Both the position numbers and the translations under genes were made by a program. A stretch of DNA of 52,964 nt from IMG/VR virus record IMGVR_UViG_3300037351_000019, positions 1-52,964 of that record. The stretch is one strand, 5' to 3'. The notes under the pieces are model-generated. The model had not been told where the DNA came from. It saw nothing but the letters and a program-made list of their open reading frames with translations, and searched no databases. This stretch comes from a virus. Below are positions 1-52,964 of the stretch, piece by piece; position 1 is the first letter of the stretch; the number at the start of each line of letters is the position of its first letter.

Positions 1-147
1 AGGTCTGTCGAGACGCGATTGTGTCCGCGCAAGTGTACTGCGACAATCCGACGAAGGAAACCGCCACCAACGCCGCCGCCACCAACGCCGCCACCAACGC
101 CGCCGCCTACGCCACCGCCGCCACCAACGCCGCCGCCAACGCCGCCA
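1..147. repeat. Left copy of the terminal direct repeat (circle junction)
   Basis: Bases 1-80 are identical to 52713-52792, and bases 72-147 are identical to 52889-52964. The right copy carries 105 additional bases (35 codons) of the same GCC-rich coding repeat between these blocks. The simplest reading is a circular or terminally redundant assembly closed inside a low-complexity coding repeat. The two ends then give two length versions of one gene. Confidence 0.9.
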
Positions 148-341
148 ACGCCGCCGCCAACGCCACCGCCTACGCCGCCGCCTACGCCGCCGCCGCCAAA
201 GACGACGCACTTCTGAGCCTTCTGAAGGAAGCACAAGATGAATGCGAGCGTCTGACAAATCACATCGCGCCAGCGTGTGATTTGGCGAGGATGGAACGAC
301 TCGGAGAACTCGTCGGAGTGGTGAATGCCCCGAATCTCTAA
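1..341 (+). CDS. Ala-rich helical repeat protein, C-terminal part (gene begins at 52367)
   Basis: This is the 3' end of the gene that starts at 52367 and runs off the right edge. Codons start at position 3 here, matching the right-hand frame. The visible part has a short lead-in with two Cys, then a block made almost only of Ala with Asn, Thr and Tyr at short intervals (about bases 57-198). It ends in a charged tail with an amphipathic helix (LLSLLKEAQDECERL). Joining the two ends gives about 228 residues with this repeat length or 263 with the right-hand one. A short helical domain followed by an Ala-rich helical array recalls the widespread Imm5-like 'putative immunity' proteins of actinobacteria and their phages, but that is only a resemblance in composition. 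The next gene starts 17 bases before this stop. Confidence 0.85.
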   Translation, partial: VCRDAIVSAQVYCDNPTKETATNAAATNAATNAAAYATAATNAAANAANAAANATAYAAAYAAAAKDDALLSLLKEAQDECERLTNHIAPACDLARMERLGELVGVVNAPNL

Positions 342-525
342 GGAACGCGACTACCAAGAACTCCGCGAAATAGCAAGTCTGACCGACAAGAAGAACGGCA
401 TCTACGCTCGGAGACGAAGGATCTGGAAACGTCGATTAGAAGCCGGCGACTCTCAGGCTGAACTCGCTCGGGCCTCGGGGGTGCTACGGGCGGACATCAT
501 CCGTGGCGTGAAGCACGGGGATTGA
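325..525 (+). CDS. Small helix-turn-helix-like protein
   Basis: Encodes 66 residues. It starts inside the end of the Ala-rich gene, with a GGAG motif a few bases upstream. The N-terminal half is highly charged (KKNGIYARRRRIWKRRLEAG). The C-terminal third (SQAELARASGVLRADIIRGV) has the spacing of a helix-turn-helix. It could be a small DNA-binding regulator. The palindromic promoter element at 548 lies just downstream, which makes it a candidate ligand-side regulator of those elements, but this is inference. No family was recognised. Confidence 0.65.
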   Translation: MPRISKERDYQELREIASLTDKKNGIYARRRRIWKRRLEAGDSQAELARASGVLRADIIRGVKHGD

Positions 526-547
526 CTTGCGATTGCGCTGAAACCGT

Positions 548-563
548 GTATGATTAGTCATAC
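548..563 (+). promoter_or_regulatory. TGTATGAT promoter/operator element 1
   Basis: GTATGATTAGTCATAC is a perfect 6-4-6 inverted repeat in the only gap between 325-525 and the next operon. TATGAT (549-554) is a good -10 box, and a CTTGCG at 526-531 sits 17 bases upstream of it. A strong ribosome-binding site (TGGAGGGAG) and a GTG start follow within 25 bases. The same element recurs at 15207, 42902 and 49407, with looser versions at 40794 and 51900. A -10 box buried in a dyad suggests a promoter controlled by a dimeric repressor or activator. Confidence 0.75.
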
Positions 564-583
564 AAGAACCTGGAGGGAGTGAA

Positions 584-754
584 GTGAGAAACAATCGCCA
601 AAGAGAAGTTTGGTTCACTCTCGAACGAGAGTCCAACGACAAGTCCACCCGCACCCCCGTCGCGACTTACAATCTCTGGACCGAAGCCTGGAAGGACGGC
701 CAGGAACTCGAAGGCGGGGGCTCTCACCCACGGATCACCCGACACAGCGTATGA
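584..754 (+). CDS. Hypothetical 56-residue protein
   Basis: GTG start chosen because GGAGGGAG lies 6-8 bases upstream and the promoter-like palindrome at 548 lies just before that. The product is small and polar, with the segment YNLWTEAWKDGQELEGGG near the C-terminus. It is not a recognised family. Its stop overlaps the next start (ATGA), so it is the first gene of a translationally coupled operon that runs to 2710. Confidence 0.6.
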   Translation: MRNNRQREVWFTLERESNDKSTRTPVATYNLWTEAWKDGQELEGGGSHPRITRHSV

Positions 755-921
755 ACCGCAAAGTCACCTTCAGCGCCGAGGAACGCAAGCGACTCGCGGA
801 GGTCTGCAAAATCCTCGGCATCAAGTTCGAAGAGTTCGCCCACGACTCAGTGATGCACTCAGTGGACGAGGTACTCGGGATCAATGATGAGCTATACCGA
901 CAAAGGAGCGATCATGATTGA
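751..921 (+). CDS. Small RHH/helical protein
   Basis: Encodes 56 residues, starting MNRKVTFSAEERKRLAEVC. A short strand (KVTFS) followed by two amphipathic helices is the layout of ribbon-helix-helix proteins, so DNA binding is possible. The start overlaps the previous stop, and the next start (914) lies inside its 3' end. It is second in the coupled operon from 584. Confidence 0.6.
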   Translation: MNRKVTFSAEERKRLAEVCKILGIKFEEFAHDSVMHSVDEVLGINDELYRQRSDHD

Positions 922-1705
922 CGAAACATCTGCACCCTCTCTAGCCGAGCAAAAGGAGCCGGGCCACGTTTTGAAAGTTGAGTTGGGTGAGTTCACGCGC
1001 TATCACCTGACCTGCAATCTCAATTCAACGCACCCCTGCCGTCAAGTGTGCCGAACTCATCCAGAGGGAGGGTGTGGCGACCCTGACGTTGAAGGAACGT
1101 GCTACACCATCGCCTACGAGCACGGCTGCGTTATCGCTGAATGGGTAAATGACGGCGGAATCGAGTCGGTGGGTTTCGACCACACGCTGGAACTGCCTAT
1201 CGAATATCACTGGGAAGCGGCGCATGATTCTCCAATTCTTGAAGTTGCAGCTTCTCTAGCCGAGGGGGGCGAACAAAAGGGGATTCAAGAATTGTGGGCT
1301 TGGCTTGGCAAAGAAGTTCACAATCCGAATCTCGACCTCGCATTTCCGTACAACCGAGGATGGCAGGAAGCGTGTGAATCGGTTCTGACATTTCTTGAAT
1401 CTCTCGCCGCCCCTTCACGAGCCGAGCCGGAAACAGAAACGCCGAAAGAGATTTGCGTGGCGTGTGGTCTGCCGGTCGCGGTTGGTGATTTGCACAACGA
1501 GTGTTCCGACCCTGACGAGAAGAACTTTGAAGTTGGCGATCAAGTGACGTTCGTGCATCTGCCCGACGCGCTAAAGACCATCCATTTCACAGTGAGGGTC
1601 GTCAAAGGTCGCGCCGTTCAACTCGACGCGCTGTTTGACATGGACGAGTGGTACGACTTTGACGAAATTGAAATCGCTTCTGGACGAGCCGAGGGAACGC
1701 AATGA
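914..1705 (+). CDS. Hypothetical protein with Cys clusters
   Basis: Encodes 263 residues. The ATG at 914 is chosen over an upstream in-frame ATG because AAGGAG lies 7 bases before it. The N-terminal third has repeated Cys (CRQVCRTHPEGGC and two more), and the middle is acidic with a WLGKEVHNP segment. The C-terminal third carries CVACGLPVAVGDLHNEC, a likely zinc-binding knuckle, followed by a small beta-rich segment (FEVGDQVTFVHL) resembling an SH3-like barrel. Function is unknown. It is coupled by ATGA to 1702. Confidence 0.75.
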   Translation: MIDETSAPSLAEQKEPGHVLKVELGEFTRYHLTCNLNSTHPCRQVCRTHPEGGCGDPDVEGTCYTIAYEHGCVIAEWVNDGGIESVGFDHTLELPIEYHWEAAHDSPILEVAASLAEGGEQKGIQELWAWLGKEVHNPNLDLAFPYNRGWQEACESVLTFLESLAAPSRAEPETETPKEICVACGLPVAVGDLHNECSDPDEKNFEVGDQVTFVHLPDALKTIHFTVRVVKGRAVQLDALFDMDEWYDFDEIEIASGRAEGTQ

Positions 1706-2085
1706 ACTGCAAAGGCGGATGGCGCGGTGAAGGTGGCGTGGCTCATCGGTTGGGCATTGGGCGAAAGGACATCAGGTGCTACGCCAAGCGACGGCGGTTC
1801 GTGGCATTGGTCAGAGTTCTTTGGCTGACGCAGGTAGGCCGACACTACGGCGAGGCATGCGAAGTGTGTGGTCGCGACTACGTTCTGTGGGTCGCCACGA
1901 CGACACTCTATGAAGCGGTGATGGGAAAACGAAGCGGTCAGATTTGCCCGCGCTGTTTCACCATCCGATCAATGGACGTGCTTGGACGACCGCTGGCGTG
2001 GGAACCATTCGACTCACGAGACAACGAACGATTCGACGCGATATTTTCAACAGGTCTGGGAGCCGAGGGAACGGAGCAAAAGTGA
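1702..2085 (+). CDS. Zinc-knuckle protein
   Basis: Encodes 127 residues. The first 55 are basic. A pair of CxxC motifs follows, CEVC and CPRC, 36 residues apart, typical of a single structural zinc site. The segment around CPRCFTIRS, ending in WEPF, resembles small zinc proteins seen in many actinophages whose role is unknown. It starts within the previous stop (ATGA). Confidence 0.7.
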   Translation: MNCKGGWRGEGGVAHRLGIGRKDIRCYAKRRRFVALVRVLWLTQVGRHYGEACEVCGRDYVLWVATTTLYEAVMGKRSGQICPRCFTIRSMDVLGRPLAWEPFDSRDNERFDAIFSTGLGAEGTEQK

Positions 2086-2270
2086 AAAAAGGCGAGCGCG
2101 TGAAACTGTCCAACCTCACCAGGGACGCCAACAAGCGGCGCGGGACCGTCATAGGGACGCTGGACGGGCGAGTGTGGGTTCGCTGGGATCGTGGGCCCGG
2201 TCACGGTGAGGACGCGATGGCGTTCCGCCGCGATGAACTGATGCCCGCCGAGGAAACGGGAGAGAAATGA
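2082..2270 (+). CDS. Small KOW/SH3-like protein
   Basis: Encodes 62 residues from a GTG that overlaps the previous stop (GTGA). The core KKGERVKL...RRGTVIGTLDGRVWVRWD is the pattern of a five-stranded SH3-like or KOW barrel: turn, GTV strand, then WVRWD strand. Such tiny barrels bind nucleic acid or proteins; no specific role can be assigned. A similar small barrel is encoded at 49847. Confidence 0.65.
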   Translation: MKKGERVKLSNLTRDANKRRGTVIGTLDGRVWVRWDRGPGHGEDAMAFRRDELMPAEETGEK

Positions 2271-2710
2271 GCGACCAAAAAGACCTGGCTCATGCACGCG
2301 GTCTGATAAACGACATGCGCGACGAAATCAAGACACTCCGCGCCGAAATCTCCCGCCTCTCTGATTCTGGAGCCGAGGGACTGACAGCGGAGAAACTTGA
2401 CGAAATTGGCAAGAGGGAGCAGTTTGATGATGTAGCGAAGTGGTTACGCCAACAGGTGCGACTGCTTGAATCGCTCGGGTCTCTGCCCTCTGAGCAGGTC
2501 TGCTATGACGCCGGTTGCATTTATGAGCATCCTCATCCCAAGCACGACCCTCCCGTTGAACACCCAGCCGCCGCCGCACTAGCGCAAATCGCAACGTTGG
2601 TCCGCGACACACCGCTTTACATATTCGAGGACGACAGCGCGGCAGAGGACTTCCGAAACGAAATCGCCGCTATTTTGGCCCTCACTCAATCCCCTAGGGG
2701 CGAGGAATGA
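2267..2710 (+). CDS. Coiled-coil hypothetical protein
   Basis: Encodes 147 residues. The first 35 residues form a clear coiled coil (heptads in LINDMRDEIKTLRAEISRL). A CYDAGCIYEHPHPKH segment in the middle offers a possible Cys/His metal site, and the C-terminus is helical and acidic. It is the last gene of the coupled operon and is followed by a terminator at 2756. The function is unknown. Confidence 0.65.
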   Translation: MSDQKDLAHARGLINDMRDEIKTLRAEISRLSDSGAEGLTAEKLDEIGKREQFDDVAKWLRQQVRLLESLGSLPSEQVCYDAGCIYEHPHPKHDPPVEHPAAAALAQIATLVRDTPLYIFEDDSAAEDFRNEIAAILALTQSPRGEE

Positions 2711-2755
2711 ATTTGTAACACAAACTGAAAGGAGGAAAACCCCGCCAGCGAAATC

Positions 2756-2784
2756 GCCCCTGAGTTCTTCGCTCGGGGGCTTTT
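2756..2784 (+). terminator. Intrinsic terminator after the first small-gene operon
   Basis: A 9-bp stem with one G.U pair (2756-2764 with 2772-2780), a 7-base loop and a TTTT run at 2781-2784. It lies in the gap between 2710 and 2802. It separates the small-gene operon from the GH16-like gene, which has its own -10 box immediately downstream. Confidence 0.8.
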
Positions 2785-2789
2785 CGCCG

Positions 2790-2795
2790 TAGAAT
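2790..2795 (+). promoter_or_regulatory. Leaderless-type -10 box (TAGAAT) for the GH16-like gene
   Basis: TAGAAT is followed by exactly six bases and then the ATG at 2802. Transcription starting 7 bases after the -10 box would therefore begin at the A of the start codon. There is no ribosome-binding site between the terminator and the ATG. The same spacing is seen before 7402, 37240 and 38798. Confidence 0.55.
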
Positions 2796-2801
2796 CCGAG
2801 T

Positions 2802-3788
2802 ATGAACCCAACGCCCGCAGAACTCAAAGCAGCCAACCTCGTCGCCGAAGCTCCGCCTTTGGTGAACGGCGAACCAATCAGATCATGGGACTCAGTCCAT
2901 CAGAACTTCCCGCCGATCGAGACCGTGTACGTGACGCCGGCGGTGGTTCCGCCGCCGCCTACGCCGCCGCCTACCCCAGTGACGGCAAGTGGCATCCCGA
3001 TCCCTCCGGTGGCTGCAGGCATGACGCGATCACTGGTCGACGACTTCGAGACGACCACGCTCTCGTCAGTCTGGGATCCCGACTACAACGGGGAATCAGG
3101 CGGTGCGATCGAAAAGAACGGCGGGTGGGTCGCCTCGATCGGCTACTTCTGCTCTAGCCACACCGTCTTGAAGGGCGACAGTCTCTTGCGCCTCGAGGCA
3201 TATCCCGACCCAGTGAACATCGTGAAGTGCTACGAGTACACCGCGTCGCAGGCGGCAGCGGTGAACCAGTGGGCTGGCGCTGGCGTGCAGGTCAAGTCCG
3301 CCATCGGTCCCGGCAGCGTCGAGACCGTCTGCATGAAGTTCGACGTGTATCCCGGCATAGCGCCGATGGCGATTGACTTCGGTTCCGGTGAAATCGACTG
3401 GGCCGAGTTCGGCGGCATCACCGCCAAGGGGCCTATCACCAAGTTCGCCGCCGCCATCCATTGGGACAACCAGAGCCAGCAACAGCAAATCGAAATCGTT
3501 GCGCCGACCGGCGTGGACTTCTCCCAGTGGGGAGCGTTCCGGCGCGTCTGGACGGATACGGGAGTGACCATCAGTCACAGCGTGGACGGCGTGAACTTCG
3601 TTGAGTGCGGGTCGTTCACGTTCAGCGCCGCGCAAATCTCTGGCGGGCTCACGACCCCGCAGTATCTGTGCCTGCAAATCCAGACCGGCGACGGAGGATC
3701 CGTTCTCGCGCCCCCGGCTGACCCCTCAGTGACCGCGAGCACCCCAGTCACGATGTACGTGGACTGGGTGACGGTCGACGTCGCGTAG
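2802..3788 (+). CDS. GH16-like glycoside hydrolase / concanavalin A-like virion protein
   Basis: Encodes 328 residues. Residues 50-59 are a Pro/Thr linker, and residues about 75-328 form a beta-sandwich. The signature EIDWAE at residues 197-202 matches the GH16 catalytic motif (E-x-D-x-x-E, with E197 nucleophile, D199 and E202 acid/base). Later WT, AIHW and YVDWVTV segments fit the lectin-like fold. GH16 enzymes cleave beta-1,3 or beta-1,4 glucans and galactans. Here it could degrade a host surface polysaccharide or serve as a carbohydrate-binding appendage. There is no signal peptide. It stands alone between a terminator and the packaging region, with a leaderless-type promoter. Confidence 0.75.
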   Translation: MNPTPAELKAANLVAEAPPLVNGEPIRSWDSVHQNFPPIETVYVTPAVVPPPPTPPPTPVTASGIPIPPVAAGMTRSLVDDFETTTLSSVWDPDYNGESGGAIEKNGGWVASIGYFCSSHTVLKGDSLLRLEAYPDPVNIVKCYEYTASQAAAVNQWAGAGVQVKSAIGPGSVETVCMKFDVYPGIAPMAIDFGSGEIDWAEFGGITAKGPITKFAAAIHWDNQSQQQQIEIVAPTGVDFSQWGAFRRVWTDTGVTISHSVDGVNFVECGSFTFSAAQISGGLTTPQYLCLQIQTGDGGSVLAPPADPSVTASTPVTMYVDWVTVDVA

Positions 3789-3848
3789 TAGATTCAAGGT
3801 CGAATCACTCCTAATTAAGCCGTTGAGCCCGTGTCACGCTGACGAGCT

Positions 3849-3884
3849 GTGAGGAGTCCCGTCAGAAATCAGCGGGATCCTCAC
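3849..3884. other. Long hairpin upstream of small terminase (possible cos/pac part)
   Basis: Arms 3849-3861 and 3873-3884 pair over 12 bp with one bulged G, around an 11-base loop. No T-run follows. It lies about 70 bases before a cluster of four 10-mer sites and about 120 bases before the small terminase gene. That fits either a terminator for the GH16-like gene or a structural element of the packaging site. Confidence 0.55.
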
Positions 3885-3950
3885 GTCTCGGCGCGACCCC
3901 CATTTCTGGACCTCTCAGAGGCGAGCGAGCCGCACCAGACGAGAATCATT

Positions 3951-4050
3951 TTGTCACACAAAGGCTGAAAGTGTGTGACAAAAGTTCTAGTGTGTGACAA
4001 ATGGTGACTCCAAAGAAAAAGGTCGACGGTCGTCGCAAGATTGTCACACA
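3951..4050. promoter_or_regulatory. Cluster of four TTGTCACACA sites, candidate terminase-binding pac/cos region
   Basis: Perfect 10-mers lie at 3951-3960 (+), 3972-3981 (-), 3991-4000 (-) and 4041-4050 (+). Their centres are 21, 19 and 50 bases apart, close to whole helical turns. The third site abuts the ATG of the small terminase gene and the fourth lies inside it. Small terminases of many phages bind repeated sites in or beside their own gene, so packaging is the best guess. Single perfect copies at 16507 and 40767 leave transcription control or another DNA-binding role open. Confidence 0.65.
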
Positions 4051-4558
4051 CGCTGGCGGCAGGCCACCGTCATTGACCGATGAGGTCCAAGAGCAGATTT
4101 TCGTCAACCGCAGGCTAGGAATCTCGTGGGAGCGATCAGCCAGACTCGCCGGCGTCAACATAACGACCGTGAAAAACTGGAAGGCCCGCGGCGAAGCGGC
4201 CTTGGAAAAGACCCCTACTAAGCGAAACGCCTTCGACAACAAGTGCATCGCCTTTCTCGCAGCAAGCGCCGTAGTCGAAGATGAGTGGCTCCGCAGGTGC
4301 GAAACCGTCCTGGCCTTCGCGCTGGAATCAGGCTCAGGAAAAGAGCGATGGAACAACGCTTCTGACGCCGATCGAGCCCTTGCGACGTCTACGGCGAAGT
4401 TCAAGCTCACACATCAAGCGAGCGACGAGTACTCAACCAAGTCAGCGACGGAACTCACCGGCAAGGACGGAGGACCCGTCGACATCGCACTCTCCGGTGA
4501 GGACGTGTTCAAGGTTCTGTTGGAAGCCAAAGCCGTTGAGGAAGCGAGTGAGGAATGA
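4001..4558 (+). CDS. terS: Terminase small subunit
   Basis: Encodes 185 residues. A basic N-terminus is followed by a helix-turn-helix (about residues 27-62, with LGISWERSARLAGVNITTVKN) typical of small terminases that recognise the packaging site. The rest is helical and acidic, the oligomerisation and large-subunit contact region. An in-frame stop at 3995 forces the start to 4001 or the GTG at 4004, and no ribosome-binding site precedes either. One TTGTCACACA site touches the start codon and another lies within codons 14-17, so the protein may bind its own gene. Unusually, the large subunit lies 3.2 kb away. Confidence 0.8.
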   Translation: MVTPKKKVDGRRKIVTHAGGRPPSLTDEVQEQIFVNRRLGISWERSARLAGVNITTVKNWKARGEAALEKTPTKRNAFDNKCIAFLAASAVVEDEWLRRCETVLAFALESGSGKERWNNASDADRALATSTAKFKLTHQASDEYSTKSATELTGKDGGPVDIALSGEDVFKVLLEAKAVEEASEE

Positions 4559-4836
4559 ACGACGACCTCCGCGACCAATTGAACGACGTCTTCGCGCCGT
4601 TCCTCATCGAACTCTCCGGCCAGCGAATCGGTGAGCCAACTCAGATGTGGTGTTCGACCTGCAACCTGCCCTCAGCCGAAGTCTGTGACCTCGCGGTTCT
4701 CGTGAAACGCCCCGGCGTCGAATCCTACGAGTGCGATCCCGTGGTGAACCTCGTCACCCTGTGGGGCTGTCACGGATGCCAGACGGTTTTTGAACTCCCG
4801 GACTCACCGACGCTGAAGGACAATCGTGACACCTGA
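4555..4836 (+). CDS. Zinc-binding hypothetical protein
   Basis: Encodes 93 residues. CSTCNLPSAEVC in the first half and CHGC in the second half form a plausible zinc site in a small beta-rich fold. It overlaps the small terminase stop (ATGA) and starts the accessory island between the terminase subunits. The function is unknown. Confidence 0.7.
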   Translation: MNDDLRDQLNDVFAPFLIELSGQRIGEPTQMWCSTCNLPSAEVCDLAVLVKRPGVESYECDPVVNLVTLWGCHGCQTVFELPDSPTLKDNRDT

Positions 4837-5125
4837 CAATCATCCTCGAGATGATCGGCTCACCGGCTTTGAGCCAACTGGAGAAAGGCCGATGCGCGAC
4901 TGGCTTCCGAAGTTTGAAGACGTGAGCATGAGTTGGCCCGTGTCAAGTCAACAGGCCGAAGGATTAGCAAAACTAATAATCCCGAAGTATCGACCGATTC
5001 GTTGGTGGCACGTTCGCCGCCGCCTACGTGATCGCGGCCAAGAGAAGAAACTCTACAACGAACTGGTGACAGCCATGTTGGAGCCGATCGACCCTGACGG
5101 ACCGAACACGAGTTGCTTCCGCTGA
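4826..5125 (+). CDS. Hypothetical protein
   Basis: Encodes 99 residues from a GTG overlapping the previous gene by 11 bases. An in-frame ATG at 4892 is an alternative start. The C-terminal part is basic and helical (RWWHVRRRLRDRGQEKKLYNELV), consistent with nucleic acid binding. No family was recognised. Confidence 0.6.
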   Translation: MTPDNHPRDDRLTGFEPTGERPMRDWLPKFEDVSMSWPVSSQQAEGLAKLIIPKYRPIRWWHVRRRLRDRGQEKKLYNELVTAMLEPIDPDGPNTSCFR

Positions 5126-5367
5126 TGGCTAACACCGTCTCCGCTCGAATCTCCGACGACCTGCACGAGCGACTTCTCAAGCAGGTCTCAAAACTCCACT
5201 GCACGAAGACCGAGTTCGTCCTTGTTGCTATAGAGACAGCAATCGAGCGCGAAGAGAACGCCTCCAAGCACACACCCATCGCAGTCTTGAAGGCCATGCC
5301 AGTTCGAACTCCGTCAGGGATGGTCATGCCCGAGGGCGTGGTATTCGATCGGTGGCCGAATGCCTGA
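5125..5367 (+). CDS. Ribbon-helix-helix protein
   Basis: Encodes 80 residues, starting MANTVSARISDDLHERL. A strand (VSARIS) and two helices (DLHERLLKQVSKLH, KTEFVLVAIETAIERE) form a CopG/Arc-type ribbon-helix-helix. It is a dimeric DNA-binding fold usually used for autoregulation. The ATG overlaps the previous stop (TGATG). A second protein of this type is encoded at 5500, so the island may be controlled locally. Confidence 0.7.
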   Translation: MANTVSARISDDLHERLLKQVSKLHCTKTEFVLVAIETAIEREENASKHTPIAVLKAMPVRTPSGMVMPEGVVFDRWPNA

Positions 5368-5503
5368 TCTCGTCGAAACCATCTGTCCTCACGGCGATGA
5401 ATCATGCCCGTGCCCTGATGGGCTGCTCTGTCATTACTCGCCACCCGAAGCGATGAGGTGTCCGATGACTGACCTCGTCAACTGCACGGAGTGCTTGACA
5501 TGA
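5360..5503 (+). CDS. Small Cys-rich protein (47 residues)
   Basis: A short gene squeezed between two ribbon-helix-helix genes, overlapping both (start inside the previous end, stop overlapping the next ATG). It has seven Cys: C, then CPC, C, C, and a C-x-x-C pair at the end. They are arranged so that one or two zinc ions could be bound. The function is unknown. It is supported mainly by overlap architecture and Cys spacing. Confidence 0.6.
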   Translation: MPDLVETICPHGDESCPCPDGLLCHYSPPEAMRCPMTDLVNCTECLT

Positions 5504-5652
5504 CTGAGCGCCAGAACCGCACCGAACTCCTGCACGTCAGAGTGAAACCCGAACTCAGGAACATGATCGAGAACGAAGCCCAGACTCTGAACATCAAACC
5601 CTCGGCGGTCGTGAGGCAAGTCCTGGTCGCGCACTACACGAAGAAGCCATGA
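5500..5652 (+). CDS. Ribbon-helix-helix protein
   Basis: Encodes 50 residues. The strand LLHVRVKPEL and helices NMIENEAQTLN and PSAVVRQVLVAHY give a minimal Arc/MetJ-type DNA-binding fold with the conserved turn KPSAVVRQ. It is coupled by ATGA to the ParB-like gene downstream and may regulate this island. Confidence 0.7.
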   Translation: MTERQNRTELLHVRVKPELRNMIENEAQTLNIKPSAVVRQVLVAHYTKKP

Positions 5653-6170
5653 AACTCGAGAACGTCAGACTAGATTCACTCACCCCAGACCCGAAGAACG
5701 CCCGTAGCCACGAGCAGGGCATCCCTGAGTTAGTCGAGAGCTTGACGGCCTTTGGTCAGCAGAAGAACCTCGTCGTCTGGCACGACACCGTCATTGCTGG
5801 TAACGGCTTACTCGAAGCGGCGAGGCAGTTGGGCTGGACGAAGATCGCCATCTCACGCACCCCTGACGAGTGGAGTTACGAGCAGGCCCAGGCTTTTGCG
5901 TTAGCTGACAACAAGACCGCCGAACTCTCCGAGTGGGACACGTCGACGCTGACCGAGATCCGTTTCGACCTCGACTCCAAGGGATGGGACACGGACCAGT
6001 ACGGTTTTGAACCCTTGCAATTGATGGAACACATCGAATTTGATGCCTCACCGCAACTTGGTGATGTTGGCTATGCGATAATCGTGACCTGCGCCGGGGA
6101 GCAAGAACAGGCGGTCTTATTAGAGACATTTGCCGCTGAGGGCCTTAACGCTCGTCCATTGATGCTGTAG
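5649..6170 (+). CDS. ParB-like (ParB/Srx superfamily) protein
   Basis: Encodes 173 residues. The N-terminal domain (about residues 1-110) starts with LTPDPKNARSHE and carries the family core VIAGNGLLEAARQLGW at about 48-63, where ParB/sulfiredoxin-type proteins bind CTP or ATP. An ALADNKTAELSEWD segment follows, also typical. The C-terminal domain (about 135-173, YAIIVTC...EGLNARPL) is the small alpha/beta tail found on stand-alone phage ParB proteins associated with DNA modification genes. It lies 7 bases before the ATPase-GNAT gene, so the two probably work together. It is not expected to act in plasmid-style partition. Confidence 0.8.
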   Translation: MKLENVRLDSLTPDPKNARSHEQGIPELVESLTAFGQQKNLVVWHDTVIAGNGLLEAARQLGWTKIAISRTPDEWSYEQAQAFALADNKTAELSEWDTSTLTEIRFDLDSKGWDTDQYGFEPLQLMEHIEFDASPQLGDVGYAIIVTCAGEQEQAVLLETFAAEGLNARPLML

Positions 6171-6177
6171 GAGGAAT

Positions 6178-7320
6178 ATGCCAATCATTGATATCACAGT
6201 GGACAGCCAGATTTCTACATCAATTCGAGCCAAGCAGCTCAGTTCGATGTTCGATATACCGCCCGAGGAACGTCACAAACTCGAATGGAAGATCGATGCG
6301 CCCTGGGAGGATAAGCCTTGGAGCATCGGGCTGATAGTAGGGCCGTCGGGGTCAGGTAAGACGACCATAATGCGTCATGTATTTGGTGAACCAAAGACAC
6401 TTAACTGGGGTGAGCCGAGTGTGATAGATGATTTTGGAATCCAGCACAGCATTGATGAAATCTCGGGTGTCTGCTCGGCGGTCGGATTCAATACCGTGCC
6501 GGCATGGCTTCGCCCCTTTTATGTATTGAGTAATGGTGAACAGTTCCGTGTGATTCTAGCCAGATTGATGCTCGACGCCGCGCCCGATGAGATGATCGTG
6601 GTCGATGAATTCACGAGTGTCGTTGACCGACAGGTTGCGAAGATAGGCGCGAACGCCGTGCAAAAATGGGTGCGCAAGAACCATCAGCAATTCGTGGCCG
6701 TCAGTTGCCATTATGACATCAAGGACTGGCTGCAACCCGACTGGGTGATCGACGTCGCCAAACGCACGTTCTCTTGGAGGTCGGTTCAACCCCGCCCCAG
6801 GATCGAAGCGGAAATCCGACCAGCCGATTACGCCCTCTGGTCCCTTTTCGCTCCGTATCACTATATGAGCGCCAAACTCCATCGGTCGGCTCGGTGTTAC
6901 GCCATCTTCGTTAACGATGAACCGGTGGCATTCACGGGCATCATGCGTCGACCTCACCCCAAGGCCAAGGACATCATGGGCATTTCACGGATAGTGACGC
7001 TTCCTGATTGGCAGGGGCTGGGACTTGCCTTCATTCTCAGTGAGAATTTAGGTGCGTGTTACAAAGTCATTGGCGAACGGCTGAGGAATTATCCAGCTCA
7101 TCCGGCGTACATCCGAGCGATGGATCGAAGCCCGAATTGGAGCCTCAAACAAAAGCCTGGCTATGTAGGGTCCAAGGGCTTTGTGGGAACGTCACGGATG
7201 CATGAACACTGGCATCAATCTTCAAGGCCCAATGCCGTGTTTGAGTATTGCGGACCGGCCTGGTCCGAGCGACGCGAGGCTGAAGCATTGATTGAACGAA
7301 GGGCTTTGCTTGACCATTAG
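6178..7320 (+). CDS. ABC-type ATPase fused to a GNAT acyltransferase domain
   Basis: Encodes 380 residues; a strong ribosome-binding site (GGAGG) sits before the ATG. Residues 1-200 are an ABC-class ATPase: Walker A GPSGSGKTT (55-63), signature-like LSNGEQ (117-122), Walker B MIVVDE (139-144) and an H-loop His (178). No membrane segment is present, so it is not a transporter. Residues about 210-380 form a GNAT domain, with RIVTLPDWQGLGLA (271-284) as the acyl-CoA-binding motif A. ATPase-GNAT fusions beside ParB-like proteins suggest energy-dependent acylation of a nucleic acid or protein; the Mu Mom DNA-modification enzyme also has a GNAT fold. DNA base modification is my preferred hypothesis, not a demonstrated function. 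The gene looks more A/T-rich than its neighbours. Confidence 0.8.
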   Translation: MPIIDITVDSQISTSIRAKQLSSMFDIPPEERHKLEWKIDAPWEDKPWSIGLIVGPSGSGKTTIMRHVFGEPKTLNWGEPSVIDDFGIQHSIDEISGVCSAVGFNTVPAWLRPFYVLSNGEQFRVILARLMLDAAPDEMIVVDEFTSVVDRQVAKIGANAVQKWVRKNHQQFVAVSCHYDIKDWLQPDWVIDVAKRTFSWRSVQPRPRIEAEIRPADYALWSLFAPYHYMSAKLHRSARCYAIFVNDEPVAFTGIMRRPHPKAKDIMGISRIVTLPDWQGLGLAFILSENLGACYKVIGERLRNYPAHPAYIRAMDRSPNWSLKQKPGYVGSKGFVGTSRMHEHWHQSSRPNAVFEYCGPAWSERREAEALIERRALLDH

Positions 7321-7325
7321 GAGGC

Positions 7326-7350
7326 AAGCCCTGGTCTCCTTGCAGGGCTT
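7326..7350 (+). terminator. Hairpin after the ATPase-GNAT gene
   Basis: AAGCCCTG (7326-7333) and CAGGGCTT (7343-7350) form a perfect 8-bp stem with a 9-base loop, five bases after the stop codon. There is no T-run, as is common for actinobacterial hairpin terminators. A separate promoter-like TATAAT follows at 7390. Confidence 0.6.
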
Positions 7351-7389
7351 AGGGATAGAAGGCAACAGGAGATATACTCTCTGGTCAGG

Positions 7390-7395
7390 TATAAT
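7390..7395 (+). promoter_or_regulatory. Leaderless-type -10 box (TATAAT) for the ASCH gene
   Basis: A perfect consensus TATAAT, preceded by GG, is six bases before the ATG at 7402. RNA starting 7 bases after it would begin at the start codon. No clear -35 or ribosome-binding site was seen. Confidence 0.6.
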
Positions 7396-7401
7396 GAAGA
7401 T

Positions 7402-7767
7402 ATGGAACGCAAAGCTCTTCTTTCGATTCATCCAGAATTTGCAGACGCCATTCTCGATGGGATCAAAGGGATCGAATTTCGACGCAGGGCATTGGCACCC
7501 GACATCTCGAAAGTCTTGATCTATTCGACCTCTCCCATTAAAGCGATCATTGGTGAATTCGAAATAATGGAACAAGTGATCTATTGCCCCCAGTACATGT
7601 GGGCTAAGTACGGCGAGATCGGTGGGATTGATCGGAAGCGGTTCTTCGCCTATTTCGAGGGTACCAAGACCGCAGTTGGCTTCATCATTCAGAATGCTCG
7701 GCGATTCGACCGCCCGGAATCTCTTCCTCTCGGAGTGAAGGCTCCGATGAGTTTCCTCTATCTTTAG
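7402..7767 (+). CDS. ASCH/PUA-like domain protein
   Basis: Encodes 121 residues, the usual size of a single ASCH domain. The start LLSIHPEFADAILDGIKGIE is the hallmark: SI-x-P, a helix with A-x-x-I-x-x-G-x-K (K22), and E-F-R at 25-27. Later strands (IIGEFEI, FFAYFEG) complete the PUA-like barrel. The fold binds nucleic acids or modified bases. The E. coli ASCH protein YqfB hydrolyses N4-acetylcytidine, and related EVE/YTH domains read modified bases. Beside an ATPase-GNAT gene this suggests a reader or eraser of the mark the GNAT domain would write. That link is inference. It is transcribed from its own leaderless-type promoter. Confidence 0.75.
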   Translation: MERKALLSIHPEFADAILDGIKGIEFRRRALAPDISKVLIYSTSPIKAIIGEFEIMEQVIYCPQYMWAKYGEIGGIDRKRFFAYFEGTKTAVGFIIQNARRFDRPESLPLGVKAPMSFLYL

Positions 7768-7779
7768 AGAATGGCATTA

Positions 7780-7794
7780 TTCGGTCAGACCGAA
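7780..7794. promoter_or_regulatory. Palindrome before the large terminase gene
   Basis: TTCGGTCAGACCGAA is a perfect 6-3-6 dyad in the 38-base gap between the ASCH and large terminase genes. It may be an operator or a short terminator hairpin; no T-run or clear promoter accompanies it. Confidence 0.45.
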
Positions 7795-7805
7795 CATTTG
7801 AAATT

Positions 7806-9569
7806 GTGAAACTACTCTCACCCTCTGCGAGAGAGTTCATCAAACTCCCCGAAGACGAACGTCGAGCCAAATGGAACGCGCTGAGCGAAGAGGCACGACT
7901 CGCGATTCGTGTTGAAACCGAGCGAATCAGGCGCGCGATGGAGTTCCCGACCCCAGGCGCGTTGGCAATGGCCCTTGACCCCACAACCGTTCAAACGCCC
8001 GCATTGCAATTGGTCGACTCGAAACTCGTCGAGGTCGGTAAAGCGATTGACGTGATGTACTCGAGACGCCGGAGACTGCAGGAACTGCTCGTGAGCGGAG
8101 TCGATGAGAACTACGCCGTCGAACAAGTCACCGATGAAGTCCCAAGTCAAGGGATAACGCGCCTGATCATGTCGCTCCCATTTCAGGAAGGGAAATCTAC
8201 GAGGGCAGGTCGCTACGGTCTCGAGTGGTTCATGCGCCAGTTCCCGAGCCTTCGAATCACCCTCACTTCATACGACGGGATCAACGCCACTCGAATTAGT
8301 TACCAGATACGTTCCGACATCGAACTCTTCGACGGAACGAATGACAACGTCGACCTTGGACTAAGGCTCATGCCCGACCAGAAGGCGATGGGCAGGTTCA
8401 TGCTCCGAACCGGTGGAGGAATCTACGCCATCGGCATTGGCGGCGGTTTAACCGGACACCCATCTGATCTGGGTTATATAGATGACCCCATCAAGGACAT
8501 CCAGGCCGCTGAGTCGATCCTTCGTTCCAATCAGCAAGAAGAGTGGTATCAGACGACGTTCCGACCTCGCCTCGCTCCGTGGGCGCCGGTGATGATCTTC
8601 ACTACTCGCTGGGCTGACAATGACCTGGTAGGTCGTCTTACGGCCAAGCGCGACGAGGACCGTTCATCGGGAGCTAAGAACTTCGATGACTGGGTGGTCG
8701 TGAACATCGCGGCCCAAGCCGACCACGATCCTTCGAAGGGCGAGACGGACATTCTCGGACGTAGTCCCGGCGAGTACATGATGTCGGCTCGAGGTCGCTC
8801 ACGCGAGGACTGGGAGACAACCAAGAACGCCACACCGAACCGCTATTGGCTGTGCATGTACCAGGGCAAACCCACTCCAGGGACTGGCACGATCTTCCTC
8901 ACCAAGTGGTGGCGGCGCTACGACACCGTCCTGTGGAAGCGAAATGAAGGCGGGACATTCGACGTCCCGGGTTATGAACTAAGCCAGTCATGGGATATGA
9001 CCTTCAAGGACACGAAGGGAACGGACTACGTCGTCGGAGGATTGATAGCCAAGAAGGGCGCGGACTCATTCCTCATCTACGTCATGCGGGCCCGGTTGGA
9101 TTTCACGTCTACTATCCAGGAGTTCGAACGCATGTGCCGACTCTTTCCAAAGTCTCGAGCGAAGTACATCGAAGAGAAGGCCAACGGTGCCGCGGTCATA
9201 AACGTCCTGAAGAAGAAGATTCCTGGACTGATTGCGATCAATCCAACGGAGTCAAAGACCTCTCGCGCCGAAGCCGGTTCGGTTTACGTCCGCTCAGGCA
9301 ACATCTGGCTCCCGACGAAAGAGATTGCCTCCGAGACACCAGAGTTAGCGTGGGACGTCGAGGGATTCATCAATGAACACACGGCCTTCGACAAAGGAAC
9401 CCACGACGACCAGGTCGACATGCTCTCTCAGTACATCAACGAGAAGTACATCATCGGCGGCACGGCAAGAGTCTCTTCACCGGTCGGCTCGGGTCCGAAA
9501 CCCCGCGCAGCAGAGAAATCCGAAGAGTCCGAAATCGCGCGACGAATCCGCGAGAAGCGCAGCGCGTAA
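7806..9569 (+). CDS. terL: Terminase large subunit
   Basis: Encodes 587 residues from a GTG. The packaging ATPase spans about residues 110-300, with a Walker A variant SLPFQEGKST (123-132) and Walker B LGYIDDP (222-228). The TTRWADNDLVGRL segment is the coupling motif region. The C-terminal RNaseH-like nuclease runs from about 395, with acidic residues in LSQSWDMTFKD, YIEEKANG and GTHDDQVDML. It pumps DNA into the prohead and cuts the concatemer, docked on the portal encoded at 12465. The N-terminal 100 residues form an extra helical domain. No ribosome-binding site is obvious. Confidence 0.93.
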   Translation: MKLLSPSAREFIKLPEDERRAKWNALSEEARLAIRVETERIRRAMEFPTPGALAMALDPTTVQTPALQLVDSKLVEVGKAIDVMYSRRRRLQELLVSGVDENYAVEQVTDEVPSQGITRLIMSLPFQEGKSTRAGRYGLEWFMRQFPSLRITLTSYDGINATRISYQIRSDIELFDGTNDNVDLGLRLMPDQKAMGRFMLRTGGGIYAIGIGGGLTGHPSDLGYIDDPIKDIQAAESILRSNQQEEWYQTTFRPRLAPWAPVMIFTTRWADNDLVGRLTAKRDEDRSSGAKNFDDWVVVNIAAQADHDPSKGETDILGRSPGEYMMSARGRSREDWETTKNATPNRYWLCMYQGKPTPGTGTIFLTKWWRRYDTVLWKRNEGGTFDVPGYELSQSWDMTFKDTKGTDYVVGGLIAKKGADSFLIYVMRARLDFTSTIQEFERMCRLFPKSRAKYIEEKANGAAVINVLKKKIPGLIAINPTESKTSRAEAGSVYVRSGNIWLPTKEIASETPELAWDVEGFINEHTAFDKGTHDDQVDMLSQYINEKYIIGGTARVSSPVGSGPKPRAAEKSEESEIARRIREKRSA

Positions 9570-9635
9570 GACACATTCACGCTCCAAGCCTTCTCGCCCA
9601 CTACTATGACGACGAGTTCTAACAAGGAGAATTAA

Positions 9636-9980
9636 ATGTCCGGAGATCTAGACAACTGGCAATTGGTGTGGGAGTACTACCTCGCCAAGACCGCAGCGCC
9701 CACCTTCACGACGGCCACGTTGGTTTCGGGAACGGCCCAGGAAAACACTGCGGCCGTCTCGGCCAAGTACTTCATCGGGATAACCGGTGGAACCGCTGGC
9801 ACGGTCAAGGTCGACGTCGGGCCGACCTCAGCAGTCGCGGACAACCTCATCCCGGCTACGGCAGCCAATGCCGTTGCCTCACAGACGCTCGTGATTGACG
9901 TCCCGGCTGGTTGGTACATCAAGGTCACCGTCGCTGTTGCTACCATCGTCGCTTCTTCGGTCGTCGCCACTGGTCTGTAA
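9636..9980 (+). CDS. Small beta-rich structural protein
   Basis: Encodes 114 residues with a good ribosome-binding site (AAGGAG). Composition is rich in Ala, Thr and Val, with alternating beta segments (KYFIGITGGTAGTVKVDV, GWYIKVTVAV). It sits between the large terminase and portal genes. A small virion protein such as a head decoration is plausible from context, but no family was recognised. Confidence 0.6.
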   Translation: MSGDLDNWQLVWEYYLAKTAAPTFTTATLVSGTAQENTAAVSAKYFIGITGGTAGTVKVDVGPTSAVADNLIPATAANAVASQTLVIDVPAGWYIKVTVAVATIVASSVVATGL

Positions 9981-9984
9981 CACA

Positions 9985-10314
9985 GTGGACGAGGTTCTGG
10001 TCCGCGACATCAAGGGCGCCGAGATACTGGCCTCCGATGGCACGCTCATGACGCAGGTCAGGGTCTTCATCACCTCGCACCGGATGATCGTGTGGCGAAC
10101 CGACGCGAACAAGGTCCCCGGTATCGTCTTGGAAGTCAAGTTGGCTGAACCCAATTCGGTCTGCGCTCAACAGGCCAAGCTCGGCTACAACGAACGGATC
10201 GAAGTCGCAACCTTGACGAAGGGGTACATCATCAATCAGGGCAAGTGTCTTTGCGGGTCGGTCTTGCTAGCCCTGCCGACCCCGGCCCCGTGGAAGCGCA
10301 CGGTCAGCGCGTGA
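9985..10314 (+). CDS. Small PH/GRAM-like or beta-barrel protein
   Basis: Encodes 109 residues from a GTG four bases after the previous stop. Segment VRVFITSHRMIVWRTD has the strand-turn-strand pattern of PH-like domains that end in a 'T-x-R-x-I' turn. A CxC (KCLCG) lies near the C-terminus. The role is unknown. It overlaps the next gene (GTGA). Confidence 0.6.
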   Translation: MDEVLVRDIKGAEILASDGTLMTQVRVFITSHRMIVWRTDANKVPGIVLEVKLAEPNSVCAQQAKLGYNERIEVATLTKGYIINQGKCLCGSVLLALPTPAPWKRTVSA

Positions 10315-12116
10315 GCTTTACACCCGTAACCTTGCAGGCAACTCGGCGCAATGCGGACGGTTCGCCGGCGTCAGGGACGATTTCATTCACGTTAAATGCC
10401 GAAATGTTGAATGGGACCGAATCTATTCAACCAAACCCGATTAGCGGAGTCTTGAATCCTTCGGGTCAACTCGTCCAACAGAGCGGCCAGCCAATCATCC
10501 TCTTAGCCAACGATGACGTCGGAACGACCCCCGCGAGCCCATCGGCGGCCTACGTGGTGCAAGAGAACATCAACGGTTCCTCAGTCGTCGAGTACTCCAT
10601 CATCATCAGCGTTCAAGACGACCCGTTCCTCACTGACCTTGCAGCGGTATTCACTCACGGCTCGGCAGTAGTCCAGTTGACCAACGTCCTTGCCTCGGGA
10701 GCGTTCGTCAACCTCTCGTCGACCGAAGCCTCAGTGACGAGTGAGATCGTCGCCTTCGACCCCATAGCGAATACCGTGACGCTCAGCGCCGCCTACGAAG
10801 GCTCGACGATCACCGTGAATGACCTCAAGGTGTATTACGGCGTCGACCTATCAACCCTCGCGCAGTACGAGCCCGCACCGACGATCATGACCTACATCCC
10901 GTTCACGCTCGACCCTGTGCAGACTGACGGTCAAGTCGCGACGTGGAGCGCGAGCGAGAAGAAATGGATTCCAACAACACCGGGCGGTGGTTCTTCCTCC
11001 GTCCAATGGGTTGACCTTGGCCTCGTTGATTTAGTCTCCGCCGTGATGAACGGACCCCAGACGCTCTACGATATGCCCGAGGGGAGTTTCTTAGCCTCGA
11101 TACGGTTCACTGATGACCCCGACAGTGTCATGAGTGACTTCGCGAACTTGCCGCCATCATTCGTAGCTAGCCTCTATATGTGGCCCGCATTCGGTACCGT
11201 CAAGTCATTTGGCTGGGTGGCCTTCGCAGGTATTAAGCCGCCCGCGTTCGGCTCGGAATCGCCCGGTCTTTCCTACGACACGCTGTTCCTCGCCGCGCAG
11301 AACGGCGGGTACGGTCCTTTCGCTGCGCTTGACGCTGGTGCGACGGACTTCAATGCGTCGGTGCTGAGTGCAGCTACGGTCGGACCGATCGAGGCGGCCC
11401 TGTTGGTTTCGGAGGCAGGCGGCAACGTTACGGGAACTTCGTGGCGGGCGGCGCCGATTGTTGCATGGGAAGCTGATACATCGTATGACGGCTCTCAGGA
11501 CAACACGGTCGCCACGCCAGGTGCGCTAAAGAAAGCCATCATCCTTGCGAATGGAACGCTGTGGGTCAACGAGGAGAGCGGACCTGCTCTCAGTGGTTCA
11601 AGCGAACCGGACTTCGCAGGTAACGCCGGGGGCTCCGTAGGTGATGGTGCGCTCACCCCAGCGTTCCTCTACGGCGACGAGCCCCTTTCGCTGCCACTGA
11701 CAATCGTGAGTAGCGTGAACGACACCTTCGTCTACACGGGAACCGGAGGGGCCGGTTCGCCCGAAACCTTCACCGTCGCCCCCGGTGTCTATAGCACCAC
11801 CAGTGAAGCGATTGCCGCCTTCGCTGCCGCCATCGGCGCGGCTCACGGTGAGGCGTTCTCGACGCTCGCGACCGTCACGTTGTTCTCAGATGACTATCAA
11901 GCACTAACGCTGACAATGGTCGCGCCTGGGCCGTCTCAGAACGGCAACACGATCACCGAAGGAAACGGCGGTGCTGCTGCGTTCGGCCTTACTGGGAACC
12001 CCGACACTTTTGCGTACGGCGGACAAGCGATTGAGTGGCTTGACACGACCTCTCCCCCTCCCACAGTCGGGGCAGTCCATCTGGTGGCTGAGATAGTGAC
12101 GCCGGTGGCTTTGTGA
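10311..12116 (+). CDS. Large beta-rich structural protein
   Basis: Encodes 601 residues. The GTG at 10311 is chosen because it overlaps the previous stop (GTGA). Residues 1-200 resemble immunoglobulin-like or fibre repeats, a Gly/Ser linker (TTPGGGSSSVQWVDLG) lies near 240, and the remainder is beta-rich. The final 140 residues contain a module with TFTVAPGVYSTTSEAIAAF that recurs in the tail protein encoded at 33944. It is probably a virion appendage or fibre protein, but its position before the portal is unusual. No enzyme motif was seen. Confidence 0.65.
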   Translation: MSFTPVTLQATRRNADGSPASGTISFTLNAEMLNGTESIQPNPISGVLNPSGQLVQQSGQPIILLANDDVGTTPASPSAAYVVQENINGSSVVEYSIIISVQDDPFLTDLAAVFTHGSAVVQLTNVLASGAFVNLSSTEASVTSEIVAFDPIANTVTLSAAYEGSTITVNDLKVYYGVDLSTLAQYEPAPTIMTYIPFTLDPVQTDGQVATWSASEKKWIPTTPGGGSSSVQWVDLGLVDLVSAVMNGPQTLYDMPEGSFLASIRFTDDPDSVMSDFANLPPSFVASLYMWPAFGTVKSFGWVAFAGIKPPAFGSESPGLSYDTLFLAAQNGGYGPFAALDAGATDFNASVLSAATVGPIEAALLVSEAGGNVTGTSWRAAPIVAWEADTSYDGSQDNTVATPGALKKAIILANGTLWVNEESGPALSGSSEPDFAGNAGGSVGDGALTPAFLYGDEPLSLPLTIVSSVNDTFVYTGTGGAGSPETFTVAPGVYSTTSEAIAAFAAAIGAAHGEAFSTLATVTLFSDDYQALTLTMVAPGPSQNGNTITEGNGGAAAFGLTGNPDTFAYGGQAIEWLDTTSPPPTVGAVHLVAEIVTPVAL

Positions 12117-12475
12117 CACATTCCTTCTTGCTCTTCGTGATCTACAGCCTCTGCGTCTACAGGCTCACCAGGCTTTGCGTCGAGGACTCAATAACCGAAC
12201 CAATCCGAGACTGGCTGAAGTCAAAGTCATTCGGCGAACTCGTTGAGCGCGACAACGTCACCGGCAATGTAATCAGCCGAACACCCGCGCCGAAGCCGAA
12301 GTCATTGTGGTCATGGGCCTGGACTTTGGGAACCTGCCCCTGGTGCCTGAGCATGTGGATCGCCGCCATCATCGTGACAATCGCGTACTTCAACGGATCG
12401 TGGTTCCAGTACGTCTGTGTACCTTTCGCGTTCTCGGCAGTCGCTGGCGTCCTCAGTGAGCGCAATGGCAACTAA
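12113..12475 (+). CDS. DUF1360-like membrane protein
   Basis: Encodes 120 residues from a GTG overlapping the previous stop. The pattern YRLTRLCVEDSITEPIRDWL near the N-terminus and LGTCPWCLSMWIAAIIVTI in the middle is typical of the DUF1360 (YngL-like) family, which is common in actinophages beside head genes. One transmembrane helix sits at each end. The role is unknown. The portal gene begins inside its last 11 bases. Confidence 0.7.
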   Translation: MTHSFLLFVIYSLCVYRLTRLCVEDSITEPIRDWLKSKSFGELVERDNVTGNVISRTPAPKPKSLWSWAWTLGTCPWCLSMWIAAIIVTIAYFNGSWFQYVCVPFAFSAVAGVLSERNGN

Positions 12476-15152
12476 GACCACACGCTGGGAAGGCCGACAC
12501 GAACGCGCCAAGACCAAGCCGAAGAAGACGTTTCGTGCGCTTACGGCTGCTTCGTCGGAGATCGAGGTCGGGAACAAGGTCGAGGCGCAGAGACAGCGGA
12601 TGCTGCGTCAGAACTGGCAGTTAATTGCATGGACGATGTTCGACTCCATTCCTGAGCTTTCCTATGCCGAAGGGTTCCTGTCACACTGCGCGGCGAGGAT
12701 GCGAATATTCCCAGGCGCCTATCCGCTAACGGGTGAGACGGATAACCCAATCGCGATTGACGATCCGCTGCTCGATGCACCCGACCAAGTGATTGAAGCC
12801 TGCACGAACGCGATGGCTGACTTAGGAAATGGACGTCTGGCGATCGCGAACATCATGGAGCAACTGTCGCTGAACTTCTCCGTTACCGGTGAGGCGTTCC
12901 TTCTAGGACTGACGGACCCCGAAACGCTGCAAAACGTCTACTCGATTCGTTCAGTCTCAGAGATCGTCATTTACGACGATGACGTGAAACTCCGCGAAGG
13001 ACCGATGACGAATACCGGAGTTCTTGGATTCGTGGATCTGCCCGAGGACGCCCTAGTAGAGCGGATGTGGCAGCCTCATCCGCAGTTCAGGCTTCTCGCA
13101 CAATCACCGATGAGGGCACTCATAAACATCTGCGAAGACCTGACGATCATGCGCCGGCTCATCCGAGCAACGGGTCGTTCACGGTTGGCTGGCAGGGGGA
13201 TTCTGTTTCTCCCGTCCGAGATGGCCGTCCCGAACTTGAACGACGACAACGGCAACATCGACTCGGACGAATTCCTTTCTACCTTGACGACAGCGATGAT
13301 GACGCCTATCGCTCGTGAAGGCGACGCTTCTGGAGTAGTTCCGTTAGTCGTCCAAGCGCCAGGTGAACAGATTGACCACGTCAAGTGGATTGAGTTCGCT
13401 TCGACCTTTGACGAACAGGCCGGGAAGATTCGCGAGGAACTAACGAACATCATCGCGACAGGACTTGACTTGCCGCAAGAGATATTTTCTCTCTCCGATT
13501 TGAACCATTGGTCGGCCTTTCAGGTAGATTCAAACACCTTCCGCTACCACATCGAACCCCATGTCATAAAGCTCGTCGAAGCTCTGACAGGTGCTTTCTT
13601 ACGTCCGTACTTCGCGACCTGCGGACTCGACAAGAGCATCGTCGACGAGTGGATGACGAGGATCATCTTCTGGTACGACCCGACTGAGTTAGTAACCCCG
13701 CCGGACCTGTCAACCTCCGCCATCACTGCCTACAACGCGAAGGTCATCTCTGCCGCTGCGCTTCGCAAGTACCTCGGCTTCAAGGACTCCGACGCTCCGA
13801 GCGCCGAAGAGATCGAGATCCGACTCATCTCGGACACCAGGACCTGGCCGGTCAACGCACTCATTGCGCTACTGCACCAACTCGACCCCGAACTCACGTT
13901 CCCGGCCATCCCTGGACCTGGAATCATCCCCGGACTCAAGGGCGGTCCTGGCGGTGGCGTGGACGTGCCGTTGGAGACTCCTGCACTACCGGCTGGACCA
14001 ACGGACACCACAACGACGCAAGCGACAACGGTTGTCCCAGAACCAACTACGGCCACCGTCACCAATCCGCTCCCCGGCAACGAGAACGGGAGTCTCCTGT
14101 CATCGGGTTACATCGACGACGAACACCGACTGATGGTTATTCGAGTGGTGAAGATGGAACTCGCCCGCAGAGGAATTGATGTGTTCTCACAGCCGATGCT
14201 TCAGTTGACCGCTTCCGTTGTCGACAGGTCAGGCCCGAGCGACCGCGAACTTCAACTCTCACGGAAATTAACGCAGATCGACGCCGACCTTCGCGCACGC
14301 TTGCAAGTCGCGGCCAACGCCGAGATGCGAACGCAACTTAAGAAGGCCGCGCACCGGATTAGGCAATCAGTCTCGAAGGACAAGGACTTGAAGGCCAAGA
14401 TCGCCACCACGCGCAATGAGTTCGTCGCGCTGCGTCTCTCAGGCGACATCGACCCCATCGTTGCCGCGAGTTACGTCACCAACGACTGGGCGAGTCTCGA
14501 AGAACAGTTCAAGTCGTGGACCGGACTTGCACAACGTCAGGCGATAGCGGCCGCGCAACAGATCGCCGGCGATGATGAACTCGGTTCGTCGGCCAACGCG
14601 GTTATCGCCATGAGTGAAGGAGTCGATAAGGGTTGGGCTGTTCTTCGCGATGCGTTGGACGAGATAGCGCAACACCTGGCCTACAACCCCGACCCGAACA
14701 TGACGGATGATGCGGCGCTCGATGCGTTGAACCCCGACACCTTGGTTCCAACAGGAGTCATCCGCGCTGCCGTCGGCGTTGCTGGCGGTTCACCGCTCGA
14801 AGCGTTCAAGCAAGTCCTTCTCGATACGGGAGCGACGGTGCCTGCGGTTCCTCAGACGCAGTTCGTCGGTGGCATAGGAACAGGCGCGACGATCAGTAAC
14901 TTGCTGACGAGCGCAGGCGCTTCGACTGCATCATTCACCTGGGTCCACGGTCCATCTGAAAAGCCCTTCTCGTTAGTCAAGGGCGTCGTCGGCGGTCACC
15001 TAGCTCTCGACGGACAAGAGTTCGACTCGTTCACTGACCCACTGTTAGCGAACAATGGCGACTGGCCCGACAATCAGTTCTTCCTTCCTGGCGATCACGC
15101 CGGATGTATTTGCGATGCCCAGGCAAATTGGGCGATGCCGCAAAATCAGTGA
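12465..15152 (+). CDS. Portal protein fused to a MuF-like head morphogenesis domain
   Basis: Encodes 895 residues; the ATG at 12465 is chosen over an upstream in-frame GTG. Residues about 40-480 are a portal protein (LSYAEGFLSHCAARMRI, the ITATGLDLPQEIF-type wing region, LNHWSAF). A Pro/Thr/Gly-rich linker near 500-545 follows, then a helical region. The last 120 residues form a MuF-like domain (WVHGPS, GHLALDGQEF, PGDHAGCICD). The portal is the DNA gateway and terminase dock. MuF domains are minor capsid components packaged or injected with DNA. The fusion keeps one such domain per portal subunit. The Cys-rich PGDH-x-GCxCD end is the usual MuF terminus. Confidence 0.88.
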   Translation: MATKTTRWEGRHERAKTKPKKTFRALTAASSEIEVGNKVEAQRQRMLRQNWQLIAWTMFDSIPELSYAEGFLSHCAARMRIFPGAYPLTGETDNPIAIDDPLLDAPDQVIEACTNAMADLGNGRLAIANIMEQLSLNFSVTGEAFLLGLTDPETLQNVYSIRSVSEIVIYDDDVKLREGPMTNTGVLGFVDLPEDALVERMWQPHPQFRLLAQSPMRALINICEDLTIMRRLIRATGRSRLAGRGILFLPSEMAVPNLNDDNGNIDSDEFLSTLTTAMMTPIAREGDASGVVPLVVQAPGEQIDHVKWIEFASTFDEQAGKIREELTNIIATGLDLPQEIFSLSDLNHWSAFQVDSNTFRYHIEPHVIKLVEALTGAFLRPYFATCGLDKSIVDEWMTRIIFWYDPTELVTPPDLSTSAITAYNAKVISAAALRKYLGFKDSDAPSAEEIEIRLISDTRTWPVNALIALLHQLDPELTFPAIPGPGIIPGLKGGPGGGVDVPLETPALPAGPTDTTTTQATTVVPEPTTATVTNPLPGNENGSLLSSGYIDDEHRLMVIRVVKMELARRGIDVFSQPMLQLTASVVDRSGPSDRELQLSRKLTQIDADLRARLQVAANAEMRTQLKKAAHRIRQSVSKDKDLKAKIATTRNEFVALRLSGDIDPIVAASYVTNDWASLEEQFKSWTGLAQRQAIAAAQQIAGDDELGSSANAVIAMSEGVDKGWAVLRDALDEIAQHLAYNPDPNMTDDAALDALNPDTLVPTGVIRAAVGVAGGSPLEAFKQVLLDTGATVPAVPQTQFVGGIGTGATISNLLTSAGASTASFTWVHGPSEKPFSLVKGVVGGHLALDGQEFDSFTDPLLANNGDWPDNQFFLPGDHAGCICDAQANWAMPQNQ

Positions 15153-15206
15153 AAACCCGCGTAATCATTGACGTTTCACCATGTCTTGCTTCGTCCGTCT
15201 AACTGT

Positions 15207-15222
15207 GTATGATTGCTCATAC
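15207..15222 (+). promoter_or_regulatory. TGTATGAT promoter/operator element 2
   Basis: GTATGATTGCTCATAC is a perfect 6-4-6 dyad containing the -10 box TATGAT (15208-15213), with CTTGCT 17 bases upstream. A GGAGGG ribosome-binding site and the ATG at 15238 follow at the same distance as in element 1. Confidence 0.75.
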
Positions 15223-15237
15223 AAACTTGGAGGGTAA

Positions 15238-15381
15238 ATGAAACGGAATCGGAAGTACGCAGTCATGATCGATGGAGCGGACATCTTCAACGCTTCCATG
15301 ACGCCAGCACTCGCGAAGAAACTCCGTGAGCGTTCACGGGTTCGCGTGTCGACGTGCTCTAAGCGTGAGGGCGTGCGGTGA
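15238..15381 (+). CDS. Hypothetical 47-residue basic protein
   Basis: The start has a strong ribosome-binding site (TTGGAGGG) and is the first ATG after promoter element 2. The product is basic, with a segment MTPALAKKLRERSRVRVSTC. It overlaps the next gene by GTGA. The family is unknown. Confidence 0.6.
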   Translation: MKRNRKYAVMIDGADIFNASMTPALAKKLRERSRVRVSTCSKREGVR

Positions 15382-15746
15382 AACTCCGTCGCACCCATCG
15401 CATGACACCCAAGCCGACCGACCCGAGGTATCCGCAGCACGGATTCACGCCACGAAAGCCCTACATCGTCAGCGATTACGTCTCGGACGAAGTGTGGGAG
15501 GAATGCGCAAAACTCGCCGATGACAACGGCTACGTCCTGTTCAAGATTTCCGACGCGGACGGTGAGATCGTGGTGCTGAAAGAGAAGATGTCAATTCAAG
15601 ACGTACGAAGCGCCGAGGTAGTTCCATCGTCTGAGTTGATCAGCGAGATTCGGCGCGGTTCATTCTTCGCACTCAAGCCTGGTGAAAGGGGCAAGCATGG
15701 CACCGTTGGAGAGGGGGTGGTGAGTGAAGACAACGCGCAGTCGTAG
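15378..15746 (+). CDS. Hypothetical protein
   Basis: Encodes 122 residues from a GTG coupled to the previous stop. The central part (YIVSDYVSDEVWEECAKLA, then GYVLFKISDADGEIVVL) predicts a small alpha/beta fold, and the C-terminus is flexible. No family was recognised. It is part of a small operon inserted between portal and capsid protease genes. Confidence 0.6.
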   Translation: MKLRRTHRMTPKPTDPRYPQHGFTPRKPYIVSDYVSDEVWEECAKLADDNGYVLFKISDADGEIVVLKEKMSIQDVRSAEVVPSSELISEIRRGSFFALKPGERGKHGTVGEGVVSEDNAQS

Positions 15747-15775
15747 TTGCCTTATCCCCCGATCATCGGAGTCCA

Positions 15776-16168
15776 ATGAAGTCGCTTACCCGATTACTGT
15801 CAATCAGTCTCATATGTTTCTCCCTAGCGTTGGCTGGCAATGCTCAGACAGCGAGTGCCACCACGCATCACCGCTTTTGGGGTCCAGTGCTGTCACTGCC
15901 GGCGGCGCTGCGAGCGCACGTCCCTTGCATCATGAAGAGGGAGTCCAACTCGACCTACAAGAAGTTGAACCTCGGTGACAACAATCGTTTCGGTTCAAGT
16001 GGAATCTTCCAGATGGAGCAAGCCACCTTCGCCGCGCATCAACAGGCCGCTGGCGTTCCGCTCCGAATCCATGTCTGGCAAGCTTCGCCCTACCAGCAGG
16101 AACTCGTCTTCGTCGAGATTCTGCGAGTCGACGGAACGGGACCGTGGACTCGATATGACGGTTGTTAA
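15776..16168 (+). CDS. Secreted lysozyme/Rpf-like transglycosylase
   Basis: Encodes 130 residues, with GGAG before the ATG. An N-terminal signal peptide (MKSLTRLLSISLICFSLALA, cleavage near the ASA-type site around residue 28) is followed by a compact domain. It starts with CIMKRES (the Glu is the expected catalytic acid), then SSGIFQ, a helix ending in QASPYQQ, and a C-terminal PW...C. This is the resuscitation-promoting-factor/lysozyme pattern of actinobacteria, cutting peptidoglycan glycan chains. Export by the host Sec pathway and attack from outside the membrane, or release during lysis, are both possible. It lies far from the NlpC/P60 lysis gene at 37240. Confidence 0.75.
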   Translation: MKSLTRLLSISLICFSLALAGNAQTASATTHHRFWGPVLSLPAALRAHVPCIMKRESNSTYKKLNLGDNNRFGSSGIFQMEQATFAAHQQAAGVPLRIHVWQASPYQQELVFVEILRVDGTGPWTRYDGC

Positions 16169-16173
16169 GTTCT

Positions 16174-16234
16174 CCCCGCAGCGGGCGATGCCCGACCTCA
16201 TTCCGCCAAGTATGAGAAAGCCACCGCTGCGGGG
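16174..16234. repeat. 11-bp perfect inverted repeat
   Basis: CCCCGCAGCGG (16174-16184) is the exact reverse complement of 16224-16234, with a 39-base gap. A 31-residue reading frame (16155-16250, rich in Pro and Arg) covers it but is not convincing as a gene. The stem could stabilise or terminate the transcript of the lysozyme-like gene. Confidence 0.6.
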
Positions 16235-16240
16235 ACCATC

Positions 16241-16378
16241 ATGCAGATAATCCTCAACGGTCACGACTTCGTTGTAACGCCACCGATGATCGTGGTCGGG
16301 CTGTACATTGACTGCGTTACAGGACTCATCATCTACTACGCGCGGAGGAAACGGCATGCTCGTATTCGAAACCATTGA
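16241..16378 (+). CDS. Small single-span membrane protein (45 residues)
   Basis: ATG start just after the inverted repeat. A hydrophobic stretch (PPMIVVGLYIDCVTGLIIYY) followed by a basic tail (ARRKRHARIRNH) predicts one membrane helix with the C-terminus in the cytoplasm. Placed after a secreted lysozyme-like gene it could be a holin-type or accessory lysis peptide. Support is modest. Confidence 0.45.
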   Translation: MQIILNGHDFVVTPPMIVVGLYIDCVTGLIIYYARRKRHARIRNH

Positions 16379-16436
16379 TGATCTCGTTGCTTGGATGGAC
16401 GTTCTCTCGGCGCTCGGAAACTGCGGGCTGTACTAG
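16356..16436 (+). CDS. Tiny ORF with strong ribosome-binding site (26 residues)
   Basis: GGAGG (16344-16348) lies 7 bases before this ATG, the best ribosome-binding site in the area, so translation is likely even though the peptide is very short and mostly acidic/hydrophobic (LVFETIDDLVAWMDVLSALG). It overlaps the end of the previous small gene. The function is unknown. Confidence 0.45.
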   Translation: MLVFETIDDLVAWMDVLSALGNCGLY

Positions 16437-16506
16437 ATTCACAAATGCCGGCTGCGATCGATTGCCACTGAGTGGTCTAGAAGTTTGAGTTCAGACGGTT
16501 TCATTT

Positions 16507-16516
16507 TGTGTGACAA
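16507..16516 (-). promoter_or_regulatory. Isolated TTGTCACACA site
   Basis: Perfect copy (as TGTGTGACAA) of the 10-mer clustered around the small terminase gene. It lies in the 143-base gap before the capsid protease gene; no clear promoter was identified there. Flanking bases extend it to a near-palindrome, TTTGTGTGACAAA. Confidence 0.6.
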
Positions 16517-16579
16517 ATTGATTCCGACACTTTGACTTGCTCAGAGAGTATTCTGGCGCCAAGTGCGTCAAGGAGAGCA

Positions 16580-18805
16580 ATGACTCGCAAACTGTCGGAA
16601 CCTAAATCTCGTGGCGAGATAATCTCGTCCTTCGCCTCAATGAAGTTCGCGGCGCCAGCGCCTACAACGACACCAGCCGACACCGCTCCGAAGCCGACCG
16701 CTGACGAACCGACCGATACCGCAGACACCGACGTCGATACCGCCATCTCTTCACTGCGCGACGATCTGAACGCCGCCATCAAAGCTCAGGCCGCGGACCC
16801 CGATGCGACGACGGACGACAACGACACGAAGGTCTCTGACGTGTTGGCTGAGATGGACAAGTTGCTCACGACTCTCGAGACCGACCAGAAGGCCGACGAC
16901 GCTGGGGATGCGGAACAGACCCCCGACCCTTCGAAAGCCCCGCCGACTGAACAGAACGAGACGCCCGCGAAACTCGCACTCGCGCCCGAGGACACGACGA
17001 CGCCAGTCATCAATCCCGTTGACGAATCGGGCAACGTCGATCCTGACGCCATCTGTGCGACGGACGGATGCGGCCACCTTGCAAGCGTGCACAACGACAC
17101 CGACACTGGCGAGAACTCAGGAGCGTGCACCGCACCAGAATGCCAGTGCCAGGAACTTACGTTCGGCTCGAACACCACCGATGGAGAACTAGCTCCCACG
17201 GGTGAAGGCGGTGGCCCGGACAATCAAGGCGGTGACGGGATGGCCTCGCGTGGGAAGTCATTCGCTGACGCCGTCAGCCCGGTGACGAGTGACGACTCTG
17301 CGCCGGTCGCTGGCGATCCCATTGGCGGGGATGATGAATTGAACCTCCCGCCCGAGATGTCCGGTGGGATGAACATGGGACCAGCGTTCACGATTCCTGT
17401 GGCGATAATCGAAGGCCAGCCCACAGGCGACGGACGAGACATCGCTCTCAATGCTCTGTCATGGGGTCCACCACCGTATGCGTTGATGGGCATGGCGACC
17501 AGCACGCACGATCCGATGGGCTTCGATCCCAATGATCCTGCGGTCCTCTGTGGAAGAATCGATTCCTTCGAACGCGCGTCAGGTCAGGGTGATACCCAAG
17601 TCATCATCGGCAAGGGATATTTCTTAGCGAATGAAGACGGGATGTACTTCGCGGACCTCTTGGACCAGATGGGCCGACTTCCGGTTTCGGGAGATGTGAC
17701 GGTGGATGAATCAGAAGTCATCGTCGGTGAAGTCGACGAGTACGGTTGGCCGATGGACATGAGTGAGACGTTGACCAAAGGCACGCTTGCTGCAGTAACA
17801 ATTCTCCCGTTCGGTCCAGCCTTCGAAGGCGCGTACATCGTTCTCGGAGACGGTGGGGAGACCCAAGCCATTCCTGTGACGTCCGATGACGTCCCGGCCA
17901 TGCCTCCCGCACTTGCCGCAGGTGGTCAGATCGTCCACTGGATCGCCGCCTCGGATTGCGTTCCCTGTGACCAAGGGCTTGAGGTAATGCTTGCCAGTGG
18001 TGGACCGTCCAAGCCTCCCAAGGCGTGGTTCGAAGATCCGAAGTTCTCCATTGATGACGGAAGGCTCATGTCGTTCATCGCCCAGGGCGACAAGGGCAAG
18101 ATGATCTCCGGTTACGCCTGCCCTCCTACGGTTACCGAAGAAGGCGAGGTCTACGGACACCTTGCTCCGTGGGGCGTGTGCCACATCGGCCAACGTGGGA
18201 AGTGCGTCACTGCTCCGCATTCAGGTGTTGACTACGCGCACTTCAAGCGCGGCCAACATGTGATTACTGCAGAAGGTGAAACGATCCGCGTCGGAGTCTT
18301 AACTGCGAACACGGGCCACGCTGACCTTCGTCTTGGAGCAAATGCGACAATGGCGCACTACGACAACACGGCCTTCCAAGCGGCTGACGTCGTGATGTTC
18401 GAAGATGAATTCGGCATTGCGTATCACGGAGCGTTACGTCCCGATGCCACCGAAGCCCAGGTCAGGATGCTCCGCGCCTCCGCGTTGTCAGGCGACTGGC
18501 GCGAGATTGGCGGTCAGTTGGAACTCGTTGCTGCTTTGGCAGTGAATCAACCCGGCTTCCCAATGGCGATAACGGCTCACGGTTCGGTTACCGCACTCAC
18601 GGCCGCGGGCTCGTGGCAGATGTTCGTCCTTGGTCATCCTGAGATTTCAGACCTGACCGAAGAGGACGGCGCGACGCTGGCGAAACTTGCACGAGGTCCG
18701 ATGATCCGACTCGTCCGCAGGGACGCCACTGAACGACTCGCGAAGAACCGAAGTGACGTCGCAAAGAACGCTCGCGAGCGAATCGCAAAGTTAGAAAGGG
18801 TCTGA
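16580..18805 (+). CDS. Capsid maturation protease-like protein
   Basis: Encodes 741 residues. The ATG at 16580 is chosen because AAGGAG precedes it; an upstream ATG in frame lacks a site. Residues 1-150 are acidic, Thr/Ala/Asp-rich and disordered. A Cys cluster (CATDGCGHLASVHND, later C...CQC) at about 155-190 is likely zinc-binding. The C-terminal half carries YGHLAPWGVCHIG and ALSGDWREIGGQLELVAALA, hallmarks of an actinophage family annotated as capsid maturation protease. It would process the scaffold and capsid protein (23568) during head assembly. The C-terminal helix (ERLAKNRSDVAKNARERIAKL) is basic. Catalytic residues were not identified with confidence. Confidence 0.7.
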   Translation: MTRKLSEPKSRGEIISSFASMKFAAPAPTTTPADTAPKPTADEPTDTADTDVDTAISSLRDDLNAAIKAQAADPDATTDDNDTKVSDVLAEMDKLLTTLETDQKADDAGDAEQTPDPSKAPPTEQNETPAKLALAPEDTTTPVINPVDESGNVDPDAICATDGCGHLASVHNDTDTGENSGACTAPECQCQELTFGSNTTDGELAPTGEGGGPDNQGGDGMASRGKSFADAVSPVTSDDSAPVAGDPIGGDDELNLPPEMSGGMNMGPAFTIPVAIIEGQPTGDGRDIALNALSWGPPPYALMGMATSTHDPMGFDPNDPAVLCGRIDSFERASGQGDTQVIIGKGYFLANEDGMYFADLLDQMGRLPVSGDVTVDESEVIVGEVDEYGWPMDMSETLTKGTLAAVTILPFGPAFEGAYIVLGDGGETQAIPVTSDDVPAMPPALAAGGQIVHWIAASDCVPCDQGLEVMLASGGPSKPPKAWFEDPKFSIDDGRLMSFIAQGDKGKMISGYACPPTVTEEGEVYGHLAPWGVCHIGQRGKCVTAPHSGVDYAHFKRGQHVITAEGETIRVGVLTANTGHADLRLGANATMAHYDNTAFQAADVVMFEDEFGIAYHGALRPDATEAQVRMLRASALSGDWREIGGQLELVAALAVNQPGFPMAITAHGSVTALTAAGSWQMFVLGHPEISDLTEEDGATLAKLARGPMIRLVRRDATERLAKNRSDVAKNARERIAKLERV

Positions 18806-18806
18806 C

Positions 18807-18923
18807 GTGTTGTGGACCGTCGCGGCGTTCGTGGTTGGCTTCGTGATCCTCCCCTGCGCTGTATGGAAACTAATGGATGCCTTGGATGATCAGGGCTATC
18901 TGACAAATCGAAATCGAAAGTAG
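18807..18923 (+). CDS. Small membrane protein (38 residues)
   Basis: GTG start with AAGGG upstream, one base after the previous stop. A single hydrophobic helix (TVAAFVVGFVILPCAVW) is followed by a polar tail. It sits alone among virion genes. The role is unknown. Confidence 0.5.
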   Translation: MLWTVAAFVVGFVILPCAVWKLMDALDDQGYLTNRNRK

Positions 18924-18929
18924 GACATC

Positions 18930-19319
18930 ATGGCCGTAGGAGCATCCGCAACGATCGTCAACGCACTGTTGGCGTCAATACTGAACGGGACCGCATTCAC
19001 GACGTACTCGAACCCCTACGTTCAGTTGCACACCGGTAACCCCGGCGCGGCAGGGACATCCAACATCGCCGGCGAGTCAACTCGAGAACAGATGACCGGA
19101 ACATTCGTCGTCTCTGCCGGTGCTTCGACGAATCCGGCTGCGGTTAACTGGACCTCCGTTTCTACTGCCGAGACCTACACTGACGTCTCGTTATGGTCGT
19201 TGGCGACCGGTGGGACGTTCCTCGGCTCGGGAACCATCACTGCGAATGCTGTTTCGGTCGGTGACAATTTCCAAATTCCCATTGGTGATCTCTCGATCTC
19301 CATGCCGACCGCCAGTTAA
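18930..19319 (+). CDS. Virion protein with a common phage beta-domain
   Basis: Encodes 129 residues. The motif YVQLHTGNPGAAGTSNIAGE (about residues 29-48) matches a domain found on many phage structural proteins (the 'LHTxDPGxxG' type). A beta-sandwich-like remainder ends in a Ser/Thr tail. It is probably a tail or fibre component and is followed after 3 bases by a larger fibre-like gene. Confidence 0.65.
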   Translation: MAVGASATIVNALLASILNGTAFTTYSNPYVQLHTGNPGAAGTSNIAGESTREQMTGTFVVSAGASTNPAAVNWTSVSTAETYTDVSLWSLATGGTFLGSGTITANAVSVGDNFQIPIGDLSISMPTAS

Positions 19320-19322
19320 GCC

Positions 19323-21767
19323 ATGACGAAGTGGCTAGTAGCCACAGGCGTAGGTTCAGACTCCAACGGCGGAACGTCTATATCGGTTCTTGCCACGGGA
19401 ACTGACGGGATCGCGAACTCTGCAGCGGGGTTAACCAAGTTCACGTCGATCTCTGCAACGTGGACCTCGGCCCTGATAGGTCAAGCAATCCGGGCGTCCT
19501 CAGGAACTTTGACGCGCCTGATTTCGGCGGTTCAGGCATCTCAGAGCATCGCGACGGCCGTCACGGCCAGTGGCCTCACGACATTCACTTCAGCGGGTCT
19601 GTTTAACGCGACCATGTTGGGTTGCGCGGTCTCTGGTCCGGGGATAGCGGCAGGTACTTACATCTCGGCCTATACCAACTCATCGTCGATGACGCTCTCG
19701 GCTGCTGCTGGCGCGGGGTTCGGTTCAGGTGCAGCGACCATCGGGCCGTTACTCACAACCACCGGAACGACGAACTTCACCGCTGCAACAGGTCAGACGT
19801 GGACAGTCGGCGGCATGAAGGCCACGCTCAACCAGTGCCTCGTCACCGCATCAGGTCTGAAAAACGTCCTCGCAGCAGGCGACCTCATCTACGAAGGCGC
19901 GGGGACGTACCGCGAGACCGCCGCCAACGCAGTCTCCGGTTCGCAACTCTCCACCACCTACAACGGGACGAACGGGTCGTCGCTCACGACGCTCGGTTCC
20001 GTCATCACTTTGACCTCGACTACAGGACTCGTCGCGCCTCCTTCGGGTTACTACAACCAAGGCTCCGTCGTCACTTCGACGGTCATATTGAACACGTTGC
20101 TGGCGACTGCGGGCACCTATACCATCACCATCGCGGGCTACACGGCGTACACAGCGGCGTGGAACGTCACTGCCGCTGCACTCCAAACCGCTCTGAGCAA
20201 TGGAACGAACGGCCCGGCTGGTACGACTGTGACGTTCGGGTCATTGCCAACCTCGACGGCGGGGCCTGGCGTGTACCAAATCCTCGTTCCAGGTCAACTC
20301 GCTGTCACTGCGAGTTTCACTGGGCTGACGGGCGGGTCACCGACCATCGTTGGCAGTGCAGTCGTCGGATTCACGTGGACCGGCATCTCTGGTTCGACCT
20401 TGACGGGAGTTACGTTCCTCACCAACAACACAGTGACTTCAGCAGCAACGGTTGCGAGTTCGGCAACGCTTCTGGTCTCTACGCCTATCTGGGTTATTGG
20501 AGATGTGGACGGGGCACAGACGGGACAGGCAGGGCAAGTCACTCACTCCGCATTTACCACGAACGACACAACGGCACCGAGTGCGACCGTGCTTCTGGCT
20601 CTTGCCGCGACAACGAACCTTTCGTTTGCGCTCGTGACGTTCGTCAACGGAACTGGCGGGGGGACCGTAACGAACACCGCTGCGGCTGCCATCAACTGGT
20701 ACACCTTCATTGATTGCCAGTTCAACTCCATAATGCAATTCAGTAACCCTCAGATATTCCTTAAGTCCTCGACTACTGGCTTGGCGATGTGCGTCATCGT
20801 TGATCGGTGCTCAGGGGGACTTATTTCGTCGGGCGGCTTTGTGGAAATAAATCCGGCGACAACCGCTTCGGGCTCTGCTGACTTCGACTTGCTCTGCGTC
20901 GTCAGGAACTGCTTGGCGTTCCCAGCCTTCGGATTCGGCGTCTCCTGCTCGGCTACGGGAACCGCAGCCTTCAACCCTGGTGGGGTTCGTTCGTTCAACA
21001 ACGACTTCTACGCCTCAACCGGCGTCCAAACGACCCCTGCGTCGCGTGTGTCAACCACCATTCCTTGCGAGGCTCACGACAACCTACTCATCACCAACGG
21101 GGCGGCTGTCTCTGCTGGCACGTCCGGCCAACTTGTGGAGGACCACAACATCCTCATCTCTGGAACGCCGCGAACCAACGTCACCGCAGGCACAGGTTCA
21201 CAGACAACCGCCTACGCCCCTCTTTTGGAACTCGGTCAGTCCTTCAAGTGGGCTGGGGTCTTTCGTCAGTTCATGGCCCCCGATGGTCCAAGTTCACCAC
21301 TGTTGGGATTCGGGAACTCAGCGGGAGCGCCAAGCGTGGACTGGGCGAACCGAAACCGGCCGAGCGGGGGGAAGTCAGCATTGAACGCGGTGGGGTATGC
21401 GGAGTTGCACGATTTCGCGATTCAGGATACGAGTGTGTTCCCTTCGGGGGGCAGTTCGAGCGGCAAACTCATCGGCCCTGGCGATCAGTTCTTGTTCATC
21501 CCCGTTGACGCGACGTCGACGGTCATCACGATTCAGCTCTACATGAGCAGTGGTTACGGAGGATCGAACTATGCCGCTGCGACCCTTCATGCTTCGGGTG
21601 AACTTGGCACCGCCGCGCAAACCCAAACGTGCAGTTCGACCCTCTCGACATGGCAGACGCTGACGTTCAGCGCCATCACCCCGAGCAAGCAGGGCTACGT
21701 GATTCTTCAAATTGACAGTTACGACACGAGCGGAACGGCAACGGTCAACTTTGGCGCGATAACTTGA
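19323..21767 (+). CDS. Large fibre-like structural protein
   Basis: Encodes 814 residues, very rich in Thr, Ser, Ala and Gly with alternating beta patterns throughout (repeated TxTxSGLTTFTSAG-like segments). This suggests beta-helix or stacked beta-sandwich architecture. The last 130 residues (STVITIQLYMSSGYGGSNYA, TWQTLTFSAITPSKQGYVIL) look like a carbohydrate-binding beta-sandwich. It is a probable receptor-binding fibre or head appendage. Three such genes in a row between protease and capsid genes is unusual. Confidence 0.6.
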   Translation: MTKWLVATGVGSDSNGGTSISVLATGTDGIANSAAGLTKFTSISATWTSALIGQAIRASSGTLTRLISAVQASQSIATAVTASGLTTFTSAGLFNATMLGCAVSGPGIAAGTYISAYTNSSSMTLSAAAGAGFGSGAATIGPLLTTTGTTNFTAATGQTWTVGGMKATLNQCLVTASGLKNVLAAGDLIYEGAGTYRETAANAVSGSQLSTTYNGTNGSSLTTLGSVITLTSTTGLVAPPSGYYNQGSVVTSTVILNTLLATAGTYTITIAGYTAYTAAWNVTAAALQTALSNGTNGPAGTTVTFGSLPTSTAGPGVYQILVPGQLAVTASFTGLTGGSPTIVGSAVVGFTWTGISGSTLTGVTFLTNNTVTSAATVASSATLLVSTPIWVIGDVDGAQTGQAGQVTHSAFTTNDTTAPSATVLLALAATTNLSFALVTFVNGTGGGTVTNTAAAAINWYTFIDCQFNSIMQFSNPQIFLKSSTTGLAMCVIVDRCSGGLISSGGFVEINPATTASGSADFDLLCVVRNCLAFPAFGFGVSCSATGTAAFNPGGVRSFNNDFYASTGVQTTPASRVSTTIPCEAHDNLLITNGAAVSAGTSGQLVEDHNILISGTPRTNVTAGTGSQTTAYAPLLELGQSFKWAGVFRQFMAPDGPSSPLLGFGNSAGAPSVDWANRNRPSGGKSALNAVGYAELHDFAIQDTSVFPSGGSSSGKLIGPGDQFLFIPVDATSTVITIQLYMSSGYGGSNYAAATLHASGELGTAAQTQTCSSTLSTWQTLTFSAITPSKQGYVILQIDSYDTSGTATVNFGAIT

Positions 21768-21768
21768 G

Positions 21769-23409
21769 ATGACCGCGAACTCGAATAACGTCAATTACTT
21801 CCTGCGTGACGGCACGGTCATATTCCGTTGGGCGCTCGGATCAATCTCTGAAGGAACTGGCGCGGTTGATTACTTCTCGCGTAGTGGAACGGTTCTCTTC
21901 CAAGGCGTCATTCAACCTGCACTCACCACCGTCACGGGAACCGCAAGTGTCACCTTCGGCAACCTCGCGATTACTTCGACCTCGCAGAAGACCGTCTTCG
22001 GGCACTCGTCAGTAGCGCTAGGCAACTTGTCAATAACCGCAACGAGCAAACGCACCACGTTCGCCACTTCGTCTGTGACCTTCGCAAACCTCAGCATCAC
22101 CGCAATCTCGCGCGACACGGTCGTTGGGAACGCGACTGTTTCATTTGGCAATCTCTCCATCTCAGCGACATCGAAAAGAACAGTCCTTGGCGTATCTTCC
22201 ATCACCGCTGGCAATCTTTCGATCGGCGCCACCTCGAAGAGAACCGTTTTCGGCTCGTCATCCGTTTCCGCTGGAAATCTCAATGTCACAGCCACGAGCA
22301 AACGAACCGTCTTCTCTACTTCATCAGTGCCCTTTGGTGCATTGGGAATTAGTGCAACGAGCACGCGGACAACGTTTGCCACATCAACGTTACATTTCGG
22401 GAATCTCTCAATCGCCGCAACGTCAGAGGAAATAGTTACTGGAAACGCGACGATTACGTTTGGTTCGCTCGCCCTTACGGCGACGTCGAAGAAGACGGTC
22501 ATTGGAAGTGCGAGCGTCGCATTGGGATCACTGGCAATCTCCGCGGCCTCCAAGAGGACGACCTTCGCGATGTCTGCCGTGACCTTTGGCAACCTGAGCA
22601 TTTCCGCGACCTCGAAGGCGACGGTCATCGGTACTTCCTCAGTCACCTTCGGAAATCTGTCTATCTTGGCCACGTCACAAAAGACGGTGCTTGGAACGTC
22701 GGGCATTTCATTCGCGAATCTCGCGATTTCAGCGACGAGCCAGAAAACAGTCTTCGGAAATTCAACTGTCGCTCTGGGGAACCTCTCGATATCGGCTACT
22801 TCGAAACGCACCACGCACGCGACAGCAAGCGTGACGTTCGGGAACCTCTCGATCGAAGCCACGTCCACGGAGTACGTCATCGGTCACGCCACGATCACCT
22901 TTGGAGCGTTGAGCATCGAAGCGACTTCACAGGTGACTGCCTTCGGAACCTCGTCGGTGAATCTCGGGAACCTGAGTATCACTTCGACAAGCCAACGAAC
23001 GACCTTTGCGACCTCCAGTGTTTCGTTTGACGCTCTCGCCATCAATTCACTGAGTCAACGAACGGCCTTCGGAACTTCGTCAGTCTCATTCGACTCACTC
23101 TCCATCATCGTTACGGGATTTGGCTACATCCCAGGCTCGGCGAGTGTGAGCTTTGGAAACTTGGATATTGAAGCGGTCTCGTCGTTCACCGTGACGGGGA
23201 CTGCATCATTGGAGTTTTCATCCTTGAATCTCTCGGCGTCGGGCATGGGGTTCGTCGTGGGAATCTGCGTGATCAATTTCTGTCCCGAGTGTGAACCGTC
23301 TAACGGAACTGGCGTCCTACCAGGGACGTTGTATCAGACTGTGCCTAAGAGATCGACGGGGCACACTCGCAGGAGCAACGGACGATCCGCACCTTCACGG
23401 AGACGTTAG
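21769..23409 (+). CDS. Repeat protein: 21 tandem 21-residue beta repeats
   Basis: Encodes 546 residues: an N-terminal 53 residues, then 21 back-to-back repeats of 21 residues (residues 54-494), then a 52-residue tail with CPEC and a basic end. The consensus is TVFGTSSVSFGNLSISATSKR: one beta-hairpin per repeat with conserved Gly, Phe, Asn-Leu and Thr-Ser. Repeats diverge at most third codon positions, so the array is old and under selection for protein, not DNA. A long solenoid or fibre is expected, such as a head or tail spike. Gradual decay of the consensus is seen in the last four units. Confidence 0.7.
   Translation: MTANSNNVNYFLRDGTVIFRWALGSISEGTGAVDYFSRSGTVLFQGVIQPALTTVTGTASVTFGNLAITSTSQKTVFGHSSVALGNLSITATSKRTTFATSSVTFANLSITAISRDTVVGNATVSFGNLSISATSKRTVLGVSSITAGNLSIGATSKRTVFGSSSVSAGNLNVTATSKRTVFSTSSVPFGALGISATSTRTTFATSTLHFGNLSIAATSEEIVTGNATITFGSLALTATSKKTVIGSASVALGSLAISAASKRTTFAMSAVTFGNLSISATSKATVIGTSSVTFGNLSILATSQKTVLGTSGISFANLAISATSQKTVFGNSTVALGNLSISATSKRTTHATASVTFGNLSIEATSTEYVIGHATITFGALSIEATSQVTAFGTSSVNLGNLSITSTSQRTTFATSSVSFDALAINSLSQRTAFGTSSVSFDSLSIIVTGFGYIPGSASVSFGNLDIEAVSSFTVTGTASLEFSSLNLSASGMGFVVGICVINFCPECEPSNGTGVLPGTLYQTVPKRSTGHTRRSNGRSAPSRRR
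21928..23250 (+). repeat. Array of 21 coding repeats of 63 bp
   Basis: Direct 63-bp units encode the 21-residue repeats of the fibre-like protein. The period is constant over all 21 units with no insertions, while nucleotide identity between units is limited. A long minus-strand open frame over the array is a by-product of the codon pattern. Confidence 0.8.
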
Positions 23410-23430
23410 AAGTTCCTGTCTTACGGATGC

Positions 23431-23459
23431 TTGACATTGCGATAATCGCGTCTTAACAT
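23431..23459 (+). promoter_or_regulatory. Sigma-A-type promoter of the capsid operon with operator-like dyad
   Basis: TTGACA (23431-23436), a 17-base spacer and TAACAT (23454-23459). The spacer contains GCGATAATCGC (23439-23449), a perfect 5-1-5 dyad where a repressor would block polymerase. It lies 108 bases upstream of the major capsid gene in the longest gap of the structural region. A small hairpin (TCTCGA/TCGAGA, about 23481-23497) sits in the leader. Confidence 0.7.
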
Positions 23460-23567
23460 TCCGAGCAGTAAAGGCGAAGTCTCGATCAATTCGAGATGGA
23501 ACTCTGCCGATGAATTCGGTTTCCTAAGACGCAACAATGCGTCGAACATTTACAGGAGCCGAATTCC

Positions 23568-25295
23568 ATGTCACTTCTTTCGACCATCAGGGCTGAAAAT
23601 GATGAGGCCGCACGAGCGACACTCATCAACGAACTCTCGTCCGACGAACTCGCGAAACTCCAAGCCGAGATTCTTGAAGTCGATTCATCCATCGACGACA
23701 ACGACGATTCCGTTGCCACGCTTGAAACAATCGTCGAGTTGGCGGACATCGCCGACTCCGTGACGGCGCGTAAGACCTCTCTCGAGACCGAGAAGGCCGC
23801 AGCCGCCGAAGCCCGAAACGCCGCGCGCGCCCGCATCAAGGCCGCGACCGGTGGAACCGAGGACGAAGAGCCTGAAGGTGAGAAGCCCGAGGAAGAGGTC
23901 ACCGCCGAAGTCGAAGAGCCAGCCGAAGGCGAGAAGGTCGCGGTCACCGCGTCCGCTCTGCGCTCAAGCCCTGCCAAGATGGCGAAGGTCTCGACTCGCT
24001 CTATTTCACCTGAGTTGACGCCGACCACGAGCAAGCGGACTTCACTGGTTGCAGTGGGTCAGTTGGAGCGCCACTCCAACGGCGATGAGTTCGCCACCGG
24101 CAACGAGGGACGTTACGACCTCGCTGAGGAAATGTCCTTCACCCTCGAAGGACTCGACCCCACCGCCGCCAACGGCAAGGTCAAGATCGCCCGCGCTCGT
24201 TGGGCCGATCAGTACGAGGCTTCTCGCCGGCTCTCCGGGCAATCGACCCCGGAGGACTTCAAGAAGCTCGACGCCGTCACAACCCCCCAAGCGATTGCGG
24301 CTTCCGGTGGTGTGTGTCTGCCGACCAACGTGGACTACTCACTCGATGTCTGGGCGAGCCAGGACCGACCAGTTCGTGACGGACTCGCGGCCTTCCAGGT
24401 GAATCGTGGTGGTTTGGTTTACCGCCAGCCGAACACCATCGGTGCGCTGTCGGGTTCATTCACCGAATGGACCGAGGCGACCGACGCCGACCCTGGTGAC
24501 AACGTCAAGAACGTTCTCGCCATCACCTGTGAATCACCTGTCCAGGTCTACGTCAACGCAATGGTCACCCGTCTGGGCTTCGGTAACCTCATGGGTCAGT
24601 TCGACCCCGAGACGATCGCAAGCAACACGGACCTCGCGATGGCCTACGCCGCGCGCGCCGCTGACGCTGCGTTGTGGACGCAGATTCAGACCTTCACCAC
24701 CAACACGATCACGTCGGCGTCGCAGTTGGGTGCCTCTCGCGACCTGTTCACGACCATCATCCAGACCGCGGCGAACTACCGCGTGACGAACCGACTCAAC
24801 CGGGACCAGACGCTGACCTGCATCTTCCCCATCTGGGGCCTTGACATCATCCGCCAGGACCGCGTGATGGAACTTGCACACTCAGCAGACGGCCCGTACG
24901 ACGTCTTCTCGATCACGGATGACGACATCAACAACTGGTTCGACAACTACAACGTGAAGGTCATCTGGTCCCTGGACCCACTTACGGCCAATGCCGGCGC
25001 CGGAACGTACGTCAACCAGAACTTCGGCGCCTTCACTGCGTCTTCGGCTGTTCCGTCCTACCCGACCGAGGTCATGTGGAACCTTTTCATCGAGGGTTCG
25101 ATTCAGTTCCTCGATGGTGGTCGTTTGGACTTGGGCGTTGTTCGAGACGCCACATTGGACTCGACCAACGATTACGAGACCTTCGTGGAAACCTTCGAGA
25201 ACGTCGCCAACCGTGGATTCTCCGGCGGTGTCCTTCAGATCGTCTCGACCACGCACCCTCGCGGTGGATCGTCCGCTACGGTCGCGATCTCCTAA
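23568..25295 (+). CDS. Major capsid protein with N-terminal scaffold-like region
   Basis: Encodes 575 residues. Residues 1-125 are a coiled-coil, acidic Ala/Glu-rich region that probably acts as a built-in scaffold and is removed by the protease. From about 140 onward the sequence fits an HK97-like shell protein, with QASGG-type entry to the core (QAIAASGGVCLP) and a C-terminal FIEGSIQFLDGGRLDLGVVRD, common in actinophage capsids. Hundreds of copies form the head. The preceding promoter and GGAG site support high expression. Confidence 0.85.
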   Translation: MSLLSTIRAENDEAARATLINELSSDELAKLQAEILEVDSSIDDNDDSVATLETIVELADIADSVTARKTSLETEKAAAAEARNAARARIKAATGGTEDEEPEGEKPEEEVTAEVEEPAEGEKVAVTASALRSSPAKMAKVSTRSISPELTPTTSKRTSLVAVGQLERHSNGDEFATGNEGRYDLAEEMSFTLEGLDPTAANGKVKIARARWADQYEASRRLSGQSTPEDFKKLDAVTTPQAIAASGGVCLPTNVDYSLDVWASQDRPVRDGLAAFQVNRGGLVYRQPNTIGALSGSFTEWTEATDADPGDNVKNVLAITCESPVQVYVNAMVTRLGFGNLMGQFDPETIASNTDLAMAYAARAADAALWTQIQTFTTNTITSASQLGASRDLFTTIIQTAANYRVTNRLNRDQTLTCIFPIWGLDIIRQDRVMELAHSADGPYDVFSITDDDINNWFDNYNVKVIWSLDPLTANAGAGTYVNQNFGAFTASSAVPSYPTEVMWNLFIEGSIQFLDGGRLDLGVVRDATLDSTNDYETFVETFENVANRGFSGGVLQIVSTTHPRGGSSATVAIS

Positions 25296-25301
25296 GCCGT
25301 C

Positions 25302-26402
25302 ATGGCCCCGAACGAACCAGGGCTGTACTACCCAGTACCGCCGATACCGCCGAAACCACCGCAGGTCACCCTGCTCGGTTCGTCGATATCTCCGCCGAGC
25401 AACGACGTCATCGACAACGACCAAGGTGTCCTTGACGCCAAGTTGACGTTGAAGAACGCCAGCGATCAGTTCGCGAAGGCTGACTCTCTCGAAGAGAAGC
25501 AGTCCGCGACTGATTCGGTGGATGCCGCCTACGAGGGTGTGTTGAACGCTGTTGCAATGGCGCAGGCAAACCTCGCGAAGCAACTTGGACTTCTTCCGGT
25601 GGAACTGCGGGCCGAACTCGATCTTGACAATGACGAGAAGTGGGTCCGGGGCTTTGCGTATCTGCCGGAAAATGGCAGTGCCGCAATTAACCGCGCGCCG
25701 GGGGATGTCACGACCGTCGATGACCCAACGGAACCGCCGAACCTTGCGAAGGTCGAAGTGCAGCCGTGGGACGTCGGAGTGAAGATGTCCGCATCTTCGT
25801 TGAACGGCGAAGAGCAGATCGACTACCTCGGACGTGTCCAACGTCAAAGTGACGCGGCTGCGCCCTACGGCATTGAGTACGAATTCTGGACCGGAGAATT
25901 GGCGCAAGCCAACTCGTGGCCGAACAACTACCTCGCAAGTTCGAACTCCGAAGACATCACGCCCACCCCCGGAACTCCGGTGACGATGGCCGAAGGTCTG
26001 GGTCTGATTCAGTCGTATCTCTCGAACACGGGCTTTGGTGGACAGGGAATGATTCACTTGGTTCCCGAGGCCGCGCCGAATCTTCTTAATTCACGAAGGG
26101 TAGGAAAGTTCCTACTCGACCAGTTCGACAACATCATCGTTCCCGGAGTTGGGTATCAGGGCACCGGTCCAACCGGCGACGCACCCCCAACGGGCCAGAC
26201 GTGGATCTACGGAACGGACCTCGTTGCCGTCCGCTTGCAGAAGAACCCTGTCGTGTTTCCGAAGTTGCTGAGTCAGGCGCTCGATCGAAGTGAAGGCGGG
26301 AATCCCAACCTGATCACCTTCAGAGCTACGAGATTCGCAGCGGCCTACTGGGACAACCTAAGAGCCGCGGGAGTCCTTGTGTACTTGCCCGGTTACTCGT
26401 AA
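25302..26402 (+). CDS. Second capsid-region structural protein
   Basis: Encodes 366 residues. A Pro-rich N-terminus (PVPPIPPKPP) is followed by a helical segment and then a mixed alpha/beta region. The later part includes GQGMIHLVPEAAPNLL and TWIYGTDLVAVRLQKN, resembling proteins encoded just after the capsid gene in other actinophages. It may be a minor capsid or decoration protein. It starts 6 bases after the capsid stop, clearly in the same transcript. The exact role is uncertain. Confidence 0.65.
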   Translation: MAPNEPGLYYPVPPIPPKPPQVTLLGSSISPPSNDVIDNDQGVLDAKLTLKNASDQFAKADSLEEKQSATDSVDAAYEGVLNAVAMAQANLAKQLGLLPVELRAELDLDNDEKWVRGFAYLPENGSAAINRAPGDVTTVDDPTEPPNLAKVEVQPWDVGVKMSASSLNGEEQIDYLGRVQRQSDAAAPYGIEYEFWTGELAQANSWPNNYLASSNSEDITPTPGTPVTMAEGLGLIQSYLSNTGFGGQGMIHLVPEAAPNLLNSRRVGKFLLDQFDNIIVPGVGYQGTGPTGDAPPTGQTWIYGTDLVAVRLQKNPVVFPKLLSQALDRSEGGNPNLITFRATRFAAAYWDNLRAAGVLVYLPGYS

Positions 26403-26419
26403 ATCGATAAAGGAGAATC

Positions 26420-27643
26420 ATGACTGAAGCAACACTCCCACCTGGTGGAATCGTTTTCGCGAAGTGCACGCGCATCGCGCAACTCGACGCCTCGGGATTC
26501 ATCATCCCCGGCGCTGACGTCTTCGTGACCGACCAGGCCATGAAAGTCACCATCACACCCGTCAACGAGGCCGGCGACACTGGAGCGATCAAGAACGCTG
26601 CCGGAAACCTTGGCGTGTGGTATCTACGTGGCGACATCCCCAAGTGGTACACGATCGACCTCGAAATGGTCTACCCCGATCCTCAGATCGAAGCGTTGCT
26701 CACGGGTGGGACGTTGTTCTCGGACAACGCCACAGCCCTCGGTGCGCCGAGTGGTGCGCCGACGACGGTACTCGAGGCCGCTGGTGGCACGTTGCCTGCG
26801 GGAACTTACGACTACGCCTACGCGCTCTACAGCGTCTTTGGGCGCACGCCTATCGGACCGGATGAGCACCTCGTCGTCTCTTCGGGTAGTGCGAACCAGA
26901 TCGTCATCTCGGGATTTTCGTTCTCGACCTCCCTCGGAGCCGTTGTCTACGGTCGCTACATCGGCACCTTGCAGGCCCTCGGGACCGTGCCGAACATCGG
27001 CACCCAGGACACGTCTGCTGCTTCAGGAACCGGGGTTGTGACTTCCTTGGCTGTGACGGCGCTCACGGAGCCGCTGCCGGCCGGAATGACCTTCCAGATC
27101 ACCGGCGACACCAACACGGCCAAAATCGTCTTCACCGTCACCGAAACCGCCGCTGTCGGTGCGGTGACGGTTGCGGTCTCTGCCCCTTCGATCACGACCA
27201 CGATCGCTGCCGCTGCACTGATCCCGGTCTTCGTCGACACCGGCGCTGCCAAGCCCTCGGGTGTACCGAACGTCACTGACCAATCGGCTGGTCCCGGCAT
27301 TGGTGTTGGTCAGCAAGCTCCCGCACCTGGAGTTGTAGCCAATCCCAATGGCGTTTCCTTGGAGTTCTTCATGGAGCGCTTCACGGACGGCCACCAAGAC
27401 CCGAACGTCCCCTACACCTGGTTCGCGCTGCCGCTGTGCACGTACTTCGTCGTTGGAGCGAGAGATGTCACTGACGCTGAGTTGCAGGCGGTCTACACCG
27501 GAACGGCGTTCCCGAATCCCAACTGGGGTGCAGGTCCAAGCGGTCAGTGGCCCTTCGACTCTTCGGAGATCCTCCAGTGGACGGCCTGTGGCGCGGACGT
27601 CGTACCGACGCCGTCCTACGTGGCTCAAGCCGCTGGCGCCTAA
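26420..27643 (+). CDS. Probable major tail (tube) protein
   Basis: Encodes 407 residues with AAGGAG before the ATG. N- and C-terminal thirds fit a tail-tube subunit (AMKVTITPVNEAG, then LEFFMERFTDGHQDPN and TWFALPLCTYFVVG). The middle (about 110-290) is an Ala/Thr/Val-rich insertion resembling two immunoglobulin-like domains that would decorate the tube. Its position before the connectors is unusual for a tube protein, so another abundant virion role remains possible. Confidence 0.55.
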   Translation: MTEATLPPGGIVFAKCTRIAQLDASGFIIPGADVFVTDQAMKVTITPVNEAGDTGAIKNAAGNLGVWYLRGDIPKWYTIDLEMVYPDPQIEALLTGGTLFSDNATALGAPSGAPTTVLEAAGGTLPAGTYDYAYALYSVFGRTPIGPDEHLVVSSGSANQIVISGFSFSTSLGAVVYGRYIGTLQALGTVPNIGTQDTSAASGTGVVTSLAVTALTEPLPAGMTFQITGDTNTAKIVFTVTETAAVGAVTVAVSAPSITTTIAAAALIPVFVDTGAAKPSGVPNVTDQSAGPGIGVGQQAPAPGVVANPNGVSLEFFMERFTDGHQDPNVPYTWFALPLCTYFVVGARDVTDAELQAVYTGTAFPNPNWGAGPSGQWPFDSSEILQWTACGADVVPTPSYVAQAAGA

Positions 27644-27660
27644 GCAAAGGGGCTGGGCCC

Positions 27661-28569
27661 ATTCCGCGTACGTCGAGTTGTCAGCCATGGATCACGGGCG
27701 ATGACGTCATCAACTCGATCGCGATTCAATCTGCCATTGCTTCAATAAACGCGACCAACGCTCAGTCAATCCCGGTCGTCGATCCAATAAGTGATGAGGT
27801 AGTTTCCGTCATCTGTGCCGAGGCTGCGCAAGCCGCGACCGAAATCCTCTACGAACGAACCGCCCATAGATTCACCGGGACCTGCGGTCCTGTGACGATC
27901 CGCCCAGTCTCGAGGCCGGTCAATGCTGATATGCGCGCATGGGTTTCAGCGGGGTGGGGATCATGGGGTTATGGCTGGGGGGCTTCGATGGTGAACAACC
28001 TCGGTCAGCCTCCGGTCATGTCCCTCTACGCCGAGGACACGGCACCGTACATCGAGCTGTACGACTACCCCGTGACTTCAATCGTTGAGATCAAAATAAA
28101 CGGCGAGATCATCCCCCCGGATGAATACGAACTTCGCGAGTACAAGTGGCTCCTGAGAAAACTCCCAACCGCCCAGTCCCAACCCACTGAAGTGTGGGGC
28201 TGGCCCGTGAGTCAAATCCAGTGGCTCCCTGACACGGAACAATCGACGTTCTCCGTCACCTACGAGTTCGGCCAGGACTGCGGTTCCGGTGGACGAATGG
28301 CCTGCAAAGCCTTGGCCGAGAATCTCGCTCTGCCGGCCTTCGGTGATCCCAACGCCTACCCCGAACGCGTTACAACCATCAATCGCCAAGGCGTCACGGC
28401 TGAAATCGCTTCACAGATCGACGTCATGTCCAAAGGCGGTCCTACAGGTCTTCGAACGGTCGATATGTGGCTTCGAGCGGTCAATCCGTCGCTCTTGATG
28501 AAAAAGCCTCTAGTCTTTTCACCAGATACCGCGAGAAATCAGCGCCAACAGTTTCCAAGTCCAACCTAA
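27661..28569 (+). CDS. Head-tail connector protein, possible ATT start
   Basis: Encodes about 302 residues. No in-frame ATG, GTG or TTG lies between the previous stop and the conserved CQPWITGDDV, which in related connectors is close to the N-terminus. An AAAGGGG ribosome-binding site (27646-27652) is 8 bases before ATT at 27661. A start at the ATG at 27547, inside the previous gene, is the alternative. Residues 20-60 are helical (CAEAAQAATEILYERT), followed by beta segments (YPVTSIVEIKINGEIIPPDEY) typical of adaptor proteins that sit under the portal. Confidence 0.75.
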   Translation: MPRTSSCQPWITGDDVINSIAIQSAIASINATNAQSIPVVDPISDEVVSVICAEAAQAATEILYERTAHRFTGTCGPVTIRPVSRPVNADMRAWVSAGWGSWGYGWGASMVNNLGQPPVMSLYAEDTAPYIELYDYPVTSIVEIKINGEIIPPDEYELREYKWLLRKLPTAQSQPTEVWGWPVSQIQWLPDTEQSTFSVTYEFGQDCGSGGRMACKALAENLALPAFGDPNAYPERVTTINRQGVTAEIASQIDVMSKGGPTGLRTVDMWLRAVNPSLLMKKPLVFSPDTARNQRQQFPSPT

Positions 28570-28577
28570 GGAGCATC

Positions 28578-28820
28578 ATGAGCGAAGAAAACCCCGAGGT
28601 CATTGCGGCCTCGGACAGTCACGAGTCCAACGACGACCCGAAGTTGATCCAGGAACAGCCCGAGCGCGATCCTGTCATCGTGGAGAAGGAAGTCGACGGC
28701 GAGAAGGTTCAAGTCTCCGCCGCCCCCGGCCATTCCGATGACGAGACGTCAGACGTCGACGTCATCGAAGTCGAAGACGGCCCCGGAACGTACGAGTATG
28801 AGAAGGAGCCCAATGAGTGA
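28578..28820 (+). CDS. Acidic hypothetical protein
   Basis: Encodes 80 residues; the ATG at 28578 has AAGGAG 5-8 bases upstream. It is strongly acidic and probably disordered, with many Glu/Asp and a C-terminal ETSDVDVIEVEDGPGTYEYE. It lies between connector genes, so it is likely a small virion or assembly factor. No family was recognised. Confidence 0.6.
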   Translation: MSEENPEVIAASDSHESNDDPKLIQEQPERDPVIVEKEVDGEKVQVSAAPGHSDDETSDVDVIEVEDGPGTYEYEKEPNE

Positions 28821-28956
28821 CACGGATCCCTTTGCCGACCCGAATCAAAGTGCGCCTGCCAAGAAAGAGGCGGTGGCCGATCCTGAGAAGGAAACGCAAG
28901 TGGTAAAGCCGCCACCGTTCTTGACGAACGTCGACCACTCGATCGGTGGTAAGTGA
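28813..28956 (+). CDS. Small hypothetical protein (47 residues)
   Basis: ATG with AAGGAG upstream, overlapping the previous gene by 8 bases. It is polar, rich in Pro and Lys, ending in FLTNVDHSIGGK. It is coupled to the next gene by overlap. The function is unknown. Confidence 0.55.
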   Translation: MSDTDPFADPNQSAPAKKEAVADPEKETQVVKPPPFLTNVDHSIGGK

Positions 28957-29279
28957 TGGCTGAAGTGTTTCCCGTGAAACGTTTCACGCGCATCACCACG
29001 AAGGAAGAGCGCGATCAGTTGATTCGTGAGTTCGAACGCAGCGATCTTGGAGTGCAGCAGTCCATCGTCGAGCACTTCAAGAGCCAATCTGTCTCAGGAC
29101 TCAGGGACTACGTGCAGAACCTTCGTGACATGGGCCATTTCTCGGATTCCCCTGAGAAGGCCCCAGAAGGCGATTTTGAGGATGTTAAAACTACAGGCGT
29201 GAATGAGTCGGCGTCAGCCGCAAAGTCGCACACGCCTGGCACAGCGGACGACGACGAGCCAACTGACAACACTGAGTAG
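28956..29279 (+). CDS. Small helical protein in the connector cluster
   Basis: Encodes 107 residues. The first 60 are helical and charged (TTKEERDQLIREFERSD, QSIVEHFKSQSVSGLRDYV); the last 45 are acidic and flexible. It is in the place where many actinophages encode a short head-tail protein. No recognised family. Confidence 0.6.
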   Translation: MAEVFPVKRFTRITTKEERDQLIREFERSDLGVQQSIVEHFKSQSVSGLRDYVQNLRDMGHFSDSPEKAPEGDFEDVKTTGVNESASAAKSHTPGTADDDEPTDNTE

Positions 29280-29281
29280 CC

Positions 29282-29791
29282 GTGCGCGCGAGCGATCTCG
29301 GCCAGTCGGCAAATGACCTCCTTGAGGCGTTCAAGGAGCAACTAGCCCTCGTCCCTAATTTCACCCTGCCAGGTAACCAATACGTCGGCGCTGGGGAGAT
29401 TCCGTGGGACAAGCCAGGGCTCTACGTCTATCTAGGGGACGCCTCGACTGGTCAACCCGGCAAGCCCGAAACTCAGAACATCGGATCCTCAAGGGGCATC
29501 TTCTACCGCGTGAGTTTCTACGTGATGATCCTTCGAGTCGTCGCGACCTTTGGCTACTTCAATGACGGGGGAGTCTCAACCGCCCCTGACGCGGTCTTGA
29601 ACGCGAATGGAACCCAGGCCGTCCGTGACGCCGGCGCACTCTTGCAGGCCGCCGCCGCCATCAAAGCCTCGGACACGATCGTCTCAAGTCAAAACGCGGG
29701 CTTCGTCGTCGGTCAACTAACTCCTTTAGGTCCGCAAGGCGGCATGGCCGCGATGCGACTGTTGCTCGACTTCTCCATCGAGGCGTACTGA
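29282..29791 (+). CDS. Tail terminator/neck-like protein
   Basis: Encodes 169 residues from a GTG. The N-terminal helix (SANDLLEAFKEQLALVP) followed by strands (YRVSFYVMILRVVATFG) and a C-terminal helix/strand is the usual outline of tail-terminator or neck proteins. Their genes sit between connector and tail genes, as here. The assignment relies largely on position and length. Confidence 0.55.
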   Translation: MRASDLGQSANDLLEAFKEQLALVPNFTLPGNQYVGAGEIPWDKPGLYVYLGDASTGQPGKPETQNIGSSRGIFYRVSFYVMILRVVATFGYFNDGGVSTAPDAVLNANGTQAVRDAGALLQAAAAIKASDTIVSSQNAGFVVGQLTPLGPQGGMAAMRLLLDFSIEAY

Positions 29792-29792
29792 G

Positions 29793-30188
29793 ATGGCGTA
29801 CAAGCTCATCATCGACGGCTTGGCCGTAGAGAACATGTTGCACTCGCCTGACGGACTCATCGGTCGCTACATGATCGGCAAATCCCAGGTCGTGCAAAAC
29901 GCCGCCGTACGAGACTGCCCCAAGCGAACGGGGAGGCTCTCAGAATCCATCGTGAAGCGTTTCTACGACTCAGACGATGGATTCACCGTCGTCATTGCAG
30001 CCCTACAGCCCTACGCACTGTACGTACATGAGGGGACGAAAGCTCACACGGTCTATCCGAAGAAAGCCAAGGCGCTTCGTTGGTACGTCGATGGCAAGCC
30101 AGTCTTTGCGATGAAGGCCAACATCCCTGCGCGCGCTGGCCGACCGTTCCTCTCTCAAAATCTTTACTTGTTTTTTCAACCGCTGTAA
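29793..30188 (+). CDS. HK97 gp10-like tail completion protein
   Basis: Encodes 131 residues. The segment VRDCPKRTGRLSESI, then YALYVHEGTKAH, and the C-terminal RAGRPFLSQNL match the HK97 gp10 family, whose members complete the head-tail joint. It starts one base after the previous stop and is followed by the tail chaperone genes, the normal order. Confidence 0.75.
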   Translation: MAYKLIIDGLAVENMLHSPDGLIGRYMIGKSQVVQNAAVRDCPKRTGRLSESIVKRFYDSDDGFTVVIAALQPYALYVHEGTKAHTVYPKKAKALRWYVDGKPVFAMKANIPARAGRPFLSQNLYLFFQPL

Positions 30189-30206
30189 GCCCACGAAAGG
30201 AAAGCA

Positions 30207-30641
30207 ATGCCCACATTAAAACCAGTCGAGATCGAAAGTACGGTCGACGTCGAACCGGTGACGATCCCGTTCATCGGCAACACGGACAAGGGAAAGGTGA
30301 CCACGGAGATTCGTTTTGCTGGCAGACTCCCTGCCGGTGTTGCCCTGGACATGATCAAAGTAACCGACATAAACGGCAACGTCGATTTCAACGCGGCGAT
30401 CAAGTACGTCGATTCGTGCGTGATTGAAGAGGACCGAGCCAAGTGGGAAGAGTTAGTCCATTCCACTGAGATCATCGTCGAGCAGTCGCACTTACTCGCT
30501 GCCTACGCCACCCTTGGGGAGTTCTACACCAAACGCCCTACCAAGCGGCGGTCCGACTCGCGCACTGGTCCGTCTTCTACGAAGTCGACCTCTCGGTCCG
30601 CTGCACGCTCGCCAAAGTCGACCAAAACGAACTCTCGCTAA
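30207..30641 (+). CDS. Tail assembly chaperone (frame 0 product)
   Basis: Encodes 144 residues with AAAGGAAAG before the ATG. Residues 1-108 fold as a unit (VTIPFIGNTDKGKVTTEIRF, helical EIIVEQSHLLAAYATLGEF). The last 35 are Ser/Thr/Arg-rich, the usual low-complexity tail of the short chaperone. It binds the tape measure protein during tail assembly. The longer partner is made by frameshifting into 30470-30865. Confidence 0.75.
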   Translation: MPTLKPVEIESTVDVEPVTIPFIGNTDKGKVTTEIRFAGRLPAGVALDMIKVTDINGNVDFNAAIKYVDSCVIEEDRAKWEELVHSTEIIVEQSHLLAAYATLGEFYTKRPTKRRSDSRTGPSSTKSTSRSAARSPKSTKTNSR

Positions 30642-30865
30642 AGGAATGGTTGGACCTCGTGTACGTCTTTCTTCTCGATGAACTAAGCGGAGGATTCAAT
30701 CCGCGTTTCGAGACACGTCGACACCTGGACGATCAACTTCTAGAACCCTTCATCGCGGATGAAGAACGCCCCGGTTCACAGACTGAAGACGAGGCTCGAA
30801 AGGCCAAAGAAGCCGCACTACTCGCCCAAGGTCGTGACGAAGAGATACAGAGTAAGTGGCGATGA
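30470..30865 (+). CDS. Tail assembly chaperone, -1 frameshift extension
   Basis: An open frame in -1 relative to the upstream chaperone, bounded by a stop at 30467 and its own TGA at 30863. It has no good start of its own. Sensible protein (YQAAVRLAHWSVFYEVDL onward, acidic C-terminus) begins exactly where frame 0 turns into low complexity, around 30539. The codons CGC CCT ACC (30534-30542) allow the Pro tRNA to slip from CCT to CCC. The fusion would carry the frame-0 domain plus about 108 residues, the conserved G/GT arrangement of long-tailed phages. Confidence 0.75.
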   Translation, partial: DHRRAVALTRCLRHPWGVLHQTPYQAAVRLAHWSVFYEVDLSVRCTLAKVDQNELSLKEWLDLVYVFLLDELSGGFNPRFETRRHLDDQLLEPFIADEERPGSQTEDEARKAKEAALLAQGRDEEIQSKWR

Positions 30866-33555
30866 TCACCACTGTCGGCGAAGCCCAGATCATTGTTAGA
30901 GCAAATACCGCCCAGGTCAAAGAGGACTTGGCTGCAACTGACGTCGCCTCCGATGGTTCTCTAGCAACGAAGGCCGGTGATGCCGGCGAGGATGCGGGCG
31001 CTGCGCTGTCGAGTGGTTTCGGCCAAGGTGCGAAAGACATTGGAAAAGACGCCGAGAAGGACGCCGAAGAGAGCACCAGTCGAATCAAGGCACTGTATGA
31101 GGACGTCGGTTCCAAAGCCTCAAATACGTTGTCGAACTTCGGCGTTCCTTCGGCGCTACTAAAAGGAAACGCCGTCGCCGCACTAAGTATCGGTGCTGTC
31201 GCTGCGGTCGCAGTGAAGTTCGGCTCCGACATGCAAAAAGCCGATGCCTCAATCGCTACTTCTGCGGGGATAACAGTGAAGGCCGCGACCGATATCGGCA
31301 ATGCCTTCCTAGATACTGGCGGAAAGGTCGAGTTCTCGGGGATCAAGCAAGCACAGTCATTCGCAACCGTCGCTGGTGAACTCAAAGCCGTACAAGGCGG
31401 GGCGTTATCGACCGCCGACGCGAACAAGTTCATGGCCTCGTCGATGGACTTGGCCTCAGCGAGCGGTGACGACTTAACGGATACGTCTCAAACGCTTGCT
31501 GGTGTCCTCCAAGCATTCCAGATGCCGATCAAAGATACCGCATCAGCAGCGAATATTCTTTTCAACGCGACGAGTCAGACCGGAGAAAGTCTCGATACGC
31601 TCGCGACTGCTCTTGAGACGACGAAATCGAAACTCGGCGCGACTTCCCCGCCCTTGTCATCGTTGACCGCCCTTGTCGTTGACATGACGCACGCAGGAAT
31701 CACCGGGCGATCGGCGCTGACGGGAGTCAACACCGCACTAACAGGACTCTTAGGTGCGGCCACTGGAACGACGAAGGCCAATCTCTTAGCCAACTCGACT
31801 CTGAAGCAGTACGGAGTCAATGCGTTGCAGGCCAACGGTCAGTTGACCCCGCTCTCAACTATCATCGAAAAGCTCGCTCCGAAATATGCGACGATGACCC
31901 AGGCGCAGCAACTCGCAACGTCGACGATAATCTTCGGTTCGGGCGCAGCCAAGCAGATGACCGCCGTCATCAACGCCGGGACGACTGCGTTCGTGAATTC
32001 GACCAACGCAGTGACGAAGAACAACGCAGTAACAAATGCTGCCGCACTTCAGCAGGACACACTGTCTGGAAAGTTTGCCACTCTGAAATCAGCCGTTAGT
32101 GACGACGTAACAGAACTCGGTCAAGGTCTCGTCCCAGTCTTGACTGAAGTCGTTGGTGCTGCGCTTCCCGTCATCAAGGCCCTCGTTGATGTCGTTGGAT
32201 GGTTCGAGAAAGGTTCGACTGAAGCGAAGATCGTCGCTGGTGTGATTCTCGCGACATTGGCGCCGGCACTGCTCAAGATGGCCTCTGACGCAGTGACGTC
32301 GGCGGCACGCTCAGTCGTCGCGTTCGTCACGATGGACAAGGCAGCGACGACGACGGCAACGACCGTGGCGACGGAGGCAGGCGCAACGGGAGCCTCAATT
32401 GAAACCATTGGCGCGGCCGCCACGGAGACTGCGGGCGTCGTTGAAGGCGAGACCGTCGCGATGAGCGCAGCATTTACCGCCATGCTTGGTCCTATCGCTG
32501 CGGTAGGCGCAGCGATTCTCGGTCTCAAAGAACTCGGTGATCACGTCACCTTGGGTAACGAGGTGAACAGTTCGTCAGGGTTGCAGGCCAAATACGACCA
32601 AGCGGCCAAGGGTGCGAAGTCGACGAAGCAACTGGACGATACGAATAAGGCGTTCGAAGAACTCGCGAAGGTCGCCGGATTCACCTTGCAACTCAAAACC
32701 TCACTTGACGCGAACACGAAAGCACTTGAAGGCCCGGAGAACCGTCAGTTCGCGCCATCGAACTTCACCGACACGAAGCGCGCCATCGACGCCTACATCA
32801 ATCCTCCGAACACGGCTGCGCAAAAAGCGGCAGCCGCCGCGAAGAAGAAGGCCGAAGAAGCAGCGAAGAAATCCGCGACGGCCGCAGCGGAGGCCGCGAA
32901 GAAAACCGGCGATGCAATCGTCAAAGCCCAAACCGATTTGACTACCGAAGTCGTCGCGGCGATCAAAGAACCTCTCTCGAAGGGCGTTGAACAACTCAAA
33001 GCTTTAGGAGTACCAGCGAACAAGGCCACGCAGGTCTTGAAGGACGCCGTCAAGCCCTTCACTGACGCAGTGACGGCCTTGGAGAAGGCGGGTTTCACTG
33101 CCGTAGAAGCAGTGAAGATCGCCGACGCTGGTCAGGCTGAACTCACGAAGGAGGCCAAGACCGCAGCAGCAGCGGCCAAGGCTGCGGCAAAGAAGGCTGT
33201 GGATGACACGACGTCAAGTCTGACCGCACTCACGGTGAACGGAATCGCAGTCTCAGGTTCCATCTACCGCGCGGCCATTGGTGCGGCCTACAAGATTCAA
33301 ACTGGCGCGAACCTGAATGCCACTGGCAACGTTTCACCGGTAACGCCTCCGATCGTCTCGGCGCCAATCGCTCCCGCGCCAACGCAGTCGCTCAGTCGCG
33401 GTGTCGTCTTTGAGTCCGGTGCGATTCAGATTCACCCAGCACCAGGGAATGACGCGGCCTCACTTGCGGCGACGAAGAGTTACATTGACCAGATGCTGCG
33501 ACAACTCACGAGCGAACTCCGAGGGGGAGTATCAATGACGAGTGTGATCCGATGA
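30856..33555 (+). CDS. Tape measure protein
   Basis: Encodes 899 residues from the GTG at 30856 (ATG at 30862 is an alternative). The N-terminal 130 are helical. A phage tail tape-measure core follows (about 130-430; SQTLAGVLQAFQMPIKDT, ATALETTKSKLGATSPPLSS), then hydrophobic membrane-like helices (about 455-560), a long Ala/Lys coiled coil (about 655-800) and a C-terminal segment. It sets tail length and probably forms a channel during DNA entry. At about 1.5 angstrom per residue it predicts a tail of roughly 130 nm. Confidence 0.9.
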   Translation: MAMITTVGEAQIIVRANTAQVKEDLAATDVASDGSLATKAGDAGEDAGAALSSGFGQGAKDIGKDAEKDAEESTSRIKALYEDVGSKASNTLSNFGVPSALLKGNAVAALSIGAVAAVAVKFGSDMQKADASIATSAGITVKAATDIGNAFLDTGGKVEFSGIKQAQSFATVAGELKAVQGGALSTADANKFMASSMDLASASGDDLTDTSQTLAGVLQAFQMPIKDTASAANILFNATSQTGESLDTLATALETTKSKLGATSPPLSSLTALVVDMTHAGITGRSALTGVNTALTGLLGAATGTTKANLLANSTLKQYGVNALQANGQLTPLSTIIEKLAPKYATMTQAQQLATSTIIFGSGAAKQMTAVINAGTTAFVNSTNAVTKNNAVTNAAALQQDTLSGKFATLKSAVSDDVTELGQGLVPVLTEVVGAALPVIKALVDVVGWFEKGSTEAKIVAGVILATLAPALLKMASDAVTSAARSVVAFVTMDKAATTTATTVATEAGATGASIETIGAAATETAGVVEGETVAMSAAFTAMLGPIAAVGAAILGLKELGDHVTLGNEVNSSSGLQAKYDQAAKGAKSTKQLDDTNKAFEELAKVAGFTLQLKTSLDANTKALEGPENRQFAPSNFTDTKRAIDAYINPPNTAAQKAAAAAKKKAEEAAKKSATAAAEAAKKTGDAIVKAQTDLTTEVVAAIKEPLSKGVEQLKALGVPANKATQVLKDAVKPFTDAVTALEKAGFTAVEAVKIADAGQAELTKEAKTAAAAAKAAAKKAVDDTTSSLTALTVNGIAVSGSIYRAAIGAAYKIQTGANLNATGNVSPVTPPIVSAPIAPAPTQSLSRGVVFESGAIQIHPAPGNDAASLAATKSYIDQMLRQLTSELRGGVSMTSVIR

Positions 33556-33944
33556 GCGACGCAACTATCACTGACGGGACGACGACGATCACCTTCATTG
33601 GAAATCCCGATTTCAAACCGCTCATCCACAACAACGGCGCAGCGTACTACCCACTGGACTACCCCTACACCGTGTTGACAGTTGACGTAGCTCGAAGAGG
33701 TGGGACGTGGACGATGGTCGCTATTGACCCTGATACCGGGACATCATCCCAGGCCGCTGATGATGCATTGTGGGCCATGCTGATGGAGAACGTTCCGTTG
33801 ACGATCACTTTCCCCGACGGCTCGACGATGGTCGTTGGACTAGACCCCGCGACTGATCCAGTCGGAACCGCGCAGTATTCCATTTGGCTGAATAACTACG
33901 TCAACACCTGGACGGTGAAGTTCTTCGAAGTCGACGAGGCGTAA
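33552..33944 (+). CDS. Small tail-tip protein
   Basis: Encodes 130 residues, overlapping the tape measure stop by ATGA. It is beta-rich (TTTITFIGNPDFKP, TVLTVDVARRGGTWTMV) with an aromatic C-terminus. It lies between tape measure and tail hub genes, where the distal tail protein is normally encoded. The family was not recognised with certainty. Confidence 0.6.
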   Translation: MSDATITDGTTTITFIGNPDFKPLIHNNGAAYYPLDYPYTVLTVDVARRGGTWTMVAIDPDTGTSSQAADDALWAMLMENVPLTITFPDGSTMVVGLDPATDPVGTAQYSIWLNNYVNTWTVKFFEVDEA

Positions 33945-35662
33945 TGGCGGGGCAGTTATACGGAACCGACATTGATGGCGTCTCAATCGCTGATTGGCTC
34001 GCGGCGTACACCGTCCCGATTCTCAATCCAATCGGCTACGTCGAAATCTGGACAAGCATCAACGCTGGCTACACGTCACAGACGCTTCTCGGGACGTTCA
34101 GCTATGTCTCGGGAACGGTGAAGATTGACCGCTCAAACATCATCCGTCGCACTGCAACTGACATCGTCATCCTCAATGACCTCGACAACGACCCCGGCGG
34201 GAATCTCTTGCCAATCGCGGGCACTGACGATGGATGGTTCTCGCCGTACGGGAATGAGATGCGGATCTATAAAGGCACCAATGTCCCAACGAGTGGGACC
34301 GCAGCATCATGGTTAGGTTCTGGTCCGCCTGCCGTCCCATTCACTGTGGTAACCGGTGGGAGCGATAACGGAGTTTTCATCGTCCCTGACCTTCGGCCTG
34401 ATTATGTGTTCACCGTCGCGCCGGGAACGTACACGACCATTGCGGACTTGATGACGGCATTGAATGCAGCGATAGGGAACATCACGGGTAATCCTTTCTC
34501 GGACTACGGAGTGTTCACTTATGGATTCACGAGTGGATGCGAGTGGAACACGCCCGGCGTAGAGGGTAATCAATTCATCGAAGATACCTCTAGCAACTCG
34601 GGAATCATCCAAGCGTGGATCGGTGAAGGACTTCTTGGACCGTACTCATTCACGCTCACTGGCGGCACCGACTCAGTCGTTGCGACGTATGCGCAACTCG
34701 GAGTGTTCTTGATTGATGAGGTCGACATCAACCGAGACGCGAACGGGATGATCTTCAGCGGAACGATGAGCGACCGCATGGAATGGTTATCAAGATTATC
34801 GTTCCAACAAGCGTTCACCGGAGGCATTGTCCCTGGTGAGACGGTCACAGACGCCATCGTCGAGATAATCACGAATGCGGGTACCAGTTGGGGCTACACG
34901 ATGGAACCGTTCCCCGGCCTCGGTGCGATCTCTGATGCGGAACTCATCGACTCGCCCTCTCCACCGGCTCAATACGCGATAGGCGATGACCCCTCGAAAC
35001 TCGCGACCGACCTTGCGGCGGCGTACGGGTGTGTTCTCTACTTCGATTGTACCGGAACGATTCAGTTGGACCTCGTACCGGATCCGTCGAGCATCGTCCC
35101 GTGCGTTGAATACTTGTCGAACACTTCCACGTCTCCCTACACGATTTCTCGAGCGATAAGCAACCAACAAGTCCCGAATGTCATCTGTGTCGAATCAAGT
35201 GGGACCAAAGCCAACCCTCCAGTCACAGTGTGGTGGTGGGATTCGTACCCTGGATCTCCTACGTTCTACGCCGATGCGCCCGCGCACTGGGAAGACCCTC
35301 AATACACGTTGCCTGCGAACGCCGGGACCTATTCAGTGCTCTTGCAGAAGTTCACTACGAACATCCAACAAGGCGCCCCCGATGCGGCGCAAGCGATGGC
35401 ACTCGCAATTGGCCTTACCTCGATCGGCTCACTTGAGAAATCCACGTTCACATTGAGAGACCAACCAGCACACGATATTGATGATGTGATAACCGTCTAC
35501 AACCCGATTGCGGGTATCCCGGCCGACACGGGGATGAGTCAGGGACCCAACTCATCGGCCGACGGGTTCAACTACATCCTTGACCAGGTGACTATTGATC
35601 TGACGGCTGGCGGCCAGGGGACCCAAGCAGTCGGTCGATTGGTCTGGGCGCCTCCCTCATGA
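33944..35662 (+). CDS. Tail hub/minor tail protein
   Basis: Encodes 572 residues. The first 120 (KIDRSNIIRRTATDIVILND) and last 230 (IGDDPSKLATDLAAAYGC, HDIDDVITVYNPIA) match the gp27-like hub proteins of actinophages, often with DUF5047-type N-termini. A module at about residues 130-265 (FTVAPGTYTTIADLMTAL...TGNPF) is inserted between the hub domains and is related to the C-terminus of the protein encoded at 10311. The hub anchors the tail tip and contacts the cell surface. Confidence 0.75.
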   Translation: MAGQLYGTDIDGVSIADWLAAYTVPILNPIGYVEIWTSINAGYTSQTLLGTFSYVSGTVKIDRSNIIRRTATDIVILNDLDNDPGGNLLPIAGTDDGWFSPYGNEMRIYKGTNVPTSGTAASWLGSGPPAVPFTVVTGGSDNGVFIVPDLRPDYVFTVAPGTYTTIADLMTALNAAIGNITGNPFSDYGVFTYGFTSGCEWNTPGVEGNQFIEDTSSNSGIIQAWIGEGLLGPYSFTLTGGTDSVVATYAQLGVFLIDEVDINRDANGMIFSGTMSDRMEWLSRLSFQQAFTGGIVPGETVTDAIVEIITNAGTSWGYTMEPFPGLGAISDAELIDSPSPPAQYAIGDDPSKLATDLAAAYGCVLYFDCTGTIQLDLVPDPSSIVPCVEYLSNTSTSPYTISRAISNQQVPNVICVESSGTKANPPVTVWWWDSYPGSPTFYADAPAHWEDPQYTLPANAGTYSVLLQKFTTNIQQGAPDAAQAMALAIGLTSIGSLEKSTFTLRDQPAHDIDDVITVYNPIAGIPADTGMSQGPNSSADGFNYILDQVTIDLTAGGQGTQAVGRLVWAPPS

Positions 35663-36270
35663 GCGATACTCCCTCGTCGCAACTGCACGCGAGACTTCGT
35701 GACGTCGCGGACGCGGTGAGATCACAGGCAAACGTCGCGGTCCCAAAACAGACGATCACTCGTCTCGTGTGGGCTGTGGTCGTCACGGTGAATGCGTACA
35801 CGGTCGACGTCGCTCCGGGCGGCGCGACGGACGGCTCGCAGTGGTCCGACGTTAGTTTTCAGGGTTGGTATCAGCCAACGGAGGGCGACAACGTTCTTGT
35901 CATGGTCGACGGGTCCGACCGAATAATTCTTGGGACGATGGCCGGCGCCGGTGGTGGGATTCAGTCGTCTTTGGCTTACGCGATACTTGGACCGATTCCC
36001 AATCAAACATTTCCCGGCGTATTCGTGCCGAGCGGCAATGCGTATGTCGTCGGTGCGAAGGGAAAGACGAGCGCGGGATCACTCACGATGAAAGTGCAAG
36101 TCAATGGTTCTGACGTCACGGGGCTGACTGGACTGAGCGTGACCACCTCCGCAACCGCGTGGACATGCACGCCATATCGGATCCCCAATCTGACGGAGGT
36201 TCGCGGGGTTTCGACGAGTTCAACCGGAACGGGTGATATGTCCTTCAGCATCCTGACCGCGACGGTCTAG
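35659..36270 (+). CDS. Tail-tip protein with OB-like domain
   Basis: Encodes 203 residues. A helical start (LHARLRDVADAVRSQANV) is followed by a beta-barrel (TRLVWAVVVTVNAYTVDVAP to DRIILGTMAG) of the kind found in central spike/OB-fold tip proteins, then a C-terminal beta domain (LTMKVQVNGSDVTG). It overlaps the hub gene by 4 bases. Likely part of the tail tip. Confidence 0.6.
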   Translation: MSDTPSSQLHARLRDVADAVRSQANVAVPKQTITRLVWAVVVTVNAYTVDVAPGGATDGSQWSDVSFQGWYQPTEGDNVLVMVDGSDRIILGTMAGAGGGIQSSLAYAILGPIPNQTFPGVFVPSGNAYVVGAKGKTSAGSLTMKVQVNGSDVTGLTGLSVTTSATAWTCTPYRIPNLTEVRGVSTSSTGTGDMSFSILTATV

Positions 36271-37199
36271 TGTCGACTCCGACCGAGACCTTACTTTCGA
36301 CGCCGTTCTCAGTCTCGCCCTATCAGCCCTACGCAATCTGTTCTGGCAGTGACGGGCGGCTCTGGTTCACCACGAGCGACGTCTACGTGGGTGCGATGAC
36401 GACCGCTGGCGTCGTGAGTACCTACTCGACCCCCGCACTCAGTGGTCAAGGACCGATCGTCGCGGGGCCTGACGGGAATCTCTGGATTCTCTATGGATAT
36501 GTCGGGGTCTACACCGATATCGCACAGGTCGACACCAGCGGGACGGTATTGAACACGTGGAACCTCACGACCGGTCTGGGAAGCCTCTGCGTCGGAGCGG
36601 ACGGGAACCTCTACGGAACGTCACCGACGACGAACGTCTTAGTACGAATAACCATGAGCGGCGTTCAGACCGCACTCACTGTCACCGGAGCGGTCGCGTT
36701 CGGTCAAGCGATCTGTTCGGCGGCCGACGGGAACTTAATGATCCCTCGCTACGTTCTTTCCTCGGTCTACGAGGTTGACCTCACTGGGACTTTGGTCGCC
36801 ACTTACACGGCCAGTGGTTTTGATGCTGCTGGGATTGCGTTGGGCGGCGACGGGAACTACTGGATCTCTGACGACAACAACGTGTGGCAGATGACGCCGA
36901 GCGGATCGTTCACGGACTTTCCTTCTTCTGGCACGCACGCCTACTACAACGTGGTCCCAACCGGTGATTCGATCTGGTTCACTACGTCAACGTCAGGGGA
37001 TAACTATGCGGCCCTGGTCAGTGACTACTCAGGGGATTTGACACAGGTCGAAATCACCGACGGCACACTCATCTACCCCGGCGGCTACGGCTCCTGTGTC
37101 GGACCGGATGGGAACCTCTACTTCACCGACTCGACCAATGACGTGATTTGGAAGGTCGGGATTTCCACGGGCGGCGCTCAGATAATCATGATGTTGTAG
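36270..37199 (+). CDS. Seven-bladed beta-propeller tail protein (Vgb/NHL-like)
   Basis: Encodes 309 residues from a GTG. Seven repeats of the blade motif are visible, each ending in a GPDGNLWF-type turn (SGSDGRLWFT, AGPDGNLWIL, VGADGNLYGT, SAADGNLMIP, GGDGNYWISD, PTGDSIWFTT, VGPDGNLYFT). This is the pattern of virginiamycin B lyase and NHL/SMP-30 propellers. No clear catalytic His/Glu set was found, so binding seems more likely than catalysis. As the last tail gene it may be a receptor-binding module. Confidence 0.7.
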   Translation: MSTPTETLLSTPFSVSPYQPYAICSGSDGRLWFTTSDVYVGAMTTAGVVSTYSTPALSGQGPIVAGPDGNLWILYGYVGVYTDIAQVDTSGTVLNTWNLTTGLGSLCVGADGNLYGTSPTTNVLVRITMSGVQTALTVTGAVAFGQAICSAADGNLMIPRYVLSSVYEVDLTGTLVATYTASGFDAAGIALGGDGNYWISDDNNVWQMTPSGSFTDFPSSGTHAYYNVVPTGDSIWFTTSTSGDNYAALVSDYSGDLTQVEITDGTLIYPGGYGSCVGPDGNLYFTDSTNDVIWKVGISTGGAQIIMML

Positions 37200-37227
37200 G
37201 TGTCCGTGAAACTCTCGACATCGAAAG

Positions 37228-37233
37228 TAATCT
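37228..37233 (+). promoter_or_regulatory. Leaderless-type -10 box (TAATCT) of the endolysin gene
   Basis: TAATCT is six bases before the ATG at 37240, in a 40-base gap with no ribosome-binding site. An identical hexamer at the same distance precedes the GTG at 38798, so the two lysis genes may share a promoter class. Confidence 0.55.
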
Positions 37234-37239
37234 GAACCC

Positions 37240-37845
37240 ATGAGCTACAACCGCGATAACGCCGGCGCTGCTGCGCTTGAGTTCGCTCGACAACTGGACG
37301 GCAAGCCCTACGTCTACGGGGGGACGTGGCCGCAATCAGGTGGAACCGACTGTGACGGACTCGTGACGTGGGCCTACGCGCAAGTCGGTGTTCACTTGAT
37401 TCGACCGACCGAGACGACCTACAAGGAATACCCGATCGGCAACAGTGTGCCGTATGAGGTCGGTGACCTGATATTCATTCCCGGCGCGCCGATCGATCCC
37501 AACCCGGGTCACGTCATGATGTACGTCGGGCCCGGACTCGTTTTCCAAGCCGAAGAGACCGGAACACTCATCGGGCAGTTCCCCTACGACACCGACAACT
37601 TTGAGTTCCGCACTCGCCCAGCTTTAGCACTACCTCTGCCGCCTAAGCCAACGACTAATCCCACAGCGGCGCAACTGACGAAGGCTGGCCTCGTGTTACT
37701 CACGACGAAGGCGCAGGTCAACCTTGCAGTTGCGAACAAGTGGACCGTGTTCTACTGGGGAGGGTTGATGTTTCGACCAGACGTGAATCTCAATATCGCC
37801 GCCAATCGGTTGTACGCGAACAAGAACTATCGGAAACACCGATAA
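37240..37845 (+). CDS. NlpC/P60 endopeptidase endolysin
   Basis: Encodes 201 residues. The catalytic domain (1-125) has the Cys site in GGTDCDGLVTWAY (Cys at about residue 38) and the His in DPNPGHVMMYVG (about 89), with the PYVYGGTWP entry motif. These enzymes cut peptide cross-links, typically gamma-D-Glu-meso-diaminopimelate, in peptidoglycan. A Pro-rich linker (PLPPKPTTNPT) leads to a C-terminal 60-residue domain, probably for wall binding. It heads the lysis cassette. Confidence 0.82.
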   Translation: MSYNRDNAGAAALEFARQLDGKPYVYGGTWPQSGGTDCDGLVTWAYAQVGVHLIRPTETTYKEYPIGNSVPYEVGDLIFIPGAPIDPNPGHVMMYVGPGLVFQAEETGTLIGQFPYDTDNFEFRTRPALALPLPPKPTTNPTAAQLTKAGLVLLTTKAQVNLAVANKWTVFYWGGLMFRPDVNLNIAANRLYANKNYRKHR

Positions 37846-37848
37846 CTT

Positions 37849-38508
37849 GTGCTCGGCGTCATCGTCCAACAGACCGCGCCACACGTGTCGTCATTCACAG
37901 AGATCGCTGACGGACTCATCATCGCGATGCTCACGGGGCTCGGCGTCTACGTCGCGAAGCAGTTCAAGTTCGTCCACGAACTACGAGAGTTCATCGTCGG
38001 GCGCCCTAAGAGCGACCTTGAACCGGAGCCACCGCCCGGATTCATGGAACAGATCAAAGACGCCAACGCGAACGCCGCTACCGCTATCGCGGCGACGAGA
38101 GCCGCTACCGCTGAGACGAAGGAAAACTCCGAAGCCGTACTCGCGATGTCAACTCGTTTCGGGCAACAGAACGGCACGGTACTGAAGATTCAAGACGACG
38201 TCGTGAGCCTGCACAACTCCGTCGCAAACATCGAGACAACGCTGTCTGAGATTGCCGGTAAGCCCCCCGCCTCAGTCGCCGAGGTCAAAGAGGCCCTCGC
38301 CTCGGAGCATGAAGCGAGCGAAGCGCGTCAGGCGGACATCCTGGGTGCTATTCAGCACGACACCGCCGCGCTCGTGAAGGACTCAAAGCCTGATGCTGGA
38401 AGTAGTTCGCGTGACGTGCTGGACGAACAGACCCGCGTATTGGGCGAGATTGTCGACGAACAGAGTCGAGTGAAAGAAGAACGGCGAAAAGACGACGAGG
38501 GAGCCTAG
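37849..38508 (+). CDS. Membrane-anchored coiled-coil protein
   Basis: Encodes 219 residues from a GTG four bases after the endolysin stop. One hydrophobic helix near residues 18-37 (GLIIAMLTGLGVYVAKQF) is followed by a long Ala/Glu-rich coiled coil (about 70-200) and an acidic end. A lysis accessory, spanin-like or holin-partner role fits the position, but no family was recognised. Confidence 0.6.
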   Translation: MLGVIVQQTAPHVSSFTEIADGLIIAMLTGLGVYVAKQFKFVHELREFIVGRPKSDLEPEPPPGFMEQIKDANANAATAIAATRAATAETKENSEAVLAMSTRFGQQNGTVLKIQDDVVSLHNSVANIETTLSEIAGKPPASVAEVKEALASEHEASEARQADILGAIQHDTAALVKDSKPDAGSSSRDVLDEQTRVLGEIVDEQSRVKEERRKDDEGA

Positions 38509-38517
38509 GCTTCGGAT

Positions 38518-38586
38518 ATGCGCGGTTGGCTCATCCCGGTTCTCATCATCGTCGTGATTCTGATCCTTCTTGGCGCGTTTCACTAA
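38518..38586 (+). CDS. 22-residue membrane peptide
   Basis: MRGWLIPVLIIVVILILL... is almost entirely a single membrane helix. Such minimal helices are common in actinophage lysis cassettes. TAGGCT lies six bases before the ATG, the same spacing as the leaderless promoters, and no close ribosome-binding site exists. Position between membrane genes supports a real gene. Confidence 0.5.
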   Translation: MRGWLIPVLIIVVILILLGAFH

Positions 38587-38598
38587 CGAAAGGTCATC

Positions 38599-38784
38599 AT
38601 GACTAACCCTTCACCGACTCGCAGGCGTTACCGCCTTCCAATCTGGCTCATCCTCGCCATCGTGATGTTCGCTCTCATGATCATCGTGGCCTCAGGAGCG
38701 GCCTTCATCACCAGTTGGGCCGTGTGGCTCGGCGCTGGTCTGATTGCGGTCTGTCTGCACCTGTGGTTCGCCACGGAGCTCTGA
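38599..38784 (+). CDS. Holin-like protein with two membrane helices
   Basis: Encodes 61 residues with AAAGG before the ATG. A basic N-terminus (SPTRRRYRLP) precedes two membrane helices (about 15-37 and 42-58) separated by a short turn. Small size, two helices and the position after the endolysin are typical of holins, which open the membrane to release or activate the endolysin. Confidence 0.6.
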   Translation: MTNPSPTRRRYRLPIWLILAIVMFALMIIVASGAAFITSWAVWLGAGLIAVCLHLWFATEL

Positions 38785-38785
38785 T

Positions 38786-38791
38786 TAATCT
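38786..38791 (+). promoter_or_regulatory. Leaderless-type -10 box (TAATCT) before the second holin-like gene
   Basis: TAATCT lies immediately after the previous stop and six bases before the GTG at 38798. No ribosome-binding site is present. Identical in sequence and spacing to the box at 37228. Confidence 0.55.
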
Positions 38792-38797
38792 CGCCCC

Positions 38798-39298
38798 GTG
38801 AGTTGGCTTTCGCACCAATGGTTCACGTGGTGGTGGAGTTCGGACAAGGGCAATGGCCCCGAGAATATTCAGTGGACGATCCTTGCACTTATCGCCGCAT
38901 CATTCCTTATCCCCGCCGTGCGAAACTTCTTCAAACGGCTGGAGTCGAAGGTCGACCACGTAATCACCAACCACCCTGACATACCCGAATACGATGAGGC
39001 GAAGGCAGAATTCGAGAAGTGGGAACATTGGCTCGTGACGCTCGTCAAGAGCCTTTCGAAAAGGAGAAGCATGACCAAGAAGAATGACCGCAGGTTCGAA
39101 GCACTTCACGACAAGGTTGATGCAAATCACGCGGAGGTCTTGAAGCGACTGGAAGCGAACCAGACGAAGACGCAGAGTCTTCTCTTCGATCACCACGTCG
39201 ACACCATCGAGGCATTGAAGCCGAAGCCGCGCGTGAGAAAGCCTGTGAAGAAGGTCGCCAAAAAAGCGGCTCCTGCAAAGAAGGCGGCGAAGGGATGA
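38798..39298 (+). CDS. Holin-like membrane protein with Lys/Ala-rich tail
   Basis: Encodes 166 residues from a GTG. A Trp-rich N-terminus (HQWFTWWWSS), one membrane helix (about 25-43), a charged helical middle, and a C-terminal Lys/Ala tail (KKVAKKAAPAKKAAKG) resembling histone H1-like basic repeats. Actinophage holins often have this Trp-rich start plus single helix. The basic tail would bind acidic polymers or nucleic acid. Coupled by ATGA to the next gene. Confidence 0.55.
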   Translation: MSWLSHQWFTWWWSSDKGNGPENIQWTILALIAASFLIPAVRNFFKRLESKVDHVITNHPDIPEYDEAKAEFEKWEHWLVTLVKSLSKRRSMTKKNDRRFEALHDKVDANHAEVLKRLEANQTKTQSLLFDHHVDTIEALKPKPRVRKPVKKVAKKAAPAKKAAKG

Positions 39299-40257
39299 GC
39301 GACGAGATCGTAGCGGGCCGCGTTGGCCCCCACAAGGAGAGCCACGAACCCCGACTCAAGGCTCGAGACTTCCTCGTCGGTGTAACCCCGGTCCAGGGGT
39401 TCCTTGAGTGGGATGGGACGAAGGGAATCGGTGAGCGTTGGGGGATGCTCGGCAATGACGTGTTCGGCGATTGTGGGCCCGCGGCGACGTCGCACAACAA
39501 CATGGCGAAAGCCGGTAATCCGAGCATTGGCGGTGATCTAGGACGACCGAAGTTCAATGGCGTCGAAGGAACGTACTTCGCCTACGGCATCGCCCAAGGT
39601 GAACCGGGACCGGAGCCTGACGAGGGCGTGGACAACGCGACGTGGTTGGGTTTCCTCTACAAAGAGGGAATCATCTACGGCTACGGGGAAGTGGACGATG
39701 AAGAGTTCGACTGGTTCGCTCAGTTGTTCGACGGTGCGATCGTCGGTCAAGGTCTTGACGGTCAGATTGCCTCAAATGACTTCAACGCCTCCCCGAGAAT
39801 CCCGTGGGACACGATGGACCAACCGGACGGCCATGACACCTTGACGATCATCACGCACGCTGACGGCTCGGGCGCTCTCGTTACCTGGGGAGCAGTACAG
39901 CCCTACACGGCGGCATACCGAAGGACGAACTGGCAGGACCGTTGGGTCATCTTCGACGCCGACGACCCGAACATCGACCATGCCAAACTACAAGCCGCAC
40001 TCGCTGACGTTCACGGAACCGTCACGCCTACCGCGTCTACTCCCGCCAAGGAATCATTCCTCGAAGAGGTTCTTGACAAGGTGCGCGCTGAGTTCAAGGG
40101 TTTCGAGGAATCCAAGACCTTCGAGGCCGCTGAGAAGCGCGTGAAGGAACTCGAACAGGGTCTGCACAAGGCGATGGGCTTGGCGCTCTCTCGCGAGTCG
40201 GAGACGGTCATCCTTGACGTGCTGAAGCAAATAGTCGCTGACTACATCCGAGTGTGA
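39295..40257 (+). CDS. Papain-like (C39/C1-type) cysteine peptidase-like protein
   Basis: Encodes 320 residues. LGNDVFGDCGPAATSHN (about residues 51-67) gives a candidate nucleophile Cys followed by a helix, and DGHDTLTIITHADGS (about 177-191) gives the His on a strand. This is the Cys...His order of papain-like peptidases. The last 90 residues are helical. Proteins with this 'GNDxxGDC' motif are common in phages of actinobacteria, where the substrate is unknown. It follows the holin-like gene and overlaps the next peptidase-like gene. Confidence 0.55.
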   Translation: MSDEIVAGRVGPHKESHEPRLKARDFLVGVTPVQGFLEWDGTKGIGERWGMLGNDVFGDCGPAATSHNNMAKAGNPSIGGDLGRPKFNGVEGTYFAYGIAQGEPGPEPDEGVDNATWLGFLYKEGIIYGYGEVDDEEFDWFAQLFDGAIVGQGLDGQIASNDFNASPRIPWDTMDQPDGHDTLTIITHADGSGALVTWGAVQPYTAAYRRTNWQDRWVIFDADDPNIDHAKLQAALADVHGTVTPTASTPAKESFLEEVLDKVRAEFKGFEESKTFEAAEKRVKELEQGLHKAMGLALSRESETVILDVLKQIVADYIRV

Positions 40258-40748
40258 TCGCCGGCGACATTGGGTTTGCTCGCACGACGGGTGTGATGGG
40301 TCGACTGATACGTTTCGGAGAACTACTCAAAGGCAAACCCGGTAGCGAGTGGAATCATCAGTTCATCGTCGACCGACAGATTGACGGAGAGTGGTACATC
40401 ATCCAAGCAACCATGAGGGGCGTCACGGATACGGCGAAACTCGCTGACGTAGCTCCGGGTGGAAAGTACGTCACGATGTCACCGCCGACCGAATGCGACC
40501 GCGCGAAGATTCTGGAGTTCAATCGCGCACAGGTTGGGGATAAATATTCATTCCTGACGATCCTCTCGATCGCCTTCGACATCCTGACGTGGAACTTCGT
40601 CCCAGCGTTCATGAACTCCTATCGTCAGTCGTGGGTCTGCTCGGGCTTGGTGAATGAATCCATGCGTTACGCAGGCTGGTTACATGAATACATAAACGTA
40701 TACTTAGTCACCCCCCAACAGGGCTTCAACGCTCTGAAACCCCAATGA
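40254..40748 (+). CDS. Permuted NlpC/P60 (YiiX-like) protein
   Basis: Encodes 164 residues from a GTG. The start GDIGFARTTGVMGRLIRF, then WNHQFIVDR with a His near residue 35, and a Cys in SWVCSGLVNESMR near 128, is the His-before-Cys order of permuted papain/NlpC proteins. These hydrolyse amide bonds in peptides or lipids. The last codons and stop lie inside the left arm of the 19-bp inverted repeat that bounds the Ro60 cassette. Confidence 0.65.
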   Translation: MIAGDIGFARTTGVMGRLIRFGELLKGKPGSEWNHQFIVDRQIDGEWYIIQATMRGVTDTAKLADVAPGGKYVTMSPPTECDRAKILEFNRAQVGDKYSFLTILSIAFDILTWNFVPAFMNSYRQSWVCSGLVNESMRYAGWLHEYINVYLVTPQQGFNALKPQ

Positions 40749-40760
40749 TTTAGCGGGTTT
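40742..40760. repeat. 19-bp inverted repeat, left arm of the Ro60/Y RNA cassette
   Basis: CCAATGATTTAGCGGGTTT is the exact reverse complement of 42846-42864. The pairing stops at both ends of the arm. It includes the stop codon of the preceding gene. The two arms enclose 2.1 kb that contains only the Y RNA array and the Ro60 gene. Confidence 0.85.
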
Positions 40761-40766
40761 GGAGAT

Positions 40767-40800
40767 TTGTCACACAAACCGTAAACGGATGATGTATGAT
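40767..40800 (+). promoter_or_regulatory. Promoter of the Y RNA array (element 5) with TTGTCACACA site
   Basis: TATGAT at 40795-40800 in the shared context TGTATGAT is a -10 box. Transcription would start at about 40806, at the 5' end of the first predicted RNA stem. A perfect TTGTCACACA (40767-40776) covers the -35 region, and GATGA/TCATC arms (40788-40805) flank the -10 box. The protein that binds the small terminase region may therefore also act here. Confidence 0.65.
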
Positions 40801-40804
40801 TCAT

Positions 40805-40886
40805 CTCAGTTGTAAACGGGCCGGACGCTTAAGGGTTATCTTGATAATATCTCCCTCGGCGAACAACTCGTCTGTTTAGTTCTGAG
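40805..40886 (+). ncRNA. Y RNA-like RNA 1
   Basis: About 82 bases. The outer stem is CTCAG (40805-40809) with CTGAG (40882-40886) and TAAAC (40813-40817) with GTTTA (40874-40878), separated by a 3x3 loop. Inside lies a conserved GGGCCGG (40818-40824), an inner hairpin (40827-40860, with GGG/CCC and TTAT/ATAA around a CTTG loop) and GAACAACTCGTCT on the 3' side. The order 'GGGYCGG, hairpin, AACACTCRTCT-like' is shared with the next two RNAs. No tRNA-like part is present. Confidence 0.75.
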
Positions 40887-40892
40887 AAGTGA

Positions 40893-40963
40893 AGATGGGT
40901 CGGCTGCTTGACGGTTATCAACTGCTAATTGAAAAAATACCGTTGGCAAACACTCATCCATCT
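40893..40963 (+). ncRNA. Y RNA-like RNA 2
   Basis: About 71 bases. The outer stem is AGATGG (40893-40898) with CCATCT (40958-40963). Inside: GGGTCGGC (40897-40904), a 9-bp stem with one bulge (40906-40915 with 40939-40947) capped by CAA/TTG, then AAACACTCATC (40948-40958). The last motif is identical to 41096-41106 in RNA 3. Only 6 bases separate it from RNA 1 and 10 from RNA 3. Confidence 0.75.
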
Positions 40964-40973
40964 GAACTCTCAA

Positions 40974-41119
40974 GATGTGAAATGCGGGTCGGCTTCAAAG
41001 GGTTATCCATCTTAAGGAAGAGGTCGCTGGTTCGAGTCCAGTCAGCCGCGCAAGTGGTTGTAGCTCAGTTGGTTAGAGCGCTTAATCCCCTTTGGAAACA
41101 CTCATCTGCACTGCACATC
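40974..41119 (+). ncRNA. Y RNA-like RNA 3 with a permuted tRNA-like domain
   Basis: About 146 bases. The outer stem is GATGTG (40974-40979) with CACATC (41114-41119). The shared module follows: GGGTCGGC (40986-40993), 9-bp stem 40994-41002 with 41088-41096, then AACACTCATCT. The distal part mimics tRNA in permuted order. A 5-bp anticodon-like stem joins 41012-41016 to 41081-41085. The T-arm (41026-41042, loop TTCGAGT) leads to a 7-bp acceptor-like stem (41043-41049 with 41054-41060) closed by a GCAA tetraloop. TA (41061-41062) and a D-arm follow (41063-41079, GCTC/GAGC with GG in the loop). Bacterial Y RNAs near Ro60 genes are known to carry such tRNA mimics. Confidence 0.88.
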
Positions 41120-41129
41120 GTTCTGATCA

Positions 41130-41153
41130 GTCGGGGCTCGTCAAACCCACGAC
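41130..41153 (+). other. Hairpin between the Y RNA array and the Ro60 gene
   Basis: GTCGGGG (41130-41136) pairs with CCC (41146-41148) and CGAC (41150-41153), with one bulged A and a 9-base loop. It ends just before the ribosome-binding site of the Ro60 gene. It could act as a partial terminator, a processing site or a translation control element. Confidence 0.6.
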
Positions 41154-41168
41154 ATGAAAGGAACACCG

Positions 41169-42761
41169 ATGACGAATTACCTGAAGCACATCACCGAGAC
41201 ACCGCAGACCGAAGCAATCCCCGGCCGAGAAGACGCGATGAAGTTGAACCACGCTGGCGGCTACTCATTCCAAGTCGACGACTGGGCGCGTCTCAATCGC
41301 TTCCTGATCCTCGGAACTGAAGGCGGCACGTACTACGTCGGTGAAGGAAAACTGACGCGCGAGAATGCCGGCGTCGTCTTGCGTTGCATAAAGCAGGACG
41401 GTATTCGCGTCGTGAATCGAATCGTCGAAGTCTCGGACCAGGGACTTGCGCCGAAGAATGACCCCGCAATCTTCGCTCTTGCGTTGTGTGCGAAGAACGG
41501 CGACGACGCAACTCGTTCACTGGCCTACAGATCAGTTCCGAAGGTCTGTCGAATCGGGACGCACTTGTTCCAGTTTGCGGAGTGCATCAACGAACTCGGC
41601 GGATGGGGTCGCGGCGCGCGTAAGGCTGTCGCTTCGTGGTACACGGAGAGGGAGCCCGAGAAGTTGGCCTACCAGTTGGTGAAGTACCGCCAGCGCAACG
41701 GGTGGTCACATCGGGACTTGCTTCGACTCTCGCATCCGAAGGCCACCGACGACGATCACGCGCTGTTGCTTCGCTACGCTGCCGGCAAGATCGAAGGTGC
41801 CACAGGTGGAGAGTTACCCAACATCATCACCGCCTACGAGTTTGCCAAGACCGCAACCATTGCTCAGACGGTGAGCCTCATAGAGGACTTCGACATGCCT
41901 CGCGAGTGCGTGAACACGGAATACCTGAACGACCCGAAGGTTCTCGAGGCGTTGCTTCAGAACATGCCGACGACCGCGCTCATCCGCAATCTCGGCAACC
42001 TCACGAAGGCCGGTGTCTTGACACCGTTCTCAGATGGAACGAAGCGAGCTATTGAACTACTCACCAACGCCGAGTCAATCCAAAAGTCTCGCGTTCACCC
42101 AATGGCGATCTATCTCGCGATGATTACCTACGGCTCGGGCCACGGTGATCGAGGACGGGGAGAATGGACGCCGGTGCAAGAGGTCATGGGGGCGCTTGAC
42201 AACGCCTTCTACGCTTCCATGCCGAACGTCGTCCCGAGCGGTAAGCGAGTGCTGTTCGCTCTTGATACCTCGGGTTCGATGGGCGGTGGGTACGGAACTG
42301 GCCGAGGGTACGACGCTCCCATCGCCAAGGCCGCAGCGATGGCGCTCATTGCAGCCAAGACCGAACCTCGCAGCATGATCATCGGCGTTGACACCGGAGT
42401 CCAGCAGGTCGGGATTCATCCGAACATGCGACTCGATGACGCCATCAAAGAGGCCGGTCGTCACGGTGGCGGCGGGACGTATCTCTCGTTGCCGTATCGC
42501 GCACTCATGGCTCAGAAGTACGACGTTGATGGGGTAGTTGTCTACACCGACTGCGAGACGTGGGCCGGTCGTGGTCATCCCTCACAGGCGTTGAATGAGT
42601 ACCGACGTTCCGTTGGTCACGAAGTCAGAAACGTCATCGCGTCAATGACGGCGACGAGCCATTCGGTCGGTGACGTGGAAGACCCGTTGACGTTGCAGTG
42701 TGTGGGCTTAGACGCGAGTCTCCCGCAGACGATAAGCCAGTTCATCGGCGGTCAATTCTGA
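41169..42761 (+). CDS. rsr: Ro60 ortholog (TROVE plus von Willebrand A domain)
   Basis: Encodes 530 residues. The ATG at 41169 is chosen because GAAAGGAA lies 5 bases upstream; an ATG at 41154 lies before that site. Residues about 1-350 are the helical TROVE ring (NHAGGYSFQVDDWARLNRFL, QLVKYRQRNGWSHRDLLRLS). Residues about 355-530 are the von Willebrand A domain with MIDAS residues DTSGSM (366-371), T437 and D461 in YTDCETW. Ro60 rings bind Y RNA on the outside and misfolded RNA ends in the hole. In Deinococcus, Y RNA tethers Ro60 to polynucleotide phosphorylase. Three Y RNA-like RNAs are encoded directly upstream. Confidence 0.93.
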   Translation: MTNYLKHITETPQTEAIPGREDAMKLNHAGGYSFQVDDWARLNRFLILGTEGGTYYVGEGKLTRENAGVVLRCIKQDGIRVVNRIVEVSDQGLAPKNDPAIFALALCAKNGDDATRSLAYRSVPKVCRIGTHLFQFAECINELGGWGRGARKAVASWYTEREPEKLAYQLVKYRQRNGWSHRDLLRLSHPKATDDDHALLLRYAAGKIEGATGGELPNIITAYEFAKTATIAQTVSLIEDFDMPRECVNTEYLNDPKVLEALLQNMPTTALIRNLGNLTKAGVLTPFSDGTKRAIELLTNAESIQKSRVHPMAIYLAMITYGSGHGDRGRGEWTPVQEVMGALDNAFYASMPNVVPSGKRVLFALDTSGSMGGGYGTGRGYDAPIAKAAAMALIAAKTEPRSMIIGVDTGVQQVGIHPNMRLDDAIKEAGRHGGGGTYLSLPYRALMAQKYDVDGVVVYTDCETWAGRGHPSQALNEYRRSVGHEVRNVIASMTATSHSVGDVEDPLTLQCVGLDASLPQTISQFIGGQF

Positions 42762-42790
42762 TAGGGTAGTCGCATCGCCTTCGGGTGGTA

Positions 42791-42837
42791 ACTTCCCCTC
42801 CAGGAAGTGATGAAGCGGGGTCTTCGGGGCCCCGTTT
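42791..42837 (+). terminator. Double-hairpin terminator after the Ro60 gene
   Basis: A first 6-bp hairpin (ACTTCC 42791-42796 with GGAAGT 42803-42808) is followed by a GC-rich stem (42816-42822 with 42828-42834, loop TTCGG) and TTT. It ends the Ro60 transcript just before the right arm of the inverted repeat. Confidence 0.8.
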
Positions 42838-42845
42838 CGTCGCGT

Positions 42846-42864
42846 AAACCCGCTAAATCATTGG
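42846..42864. repeat. 19-bp inverted repeat, right arm of the Ro60/Y RNA cassette
   Basis: AAACCCGCTAAATCATTGG, the exact reverse complement of 40742-40760. It lies 9 bases after the terminator and 37 bases before promoter element 3. No transposase, recombinase or target duplication was found beside either arm. Confidence 0.85.
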
Positions 42865-42901
42865 ACTTTCGGGCCGTGTCACAGTTCAAGACTAGATTAT
42901 T

Positions 42902-42917
42902 GTATGATTAAACATAC
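42902..42917 (+). promoter_or_regulatory. TGTATGAT promoter/operator element 3
   Basis: GTATGATTAAACATAC, a 5-6-5 dyad holding the -10 box TATGAT (42903-42908). The leader continues to CTGGAGAGG and the ATG at 42950, the same ribosome-binding site context as element 4. It starts the replication operon. Confidence 0.72.
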
Positions 42918-42949
42918 GTTCAAACTGAGCGTACCTGGAGAGGAAAAGT

Positions 42950-43111
42950 ATGACTGAACATGGACTGAACGGCTGTGAGCGCGAGATCTACGAACTCAGG
43001 CGCGAACTGCGTAACGAGCGTCAGGTCTCCGCTGAATCATCGGCGCGACTGAACGCCATCATCGAGCAGTGTGAGGCGACCATCGCTGAGTTGCGGGCGG
43101 TGAAGGTATGA
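42950..43111 (+). CDS. Small coiled-coil protein (53 residues)
   Basis: GGAGAGG precedes the ATG. Nearly the whole product is one charged helix with heptads (REIYELRRELRNERQ, SARLNAIIEQCEATIAELR). It overlaps the nuclease gene by ATGA, so the two are co-translated. The function is unknown. Confidence 0.6.
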   Translation: MTEHGLNGCEREIYELRRELRNERQVSAESSARLNAIIEQCEATIAELRAVKV

Positions 43112-43962
43112 CGAACCCGTCGATATTTCTCGGTGAGGTCGACGCCAAACCGCAAGACGAGGATCTTCGTTTCTACTCGGTGACGACGCTGATCGGTCTT
43201 GACAAGCCGGCCCTGCTGTACTGGGCCGCTGAACAGACCGCCGAACTCGCGGTGCACGTTGCGTCATCACTTCCCCGACGAATCAAAGAGGAAGGACGCG
43301 ACGCCGTTGTCAAGTGGTTGCGTGACGCACGCTTCCGACCACAGAAAGGAATGGTGTCGGCGGCTGAACTCGGCACTCAGGTCCACGAGGCCGTTGAACA
43401 GTACGCACTCACTGGAATCCGTCCAGACGTCGAGAACCCCGAGGTACTTCCATTCCTTGACCGCTTCGATGAGTGGGCGCAGATTTGGCAGCCCGAGTAC
43501 ATTGCGGCCGAGGCAGCGGTCTACAACAAGACCTACGGCTACGCCGGGACTCTGGACAACCTCATGAAGGTCCAGGGAATGACGGTGATCTCAGACACGA
43601 AGACATCGCGCAAAGCCGTTGGGTCTGACGGCAAGCCAACGGGACCGTACCCCGAGGCGGCGTTGCAACTGTCGGCCTATCGCTACGCCGAACTCATTGC
43701 AACATGGCGAGCGCGTCGGTTCGAGAAGTACCGACGTCGCTACTACCTTTTGAACACCGACGAGGAAGAACTCGGCGTGAAGATGCCACAGGTCGACGGG
43801 GCGGTCGTGTTGCACCTGACACCTGAGCACGCGACACTACACCCAGTCAAGGCCGACGAAGAGGTATTCGAGAAGTTTCTTCATTGCATAGAAATCTTCG
43901 ACTGGGCAAATGGCCTAGCGAAACAGGTCATCGGCGAACCCATGATCAGAAGGGCGGTATGA
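43108..43962 (+). CDS. Cas4/RecB-like PD-(D/E)XK exonuclease
   Basis: Encodes 284 residues. An N-terminal helical region includes AELGTQVHEAVEQYAL, the His-containing motif of RecB-type nucleases. The core then shows GTLDNLM (Asp), ISDTKTSRKA (D-x-K) and PEAALQLSAYRYAE (Gln/Tyr motif), the full RecB/Cas4 signature. No Cys cluster for an iron-sulfur site is visible. These nucleases trim DNA ends in recombination or replication. It is followed after one base by the Gp3-like gene, a pairing often seen in actinophages. Confidence 0.8.
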   Translation: MTNPSIFLGEVDAKPQDEDLRFYSVTTLIGLDKPALLYWAAEQTAELAVHVASSLPRRIKEEGRDAVVKWLRDARFRPQKGMVSAAELGTQVHEAVEQYALTGIRPDVENPEVLPFLDRFDEWAQIWQPEYIAAEAAVYNKTYGYAGTLDNLMKVQGMTVISDTKTSRKAVGSDGKPTGPYPEAALQLSAYRYAELIATWRARRFEKYRRRYYLLNTDEEELGVKMPQVDGAVVLHLTPEHATLHPVKADEEVFEKFLHCIEIFDWANGLAKQVIGEPMIRRAV

Positions 43963-43963
43963 A

Positions 43964-45250
43964 ATGCCAATCATTGACATCCAGCGAAGGCTCGCGCAGA
44001 CGGGCCGTATTCGAATCGGCGAAGTCGTCCACGCAACGAACGCTCAGGGGAAGGCGTACACGCGACCGAAGAAGTCTGAGACGTTCCGGCTCACTTCATC
44101 TAGTGAATCGGCGATCATCTCCGTCGCCAAGAAGTACGGAGGCAACCCGCAGATTTGGGAGGACGCGCCGGCCGGTCGGCAGTGGGAAGTGATGACCGAA
44201 TCGATGGTCCTCGACATCCTGATTCCGCCTGAGTCCATGAGCTTCAGTCAGTACTACGAACTCTGGTCGGGCGGTGGTTGTCAGCGTCGGTGCAACGGAG
44301 CCTTCCAAGTTCCGAGCGAAGAGGACTGCGTCTGTGATCCCAACAACCGAGAGTGCAAGCCTCACACTCGCCTCAGTGTCATGTTGGCTGACCTACCTGG
44401 TGCGGGACTGTGGCGACTCGATACGCAAGGGTGGAACGCCGCCAATGAGATAAGCGGAGCGTTCGAACTCGCGACCTTGATCTCCAAGGCGCGAGGAATC
44501 TCAATCCTCCCCGGCGTCCTTCGGTTGGACCAGCGCGAGACGAAGCGACCTGACGCGACTGGAAAACCCGTCACGAGGAAGTTCGCGGTTCCGGTCATCG
44601 ACTTTGACCTTGACCTTGCGGCACTTGCTAGGGGCACACAGGTAGCCATCTCGAGCCCCATCACGCCGATTTCGGACGACGGTGAGCCTCTGAGTGTTGC
44701 CGAGCAACTTGAACGTGTGAATACCCCCGTGGAGAAGCCCAAGCGCTCAAACGCCGCCGAGCCGATCAAGCCGACCGGAATCGCACCCCGAGCGCGTGGC
44801 GTGGTCCATGAGGACGATGAGCCCGTCAGTTCCGCCAAGTCACCATTCGACGCGGCGTTCGGGATGCTGGTCGACGAGGAACAAGTCGAAGCTCGCTCCA
44901 AGTTCATCGCGGCGAAACTCTCCTTACCGACGTCATCATGGAACGCCGAACAGACGGAGAGAGGACTGGCGATCGTTCACGAAATCCTCAACGCGACGAC
45001 GACAGACTCTAACCCTCAAGTACAGGTTGAGACTGTTAAACCCGACGCAATCATCCCGCCAAAGGCATCCAAGAACAAGATCACCCAACTCAATATCCGC
45101 TTCCAAGAGGCAGGGTTCAAGGACCGCCAAGTCATCCACGACTACGCGGCCAAGTCCATCTTCGAGGCCGAGGTTTTGAGCCTGAACGACCTCACGACGG
45201 CCCAGGCGAACCAGGTCATCGCGCAACTTGCAAGTGACTTTCCGGAGTAG
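43964..45250 (+). CDS. Gp3-like protein (recombination directionality factor family)
   Basis: Encodes 428 residues. The start RIRIGEVVHATNAQGKAY, the central SFSQYYELWSGGGCQRRC with a Cys-rich segment (CVCDPNNREC, likely zinc) and RLDTQGWNAANE match the phiC31 gp3 family. phiC31 gp3 controls the direction of a serine integrase, but this window has no integrase. The family is widespread in lytic actinophages, where it probably has another DNA role. The C-terminal 170 residues hold a linker and a helical domain (KASKNKITQLNIRFQEAGF) seen in DNA-binding proteins. It follows a Cas4-like nuclease. Confidence 0.75.
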   Translation: MPIIDIQRRLAQTGRIRIGEVVHATNAQGKAYTRPKKSETFRLTSSSESAIISVAKKYGGNPQIWEDAPAGRQWEVMTESMVLDILIPPESMSFSQYYELWSGGGCQRRCNGAFQVPSEEDCVCDPNNRECKPHTRLSVMLADLPGAGLWRLDTQGWNAANEISGAFELATLISKARGISILPGVLRLDQRETKRPDATGKPVTRKFAVPVIDFDLDLAALARGTQVAISSPITPISDDGEPLSVAEQLERVNTPVEKPKRSNAAEPIKPTGIAPRARGVVHEDDEPVSSAKSPFDAAFGMLVDEEQVEARSKFIAAKLSLPTSSWNAEQTERGLAIVHEILNATTTDSNPQVQVETVKPDAIIPPKASKNKITQLNIRFQEAGFKDRQVIHDYAAKSIFEAEVLSLNDLTTAQANQVIAQLASDFPE

Positions 45251-45271
45251 TACGTTCAAGTTCCAACTAAA

Positions 45272-45313
45272 AACGAATCGCCCCCGGGAGATTGATTCCG
45301 GAGGCGATTCGTT
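45272..45313 (+). terminator. Strong hairpin after the Gp3-like gene
   Basis: AACGAATCGCC (45272-45282) and GGCGATTCGTT (45303-45313) make a perfect 11-bp stem, with possible CCGG/CCGG pairing in the loop. It lies 21 bases after the stop. No T-run follows, so it may be an attenuator or an RNA-stability element between operon halves. Confidence 0.65.
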
Positions 45314-45342
45314 GAAGACCCAGCCACTACGAAAGGTCAACC

Positions 45343-45384
45343 GTGAGCATAAGCGATGTGTGTTACAAAGTCAACGCGCCATGA
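45343..45384 (+). CDS. 13-residue leader ORF before the replisome gene (tentative)
   Basis: GAAAGG lies 6 bases before this GTG, whereas the ATG of the replication gene (45381) has no ribosome-binding site of its own. The mini-ORF ends in TGA that overlaps that ATG (ATGA). It could therefore deliver ribosomes to the initiator gene by coupling. Support is only positional. Confidence 0.4.
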   Translation: MSISDVCYKVNAP

Positions 45385-46181
45385 TAATCCGCACGCCGGA
45401 ACGTGAACGATACCTTGTCATGTCCAAGGTCGGCCTCGAGGACGTACGCCTGTCGTGGAAGGCTAAAGGACTGCTGGCCTATCTTCTTTCGAAGCCCGAC
45501 AACTGGAACGTGATCGTCGCTCATCTAGTGACCCAATCACCCGAAGGAAAGGCGTCGGTCATGGGCGGCCTGAGTGAACTCGAAAAGCTCGGCTACATCC
45601 GCAGGACCAAGAAGCGCCGCGACGGTGAGAGGTTCGACGGAATCGACTCCGAAGTGTTCGAAGAGCCTATTTTCCCTGATAAAACCGCAAGCCGATTTTC
45701 CGCTCACGGAAATTCGGTAAACGGAAAATCGGACACTAATGAAGAATTACCTTTAATGAATAATGAAGAGAATGAATCCTGTTCAGATTCAATAATTGAG
45801 TCCGCCTTCGAAGAGACCTGGAAGCACTATCCGAAGAAGAAGGGCCGCGGCGAGGCGCTCAAATCTTTCACGGCCACGGTCAGGGCAAAACGCGGAACCC
45901 TTGAGCAACTCATGGACGCCACGATCAACTACGCGTTCTCGAGAGTTGGTCAGGATGATCAGTACACGGTCTACGGCAAGAGATTCTTCGGTCCTGGAAA
46001 TTATTGGCGCGACTTCGCACTCGCACCGATCGGCGCAACCCTCAACGACCGCGCCGACATATCCCGACAGATCCAAGACGACACCGACTGGCAAGCCGAA
46101 CTCGAGCGCCGCCACGCCGAAAGCACCCCGGCCCCCAAAGGTTTCGCCAATTCAATTCGATCAATGAAGAGAGAGACATGA
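45381..46181 (+). CDS. Replisome organiser / replication initiator (winged helix)
   Basis: Encodes 266 residues; the start at 45381 rests on overlap with the leader ORF and on the family N-terminus. Residues 15-85 are a winged helix (LSWKAKGLLAYLLSKPDNW, SVMGGLSELEKLGYIRR) as in phage replisome organisers. Residues about 100-140 are a polar linker whose DNA contains three iteron-like repeats and an AT-rich stretch. The C-terminal part (ESAFEETWKHYPKKKGRGEA, YGKRFFGPGNYWRDF) resembles domains that recruit the helicase. The arrangement mirrors lambda O, with the origin inside its own initiator gene. Confidence 0.75.
   Translation: MIIRTPERERYLVMSKVGLEDVRLSWKAKGLLAYLLSKPDNWNVIVAHLVTQSPEGKASVMGGLSELEKLGYIRRTKKRRDGERFDGIDSEVFEEPIFPDKTASRFSAHGNSVNGKSDTNEELPLMNNEENESCSDSIIESAFEETWKHYPKKKGRGEALKSFTATVRAKRGTLEQLMDATINYAFSRVGQDDQYTVYGKRFFGPGNYWRDFALAPIGATLNDRADISRQIQDDTDWQAELERRHAESTPAPKGFANSIRSMKRET
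45692..45800 (+). other. Candidate replication origin (three iterons plus AT-rich stretch)
   Basis: Three copies of an 11-mer lie 15 bases apart: 45692-45702 (CCGATTTTCCG, reversed), 45707-45717 (CGGAAATTCGG) and 45722-45732 (CGGAAAATCGG). The first and third form a perfect inverted repeat. Immediately after comes a strongly A/T-rich segment (about 45733-45800) in an otherwise GC-rich genome. Both lie in the linker coding region of the replisome organiser. Iterons beside a melting region inside the initiator gene are the known design of lambdoid origins. Confidence 0.65.
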
Positions 46182-46243
46182 GCCTCACAGCCGTTTCGCT
46201 TTTCGCCGGCGCGAAGAATCAAAACCAATGCCCGAACACATGA
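46178..46243 (+). pseudogene. Remnant of a C5-cytosine DNA methyltransferase start
   Basis: A 21-residue reading frame overlapping the replisome stop (ATGA). It begins MSLTAVSLFAGA, the usual N-terminus and motif I of C5-cytosine methyltransferases (normally continuing GG), then diverges and stops. It looks like the scar of a gene whose body was replaced by the helicase-methyltransferase pair that follows 31 bases later. The match is short, so chance cannot be excluded. Confidence 0.45.
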
Positions 46244-46274
46244 AGGATCTACGAAAGAAACTGAGGGGGAACTT

Positions 46275-47648
46275 GTGAGCGATGCCTACGAATCGTTTCT
46301 GTCTCGAAGAGCTCAACTTCGAGACGAGGGTGGATTTACCCCGACCGTAATCCCCGATCACTTATTTGACTTCCAGCGCGACCTATTGGAGTTCGCGGTT
46401 CGAAAAGGACGCGCGGCATTGTTCGCGGACTGCGGTCTAGGAAAGACCCCTATCGAACTTGCCTACGCGCAGAACGTTCACGAGCAAACAGGCAAGCCCG
46501 TGTTGATTCTCACCCCGTTGGCCGTCGGATATCAGATGATCGGCGAGGCTAAGAAATTCGGTTACGAGGCTCATCTATCTCGCGACGGTTCAATTCAGAG
46601 TCCCATCGTCATAACGAACTACGAACAACTGGAAAAGTTCAACTGGTTCGACTTCGGCGGCGTAGTGTGTGACGAAAGTTCCGCGATCAAATCATTCGAA
46701 GGAGCGACCAGAGCAAGAGTGACGGAGTTTCTTCGCTTGCACCAATACCGACTACTGGCGACGGCGACGGCCGCGCCGAATGATTACATCGAACTTGGAA
46801 CATCAGCCGAGGCACTTGGCGAAATGGGCCACGTTGACATGCTCGGTCGATTCTTCATTAACAGCGATCGCTCCGTGTCATCTCGAGGCCGCACCAGTGG
46901 CGGGGGTTCGGTTGAATGGCGACTCAAGGGACATGCTGAAACTCCATTCTGGCGGTGGGTTGTCAGTTGGGCTCGGGCGGTTCGCAAGCCGAGCGATCTT
47001 GGCTACGAGGACGGAGATTTTATTCTTCCGCCCCTCGTTGAAAAAACGCACTGTGTAGAGCCAACTCGCGTGAAAGATGGTTCACTATTTGACTTGCCGG
47101 CGATAGGTCTGCAAGAGGAACGTGAAGAGACACGGCGCACACTCACCGAACGATGCGAAATGGCCGCTTCGATTCTTTCTGATGCTGAAACAGGCGTCGC
47201 CTGGTGTCACTTGAATGACGAGGGACGCGCTCTCACTCAAATGATTAATGGCGCAGTTGAGGTTTCTGGGTCGGATTCTGACGGGTCGAAAGAGGAGAAA
47301 CTTACCGCGTTCGGCCGGGGCGAGATTCGAGTTCTGGTAACCAAGCCCAAGATTGGCGCCTGGGGCCTGAACTGGCAACACTCGCATACGATGACGTATT
47401 TTCCGAGTCACAGCTATGAACAGATGTACCAGGCCATTAGGCGAATGTGGCGATTCGGTCAACAGAATACGGTCGAGGTAAATCTCATAACGACACCAGG
47501 TGGCGAAAAGGTTCTCGCGAACTTGAAGCGCAAGAGCGACCAGGCCGATCAAATGTTTCGACTACTCGTAGCAGAAATGAATAACGCTCTGTCAATTCGA
47601 CGGACCGAATTTGAAAACGAAATGGAGATTCCGTCATGGCTCAAGTAG
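46275..47648 (+). CDS. SNF2/DEAD-like superfamily 2 helicase
   Basis: Encodes 457 residues from a GTG. Motifs in order: Walker A ADCGLGKT (51-58), motif Ia-like ILTPLAVGYQ, motif II DESS (133-136), motif III TATAAPND (163-170), and a C-terminal half with KIGAWGLNWQHS and motif VI QAIRRMWRFGQQN. The RRMWRFGQ form is typical of SNF2-like DNA translocases. The protein is at the short end for the family, with no extra domains. It overlaps the methyltransferase gene by 13 bases, so the two probably act together on DNA. Codon choice looks more A/T-rich than in neighbouring genes. Confidence 0.85.
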   Translation: MSDAYESFLSRRAQLRDEGGFTPTVIPDHLFDFQRDLLEFAVRKGRAALFADCGLGKTPIELAYAQNVHEQTGKPVLILTPLAVGYQMIGEAKKFGYEAHLSRDGSIQSPIVITNYEQLEKFNWFDFGGVVCDESSAIKSFEGATRARVTEFLRLHQYRLLATATAAPNDYIELGTSAEALGEMGHVDMLGRFFINSDRSVSSRGRTSGGGSVEWRLKGHAETPFWRWVVSWARAVRKPSDLGYEDGDFILPPLVEKTHCVEPTRVKDGSLFDLPAIGLQEEREETRRTLTERCEMAASILSDAETGVAWCHLNDEGRALTQMINGAVEVSGSDSDGSKEEKLTAFGRGEIRVLVTKPKIGAWGLNWQHSHTMTYFPSHSYEQMYQAIRRMWRFGQQNTVEVNLITTPGGEKVLANLKRKSDQADQMFRLLVAEMNNALSIRRTEFENEMEIPSWLK

Positions 47649-48616
47649 GTGACCAAGTAGTTAATGATCGATTCGCGATTTATCACGCAGATTGCATGGA
47701 CGTTCTTCGGTCGTTGCCAAACGATTGTCTAGGCGCGACGATTTACAGCCCGCCGTTCGGGGGTCTATATCACTATTCATCGGATGACCGCGACCTGTCG
47801 AACACTCGTGACTACGACGAGTTTTTCGAGATGTACCGATTCGTCATTGACGAGATTTTCAGGGTAACTATTCCGGGGAGATGTTCGGGTGTTCATGCCT
47901 CATTAGTTCCATCCGTGGCGTCGGCCTCGTTCGGTTCGTACATCGACTTTCCTGGTGATGTGATTCGAGCTCATCAGTCGGCCGGGTTCGATTTCGTCGC
48001 TCGGCACATTATCTGGAAAGAACCTCTCGCGGTTCGACGAAGGACCATGCAAGGAAACCTTGCGCACAAAACGATTGTTATCGACGGAACAAAAGGCGGT
48101 ATGGCGTCACCGGATGAACTGTTAGTTTTCCGAAAGCCAGGTGAAGAACCCGTCCCTCATCCGATTGGTTTAACGGGAGAGTACGCCGGCGATGAACAAC
48201 CGCCGAAAGAGTTGGAACGTTGGCGCGGGCATCAGGGCGATCAGAAACTAAACCGGTGGTCACATTGGATTTGGCGACGTTATGCCTCGTCGGTATGGGA
48301 CGACGTTCGCGGAGGTCGTGTTTTGCCATTTCAAGATTCCAAAGACGAGGATGACGAGAAGCACGTCCACCCCTTACAGCTCGACGTGATTGAAAGATTC
48401 TTGGATCTTCGAACGGAGCCGGGCGATAAGGTGCTGACCCCGTTCATGGGTGTCGGATCGGAGGTTTACGCGGCGGTACGAATGGGACGCATTGGCATCG
48501 GCGCGGAGTTGAAGAAGTCATATTTCATTCAGGCGAAGCGGAACATGGAAACCGTTGACCGACCTCTCGAAGAAACTGCCGAACCTCTGTTCTCGGAGGT
48601 CGACGATGACGAATGA
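47636..48616 (+). CDS. DNA amino-methyltransferase (N6-adenine or N4-cytosine)
   Basis: Encodes 326 residues. The N-terminal HADCMDVLRSLPND and catalytic SPPF (residues 38-41) are followed much later by the AdoMet-binding FMGVGS (270-275). This order (motif IV before motif I) is that of beta-class amino-methyltransferases. SPPF rather than DPPY leaves the target base open, with N4-cytosine somewhat favoured. No restriction endonuclease is nearby. Coupled to the SNF2-like helicase, it may protect phage DNA from restriction or mark it during replication. Confidence 0.85.
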   Translation: MAQVGDQVVNDRFAIYHADCMDVLRSLPNDCLGATIYSPPFGGLYHYSSDDRDLSNTRDYDEFFEMYRFVIDEIFRVTIPGRCSGVHASLVPSVASASFGSYIDFPGDVIRAHQSAGFDFVARHIIWKEPLAVRRRTMQGNLAHKTIVIDGTKGGMASPDELLVFRKPGEEPVPHPIGLTGEYAGDEQPPKELERWRGHQGDQKLNRWSHWIWRRYASSVWDDVRGGRVLPFQDSKDEDDEKHVHPLQLDVIERFLDLRTEPGDKVLTPFMGVGSEVYAAVRMGRIGIGAELKKSYFIQAKRNMETVDRPLEETAEPLFSEVDDDE

Positions 48617-49028
48617 ACAGCTCCGCACCGCCTGGACCACCGCCGTCGCCGACGCCAACCAACTCGCCGACATGCTCCAACAGGCGCAAGAGTCAGACGA
48701 CTACGACCTCGCCCAAGAACTAGAACGAGACTTAGAGACCGCCCAGAACCTCGTCGACACCGCGTACCAGACGTACCTGAAGGCCAGTGCCAATTGGGTA
48801 ACAGAGGCTCCGTGGAGATTCGACGCCATCGTCGTGTCATCCTCCGTCCACAACCCCGAGACTGAGACCGTGGCGCCTTCGATCACCTTCGCCTTCCGAG
48901 CCAGGGATGTCGAACCGATAACTGTAACTTTGGTGATGACCGAGATGAACCTACGGAAGTTCCAGAAGGACTTGGATAAACAGATCGGCAAGTCCATCAA
49001 GGCGTGTCGGGAGATAGCTCGTGGCTAG
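48606..49028 (+). CDS. Hypothetical coiled-coil/beta protein
   Basis: Encodes 140 residues. The ATG at 48606 has GGAGG 6-10 bases upstream and overlaps the methyltransferase end. An N-terminal helix pair (TTAVADANQLADMLQQAQES, QELERDLETAQNLVDT) precedes a beta segment (APSITFAFRARDVEPITVTL) and a final helix. No family was recognised. Confidence 0.65.
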   Translation: MTNEQLRTAWTTAVADANQLADMLQQAQESDDYDLAQELERDLETAQNLVDTAYQTYLKASANWVTEAPWRFDAIVVSSSVHNPETETVAPSITFAFRARDVEPITVTLVMTEMNLRKFQKDLDKQIGKSIKACREIARG

Positions 49029-49401
49029 CGACGGCGCTCAGGCCCCCGGCTACCTGCGCTCCCAGAACGGCGAGATTGTCCACAAGACGGGTTGCCCAAA
49101 GACGGGCCGGGCGATGCTTTGGACGTGGGCAAATGACAGGTTTTGCACAGACGTGGACCTGGTTGCCAACTTGCCGTATTGGATACGACCCTGTAAATAC
49201 TGTTTCCAATCGGTCAAGCCCCCCGAGCCGGTCAACGTCGCGCAATTGAGACGTCGAGCAAGAGATTCCAGGGCTTATTTCACGAGGACCGCCGTTCACC
49301 AGACTGGACTGATCGTGAGTCAAGAGGACGCTCGGCTCATCGGGGAAGAGCGGATTCAATATAACCGCGTGAAAACTGAATTCCCTGAATTCTGGCCGTG
49401 A
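49021..49401 (+). CDS. Hypothetical protein with Cys pairs
   Basis: Encodes 126 residues from a GTG overlapping the previous gene. The segment VHKTGCPKTGRAMLW and the later RPCKYCF form a possible zinc site with about 40 residues between. The C-terminal half is basic and helical (LRRRARDSRAYFTRTA). Similar small proteins occur in actinophage accessory regions; the role is unknown. Confidence 0.6.
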   Translation: MASDGAQAPGYLRSQNGEIVHKTGCPKTGRAMLWTWANDRFCTDVDLVANLPYWIRPCKYCFQSVKPPEPVNVAQLRRRARDSRAYFTRTAVHQTGLIVSQEDARLIGEERIQYNRVKTEFPEFWP

Positions 49402-49406
49402 ATACT

Positions 49407-49422
49407 GTATGATTGAACATAC
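49407..49422 (+). promoter_or_regulatory. TGTATGAT promoter/operator element 4
   Basis: GTATGATTGAACATAC, a 5-6-5 dyad with the -10 box TATGAT (49408-49413), followed by ACAAGCAACTGGAGAGG and the ATG at 49444. The downstream leader closely matches those of elements 1 and 3. It starts the last small-gene operon. Confidence 0.75.
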
Positions 49423-49443
49423 AAGCAACTGGAGAGGAAAGAA

Positions 49444-49548
49444 ATGGTACACATCATCATCAAGGTGATCGAGGTCACGTTCTTCGTCGTCGCGATTCCG
49501 GCGACCGTGGGCGTGCTGACGATCGCTGTGAGGGAGTCACGGTCATGA
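49444..49548 (+). CDS. Small membrane peptide (34 residues)
   Basis: GGAGAGG precedes the ATG. A single hydrophobic helix (VTFFVVAIPATVGVLTIAV) with short basic ends predicts an inner-membrane peptide. It is coupled by ATGA to the next gene. The function is unknown. Confidence 0.5.
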   Translation: MVHIIIKVIEVTFFVVAIPATVGVLTIAVRESRS

Positions 49549-49850
49549 ATTGGAACGGTGAAGATTTGAGCACCATTGGGAAACTGAGCGACGCGATTCT
49601 TGCGATAGCGCGTTCGGACGACCAAGACAGCGCCGACCGATTCATGGCGCAGTACCGAGCCGAGAACACGGCAGCGGATTCAAACGTCGGTTATCTATCG
49701 GGTTACTACGCGCCAGAAACGATGGCGAAGGTTCAGCGCATGTTCAAGGTTGCTCATCCGATTTTCGGGTCCAGTGTTCCCAGTCACGAAGAAGCATTTG
49801 ACGCTGGCTACGAAAGAGGACTCGCGTCAATCCCGAGGAACGACTCATGA
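49545..49850 (+). CDS. Hypothetical helical protein
   Basis: Encodes 101 residues. It is helical and acidic (KLSDAILAIARSDDQDSADRF), ending in a HEEAFDAGYERGL helix. Starts and ends overlap neighbours. No family was recognised. Confidence 0.6.
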   Translation: MNWNGEDLSTIGKLSDAILAIARSDDQDSADRFMAQYRAENTAADSNVGYLSGYYAPETMAKVQRMFKVAHPIFGSSVPSHEEAFDAGYERGLASIPRNDS

Positions 49851-50119
49851 CCCCCTCCCAACTCGAAGCCCGACGCATCCAGAGCGAACTCAACCGACTC
49901 TCACGAGGCGAGGTCCGCGAAGTGAAACTCGGACGCCGGACACTCACGCGAGGAACGGTCGTCACCATAACCGGCGAGCGAGGGAGGTTCGTCTTTCATT
50001 CGGCGATTGTGAAAGAGGGCGAGTGTCAGTCCATCTGCGTCTTCGGCGGACCACCGAACAGGGAACACTGGCGGCACTTTCGACCCGAGCGTCTTGGCGT
50101 GGTGAAGCGACATGCCTGA
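49847..50119 (+). CDS. Small KOW/SH3-like basic protein
   Basis: Encodes 90 residues. A basic helix (LEARRIQSELNRLSRGE) is followed by strands (TRGTVVTITGERGRFVFHSA) typical of a small barrel, and a C-terminal WRHFRPERLG. It is comparable in outline to the barrel encoded at 2082. Nucleic acid binding is plausible. Confidence 0.6.
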   Translation: MTPSQLEARRIQSELNRLSRGEVREVKLGRRTLTRGTVVTITGERGRFVFHSAIVKEGECQSICVFGGPPNREHWRHFRPERLGVVKRHA

Positions 50120-50294
50120 GACGACTGAGGTTCCTGGGTACGTCAAGTACGACGCGAATGGAATAACTGCGTTGTTGTGTCGGCGGTGTGTGACAGAGCG
50201 CGAGAAGCAAACCATCGGCGCGTCACCTGATGGGCTAGAGCCGATACCGCTGACTCAGGTAATAATTTGCAGTCGCTGTGGCGAGACGCCATGA
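50112..50294 (+). CDS. Small zinc-ribbon protein
   Basis: Encodes 60 residues with CRRC and CSRC about 30 residues apart, a classic zinc ribbon. It overlaps both neighbours by a few bases. The function is unknown; such ribbons often bind nucleic acid. Confidence 0.65.
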   Translation: MPETTEVPGYVKYDANGITALLCRRCVTEREKQTIGASPDGLEPIPLTQVIICSRCGETP

Positions 50295-50479
50295 TCCGCG
50301 TCCGCAAAAACCCCGACGCCTACTTCATCACCATCGACCGGCACACCCTCACCCAAGTCGGAAAGTCAGGCGTGATGAAAGACGAGGCCGTAGCTCTACG
50401 ACTCGGAGCACTCATCGAACTCTCGAACGCCAAGAGTCGGGTGAAGGTCTGGCGGGCGTACACGTTGACGGGGGCGTGA
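50291..50479 (+). CDS. Hypothetical 62-residue protein
   Basis: The ATG at 50291 overlaps the previous stop (ATGA). The product has a basic strand-rich start (MIRVRKNPDAYFITIDRHTL) and a helical end. It is part of the densely overlapping small-gene operon. No family was recognised. Confidence 0.55.
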   Translation: MIRVRKNPDAYFITIDRHTLTQVGKSGVMKDEAVALRLGALIELSNAKSRVKVWRAYTLTGA

Positions 50480-50835
50480 TGAGAGTTTCGGACGAAGAAC
50501 GTGACCGACGAATTGCAGCGGCTTCATTTCGTGACCTGATGGCATCGTCGCTCGACGAGGGCGACATGTCGGTCTGGTATCTGTCGTTCGTTGACACCGA
50601 GATATCTAAGTCGATTCCTTTGGAAGAACAGCGACCGGGAGGTCCGTCATGGCTAGGCGCCTGCATCGTTCCCGCGATGGACGCGACAAGCGCAGTCGCG
50701 GCGGCTCATCGACTCGGGTGCAATCCTGGCGGTCAGGTCGCGATGTACGGACCGTTCGCGCGTGAAGAGTTCAAACCCGAATGCATCGGCGTTCTGTTGA
50801 AGTCGCAACAAGAGTGCGACGAGGCGCACGTATGA
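50479..50835 (+). CDS. Hypothetical protein
   Basis: Encodes 118 residues. The ATG at 50479 shares its A with the previous stop codon. An N-terminal charged helix is followed by an alpha/beta segment (WLGACIVPAMDATSAVAAAH, GGQVAMYGPFAREEF). No family was recognised. Confidence 0.6.
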   Translation: MRVSDEERDRRIAAASFRDLMASSLDEGDMSVWYLSFVDTEISKSIPLEEQRPGGPSWLGACIVPAMDATSAVAAAHRLGCNPGGQVAMYGPFAREEFKPECIGVLLKSQQECDEAHV

Positions 50836-50993
50836 AGCGCCGCTTCTACGTCACGGTCTACGGCGTCACTGCAGTACGAGGAACCGATAACCGAACGATG
50901 ATGACGTTCTTCGAAGCCTGGTCAATGAGGGGTTTCATCTTGAGCAAGGATCCGAAGGCCGACGTGAGGATTATGAGGGGAGTGAAGTCGTGA
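50832..50993 (+). CDS. Hypothetical 53-residue basic protein
   Basis: The ATG at 50832 overlaps the previous stop (ATGA). A strand (KRRFYVTVYGVTAVRG) and a helix (MMTFFEAWSMRGF) precede a basic end. It is coupled to the HNH gene by GTGA. The function is unknown. Confidence 0.55.
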   Translation: MKRRFYVTVYGVTAVRGTDNRTMMTFFEAWSMRGFILSKDPKADVRIMRGVKS

Positions 50994-51337
50994 AGAAGTC
51001 CAAGCGACTTAAAGAGTACGACGCCGAGTTCAATCGAATGAAGCCGATCATCATGGAACGCGCCAGGGGAATGTGCGAGGCGCCGAAGTTCACCTTTCAC
51101 TTTGCTCGCAAAGAGCGCGGCCTGCTGTGGAACGCATGCGACGGGTCAAAGCCTCACCCAGCCGTTCACGTCCACCACCGCAAGTACCGATCGCGCGGCG
51201 GGACGAACGCTGAGTCGAATCTCATAGCTCTTTGTAACGACGCGCACTCTTGGACACACGCACACGGAGGCTTCGGACAACCGGCCAACCTACTCGGGCT
51301 GGCGCTCAGTGCCGGCGAGAGTGAGGACTTGAAATGA
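50990..51337 (+). CDS. HNH endonuclease
   Basis: Encodes 115 residues from a GTG. The core VHVHHRKYRSRGGTNAESNL carries the metal-binding His pair, and CNDAHSWTHAH ends the beta-beta-alpha-metal fold. A Cys upstream (GMCEAP) may help bind zinc. HNH enzymes encoded by tailed phages often assist terminase in cutting packaged DNA, or act as free-standing homing nucleases. On the circle this gene is about 6 kb before the small terminase, so a packaging role is possible. Confidence 0.82.
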   Translation: MKKSKRLKEYDAEFNRMKPIIMERARGMCEAPKFTFHFARKERGLLWNACDGSKPHPAVHVHHRKYRSRGGTNAESNLIALCNDAHSWTHAHGGFGQPANLLGLALSAGESEDLK

Positions 51338-51561
51338 ATATAATTGATCACGAGGCAAAAGCAATGGTGGTGCTGGAAGATCTAGCCAAGCGACCGGTCG
51401 GTGATGACGATGTCATTTATTTCGCTCAGGCGCAGGTCCATGCACTATTAGCGATAATGCAAGAACTACGAAGTATTGCGACCGAACTCAATACGCTCAA
51501 CTGCGGTGGTTATGACTCATCGACCGGGTTGCCTCGCGAGGGTCTGGATACGTTGTTCTGA
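51334..51561 (+). CDS. Hypothetical helical protein (75 residues)
   Basis: Mostly helical (DHEAKAMVVLEDLAKR, QVHALLAIMQELRSIATEL) with a flexible end. It overlaps the HNH stop and the next start. No family was recognised. Confidence 0.55.
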   Translation: MNIIDHEAKAMVVLEDLAKRPVGDDDVIYFAQAQVHALLAIMQELRSIATELNTLNCGGYDSSTGLPREGLDTLF

Positions 51562-51905
51562 TGGACACCCTCTTCGACGTCACCCCCATGAACGAGGTCG
51601 ACCTACCGCACACGGCGACGATCGAGGAACGAGCCAGGGCGTTCCATGAGGCCAATCCTCGTGTCTATGACGAGTTGCGTCGTCTGGCGTTCATCTTGGT
51701 CAATCGCGGCCATAAGCGGTTCGGATGCAAAATGCTGGCGGAACAACTTAGGTGGTCCTGGTACGAGAGAACAATCGACGTGAGCGGTTACAAGCTCTCG
51801 AATACTTACGTGGCCTTCTACGCTCGGCTCCTGATGAAGAACGAACCTGAATTGCAGGGAGTTTTCGAGACTCGTTCAAGCCCGCACTCGTCGCCTGATG
51901 TATGA
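51561..51905 (+). CDS. Winged-helix-like hypothetical protein
   Basis: Encodes 114 residues. The central part (RARAFHEANPRVYDELRRLA, KRFGCKMLAEQLRW, then YKLSNTYVAFYARLLM) has a helix-turn-helix-like order and is a recurrent small protein in phages. DNA binding is likely but untested. Promoter element 6 overlaps its stop codon. Confidence 0.65.
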   Translation: MDTLFDVTPMNEVDLPHTATIEERARAFHEANPRVYDELRRLAFILVNRGHKRFGCKMLAEQLRWSWYERTIDVSGYKLSNTYVAFYARLLMKNEPELQGVFETRSSPHSSPDV

Positions 51906-51915
51906 TGTAACCTAC
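51900..51915 (+). promoter_or_regulatory. TGTATGAT promoter element 6 (degenerate dyad)
   Basis: GTATGATGTAACCTAC: the -10 box TATGAT (51901-51906) in the shared TGTATGAT context, with an imperfect right arm. A ribosome-binding site (GAAGGAA) and the ATG at 51945 follow. It would drive 51945 and the Ala-rich repeat gene. Confidence 0.6.
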
Positions 51916-51944
51916 GATTCATCCATCCACGAACGAAGGAATCC

Positions 51945-52370
51945 ATGAAAGACTCATCTGAAATTCTCGGCGACTACAAAGGGTTGCCAATCACAGGAAC
52001 GTCAGTCGTCGTCAACAAGCTCGGCGACGGACTCTCAAAGGCAGTTGACGTCGAACCGCTTGTACCCGATGTCGGCGAGGACGTCTACATCGCCTGTCGC
52101 GTTCGAAAGACCAAGGATCGCTACGACGTCGTGCGCGACGACAGCGGCAACGCAGTCTCGTACACGCTCGTGCAGATTTTCGACTCGACCGGCGCGATGT
52201 TCACCGACGCGAAGTTAGCCCGTGCCGGAATCCAAAAGATGCAAGAGCGCATCAAGAAACTCGAAGCCGAGCGCAAGGGACAACTGGAACTACTGATCGA
52301 GGACAACGTCACACCGCTGCACAAGGACATCGCGAGCAAGGTCGACGAAGCATTTAAGGATGCGAAATGA
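51945..52370 (+). CDS. Hypothetical beta/coiled-coil protein
   Basis: Encodes 141 residues with AAGGAA before the ATG. The first 95 residues are beta-rich (GTSVVVNKLGDGLSKAVDV, DVYIACRVRKTKDRYDVV, SYTLVQIFDSTGAM). The last 45 form a charged helix (GIQKMQERIKKLEAERKGQL). It could be a small oligomeric regulator. Its stop overlaps the next ATG. Confidence 0.65.
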   Translation: MKDSSEILGDYKGLPITGTSVVVNKLGDGLSKAVDVEPLVPDVGEDVYIACRVRKTKDRYDVVRDDSGNAVSYTLVQIFDSTGAMFTDAKLARAGIQKMQERIKKLEAERKGQLELLIEDNVTPLHKDIASKVDEAFKDAK

Positions 52371-52964
52371 AAGAGGAAACCATTATCCCCAACCAACTGC
52401 CGCGACTCTCGTCAGGAAAGCAGAACCCTGGCTCAGGAAACGTCTGTGCTGAACAGGCTATTTCGTGGCTCGTCTCAGGACGGCTCGATCTAGGAGACGA
52501 AACAGATACCCCCGACTGCGTAAATCCTGTGTTGAACAAATTGGCGATCACCGTGAACGACTCAATCTCAAATGAACGACGTCACGAGATGTGGCCGATT
52601 CTCTTGCGCCAACCTGGAACTGCGCACCCTGACATGGAGCCGATCCTGTCGATTCGACTCGCGTGTTTCTTGGCTGAGAAGGTTCTGTATCTCGTGCCCG
52701 AAGCGGACTGGGAGGTCTGTCGAGACGCGATTGTGTCCGCGCAAGTGTACTGCGACAATCCGACGAAGGAAACCGCCACCAACGCCGCCGCCTACGCCTA
52801 CGCCGCCACCAACGCCGCCGCCTACGCCAACGCCGCCGCCTACGCCGCCGCCCGCACCAACGCCGCCGCCAACGCCGCCGCCTACGCCGCCGCCGCCACC
52901 AACGCCGCCACCAACGCCGCCGCCTACGCCACCGCCGCCACCAACGCCGCCGCCAACGCCGCCA
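52367..52964 (+). CDS. Ala-rich helical repeat protein, N-terminal part (continues at position 1)
   Basis: The start overlaps the previous stop (ATGA); the frame is open to the right edge and resumes at base 3 of the window. Residues 1-115 form a helical domain (SGNVCAEQAISWLVSGRLDL, ILSIRLACFLAEKVLYLVPE) with several Cys. From about residue 137 the chain is Ala with Asn, Thr and Tyr at short intervals (units such as TNAAAYA, NAAAYAAA). Long Ala-rich helices with spaced polar or aromatic residues are seen in Imm5-like proteins and in type I antifreeze proteins; neither function is shown. The repeat here is 35 codons longer than in the left-hand copy. Confidence 0.8.
   Translation, partial: MKEETIIPNQLPRLSSGKQNPGSGNVCAEQAISWLVSGRLDLGDETDTPDCVNPVLNKLAITVNDSISNERRHEMWPILLRQPGTAHPDMEPILSIRLACFLAEKVLYLVPEADWEVCRDAIVSAQVYCDNPTKETATNAAAYAYAATNAAAYANAAAYAAARTNAAANAAAYAAAATNAATNAAAYATAATNAAANAA
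52713..52964. repeat. Right copy of the terminal direct repeat with GCC-rich coding repeat
   Basis: 52713-52792 equals 1-80 and 52889-52964 equals 72-147. The 105 bases in addition here are further units of the same imperfect 9-15-bp coding repeat (GCC, AAC, TAC and ACC codons). Confidence 0.9.

Follow-up and report, generated by a model that had tools for sequence, protein, structure and literature searches.

The window analysed here, the whole 52,964-nucleotide stretch of viral DNA (IMG/VR record IMGVR_UViG_3300037351_000019), carries on its plus strand a set of three genes encoding a ParB/Srx-type protein of 173 aa (5649-6170; phrog_620, E=1.7e-29), a 380-aa fusion of an ABC-class ATPase with a GNAT acyltransferase (6178-7320) and an ASCH-domain protein of 121 aa (7402-7767; phrog_3136, E=1.1e-29). 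The set is flanked on the same strand by the genes for the terminase small subunit TerS (4001-4558; phrog_4102, E=1.2e-9) and large subunit TerL (7806-9569; phrog_38, E=1.3e-65; Terminase_6C, E=7.7e-10). Both the three reading frames and their position between the terminase genes had been described in an earlier note on this DNA, and both descriptions hold. The start of the ParB gene overlaps the upstream reading frame as ATGA, and its stop is separated by 7 bases, including a GGAGG-like site, from the start of the ABC-GNAT gene. The higher A/T content reported for the cassette is real but mild, the GC content of 5649-7767 being 53.0% vs 57.2% overall (rank 12 of 509 segments of equal size). 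A second region near 46 kb is equally low in GC.

The fused protein matches the family phrog_11143 at full length (residues 6-361; E=1.2e-98), and Pfam recognises in it both ABC_tran (E=6.2e-6) and Acetyltransf_1 (E=7.1e-5), both above the cut-off, with the ABC ATPase at about residues 1-204 and the GNAT acyltransferase at about 206-360. The ABC part carries Walker A (GPSGSGKT), the signature LSNGE, Walker B with the catalytic Glu, the D-loop and the H-loop; G55, S57, G58, G60, K61, S118, G120, D143, E144, D150 and H178 are kept in 74 of 74 aligned relatives and position 62 is S or T in all of them, in full agreement with the earlier claim that Walker A and B are intact. In the GNAT part H228, Y229, R271, Q279 and G280 are likewise invariant (74/74), an alignment pattern that argues for catalysis. 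AlphaFold gave a confident two-domain model (pLDDT 93). When the halves were compared with known structures, the list for the ATPase half was filled by ABC nucleotide-binding domains (best Z 14.6), and the GNAT half, modelled separately (pLDDT 89), showed a GNAT fold with Z up to 13.6.

The ParB protein, a probable DNA-targeting or regulatory partner, matches the N-terminal part of the phrog_498 DNA methyltransferase (E=3.4e-25) and, over residues 1-129, the PADLOC family MTase_II (E=2.9e-12), and is thus related at the level of sequence to N-terminal domains of DNA methyltransferases; at E<=1 neither Pfam ParB_N nor any PDB entry matched it. In the DndB and DpdB systems and in ParB-DNA methyltransferase fusions, too, a DNA-modifying enzyme is accompanied by a ParB-superfamily protein, either as a neighbour or in the same polypeptide, but unlike these the ParB protein of the window is paired with an acyltransferase, and the annotated ABC-GNAT neighbourhoods examined showed neither sulfur nor deazaguanine genes. 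The association was followed in a survey of 256 non-redundant ABC-GNAT loci, in which each scan kept its best 80 loci, so that the frequencies describe the sampled clades rather than nature, and in which the respective counts exclude loci offering less than 600, 2500 or 4500 bases of flanking sequence. The cassette is present in many unrelated phages, and ParB lies directly upstream of ABC-GNAT in 197 of the 226 loci with 600 bases of upstream sequence, compared with 0/238 directly downstream and 1/138 upstream at 2-4.5 kb; it is missing directly upstream in 29/226 loci, Komp_PAO1_1 among them.

The gene downstream of ABC-GNAT varies. With partner profiles seeded from the survey's own clusters and from hand picks, a formyltransferase was found directly downstream on the same strand in 45/238 loci (0/170 at 2-4.5 kb), and aspartate decarboxylase (PanD), together with a CoA-transferase-like protein, in 8/238 (PanD at 2-4.5 kb, 0/170). 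An ASCH-type protein follows directly in 33/238, ASCH being the loosest of the partner labels, with 40 of 46 ASCH-type matches on the opposite strand; among four such proteins tested, Pfam (E<=0.01) recognised the one from locus L010 and not those from L004, L005 and L038. The neighbourhood survey that the earlier note had called for reveals a conserved association with ParB and a recurrent one with ASCH-type genes. No locus carried both formyltransferase and ASCH, and a profile search found no Formyl_trans_N gene in the genome of the window. None of the three partner sets was detected in 136/229 loci, so that the partners are either optional or joined by others; when 81 nearby ORFs were classified by Pfam (79 without a partner family plus two ASCH-type), most families turned up once, with CoA_transf_3 in 3, PIG-L in 2 and short-chain dehydrogenase in 2. 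The partner formyltransferases keep HPSLLPxhRG as well as the D-x-G region, and the PanD of phage Jace keeps its Gly-Ser processing site. The similarity of the CoA-transferase-like protein is short and weak (best PDB match, E=0.007), and it could, together with PanD, simply serve CoA supply.

GNAT-ABC ATPase proteins, with Tenacibaculum phage pT24 named, were proposed to acylate an unidentified DNA base in a passage of Iyer et al. 2021 that cites Iyer 2013 (PMC7824862). The pT24 match to the window protein (36% identity across 93% of the latter, E=4e-56) places both in one family with the same two domains, but the pT24 annotation assigns the ABC and GNAT parts to separate ORFs, and the window has in addition a ParB and an ASCH gene immediately next to the fusion gene. 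The core prediction of DNA acylation is therefore already published, and what appears to be new here is the ParB association and the survey of alternative partners. In the literature searched we found neither a proposed acyl donor for this reaction nor a base analysis for any carrier phage, the isolated phages with the system including the Rhodococcus/Gordonia phage Jace (with PanD and the CoA-transferase-like protein), Gordonia phage Sisko (with the formyltransferase) and Lactococcus phage P335 (with ABC and GNAT split into separate ORFs); a link between formyltransferase and ABC-GNAT was also not found there, Iyer 2013 lying outside the scope of that search. The term COG2401, which we take to stand for 'ABC-type ATPase fused to a predicted acetyltransferase', was not found in the same literature. 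Leptospira phage LE4 was considered as a known modified phage and set aside, as the available part of the LE3/LE4 paper makes no mention of DNA modification. Taken together, we favour, at a rough probability of 55%, the reading that the cassette is a machine for acylating bases of phage DNA, with the downstream partners as modules for donor supply, finishing or reading. The general idea of the earlier note, an acyl mark made by the ATPase-GNAT protein with ParB, agrees with the published proposal in the part consulted (PMC7824862) and with the ParB count, while its specific comparisons with Mom, TmcA and YqfB were rejected or found no support.

Mom of phage Mu (a methylcarbamoylase; PDB 8bv8) is a DNA modifier of the GNAT superfamily and has the GNAT fold in common with the window protein, but it is without an ABC domain. 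Comparison by hhalign of the window GNAT with a Mom profile, which was shallow (Neff 1.7) because scans with Mom recovered nothing beyond close relatives of the Mu protein, gave no match (probability 0.25% over 10 columns), and 8bv8 was not among the 50 structural matches listed by either program for the GNAT model. By eye, both proteins show HY-S before the second strand and Arg in the fourth, a likeness that finds no support in the profile comparison. Homology to Mom was therefore not measurable, and we make no claim of it. In some transposable phages, ABC-GNAT occupies the position of mom in Mu: in Komp_PAO1_1, ABC-GNAT and the formyltransferase follow the tail-fibre assembly gene, near the com-mom slot of Mu, and in two further loci (L435 and L427) Mu-type tail or gin homologues lie upstream, with ABC-GNAT close to one contig end. 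TmcA and NAT10 also join an ATPase to a GNAT domain, the ATPase of TmcA being helicase-like. The ATPase half of the window protein belongs instead to the ABC class, and its GNAT profile gave no significant match to RNA cytidine acetyltransferase (best E=0.18), on which grounds the TmcA-type coupling suggested before was rejected.

The ASCH protein of the window falls just below the Pfam cut-off (E=0.0012; 19.9 vs 21.2 bits) and belongs to the ASCH superfamily, its best PDB match being the crystal structure of ZmASCH (E=3.2e-17). A search for the protein in 5 related viral records gave no match, a negative that carries no information. In the accessible part of its description YqfB requires Thr24 together with Lys21 and Glu74 (PMC6972931). 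The window protein reads K22-G-I-E25-F-R27, in which K22 and R27 are kept (YqfB: K21, T24, R26, E74) and, as placed by the K-x-x-x-x-R motif spacing rather than by alignment with YqfB, Glu25 takes the position of Thr24. From this motif the protein appears to miss the nucleophile of an N4-acylcytidine amidohydrolase, and the role of YqfB-like eraser, earlier suggested for it beside that of reader, was dropped. ZmASCH, its closest solved relative, is a ribonuclease of single-stranded RNA; this, with the precedent of TmcA and NAT10 for ATPase and GNAT modules acting on RNA, is consistent with an RNA target (tRNA, rRNA or phage mRNA), with cytidine or adenosine as the acetylated nucleoside and the ASCH protein as an RNA-binding or RNA-cleaving factor. 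We consider this unlikely, since the ATPase half is an ABC domain, the cytidine acetyltransferase match is not significant, the ParB partner points to DNA, and the terminase-side or mom-slot position fits DNA better.

Acylation of host proteins such as RNA polymerase or ribosomal proteins, after the manner of the phiKMV GNAT Rac and with ParB and ASCH as separate regulators, is in our view also improbable. Phage GNATs modifying host RNA polymerase are described in the part of PMC7824862 concerned, and RimI-like and Naa-type N-terminal protein acetyltransferases are among the closest structural matches of the GNAT half, but the scores of many GNATs differ by no more than about 2 Z units; in the predicted model the fold is generic, and such tied matches are uninformative on substrate. 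Moreover, a host-protein target leaves unexplained the near-obligate ParB, the ABC half and the alternation of formyltransferase, PanD and ASCH partners. The earlier note had named as counting against its proposal a GNAT domain grouped with protein acetyltransferases and the lack of ParB/ASCH association; the association is clearly present, and by fold the GNAT half may yet group with protein acetyltransferases.

The terminase neighbourhood itself could suggest an accessory of packaging or replication, in which terminase receives DNA arranged by ParB and the ABC ATPase, and the GNAT half has turned to regulation: TerL was found within 2 kb downstream of ABC-GNAT in 118/209 loci (22/170 at 2-4.5 kb), and TerS often adjoins it. 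Against this rather remote reading stand the invariant GNAT residues, the occurrence of the cassette away from terminase (Komp_PAO1_1, P12024S and T4-like phages), and a small control on relatives of the window TerL: of 80 loci, 35 had flanks too short to be used, and 1 of the other 45, with 2.5 kb upstream, carried ABC-GNAT. The cassette is thus accessory; ParB was present in 10 of the 44 TerL-relative loci without ABC-GNAT. An antiphage or superinfection-exclusion module, with ASCH as an RNase or toxin effector guarded by the modification enzymes, is similarly remote, for although the ASCH protein matches the PADLOC candidate defence family PDC-M11B (E=6e-37) and ABC-GNAT more weakly mad3 and mad8, the mad matches cover generic ATPase sequence (residues 112-195 and 49-68), ASCH is missing from most loci, and a late-gene position beside TerL is unusual for defence.

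Under the favoured reading, acylation of DNA bases, the cassette probably adds a protective chemical group to the phage's own DNA. ParB would bind or clamp phage DNA and recruit the ABC-GNAT protein, two ABC halves would form an ATP-sandwich dimer on the DNA, and ATP binding or hydrolysis might open or translocate the duplex for access of the GNAT active site, where the invariant His228, Tyr229 and Arg271 and the Q-G-x-G CoA loop would serve to move the acyl group of an acyl-CoA onto the amino group of a base, probably while late DNA synthesis is under way or shortly before the DNA is packaged. The downstream partner gene may then set the chemistry or its reading: a formyltransferase could add a formyl cap, aspartate decarboxylase with the CoA-transferase-like protein could provide a beta-alanyl-CoA donor, and ASCH, as in the window, could act as reader, regulator (perhaps RNase) or guard. 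The likely benefit would be the shielding of virion DNA from host nucleases. More speculatively, and with doubt prevailing, ABC-GNAT/ParB might be a modular writer of undescribed bulky aminoacyl or formyl-aminoacyl DNA marks. Its swappable downstream genes (PanD with a CoA-transferase for beta-alanyl-CoA, a folate-dependent formyltransferase, or ASCH proteins) would then give one ATP-driven machine three or more dialects, differing in chemistry or in regulation.

The prediction of base acylation is a decade old, and the partner genes now suggest candidate chemistries for it, formyl and beta-alanyl. If true, this would mean a widespread chemistry of DNA protection among phages and a use of ABC ATPases beyond transport, translation and repair.

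The window is a virus record of IMG/VR with 52,964 bases. The three open reading frames proposed in the earlier note were all present as described on the plus strand, flanked by the TerS and TerL terminase genes: a ParB-like gene (5649-6170; phrog_620, 1.7e-29), an ABC ATPase joined to a GNAT domain (6178-7320; phrog_11143, 1.2e-98), and a gene of the ASCH group (7402-7767; phrog_3136, 1.1e-29; PDB match to ZmASCH, 3e-17). The segment shows start/stop coupling (ATGA at 5649-5652), a spacing of 7 bases between ParB and ABC-GNAT, and the A/T-richness noticed earlier (GC 53.0%, compared with 57.2% over the window as a whole; rank 12 among 509 equal-sized windows). The small protein encoded between TerS and ParB (5113-5367) has a YlcI/YnfO-like N-terminus (NCBIfam 3.5e-5, below cut-off) and is perhaps a DNA-binding regulator. 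Elsewhere, a DNA methyltransferase gene (47636-48616; phrog_67, 1.4e-32) follows a helicase gene (46275-47648), and the phage thus has at least one further DNA modification enzyme. The portal match of 12417-15152 is limited to residues 29-477 of 911, and the 757-aa product of 16532-18805 begins to match portal and head-maturation-protease families at about residue 275, its N-terminal part being unexplained.

Iyer et al. 2021 (PMC7824862) refer to a prediction, credited to Iyer et al. 2013, that a GNAT linked to an ABC ATPase would modify a DNA base with an acyl group in an uncharacterised way; their example is Tenacibaculum phage pT24. The pT24 protein shares 36% identity with the window ABC-GNAT across 93% of the latter's length. 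The acyl mark central to the earlier note, with the ATPase-GNAT as writer, coincides with this family prediction and is therefore an independent rediscovery. No experiments on the family were found in the portions of the literature searched. Of 50,697 phage records searched by tblastn, 70 contain ABC-GNAT relatives, and in 41 the match spans at least 80% of the query; relatives are also encoded on at least 594 viral-contig and 448 genome-contig stretches. An alignment of 74 sequences shows invariant ABC motifs as well as invariant GNAT positions F224, H228, Y229, R271, P276, D277, Q279 and G280; G282 is conserved in 71 of the sequences and H308 in 68. For residues 1-204 of the AlphaFold model (pLDDT 93.1, pTM 0.86) the structural matches are ABC nucleotide-binding domains, with Z up to 14.6; the GNAT half, modelled by itself (pLDDT 89), has many GNAT matches (Z up to 13.6), RimI and Naa-type enzymes included. 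Both domains are therefore real and look active; the GNAT substrate is not deducible from the predicted fold alone.

For the neighbourhood survey, 342 loci were pooled and reduced at 80% identity to 256 (173 IMG/VR, 17 annotated phages, 65 genome contigs and the window). Summed over three locus groups with the window excluded, ParB lies directly upstream of ABC-GNAT (gap <300 b) in 197/226 loci, against 0/238 directly downstream and 1/138 at 2-4.5 kb upstream. TerL occurs within 2 kb downstream in 118/209 and at 2-4.5 kb in 22/170. Of 80 relatives found for the window's TerL, 45 have 2.5 kb of upstream sequence, and only one of these 45 carries ABC-GNAT; ASCH is present in that carrier and in 0/44 others, and ParB in 10/44 others. 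The cassette is an accessory element with respect to the terminase. In 23/342 loci (L020, L026, L027, L015, L438, L440 and others) the ABC and GNAT halves are separate, often overlapping or frame-shifted ORFs, for which programmed frameshifting, genuinely split genes and errors in sequencing are all candidate causes. In SSU5 (L029, 3623-6767) and RHEph10 (L030, 2996-5630) two ParB-like genes precede an ABC ATPase that belongs to this group but is only distantly related. In SSU5 a phrog_886 protein comes next; its GNAT signal is faint, and the arrangement may be a split relative of the ABC-GNAT system.

Alternative partners follow ABC-GNAT. The formyltransferase lies directly downstream in 45/238 loci, always on the same strand (0/170 at 2-4.5 kb), PanD (aspartate decarboxylase) directly downstream in 8/238, and a CoA-transferase-like gene within 2 kb in 10/209. 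ASCH-type genes, counted with our own profiles, of which Pfam confirms just some members, lie directly downstream in 33/238, within 2 kb in 43/209 and at 2-4.5 kb in 3/170; in L059, L049, L005 and L038 opposite-strand ASCH-type genes reach into the ABC-GNAT gene by 11-41 bases at its 3' terminus. Among 229 loci having 1.5 kb downstream, window included, 136 have no partner, 44 ASCH, 40 formyltransferase, 7 PanD plus CoA-transferase, 1 these two plus ASCH, and 1 ASCH plus CoA-transferase; ASCH and formyltransferase occur together in 0 of 229. ParB adjacency held in each class (formyltransferase 34/42, ASCH 36/40, PanD 7/7, none 104/117). On a FastTree phylogeny of 252 ABC-GNAT proteins (233 labelled), the 47 carriers of the formyltransferase label require 4 changes against a shuffled mean of 44 (30 shuffles), and are therefore essentially one clade. 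With 29 changes for 44 carriers (shuffled 41) and 6 for 8 (shuffled 8.0), ASCH and PanD, respectively, look repeatedly gained or lost.

The formyltransferases retain HPSLLPxhRG (47 aligned), and among solved structures the Komp_PAO1_1 protein comes closest to 10-formyltetrahydrofolate dehydrogenase (8e-24); a folate donor is therefore likely for this candidate transferase or hydrolase. Gordonia phage Sisko gp3 (L021, 1814-2464), labelled tRNA-methyltransferase, is in fact a Formyl_trans_N protein (4.5e-10; phrog_9240, 3e-38). PanD is clear in Jace, L094, L106 and L190 (Pfam 2e-33 to 1e-29), with the Gly-Ser self-processing site conserved in Jace, and the following gene matches part of the CoA-transferase III domain (3.6e-10 to 4.9e-8; PDB 0.007). 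The donor route would run from aspartate through beta-alanine to beta-alanyl-CoA.

YqfB employs Lys21, Thr24, Glu74 and Arg26 (PMC6972931), and ZmASCH cuts single-stranded RNA (PMC5615036). In the window ASCH protein the Lys and Arg are conserved, but Glu stands in place of Thr24, and the partner consensus is K-x-v-E-n-R. The Glu speaks against the YqfB-like eraser proposed earlier; a reader, also proposed then, a regulator or an RNase is more likely. In PADLOC the family is entered as PDC-M11B, a candidate defence protein (6e-37).

DNA as the substrate is suggested by three lines: ParB/methyltransferase likeness, terminase adjacency and transposable-phage position. The cassette ParB resembles N-terminal portions of DNA methyltransferases (phrog_498, 3.4e-25; PADLOC MTase_II, 2.9e-12), and methylase names appear in 11 of the best 40 listed among 239 phage records matching ParB, although a 172-residue ParB-only protein of Javan141 is also so named. 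The transposable phage Komp_PAO1_1 carries its ABC-GNAT and formyltransferase genes after a tail-fibre assembly gene, a slot much like that of Mu com-mom after the tail-fibre region and gin; this is a positional analogy, not homology. Komp or Mu tail-module homologues lie upstream in 5/36 formyltransferase loci with 3 kb upstream, and for L427, located at the end of a contig, there is a gin homologue 2.1 kb further upstream.

The cassette is real, widespread and coherent, and joins an already predicted modification family. Its partner dialects, not found in the portions of the literature searched, with Iyer et al. 2013 outside its reach, are the freshest part of the result.

What the first reader, a model, noticed from the sequence alone, without database searches (positions are those of the whole stretch)
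40742..42864. Phage-borne Ro60 with a tandem array of three Y RNA-like RNAs, one a permuted tRNA mimic
Directly seen: a TROVE-vWA gene preceded by three adjacent foldable units. All three share a GGGYCGG motif, an inner hairpin and an AACACTCRTCT-like 3' motif inside a closing stem. The third unit carries T-arm, 7-bp acceptor-like stem closed by a GCAA tetraloop, UA and D-arm in permuted order. Established: bacterial and some phage Ro60 genes lie next to Y RNAs, at least one of which mimics tRNA, and in Deinococcus Y RNA links Ro60 to polynucleotide phosphorylase. Inference: this phage carries a complete RNA-surveillance or RNA-decay module that could reprogramme host RNases. The compact three-RNA array from one promoter is the unusual part.
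Basis: partly seen in the sequence, partly recalled or inferred. Interest (0 to 1): 0.92.

Follow-up and report, generated by a model that had tools for sequence, protein, structure and literature searches.

The report
Phage Ro60 with three Y RNAs
A phage carries a small self-contained operon for the RNA-binding ring protein Ro60 and three of its partner Y RNAs, one of them shaped like a rearranged tRNA; the parts are real, but such arrays turn out to be the normal arrangement around Ro60 genes in phages and bacteria, so it is a good new example rather than a new kind of system.

Summary
A TROVE-vWA (Ro60/Rsr) gene (41169-42761) follows three tandem Y RNA units: U1 (about 40807-40884), U2 (40884-40971) and U3 (40974-41119). 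Covariance models built from other loci, with this window held out, find exactly these three in the 53-kb genome: U1 E=2.6e-9, U2 E=1.2e-4, U3 E=9.3e-22. Rfam's YrlA model also matches U3 end to end (39 bits, below its cut-off of 69). The stems covary strongly among relatives.

The part called unusual is ordinary. Of 87 distinct viral Ro60 loci, 58 have two or more units, 40 have three or more, and the largest has 11. Of 80 cellular loci, 58 have two or more and 39 have three or more. Phage Ro60 genes and the YrlA tRNA mimic were already known.

The most likely role is a phage Ro60 RNP in which U3 tethers a host tRNA-binding factor or PNPase, and U1 and U2 gate or occupy the ring. Partner and function are inferred; the phage has no PNPase, RtcB or RNA ligase of its own.

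The parts
40742..40760 (+). 19-bp element CCAATGATTTAGCGGGTTT, left copy of a perfect inverted repeat; probably a promoter-associated regulatory site
   Evidence: exact copy inverted at 42846-42864 and a 3-mismatch copy at 15153-15171; 0 expected in shuffles. Each copy lies 35-39 bp upstream of a TATGAT hexamer
40766..40778 (.). operator-like palindrome TTTGTCACACAAA
   Evidence: pattern TTTGTnnnACAAA occurs at 2712, 3950, 16505 and 40766
40793..40801 (+). predicted -10 region TGTATGATT of the Y RNA/Ro60 transcript (start predicted about 40806-40808)
   Evidence: five exact copies, all +, 0.12 expected; this copy lacks the CATAC half-site of the other four. Transcription start not shown
40807..40884 (+). 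U1: short Y RNA. Outer helix 40814-40821/40870-40877, inner helix 40827-40835/40853-40860, GGUUAUC at 40834
   Evidence: R1 47.8 bits, E=2.6e-9, window held out of the model; fold
40884..40971 (+). U2: short Y RNA. Outer helix 40893-40900/40956-40963, inner helix 40906-40914/40940-40947, GGUUAUC at 40913
   Evidence: R1 28.6 bits, E=1.2e-4; fold z -3.8
40974..41119 (+). U3: YrlA-type Y RNA with permuted tRNA-like payload (T-arm 41026-41042, acceptor-like hairpin 41043-41060 with GCAA loop, UA 41061-41062, D-arm 41063-41079), GGUUAUC at 41001
   Evidence: R2 96 bits, E=9.3e-22, window held out; Rfam YrlA full-length match, 39 bits; fold z -2.8
41169..42761 (+). Ro60/Rsr protein, 530 aa (alternative upstream ATG 41154, 535 aa): TROVE ring plus vWA domain with intact MIDAS residues
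   Evidence: Pfam TROVE 9.8e-44 and vWA_Ro60 1.1e-34; PDB 1yvp 1.5e-101 and 2nvo 9.9e-101; PHROG_850
42809..42841 (+). 15-bp hairpin, probable terminator of the module
   Evidence: fold -25.6 kcal/mol, z -5.9; no long U-tract
42846..42864 (-). right copy of the 19-bp element, upstream of the next promoter (TGTATGATT 42901)

Best explanation
This is a self-contained phage Ro60 ribonucleoprotein operon: promoter, two short Y RNAs, one YrlA-type tRNA-mimic Y RNA, Ro60 gene, terminator. Shown by computation: the protein is a full-length Ro60 and all three RNAs carry the same covarying Ro60-docking architecture (outer helix, YCGR internal loop, inner helix, UUAUC). Inferred: the transcript is processed into separate Y RNAs. 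Each docks on the outside of the one phage Ro60 ring through its outer helix and internal loops. The apical part is the payload. The tRNA-like payload of U3 recruits a host factor that handles tRNA, most likely PNPase as in the Deinococcus and Salmonella RYPER complexes, so that structured or misfolded RNA is fed through Ro60 to the nuclease. The loop-only U1 and U2 occupy or gate the ring and set how much Ro60 is free. The module is probably expressed in its own phase, because its promoter shares the -10 of other phage promoters but not their CATAC operator half-site. (What it is: about 0.97; the tethering mechanism: about 0.6.)
For: Protein similarity over the full length to Xenopus Ro60 and D. 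radiodurans Rsr; MIDAS residues D371, S373, S375, T442, D466 and docking-helix residues K177, R181, H194 conserved among 14 phage Ro60s. Independent model hits to U1-U3 and to nothing else in the window. Compensatory changes in outer, inner, T-arm and acceptor-like helices. GGTTAYC cores are 8.3 times denser upstream of viral Ro60 genes than elsewhere on the same strand, and 70% of such cores sit in the two-helix geometry better than the 95th percentile of shuffled flanks. All 161 R1 hits in viral loci lie on the Ro60 strand. Docking loops are alike within arrays (z -8.6 and -12.8) while apical loops are not (z 0.1), as expected of several payloads for one protein. Literature: YrlA tethers Rsr to PNPase and is modified by TruB and DusA (PMC8394870; PMC9879122).
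Against: No RNA, protein or complex has been seen from this phage. No nuclease partner is encoded, and PNPase binding by a phage Y RNA is untested. 29 of 87 viral loci have at most one detected unit and 19 have none, so an array is not essential to a viral Ro60, or the models miss units there. Docking motif distance does not track overall Ro60 distance between loci (Mantel r 0.09, p 0.15). The within-array likeness of docking loops may partly reflect common descent by duplication.
Confidence: 0.6

Rival explanations
1. The tRNA-like U3 is a decoy or competitive inhibitor that protects tRNAs or translation from host tRNA-cleaving defences or toxins; Ro60 mainly stabilises the decoy RNA.
For: U3 keeps the T- and D-arms and an acceptor-like stem but no anticodon arm, so it could be bound without being cut at an anticodon. 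Salmonella YrlA is not cut by the SOS anticodon nuclease, and its tRNA-like domain was proposed as a competitive inhibitor (PMC7790460). In several phages Ro60 lies inside or beside tRNA clusters.
Against: This phage has no tRNA genes and no RtcB or RNA ligase. The same array type is as common in cellular genomes, so a purely anti-defence role is not favoured.
Confidence: 0.17
2. The units act mainly in cis: the three hairpins are the leader of the ro60 mRNA, and Ro60 binding to them regulates its own synthesis or stabilises its transcript. Free Y RNAs are secondary.
For: No + strand promoter-like site found between the units and the gene; the last unit ends 57 nt before ATG 41169 and units are spaced 15 and 17 nt; all short units are on the Ro60 strand.
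Against: Fifteen viral loci have units downstream of Ro60 and some arrays lie far from it. Known bacterial Y RNAs act as free RNAs. Strong conservation of the tRNA-like payload is not needed for a leader.
Confidence: 0.12
3. The module is an RNA or tRNA repair platform, as in the rsr-yrlBA-rtcBA operon, handing damaged tRNA to a ligase.
For: Bacterial Rsr/Yrl genes often neighbour rtcBA (PMC7790460), and jumbo-phage TROVE proteins were discussed as a repair platform (PMC7824862).
Against: No RtcB or RNA_ligase family match anywhere in this genome; a host enzyme would have to do it.
Confidence: 0.07
4. The units are decayed tRNA genes or chance hairpins without function.
For: Annotation pipelines call such units tRNAs in other phages (a 'tRNA-Thr' in prophiGD43A-5 overlaps one).
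Against: Permuted arm order kept in dozens of divergent loci with compensatory changes; E=9.3e-22 for U3 with an independent model.
Confidence: 0.02

Closest known systems
YrlA (Rfam RF02553), bacterial tRNA-mimic Y RNA
   Same: Same order of parts: Y stem, T-arm, acceptor-like hairpin, D-arm, Y stem; full-length alignment to the model
   Different: Score 39 bits, below Rfam's gathering score of 69; accompanied by two units without the tRNA-like part
Salmonella rsr-yrlBA-rtcBA operon
   Same: Ro60/Rsr with two Y RNAs, at least one a tRNA mimic, in one operon (PMC9879122, PMC7790460)
   Different: There the RNAs follow rsr and rtcBA is attached; here three RNAs precede ro60 and no RtcB is present
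Deinococcus radiodurans Rsr / Y RNA / PNPase (RYPER)
   Same: Rsr homologue with E=9.9e-101 to 2nvo; Y RNA next to the gene
   Different: PNPase must be the host's; tethering not shown here
Actinobacteriophage 'Ro-like RNA binding protein' loci (e.g. BearBQ, Cashline, FuzzBuster, Sparky, prophiGD43A-5, mycobacteriophage I3)
   Same: Ro60 about 37-44% identical, with two or more Y units close by
   Different: Units not annotated, or annotated as tRNA; docking loops differ between phages
Listeria phage CKA15 putative Rsr and abundant small RNAs
   Same: Published proposal of a phage Rsr with Y RNAs scaffolding a ribonuclease (PMC12282133)
   Different: Different host and phage; there the RNAs were seen by transcriptomics, and their being Y RNAs was offered as one possible explanation

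Membership tests
Ro60/Rsr (TROVE-vWA) | TROVE ring domain and C-terminal vWA domain in one protein | tested here: met
   PF05731 9.8e-44, PF25045 1.1e-34; full-length match to 1yvp and 2nvo
Ro60/Rsr (TROVE-vWA) | MIDAS residues DxSxS...T...D of the vWA domain | tested here: met
   D371, S373, S375, T442, D466 present and invariant among 14 phage Ro60s
Ro60/Rsr (TROVE-vWA) | Y RNA-contact residues equivalent to Xenopus K170, R174, H187 (role recalled from Stein et al. 2005) | tested here: met
   K177 and R181 invariant, H194 nearly so; aligned with 1yvp
Ro60/Rsr (TROVE-vWA) | binds Y RNA and misfolded RNA | not testable with these tools
   needs pull-down or gel shift
Bacterial Y RNA | encoded next to ro60 on the same strand | tested here: met
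   core of U3 ends 57 nt before ATG 41169
Bacterial Y RNA | conserved Ro60-docking stem with internal loop and UUAUC motif, supported by covariation | tested here: met
   U1 2.6e-9, U2 1.2e-4, U3 9.3e-22
Bacterial Y RNA | expressed small RNA bound by Ro60 | not testable with these tools
   no expression data
YrlA (RF02553), U3 only | tRNA-like module with T-arm, acceptor-like stem and D-arm in permuted order | tested here: met
YrlA (RF02553), U3 only | reaches Rfam gathering score of 69 bits | tested here: not met
   39 bits. Other phage YrlA-type units score 26-52 bits, also below it, so the cut-off excludes this clade; the architecture is met, the curated threshold is not
RYPER (Ro60-Y RNA-PNPase) | Y RNA tethers Ro60 to PNPase | not testable with these tools
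   no PNPase in the phage; a host enzyme would be needed
rsr-yrl-rtcBA RNA repair operon | RtcB ligase in the same operon | tested here: not met
   no RtcB and no RNA_ligase family match in the genome

The most novel reading that the evidence does not exclude
Phage (and bacterial) Ro60 arrays are multi-adaptor cassettes: one Ro60 docking element is kept constant across the units of an array while apical payloads diversify, so that one ring protein can be coupled to several different partners or gates, here two loop-type and one tRNA-type. A phage could thus choose among host RNA-processing partners during infection.
Probability: 0.25. Interest if true: 0.65.

Novelty: new member of a known kind. 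Interest (0 to 1): 0.4.

Why it matters
It adds a well-defined, compact phage example of a conserved RNA-quality-control RNP whose role in infection is unknown. The survey shows that mixed arrays of short and tRNA-mimic Y RNAs are the usual surroundings of Ro60 in phages and bacteria, that Rfam's YrlA cut-off misses the phage clade, and that the constant docking site with variable payloads makes testable predictions about why several Y RNAs are kept. If the tethering reading is right, phages use Ro60 to redirect host RNA decay.

Tried and rejected
Single-sequence Ro60 query in viral contigs found nothing; an alignment query gave 286 relatives, 80 kept. Close relatives of this phage were sought through the Gp3-like protein and gene 39295-40254: none, and one fragment, so no comparison with a sister phage lacking the module was possible. 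Mobile-element reading of the 19-bp inverted repeat: judged less likely, because a third copy and all three distances to TATGAT point to promoter-linked sites, but not excluded. Anti-phage defence assignment: no PADLOC match for Ro60 and the two genes upstream. Co-evolution of docking motif with Ro60 at large distances: not significant, though the two nearest Ro60s (L018, L019) share the GGTCGG...CTCATC dock. Invertible segment: not pursued, since the promoter lies inside the repeats and would turn with the module. The key papers (Chen 2014, Sim and Wolin 2018, Wang 2018) are not held, so whether multi-unit arrays were already counted there could not be checked. The first MAFFT alignment of short units (A2) was shifted by one column in the 3' arm and was replaced by units of equal geometry (A4).
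Full report
What is there. The window is a whole or nearly whole phage genome (virus record of 52,964 bases; its ends share an exact 80-bp direct repeat followed by degenerate tandem repeats). It has phage terminase and portal genes, and the portal gene's nearest relatives, about 30% identical, are in actinobacteriophages. At 41169-42761 lies a 530-aa protein with TROVE and Ro60-type vWA domains, matching Xenopus Ro60 (1yvp, E=1.5e-101) and Deinococcus Rsr (2nvo, 9.9e-101) over almost its full length. MIDAS residues and the helix that contacts Y RNA in Xenopus Ro60 are conserved (the role of K170/R174/H187 is recalled, not tested).

The three RNAs. Upstream lie three hairpins that nearly touch: U1 (40807-40884), U2 (40884-40971), U3 (40974-41119). 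Each has an outer helix, a short internal loop (CGGA or CGGC), an inner helix ending in GG, then UUAUC. U3 has in addition a T-arm, a 7-bp acceptor-like hairpin closed by GCAA, UA and a D-arm, in that order. Rfam's YrlA model aligns to U3 from end to end at 39 bits, E=3.8e-7, below the gathering score of 69; comparable units of other phages also fall below it. The permuted order is therefore the standard YrlA order, not a peculiarity.

More than chance. I collected Ro60 loci from annotated phages and 80 from viral contigs. GGTTAYC cores are 8.3 times denser in the 1500 bases upstream of Ro60 than elsewhere on that strand. For 70% of these cores, the two-helix geometry scores above the 95th percentile of shuffled flanks. 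From units outside the window I aligned 21 short units (A4) and 26 tRNA-like units (A3). In A4, 15 of 17 pairs change on both sides; covariation score 0.933 against 0.266 shuffled and at most 0.19 for slid registers. The units of A4 were picked with the help of their pairing, so one search is the cleaner test. In A3, 19 of 25 pairs have compensatory changes, including the outer helix and the acceptor-like stem. Models built from these alignments, with the window held out, hit U1 (E=2.6e-9), U2 (1.2e-4) and U3 (9.3e-22) and nothing else of note in the window. A sequence-only model scores U1 and U2 lower in bits (29.2 and 17.8).

Arrays are the rule. Joining hits of both models at E<=0.01, 68 of 87 distinct viral loci have at least one unit, 58 have two or more, 40 three or more, with a maximum of 11; 46 loci carry both classes. 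In 80 cellular loci from many phyla the figures are 72, 58 and 39, with a maximum of 7; 47 carry both classes. All 161 short-unit hits in the viral loci are on the Ro60 strand. The median gap between units is 19 nt (15 and 17 in the window), and the class order short-short-tRNA-like of the window is found in three other viral loci. The claim that a three-RNA array is the unusual part therefore fails. The loci were chosen by closeness to phage Ro60s, so these are not unbiased frequencies.

A pattern across arrays. In 116 units of 47 loci, the docking loops are much more alike within an array than between arrays (distance 0.24 against 0.47 on the 5' side, z -8.6; 0.30 against 0.55 on the 3' side, z -12.8), while eight bases of the apical loop are no more alike within than between (0.735 against 0.733, z 0.1). 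The inner stem lies in between (z -5.4). This is what one expects if all units of an array serve one Ro60 but carry different payloads. Shared descent with selection on the dock only is the same thing seen from the other side. The docking motif does not follow overall Ro60 distance between loci (Mantel r 0.09, p 0.15), though the two nearest Ro60s share the window's dock.

Transcription unit. TGTATGATT occurs five times exactly, all on + (0.12 expected). Four copies are part of GTATGATTnnnCATAC; the one before U1 (40793) lacks CATAC and is preceded by TTTGTCACACAAA. A start near 40807 would begin the RNA at U1. A 15-bp hairpin at 42809-42841 (z -5.9) follows Ro60. The unit is bounded by a perfect 19-bp inverted repeat whose third copy (15153, 3 mismatches) also lies upstream of a TGTATGATT; I read it as a regulatory site.

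How it most likely works. Known from literature: bacterial Rsr binds the basal stem of Yrl RNAs, the YrlA tRNA-like domain binds PNPase and is modified by TruB and DusA, and the complex favours decay of structured RNA (PMC8394870, PMC4726728, PMC9879122). By analogy, phage Ro60 with U3 would borrow a host tRNA-binding factor or PNPase, while U1 and U2 gate the ring. The phage has no RNase PH-family (PNPase), RtcB or RNA_ligase protein, so partners are the host's. The decoy rival (tRNA-like domain as inhibitor of tRNA nucleases, suggested for Salmonella in PMC7790460) cannot be excluded.

Novelty. 341 phage records already encode Ro60 relatives, mostly annotated as such. Likely Y RNAs near Ro60 in bacteria and phages, and tRNA mimicry, were reported by Chen et al. 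2014 (recalled; cited in PMC12282133), and a phage Rsr with Y RNAs was proposed for Listeria phage CKA15 (PMC12282133). The finding is a new, well-supported member of a known kind.

Noticed in passing
548, 15207, 42902, 49407 (and 40793 without the right half): GTATGATTnnnCATAC palindrome overlapping a -10 hexamer in four + strand sites: probably the operator/promoter set of this phage.
   Followed up: partly
2712, 3950, 16505, 40766: TTTGTnnnACAAA palindromes, three of them TTTGTCACACAAA or its reverse complement; another operator-like element.
   Followed up: partly
15153-15171, 40742-40760, 42846-42864: 19-bp element CCAATGATTTAGCGGGTTT, perfect inverted repeat around the Ro60 unit plus a diverged third copy.
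   Followed up: partly
1-80 and 52713-52792: Exact 80-bp direct repeat at the genome ends, followed by GCCGCC-ACCAAC type tandem repeats that differ between the ends.
   Followed up: partly
L008 2962-3040 (prophiGD43A-5): Annotated tRNA-Thr overlaps a YrlA-type Y RNA unit; a likely misannotation in a published prophage record. Others ('tRNA-Asn' in SM23 L012 2624-2690, 'tRNA-OTHER' in Trina L013 1655-1863) overlap units too.
   Followed up: partly
L010 4697-5035, L017 4462-4799 (Gordonia phages Sixama, BlueNGold): YrlA-type units lie inside the phage tRNA cluster downstream of Ro60, apart from the units upstream.
   Followed up: no
L051 (IMGVR_UViG_3300020020_000028): Eleven Y units upstream of one viral Ro60 gene, the largest array seen.
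   Followed up: no
36270-37199: Protein of the virginiamycin B lyase / beta-propeller family (PF24684) among the tail-end genes; by position perhaps a structural propeller rather than a resistance enzyme.
   Followed up: no
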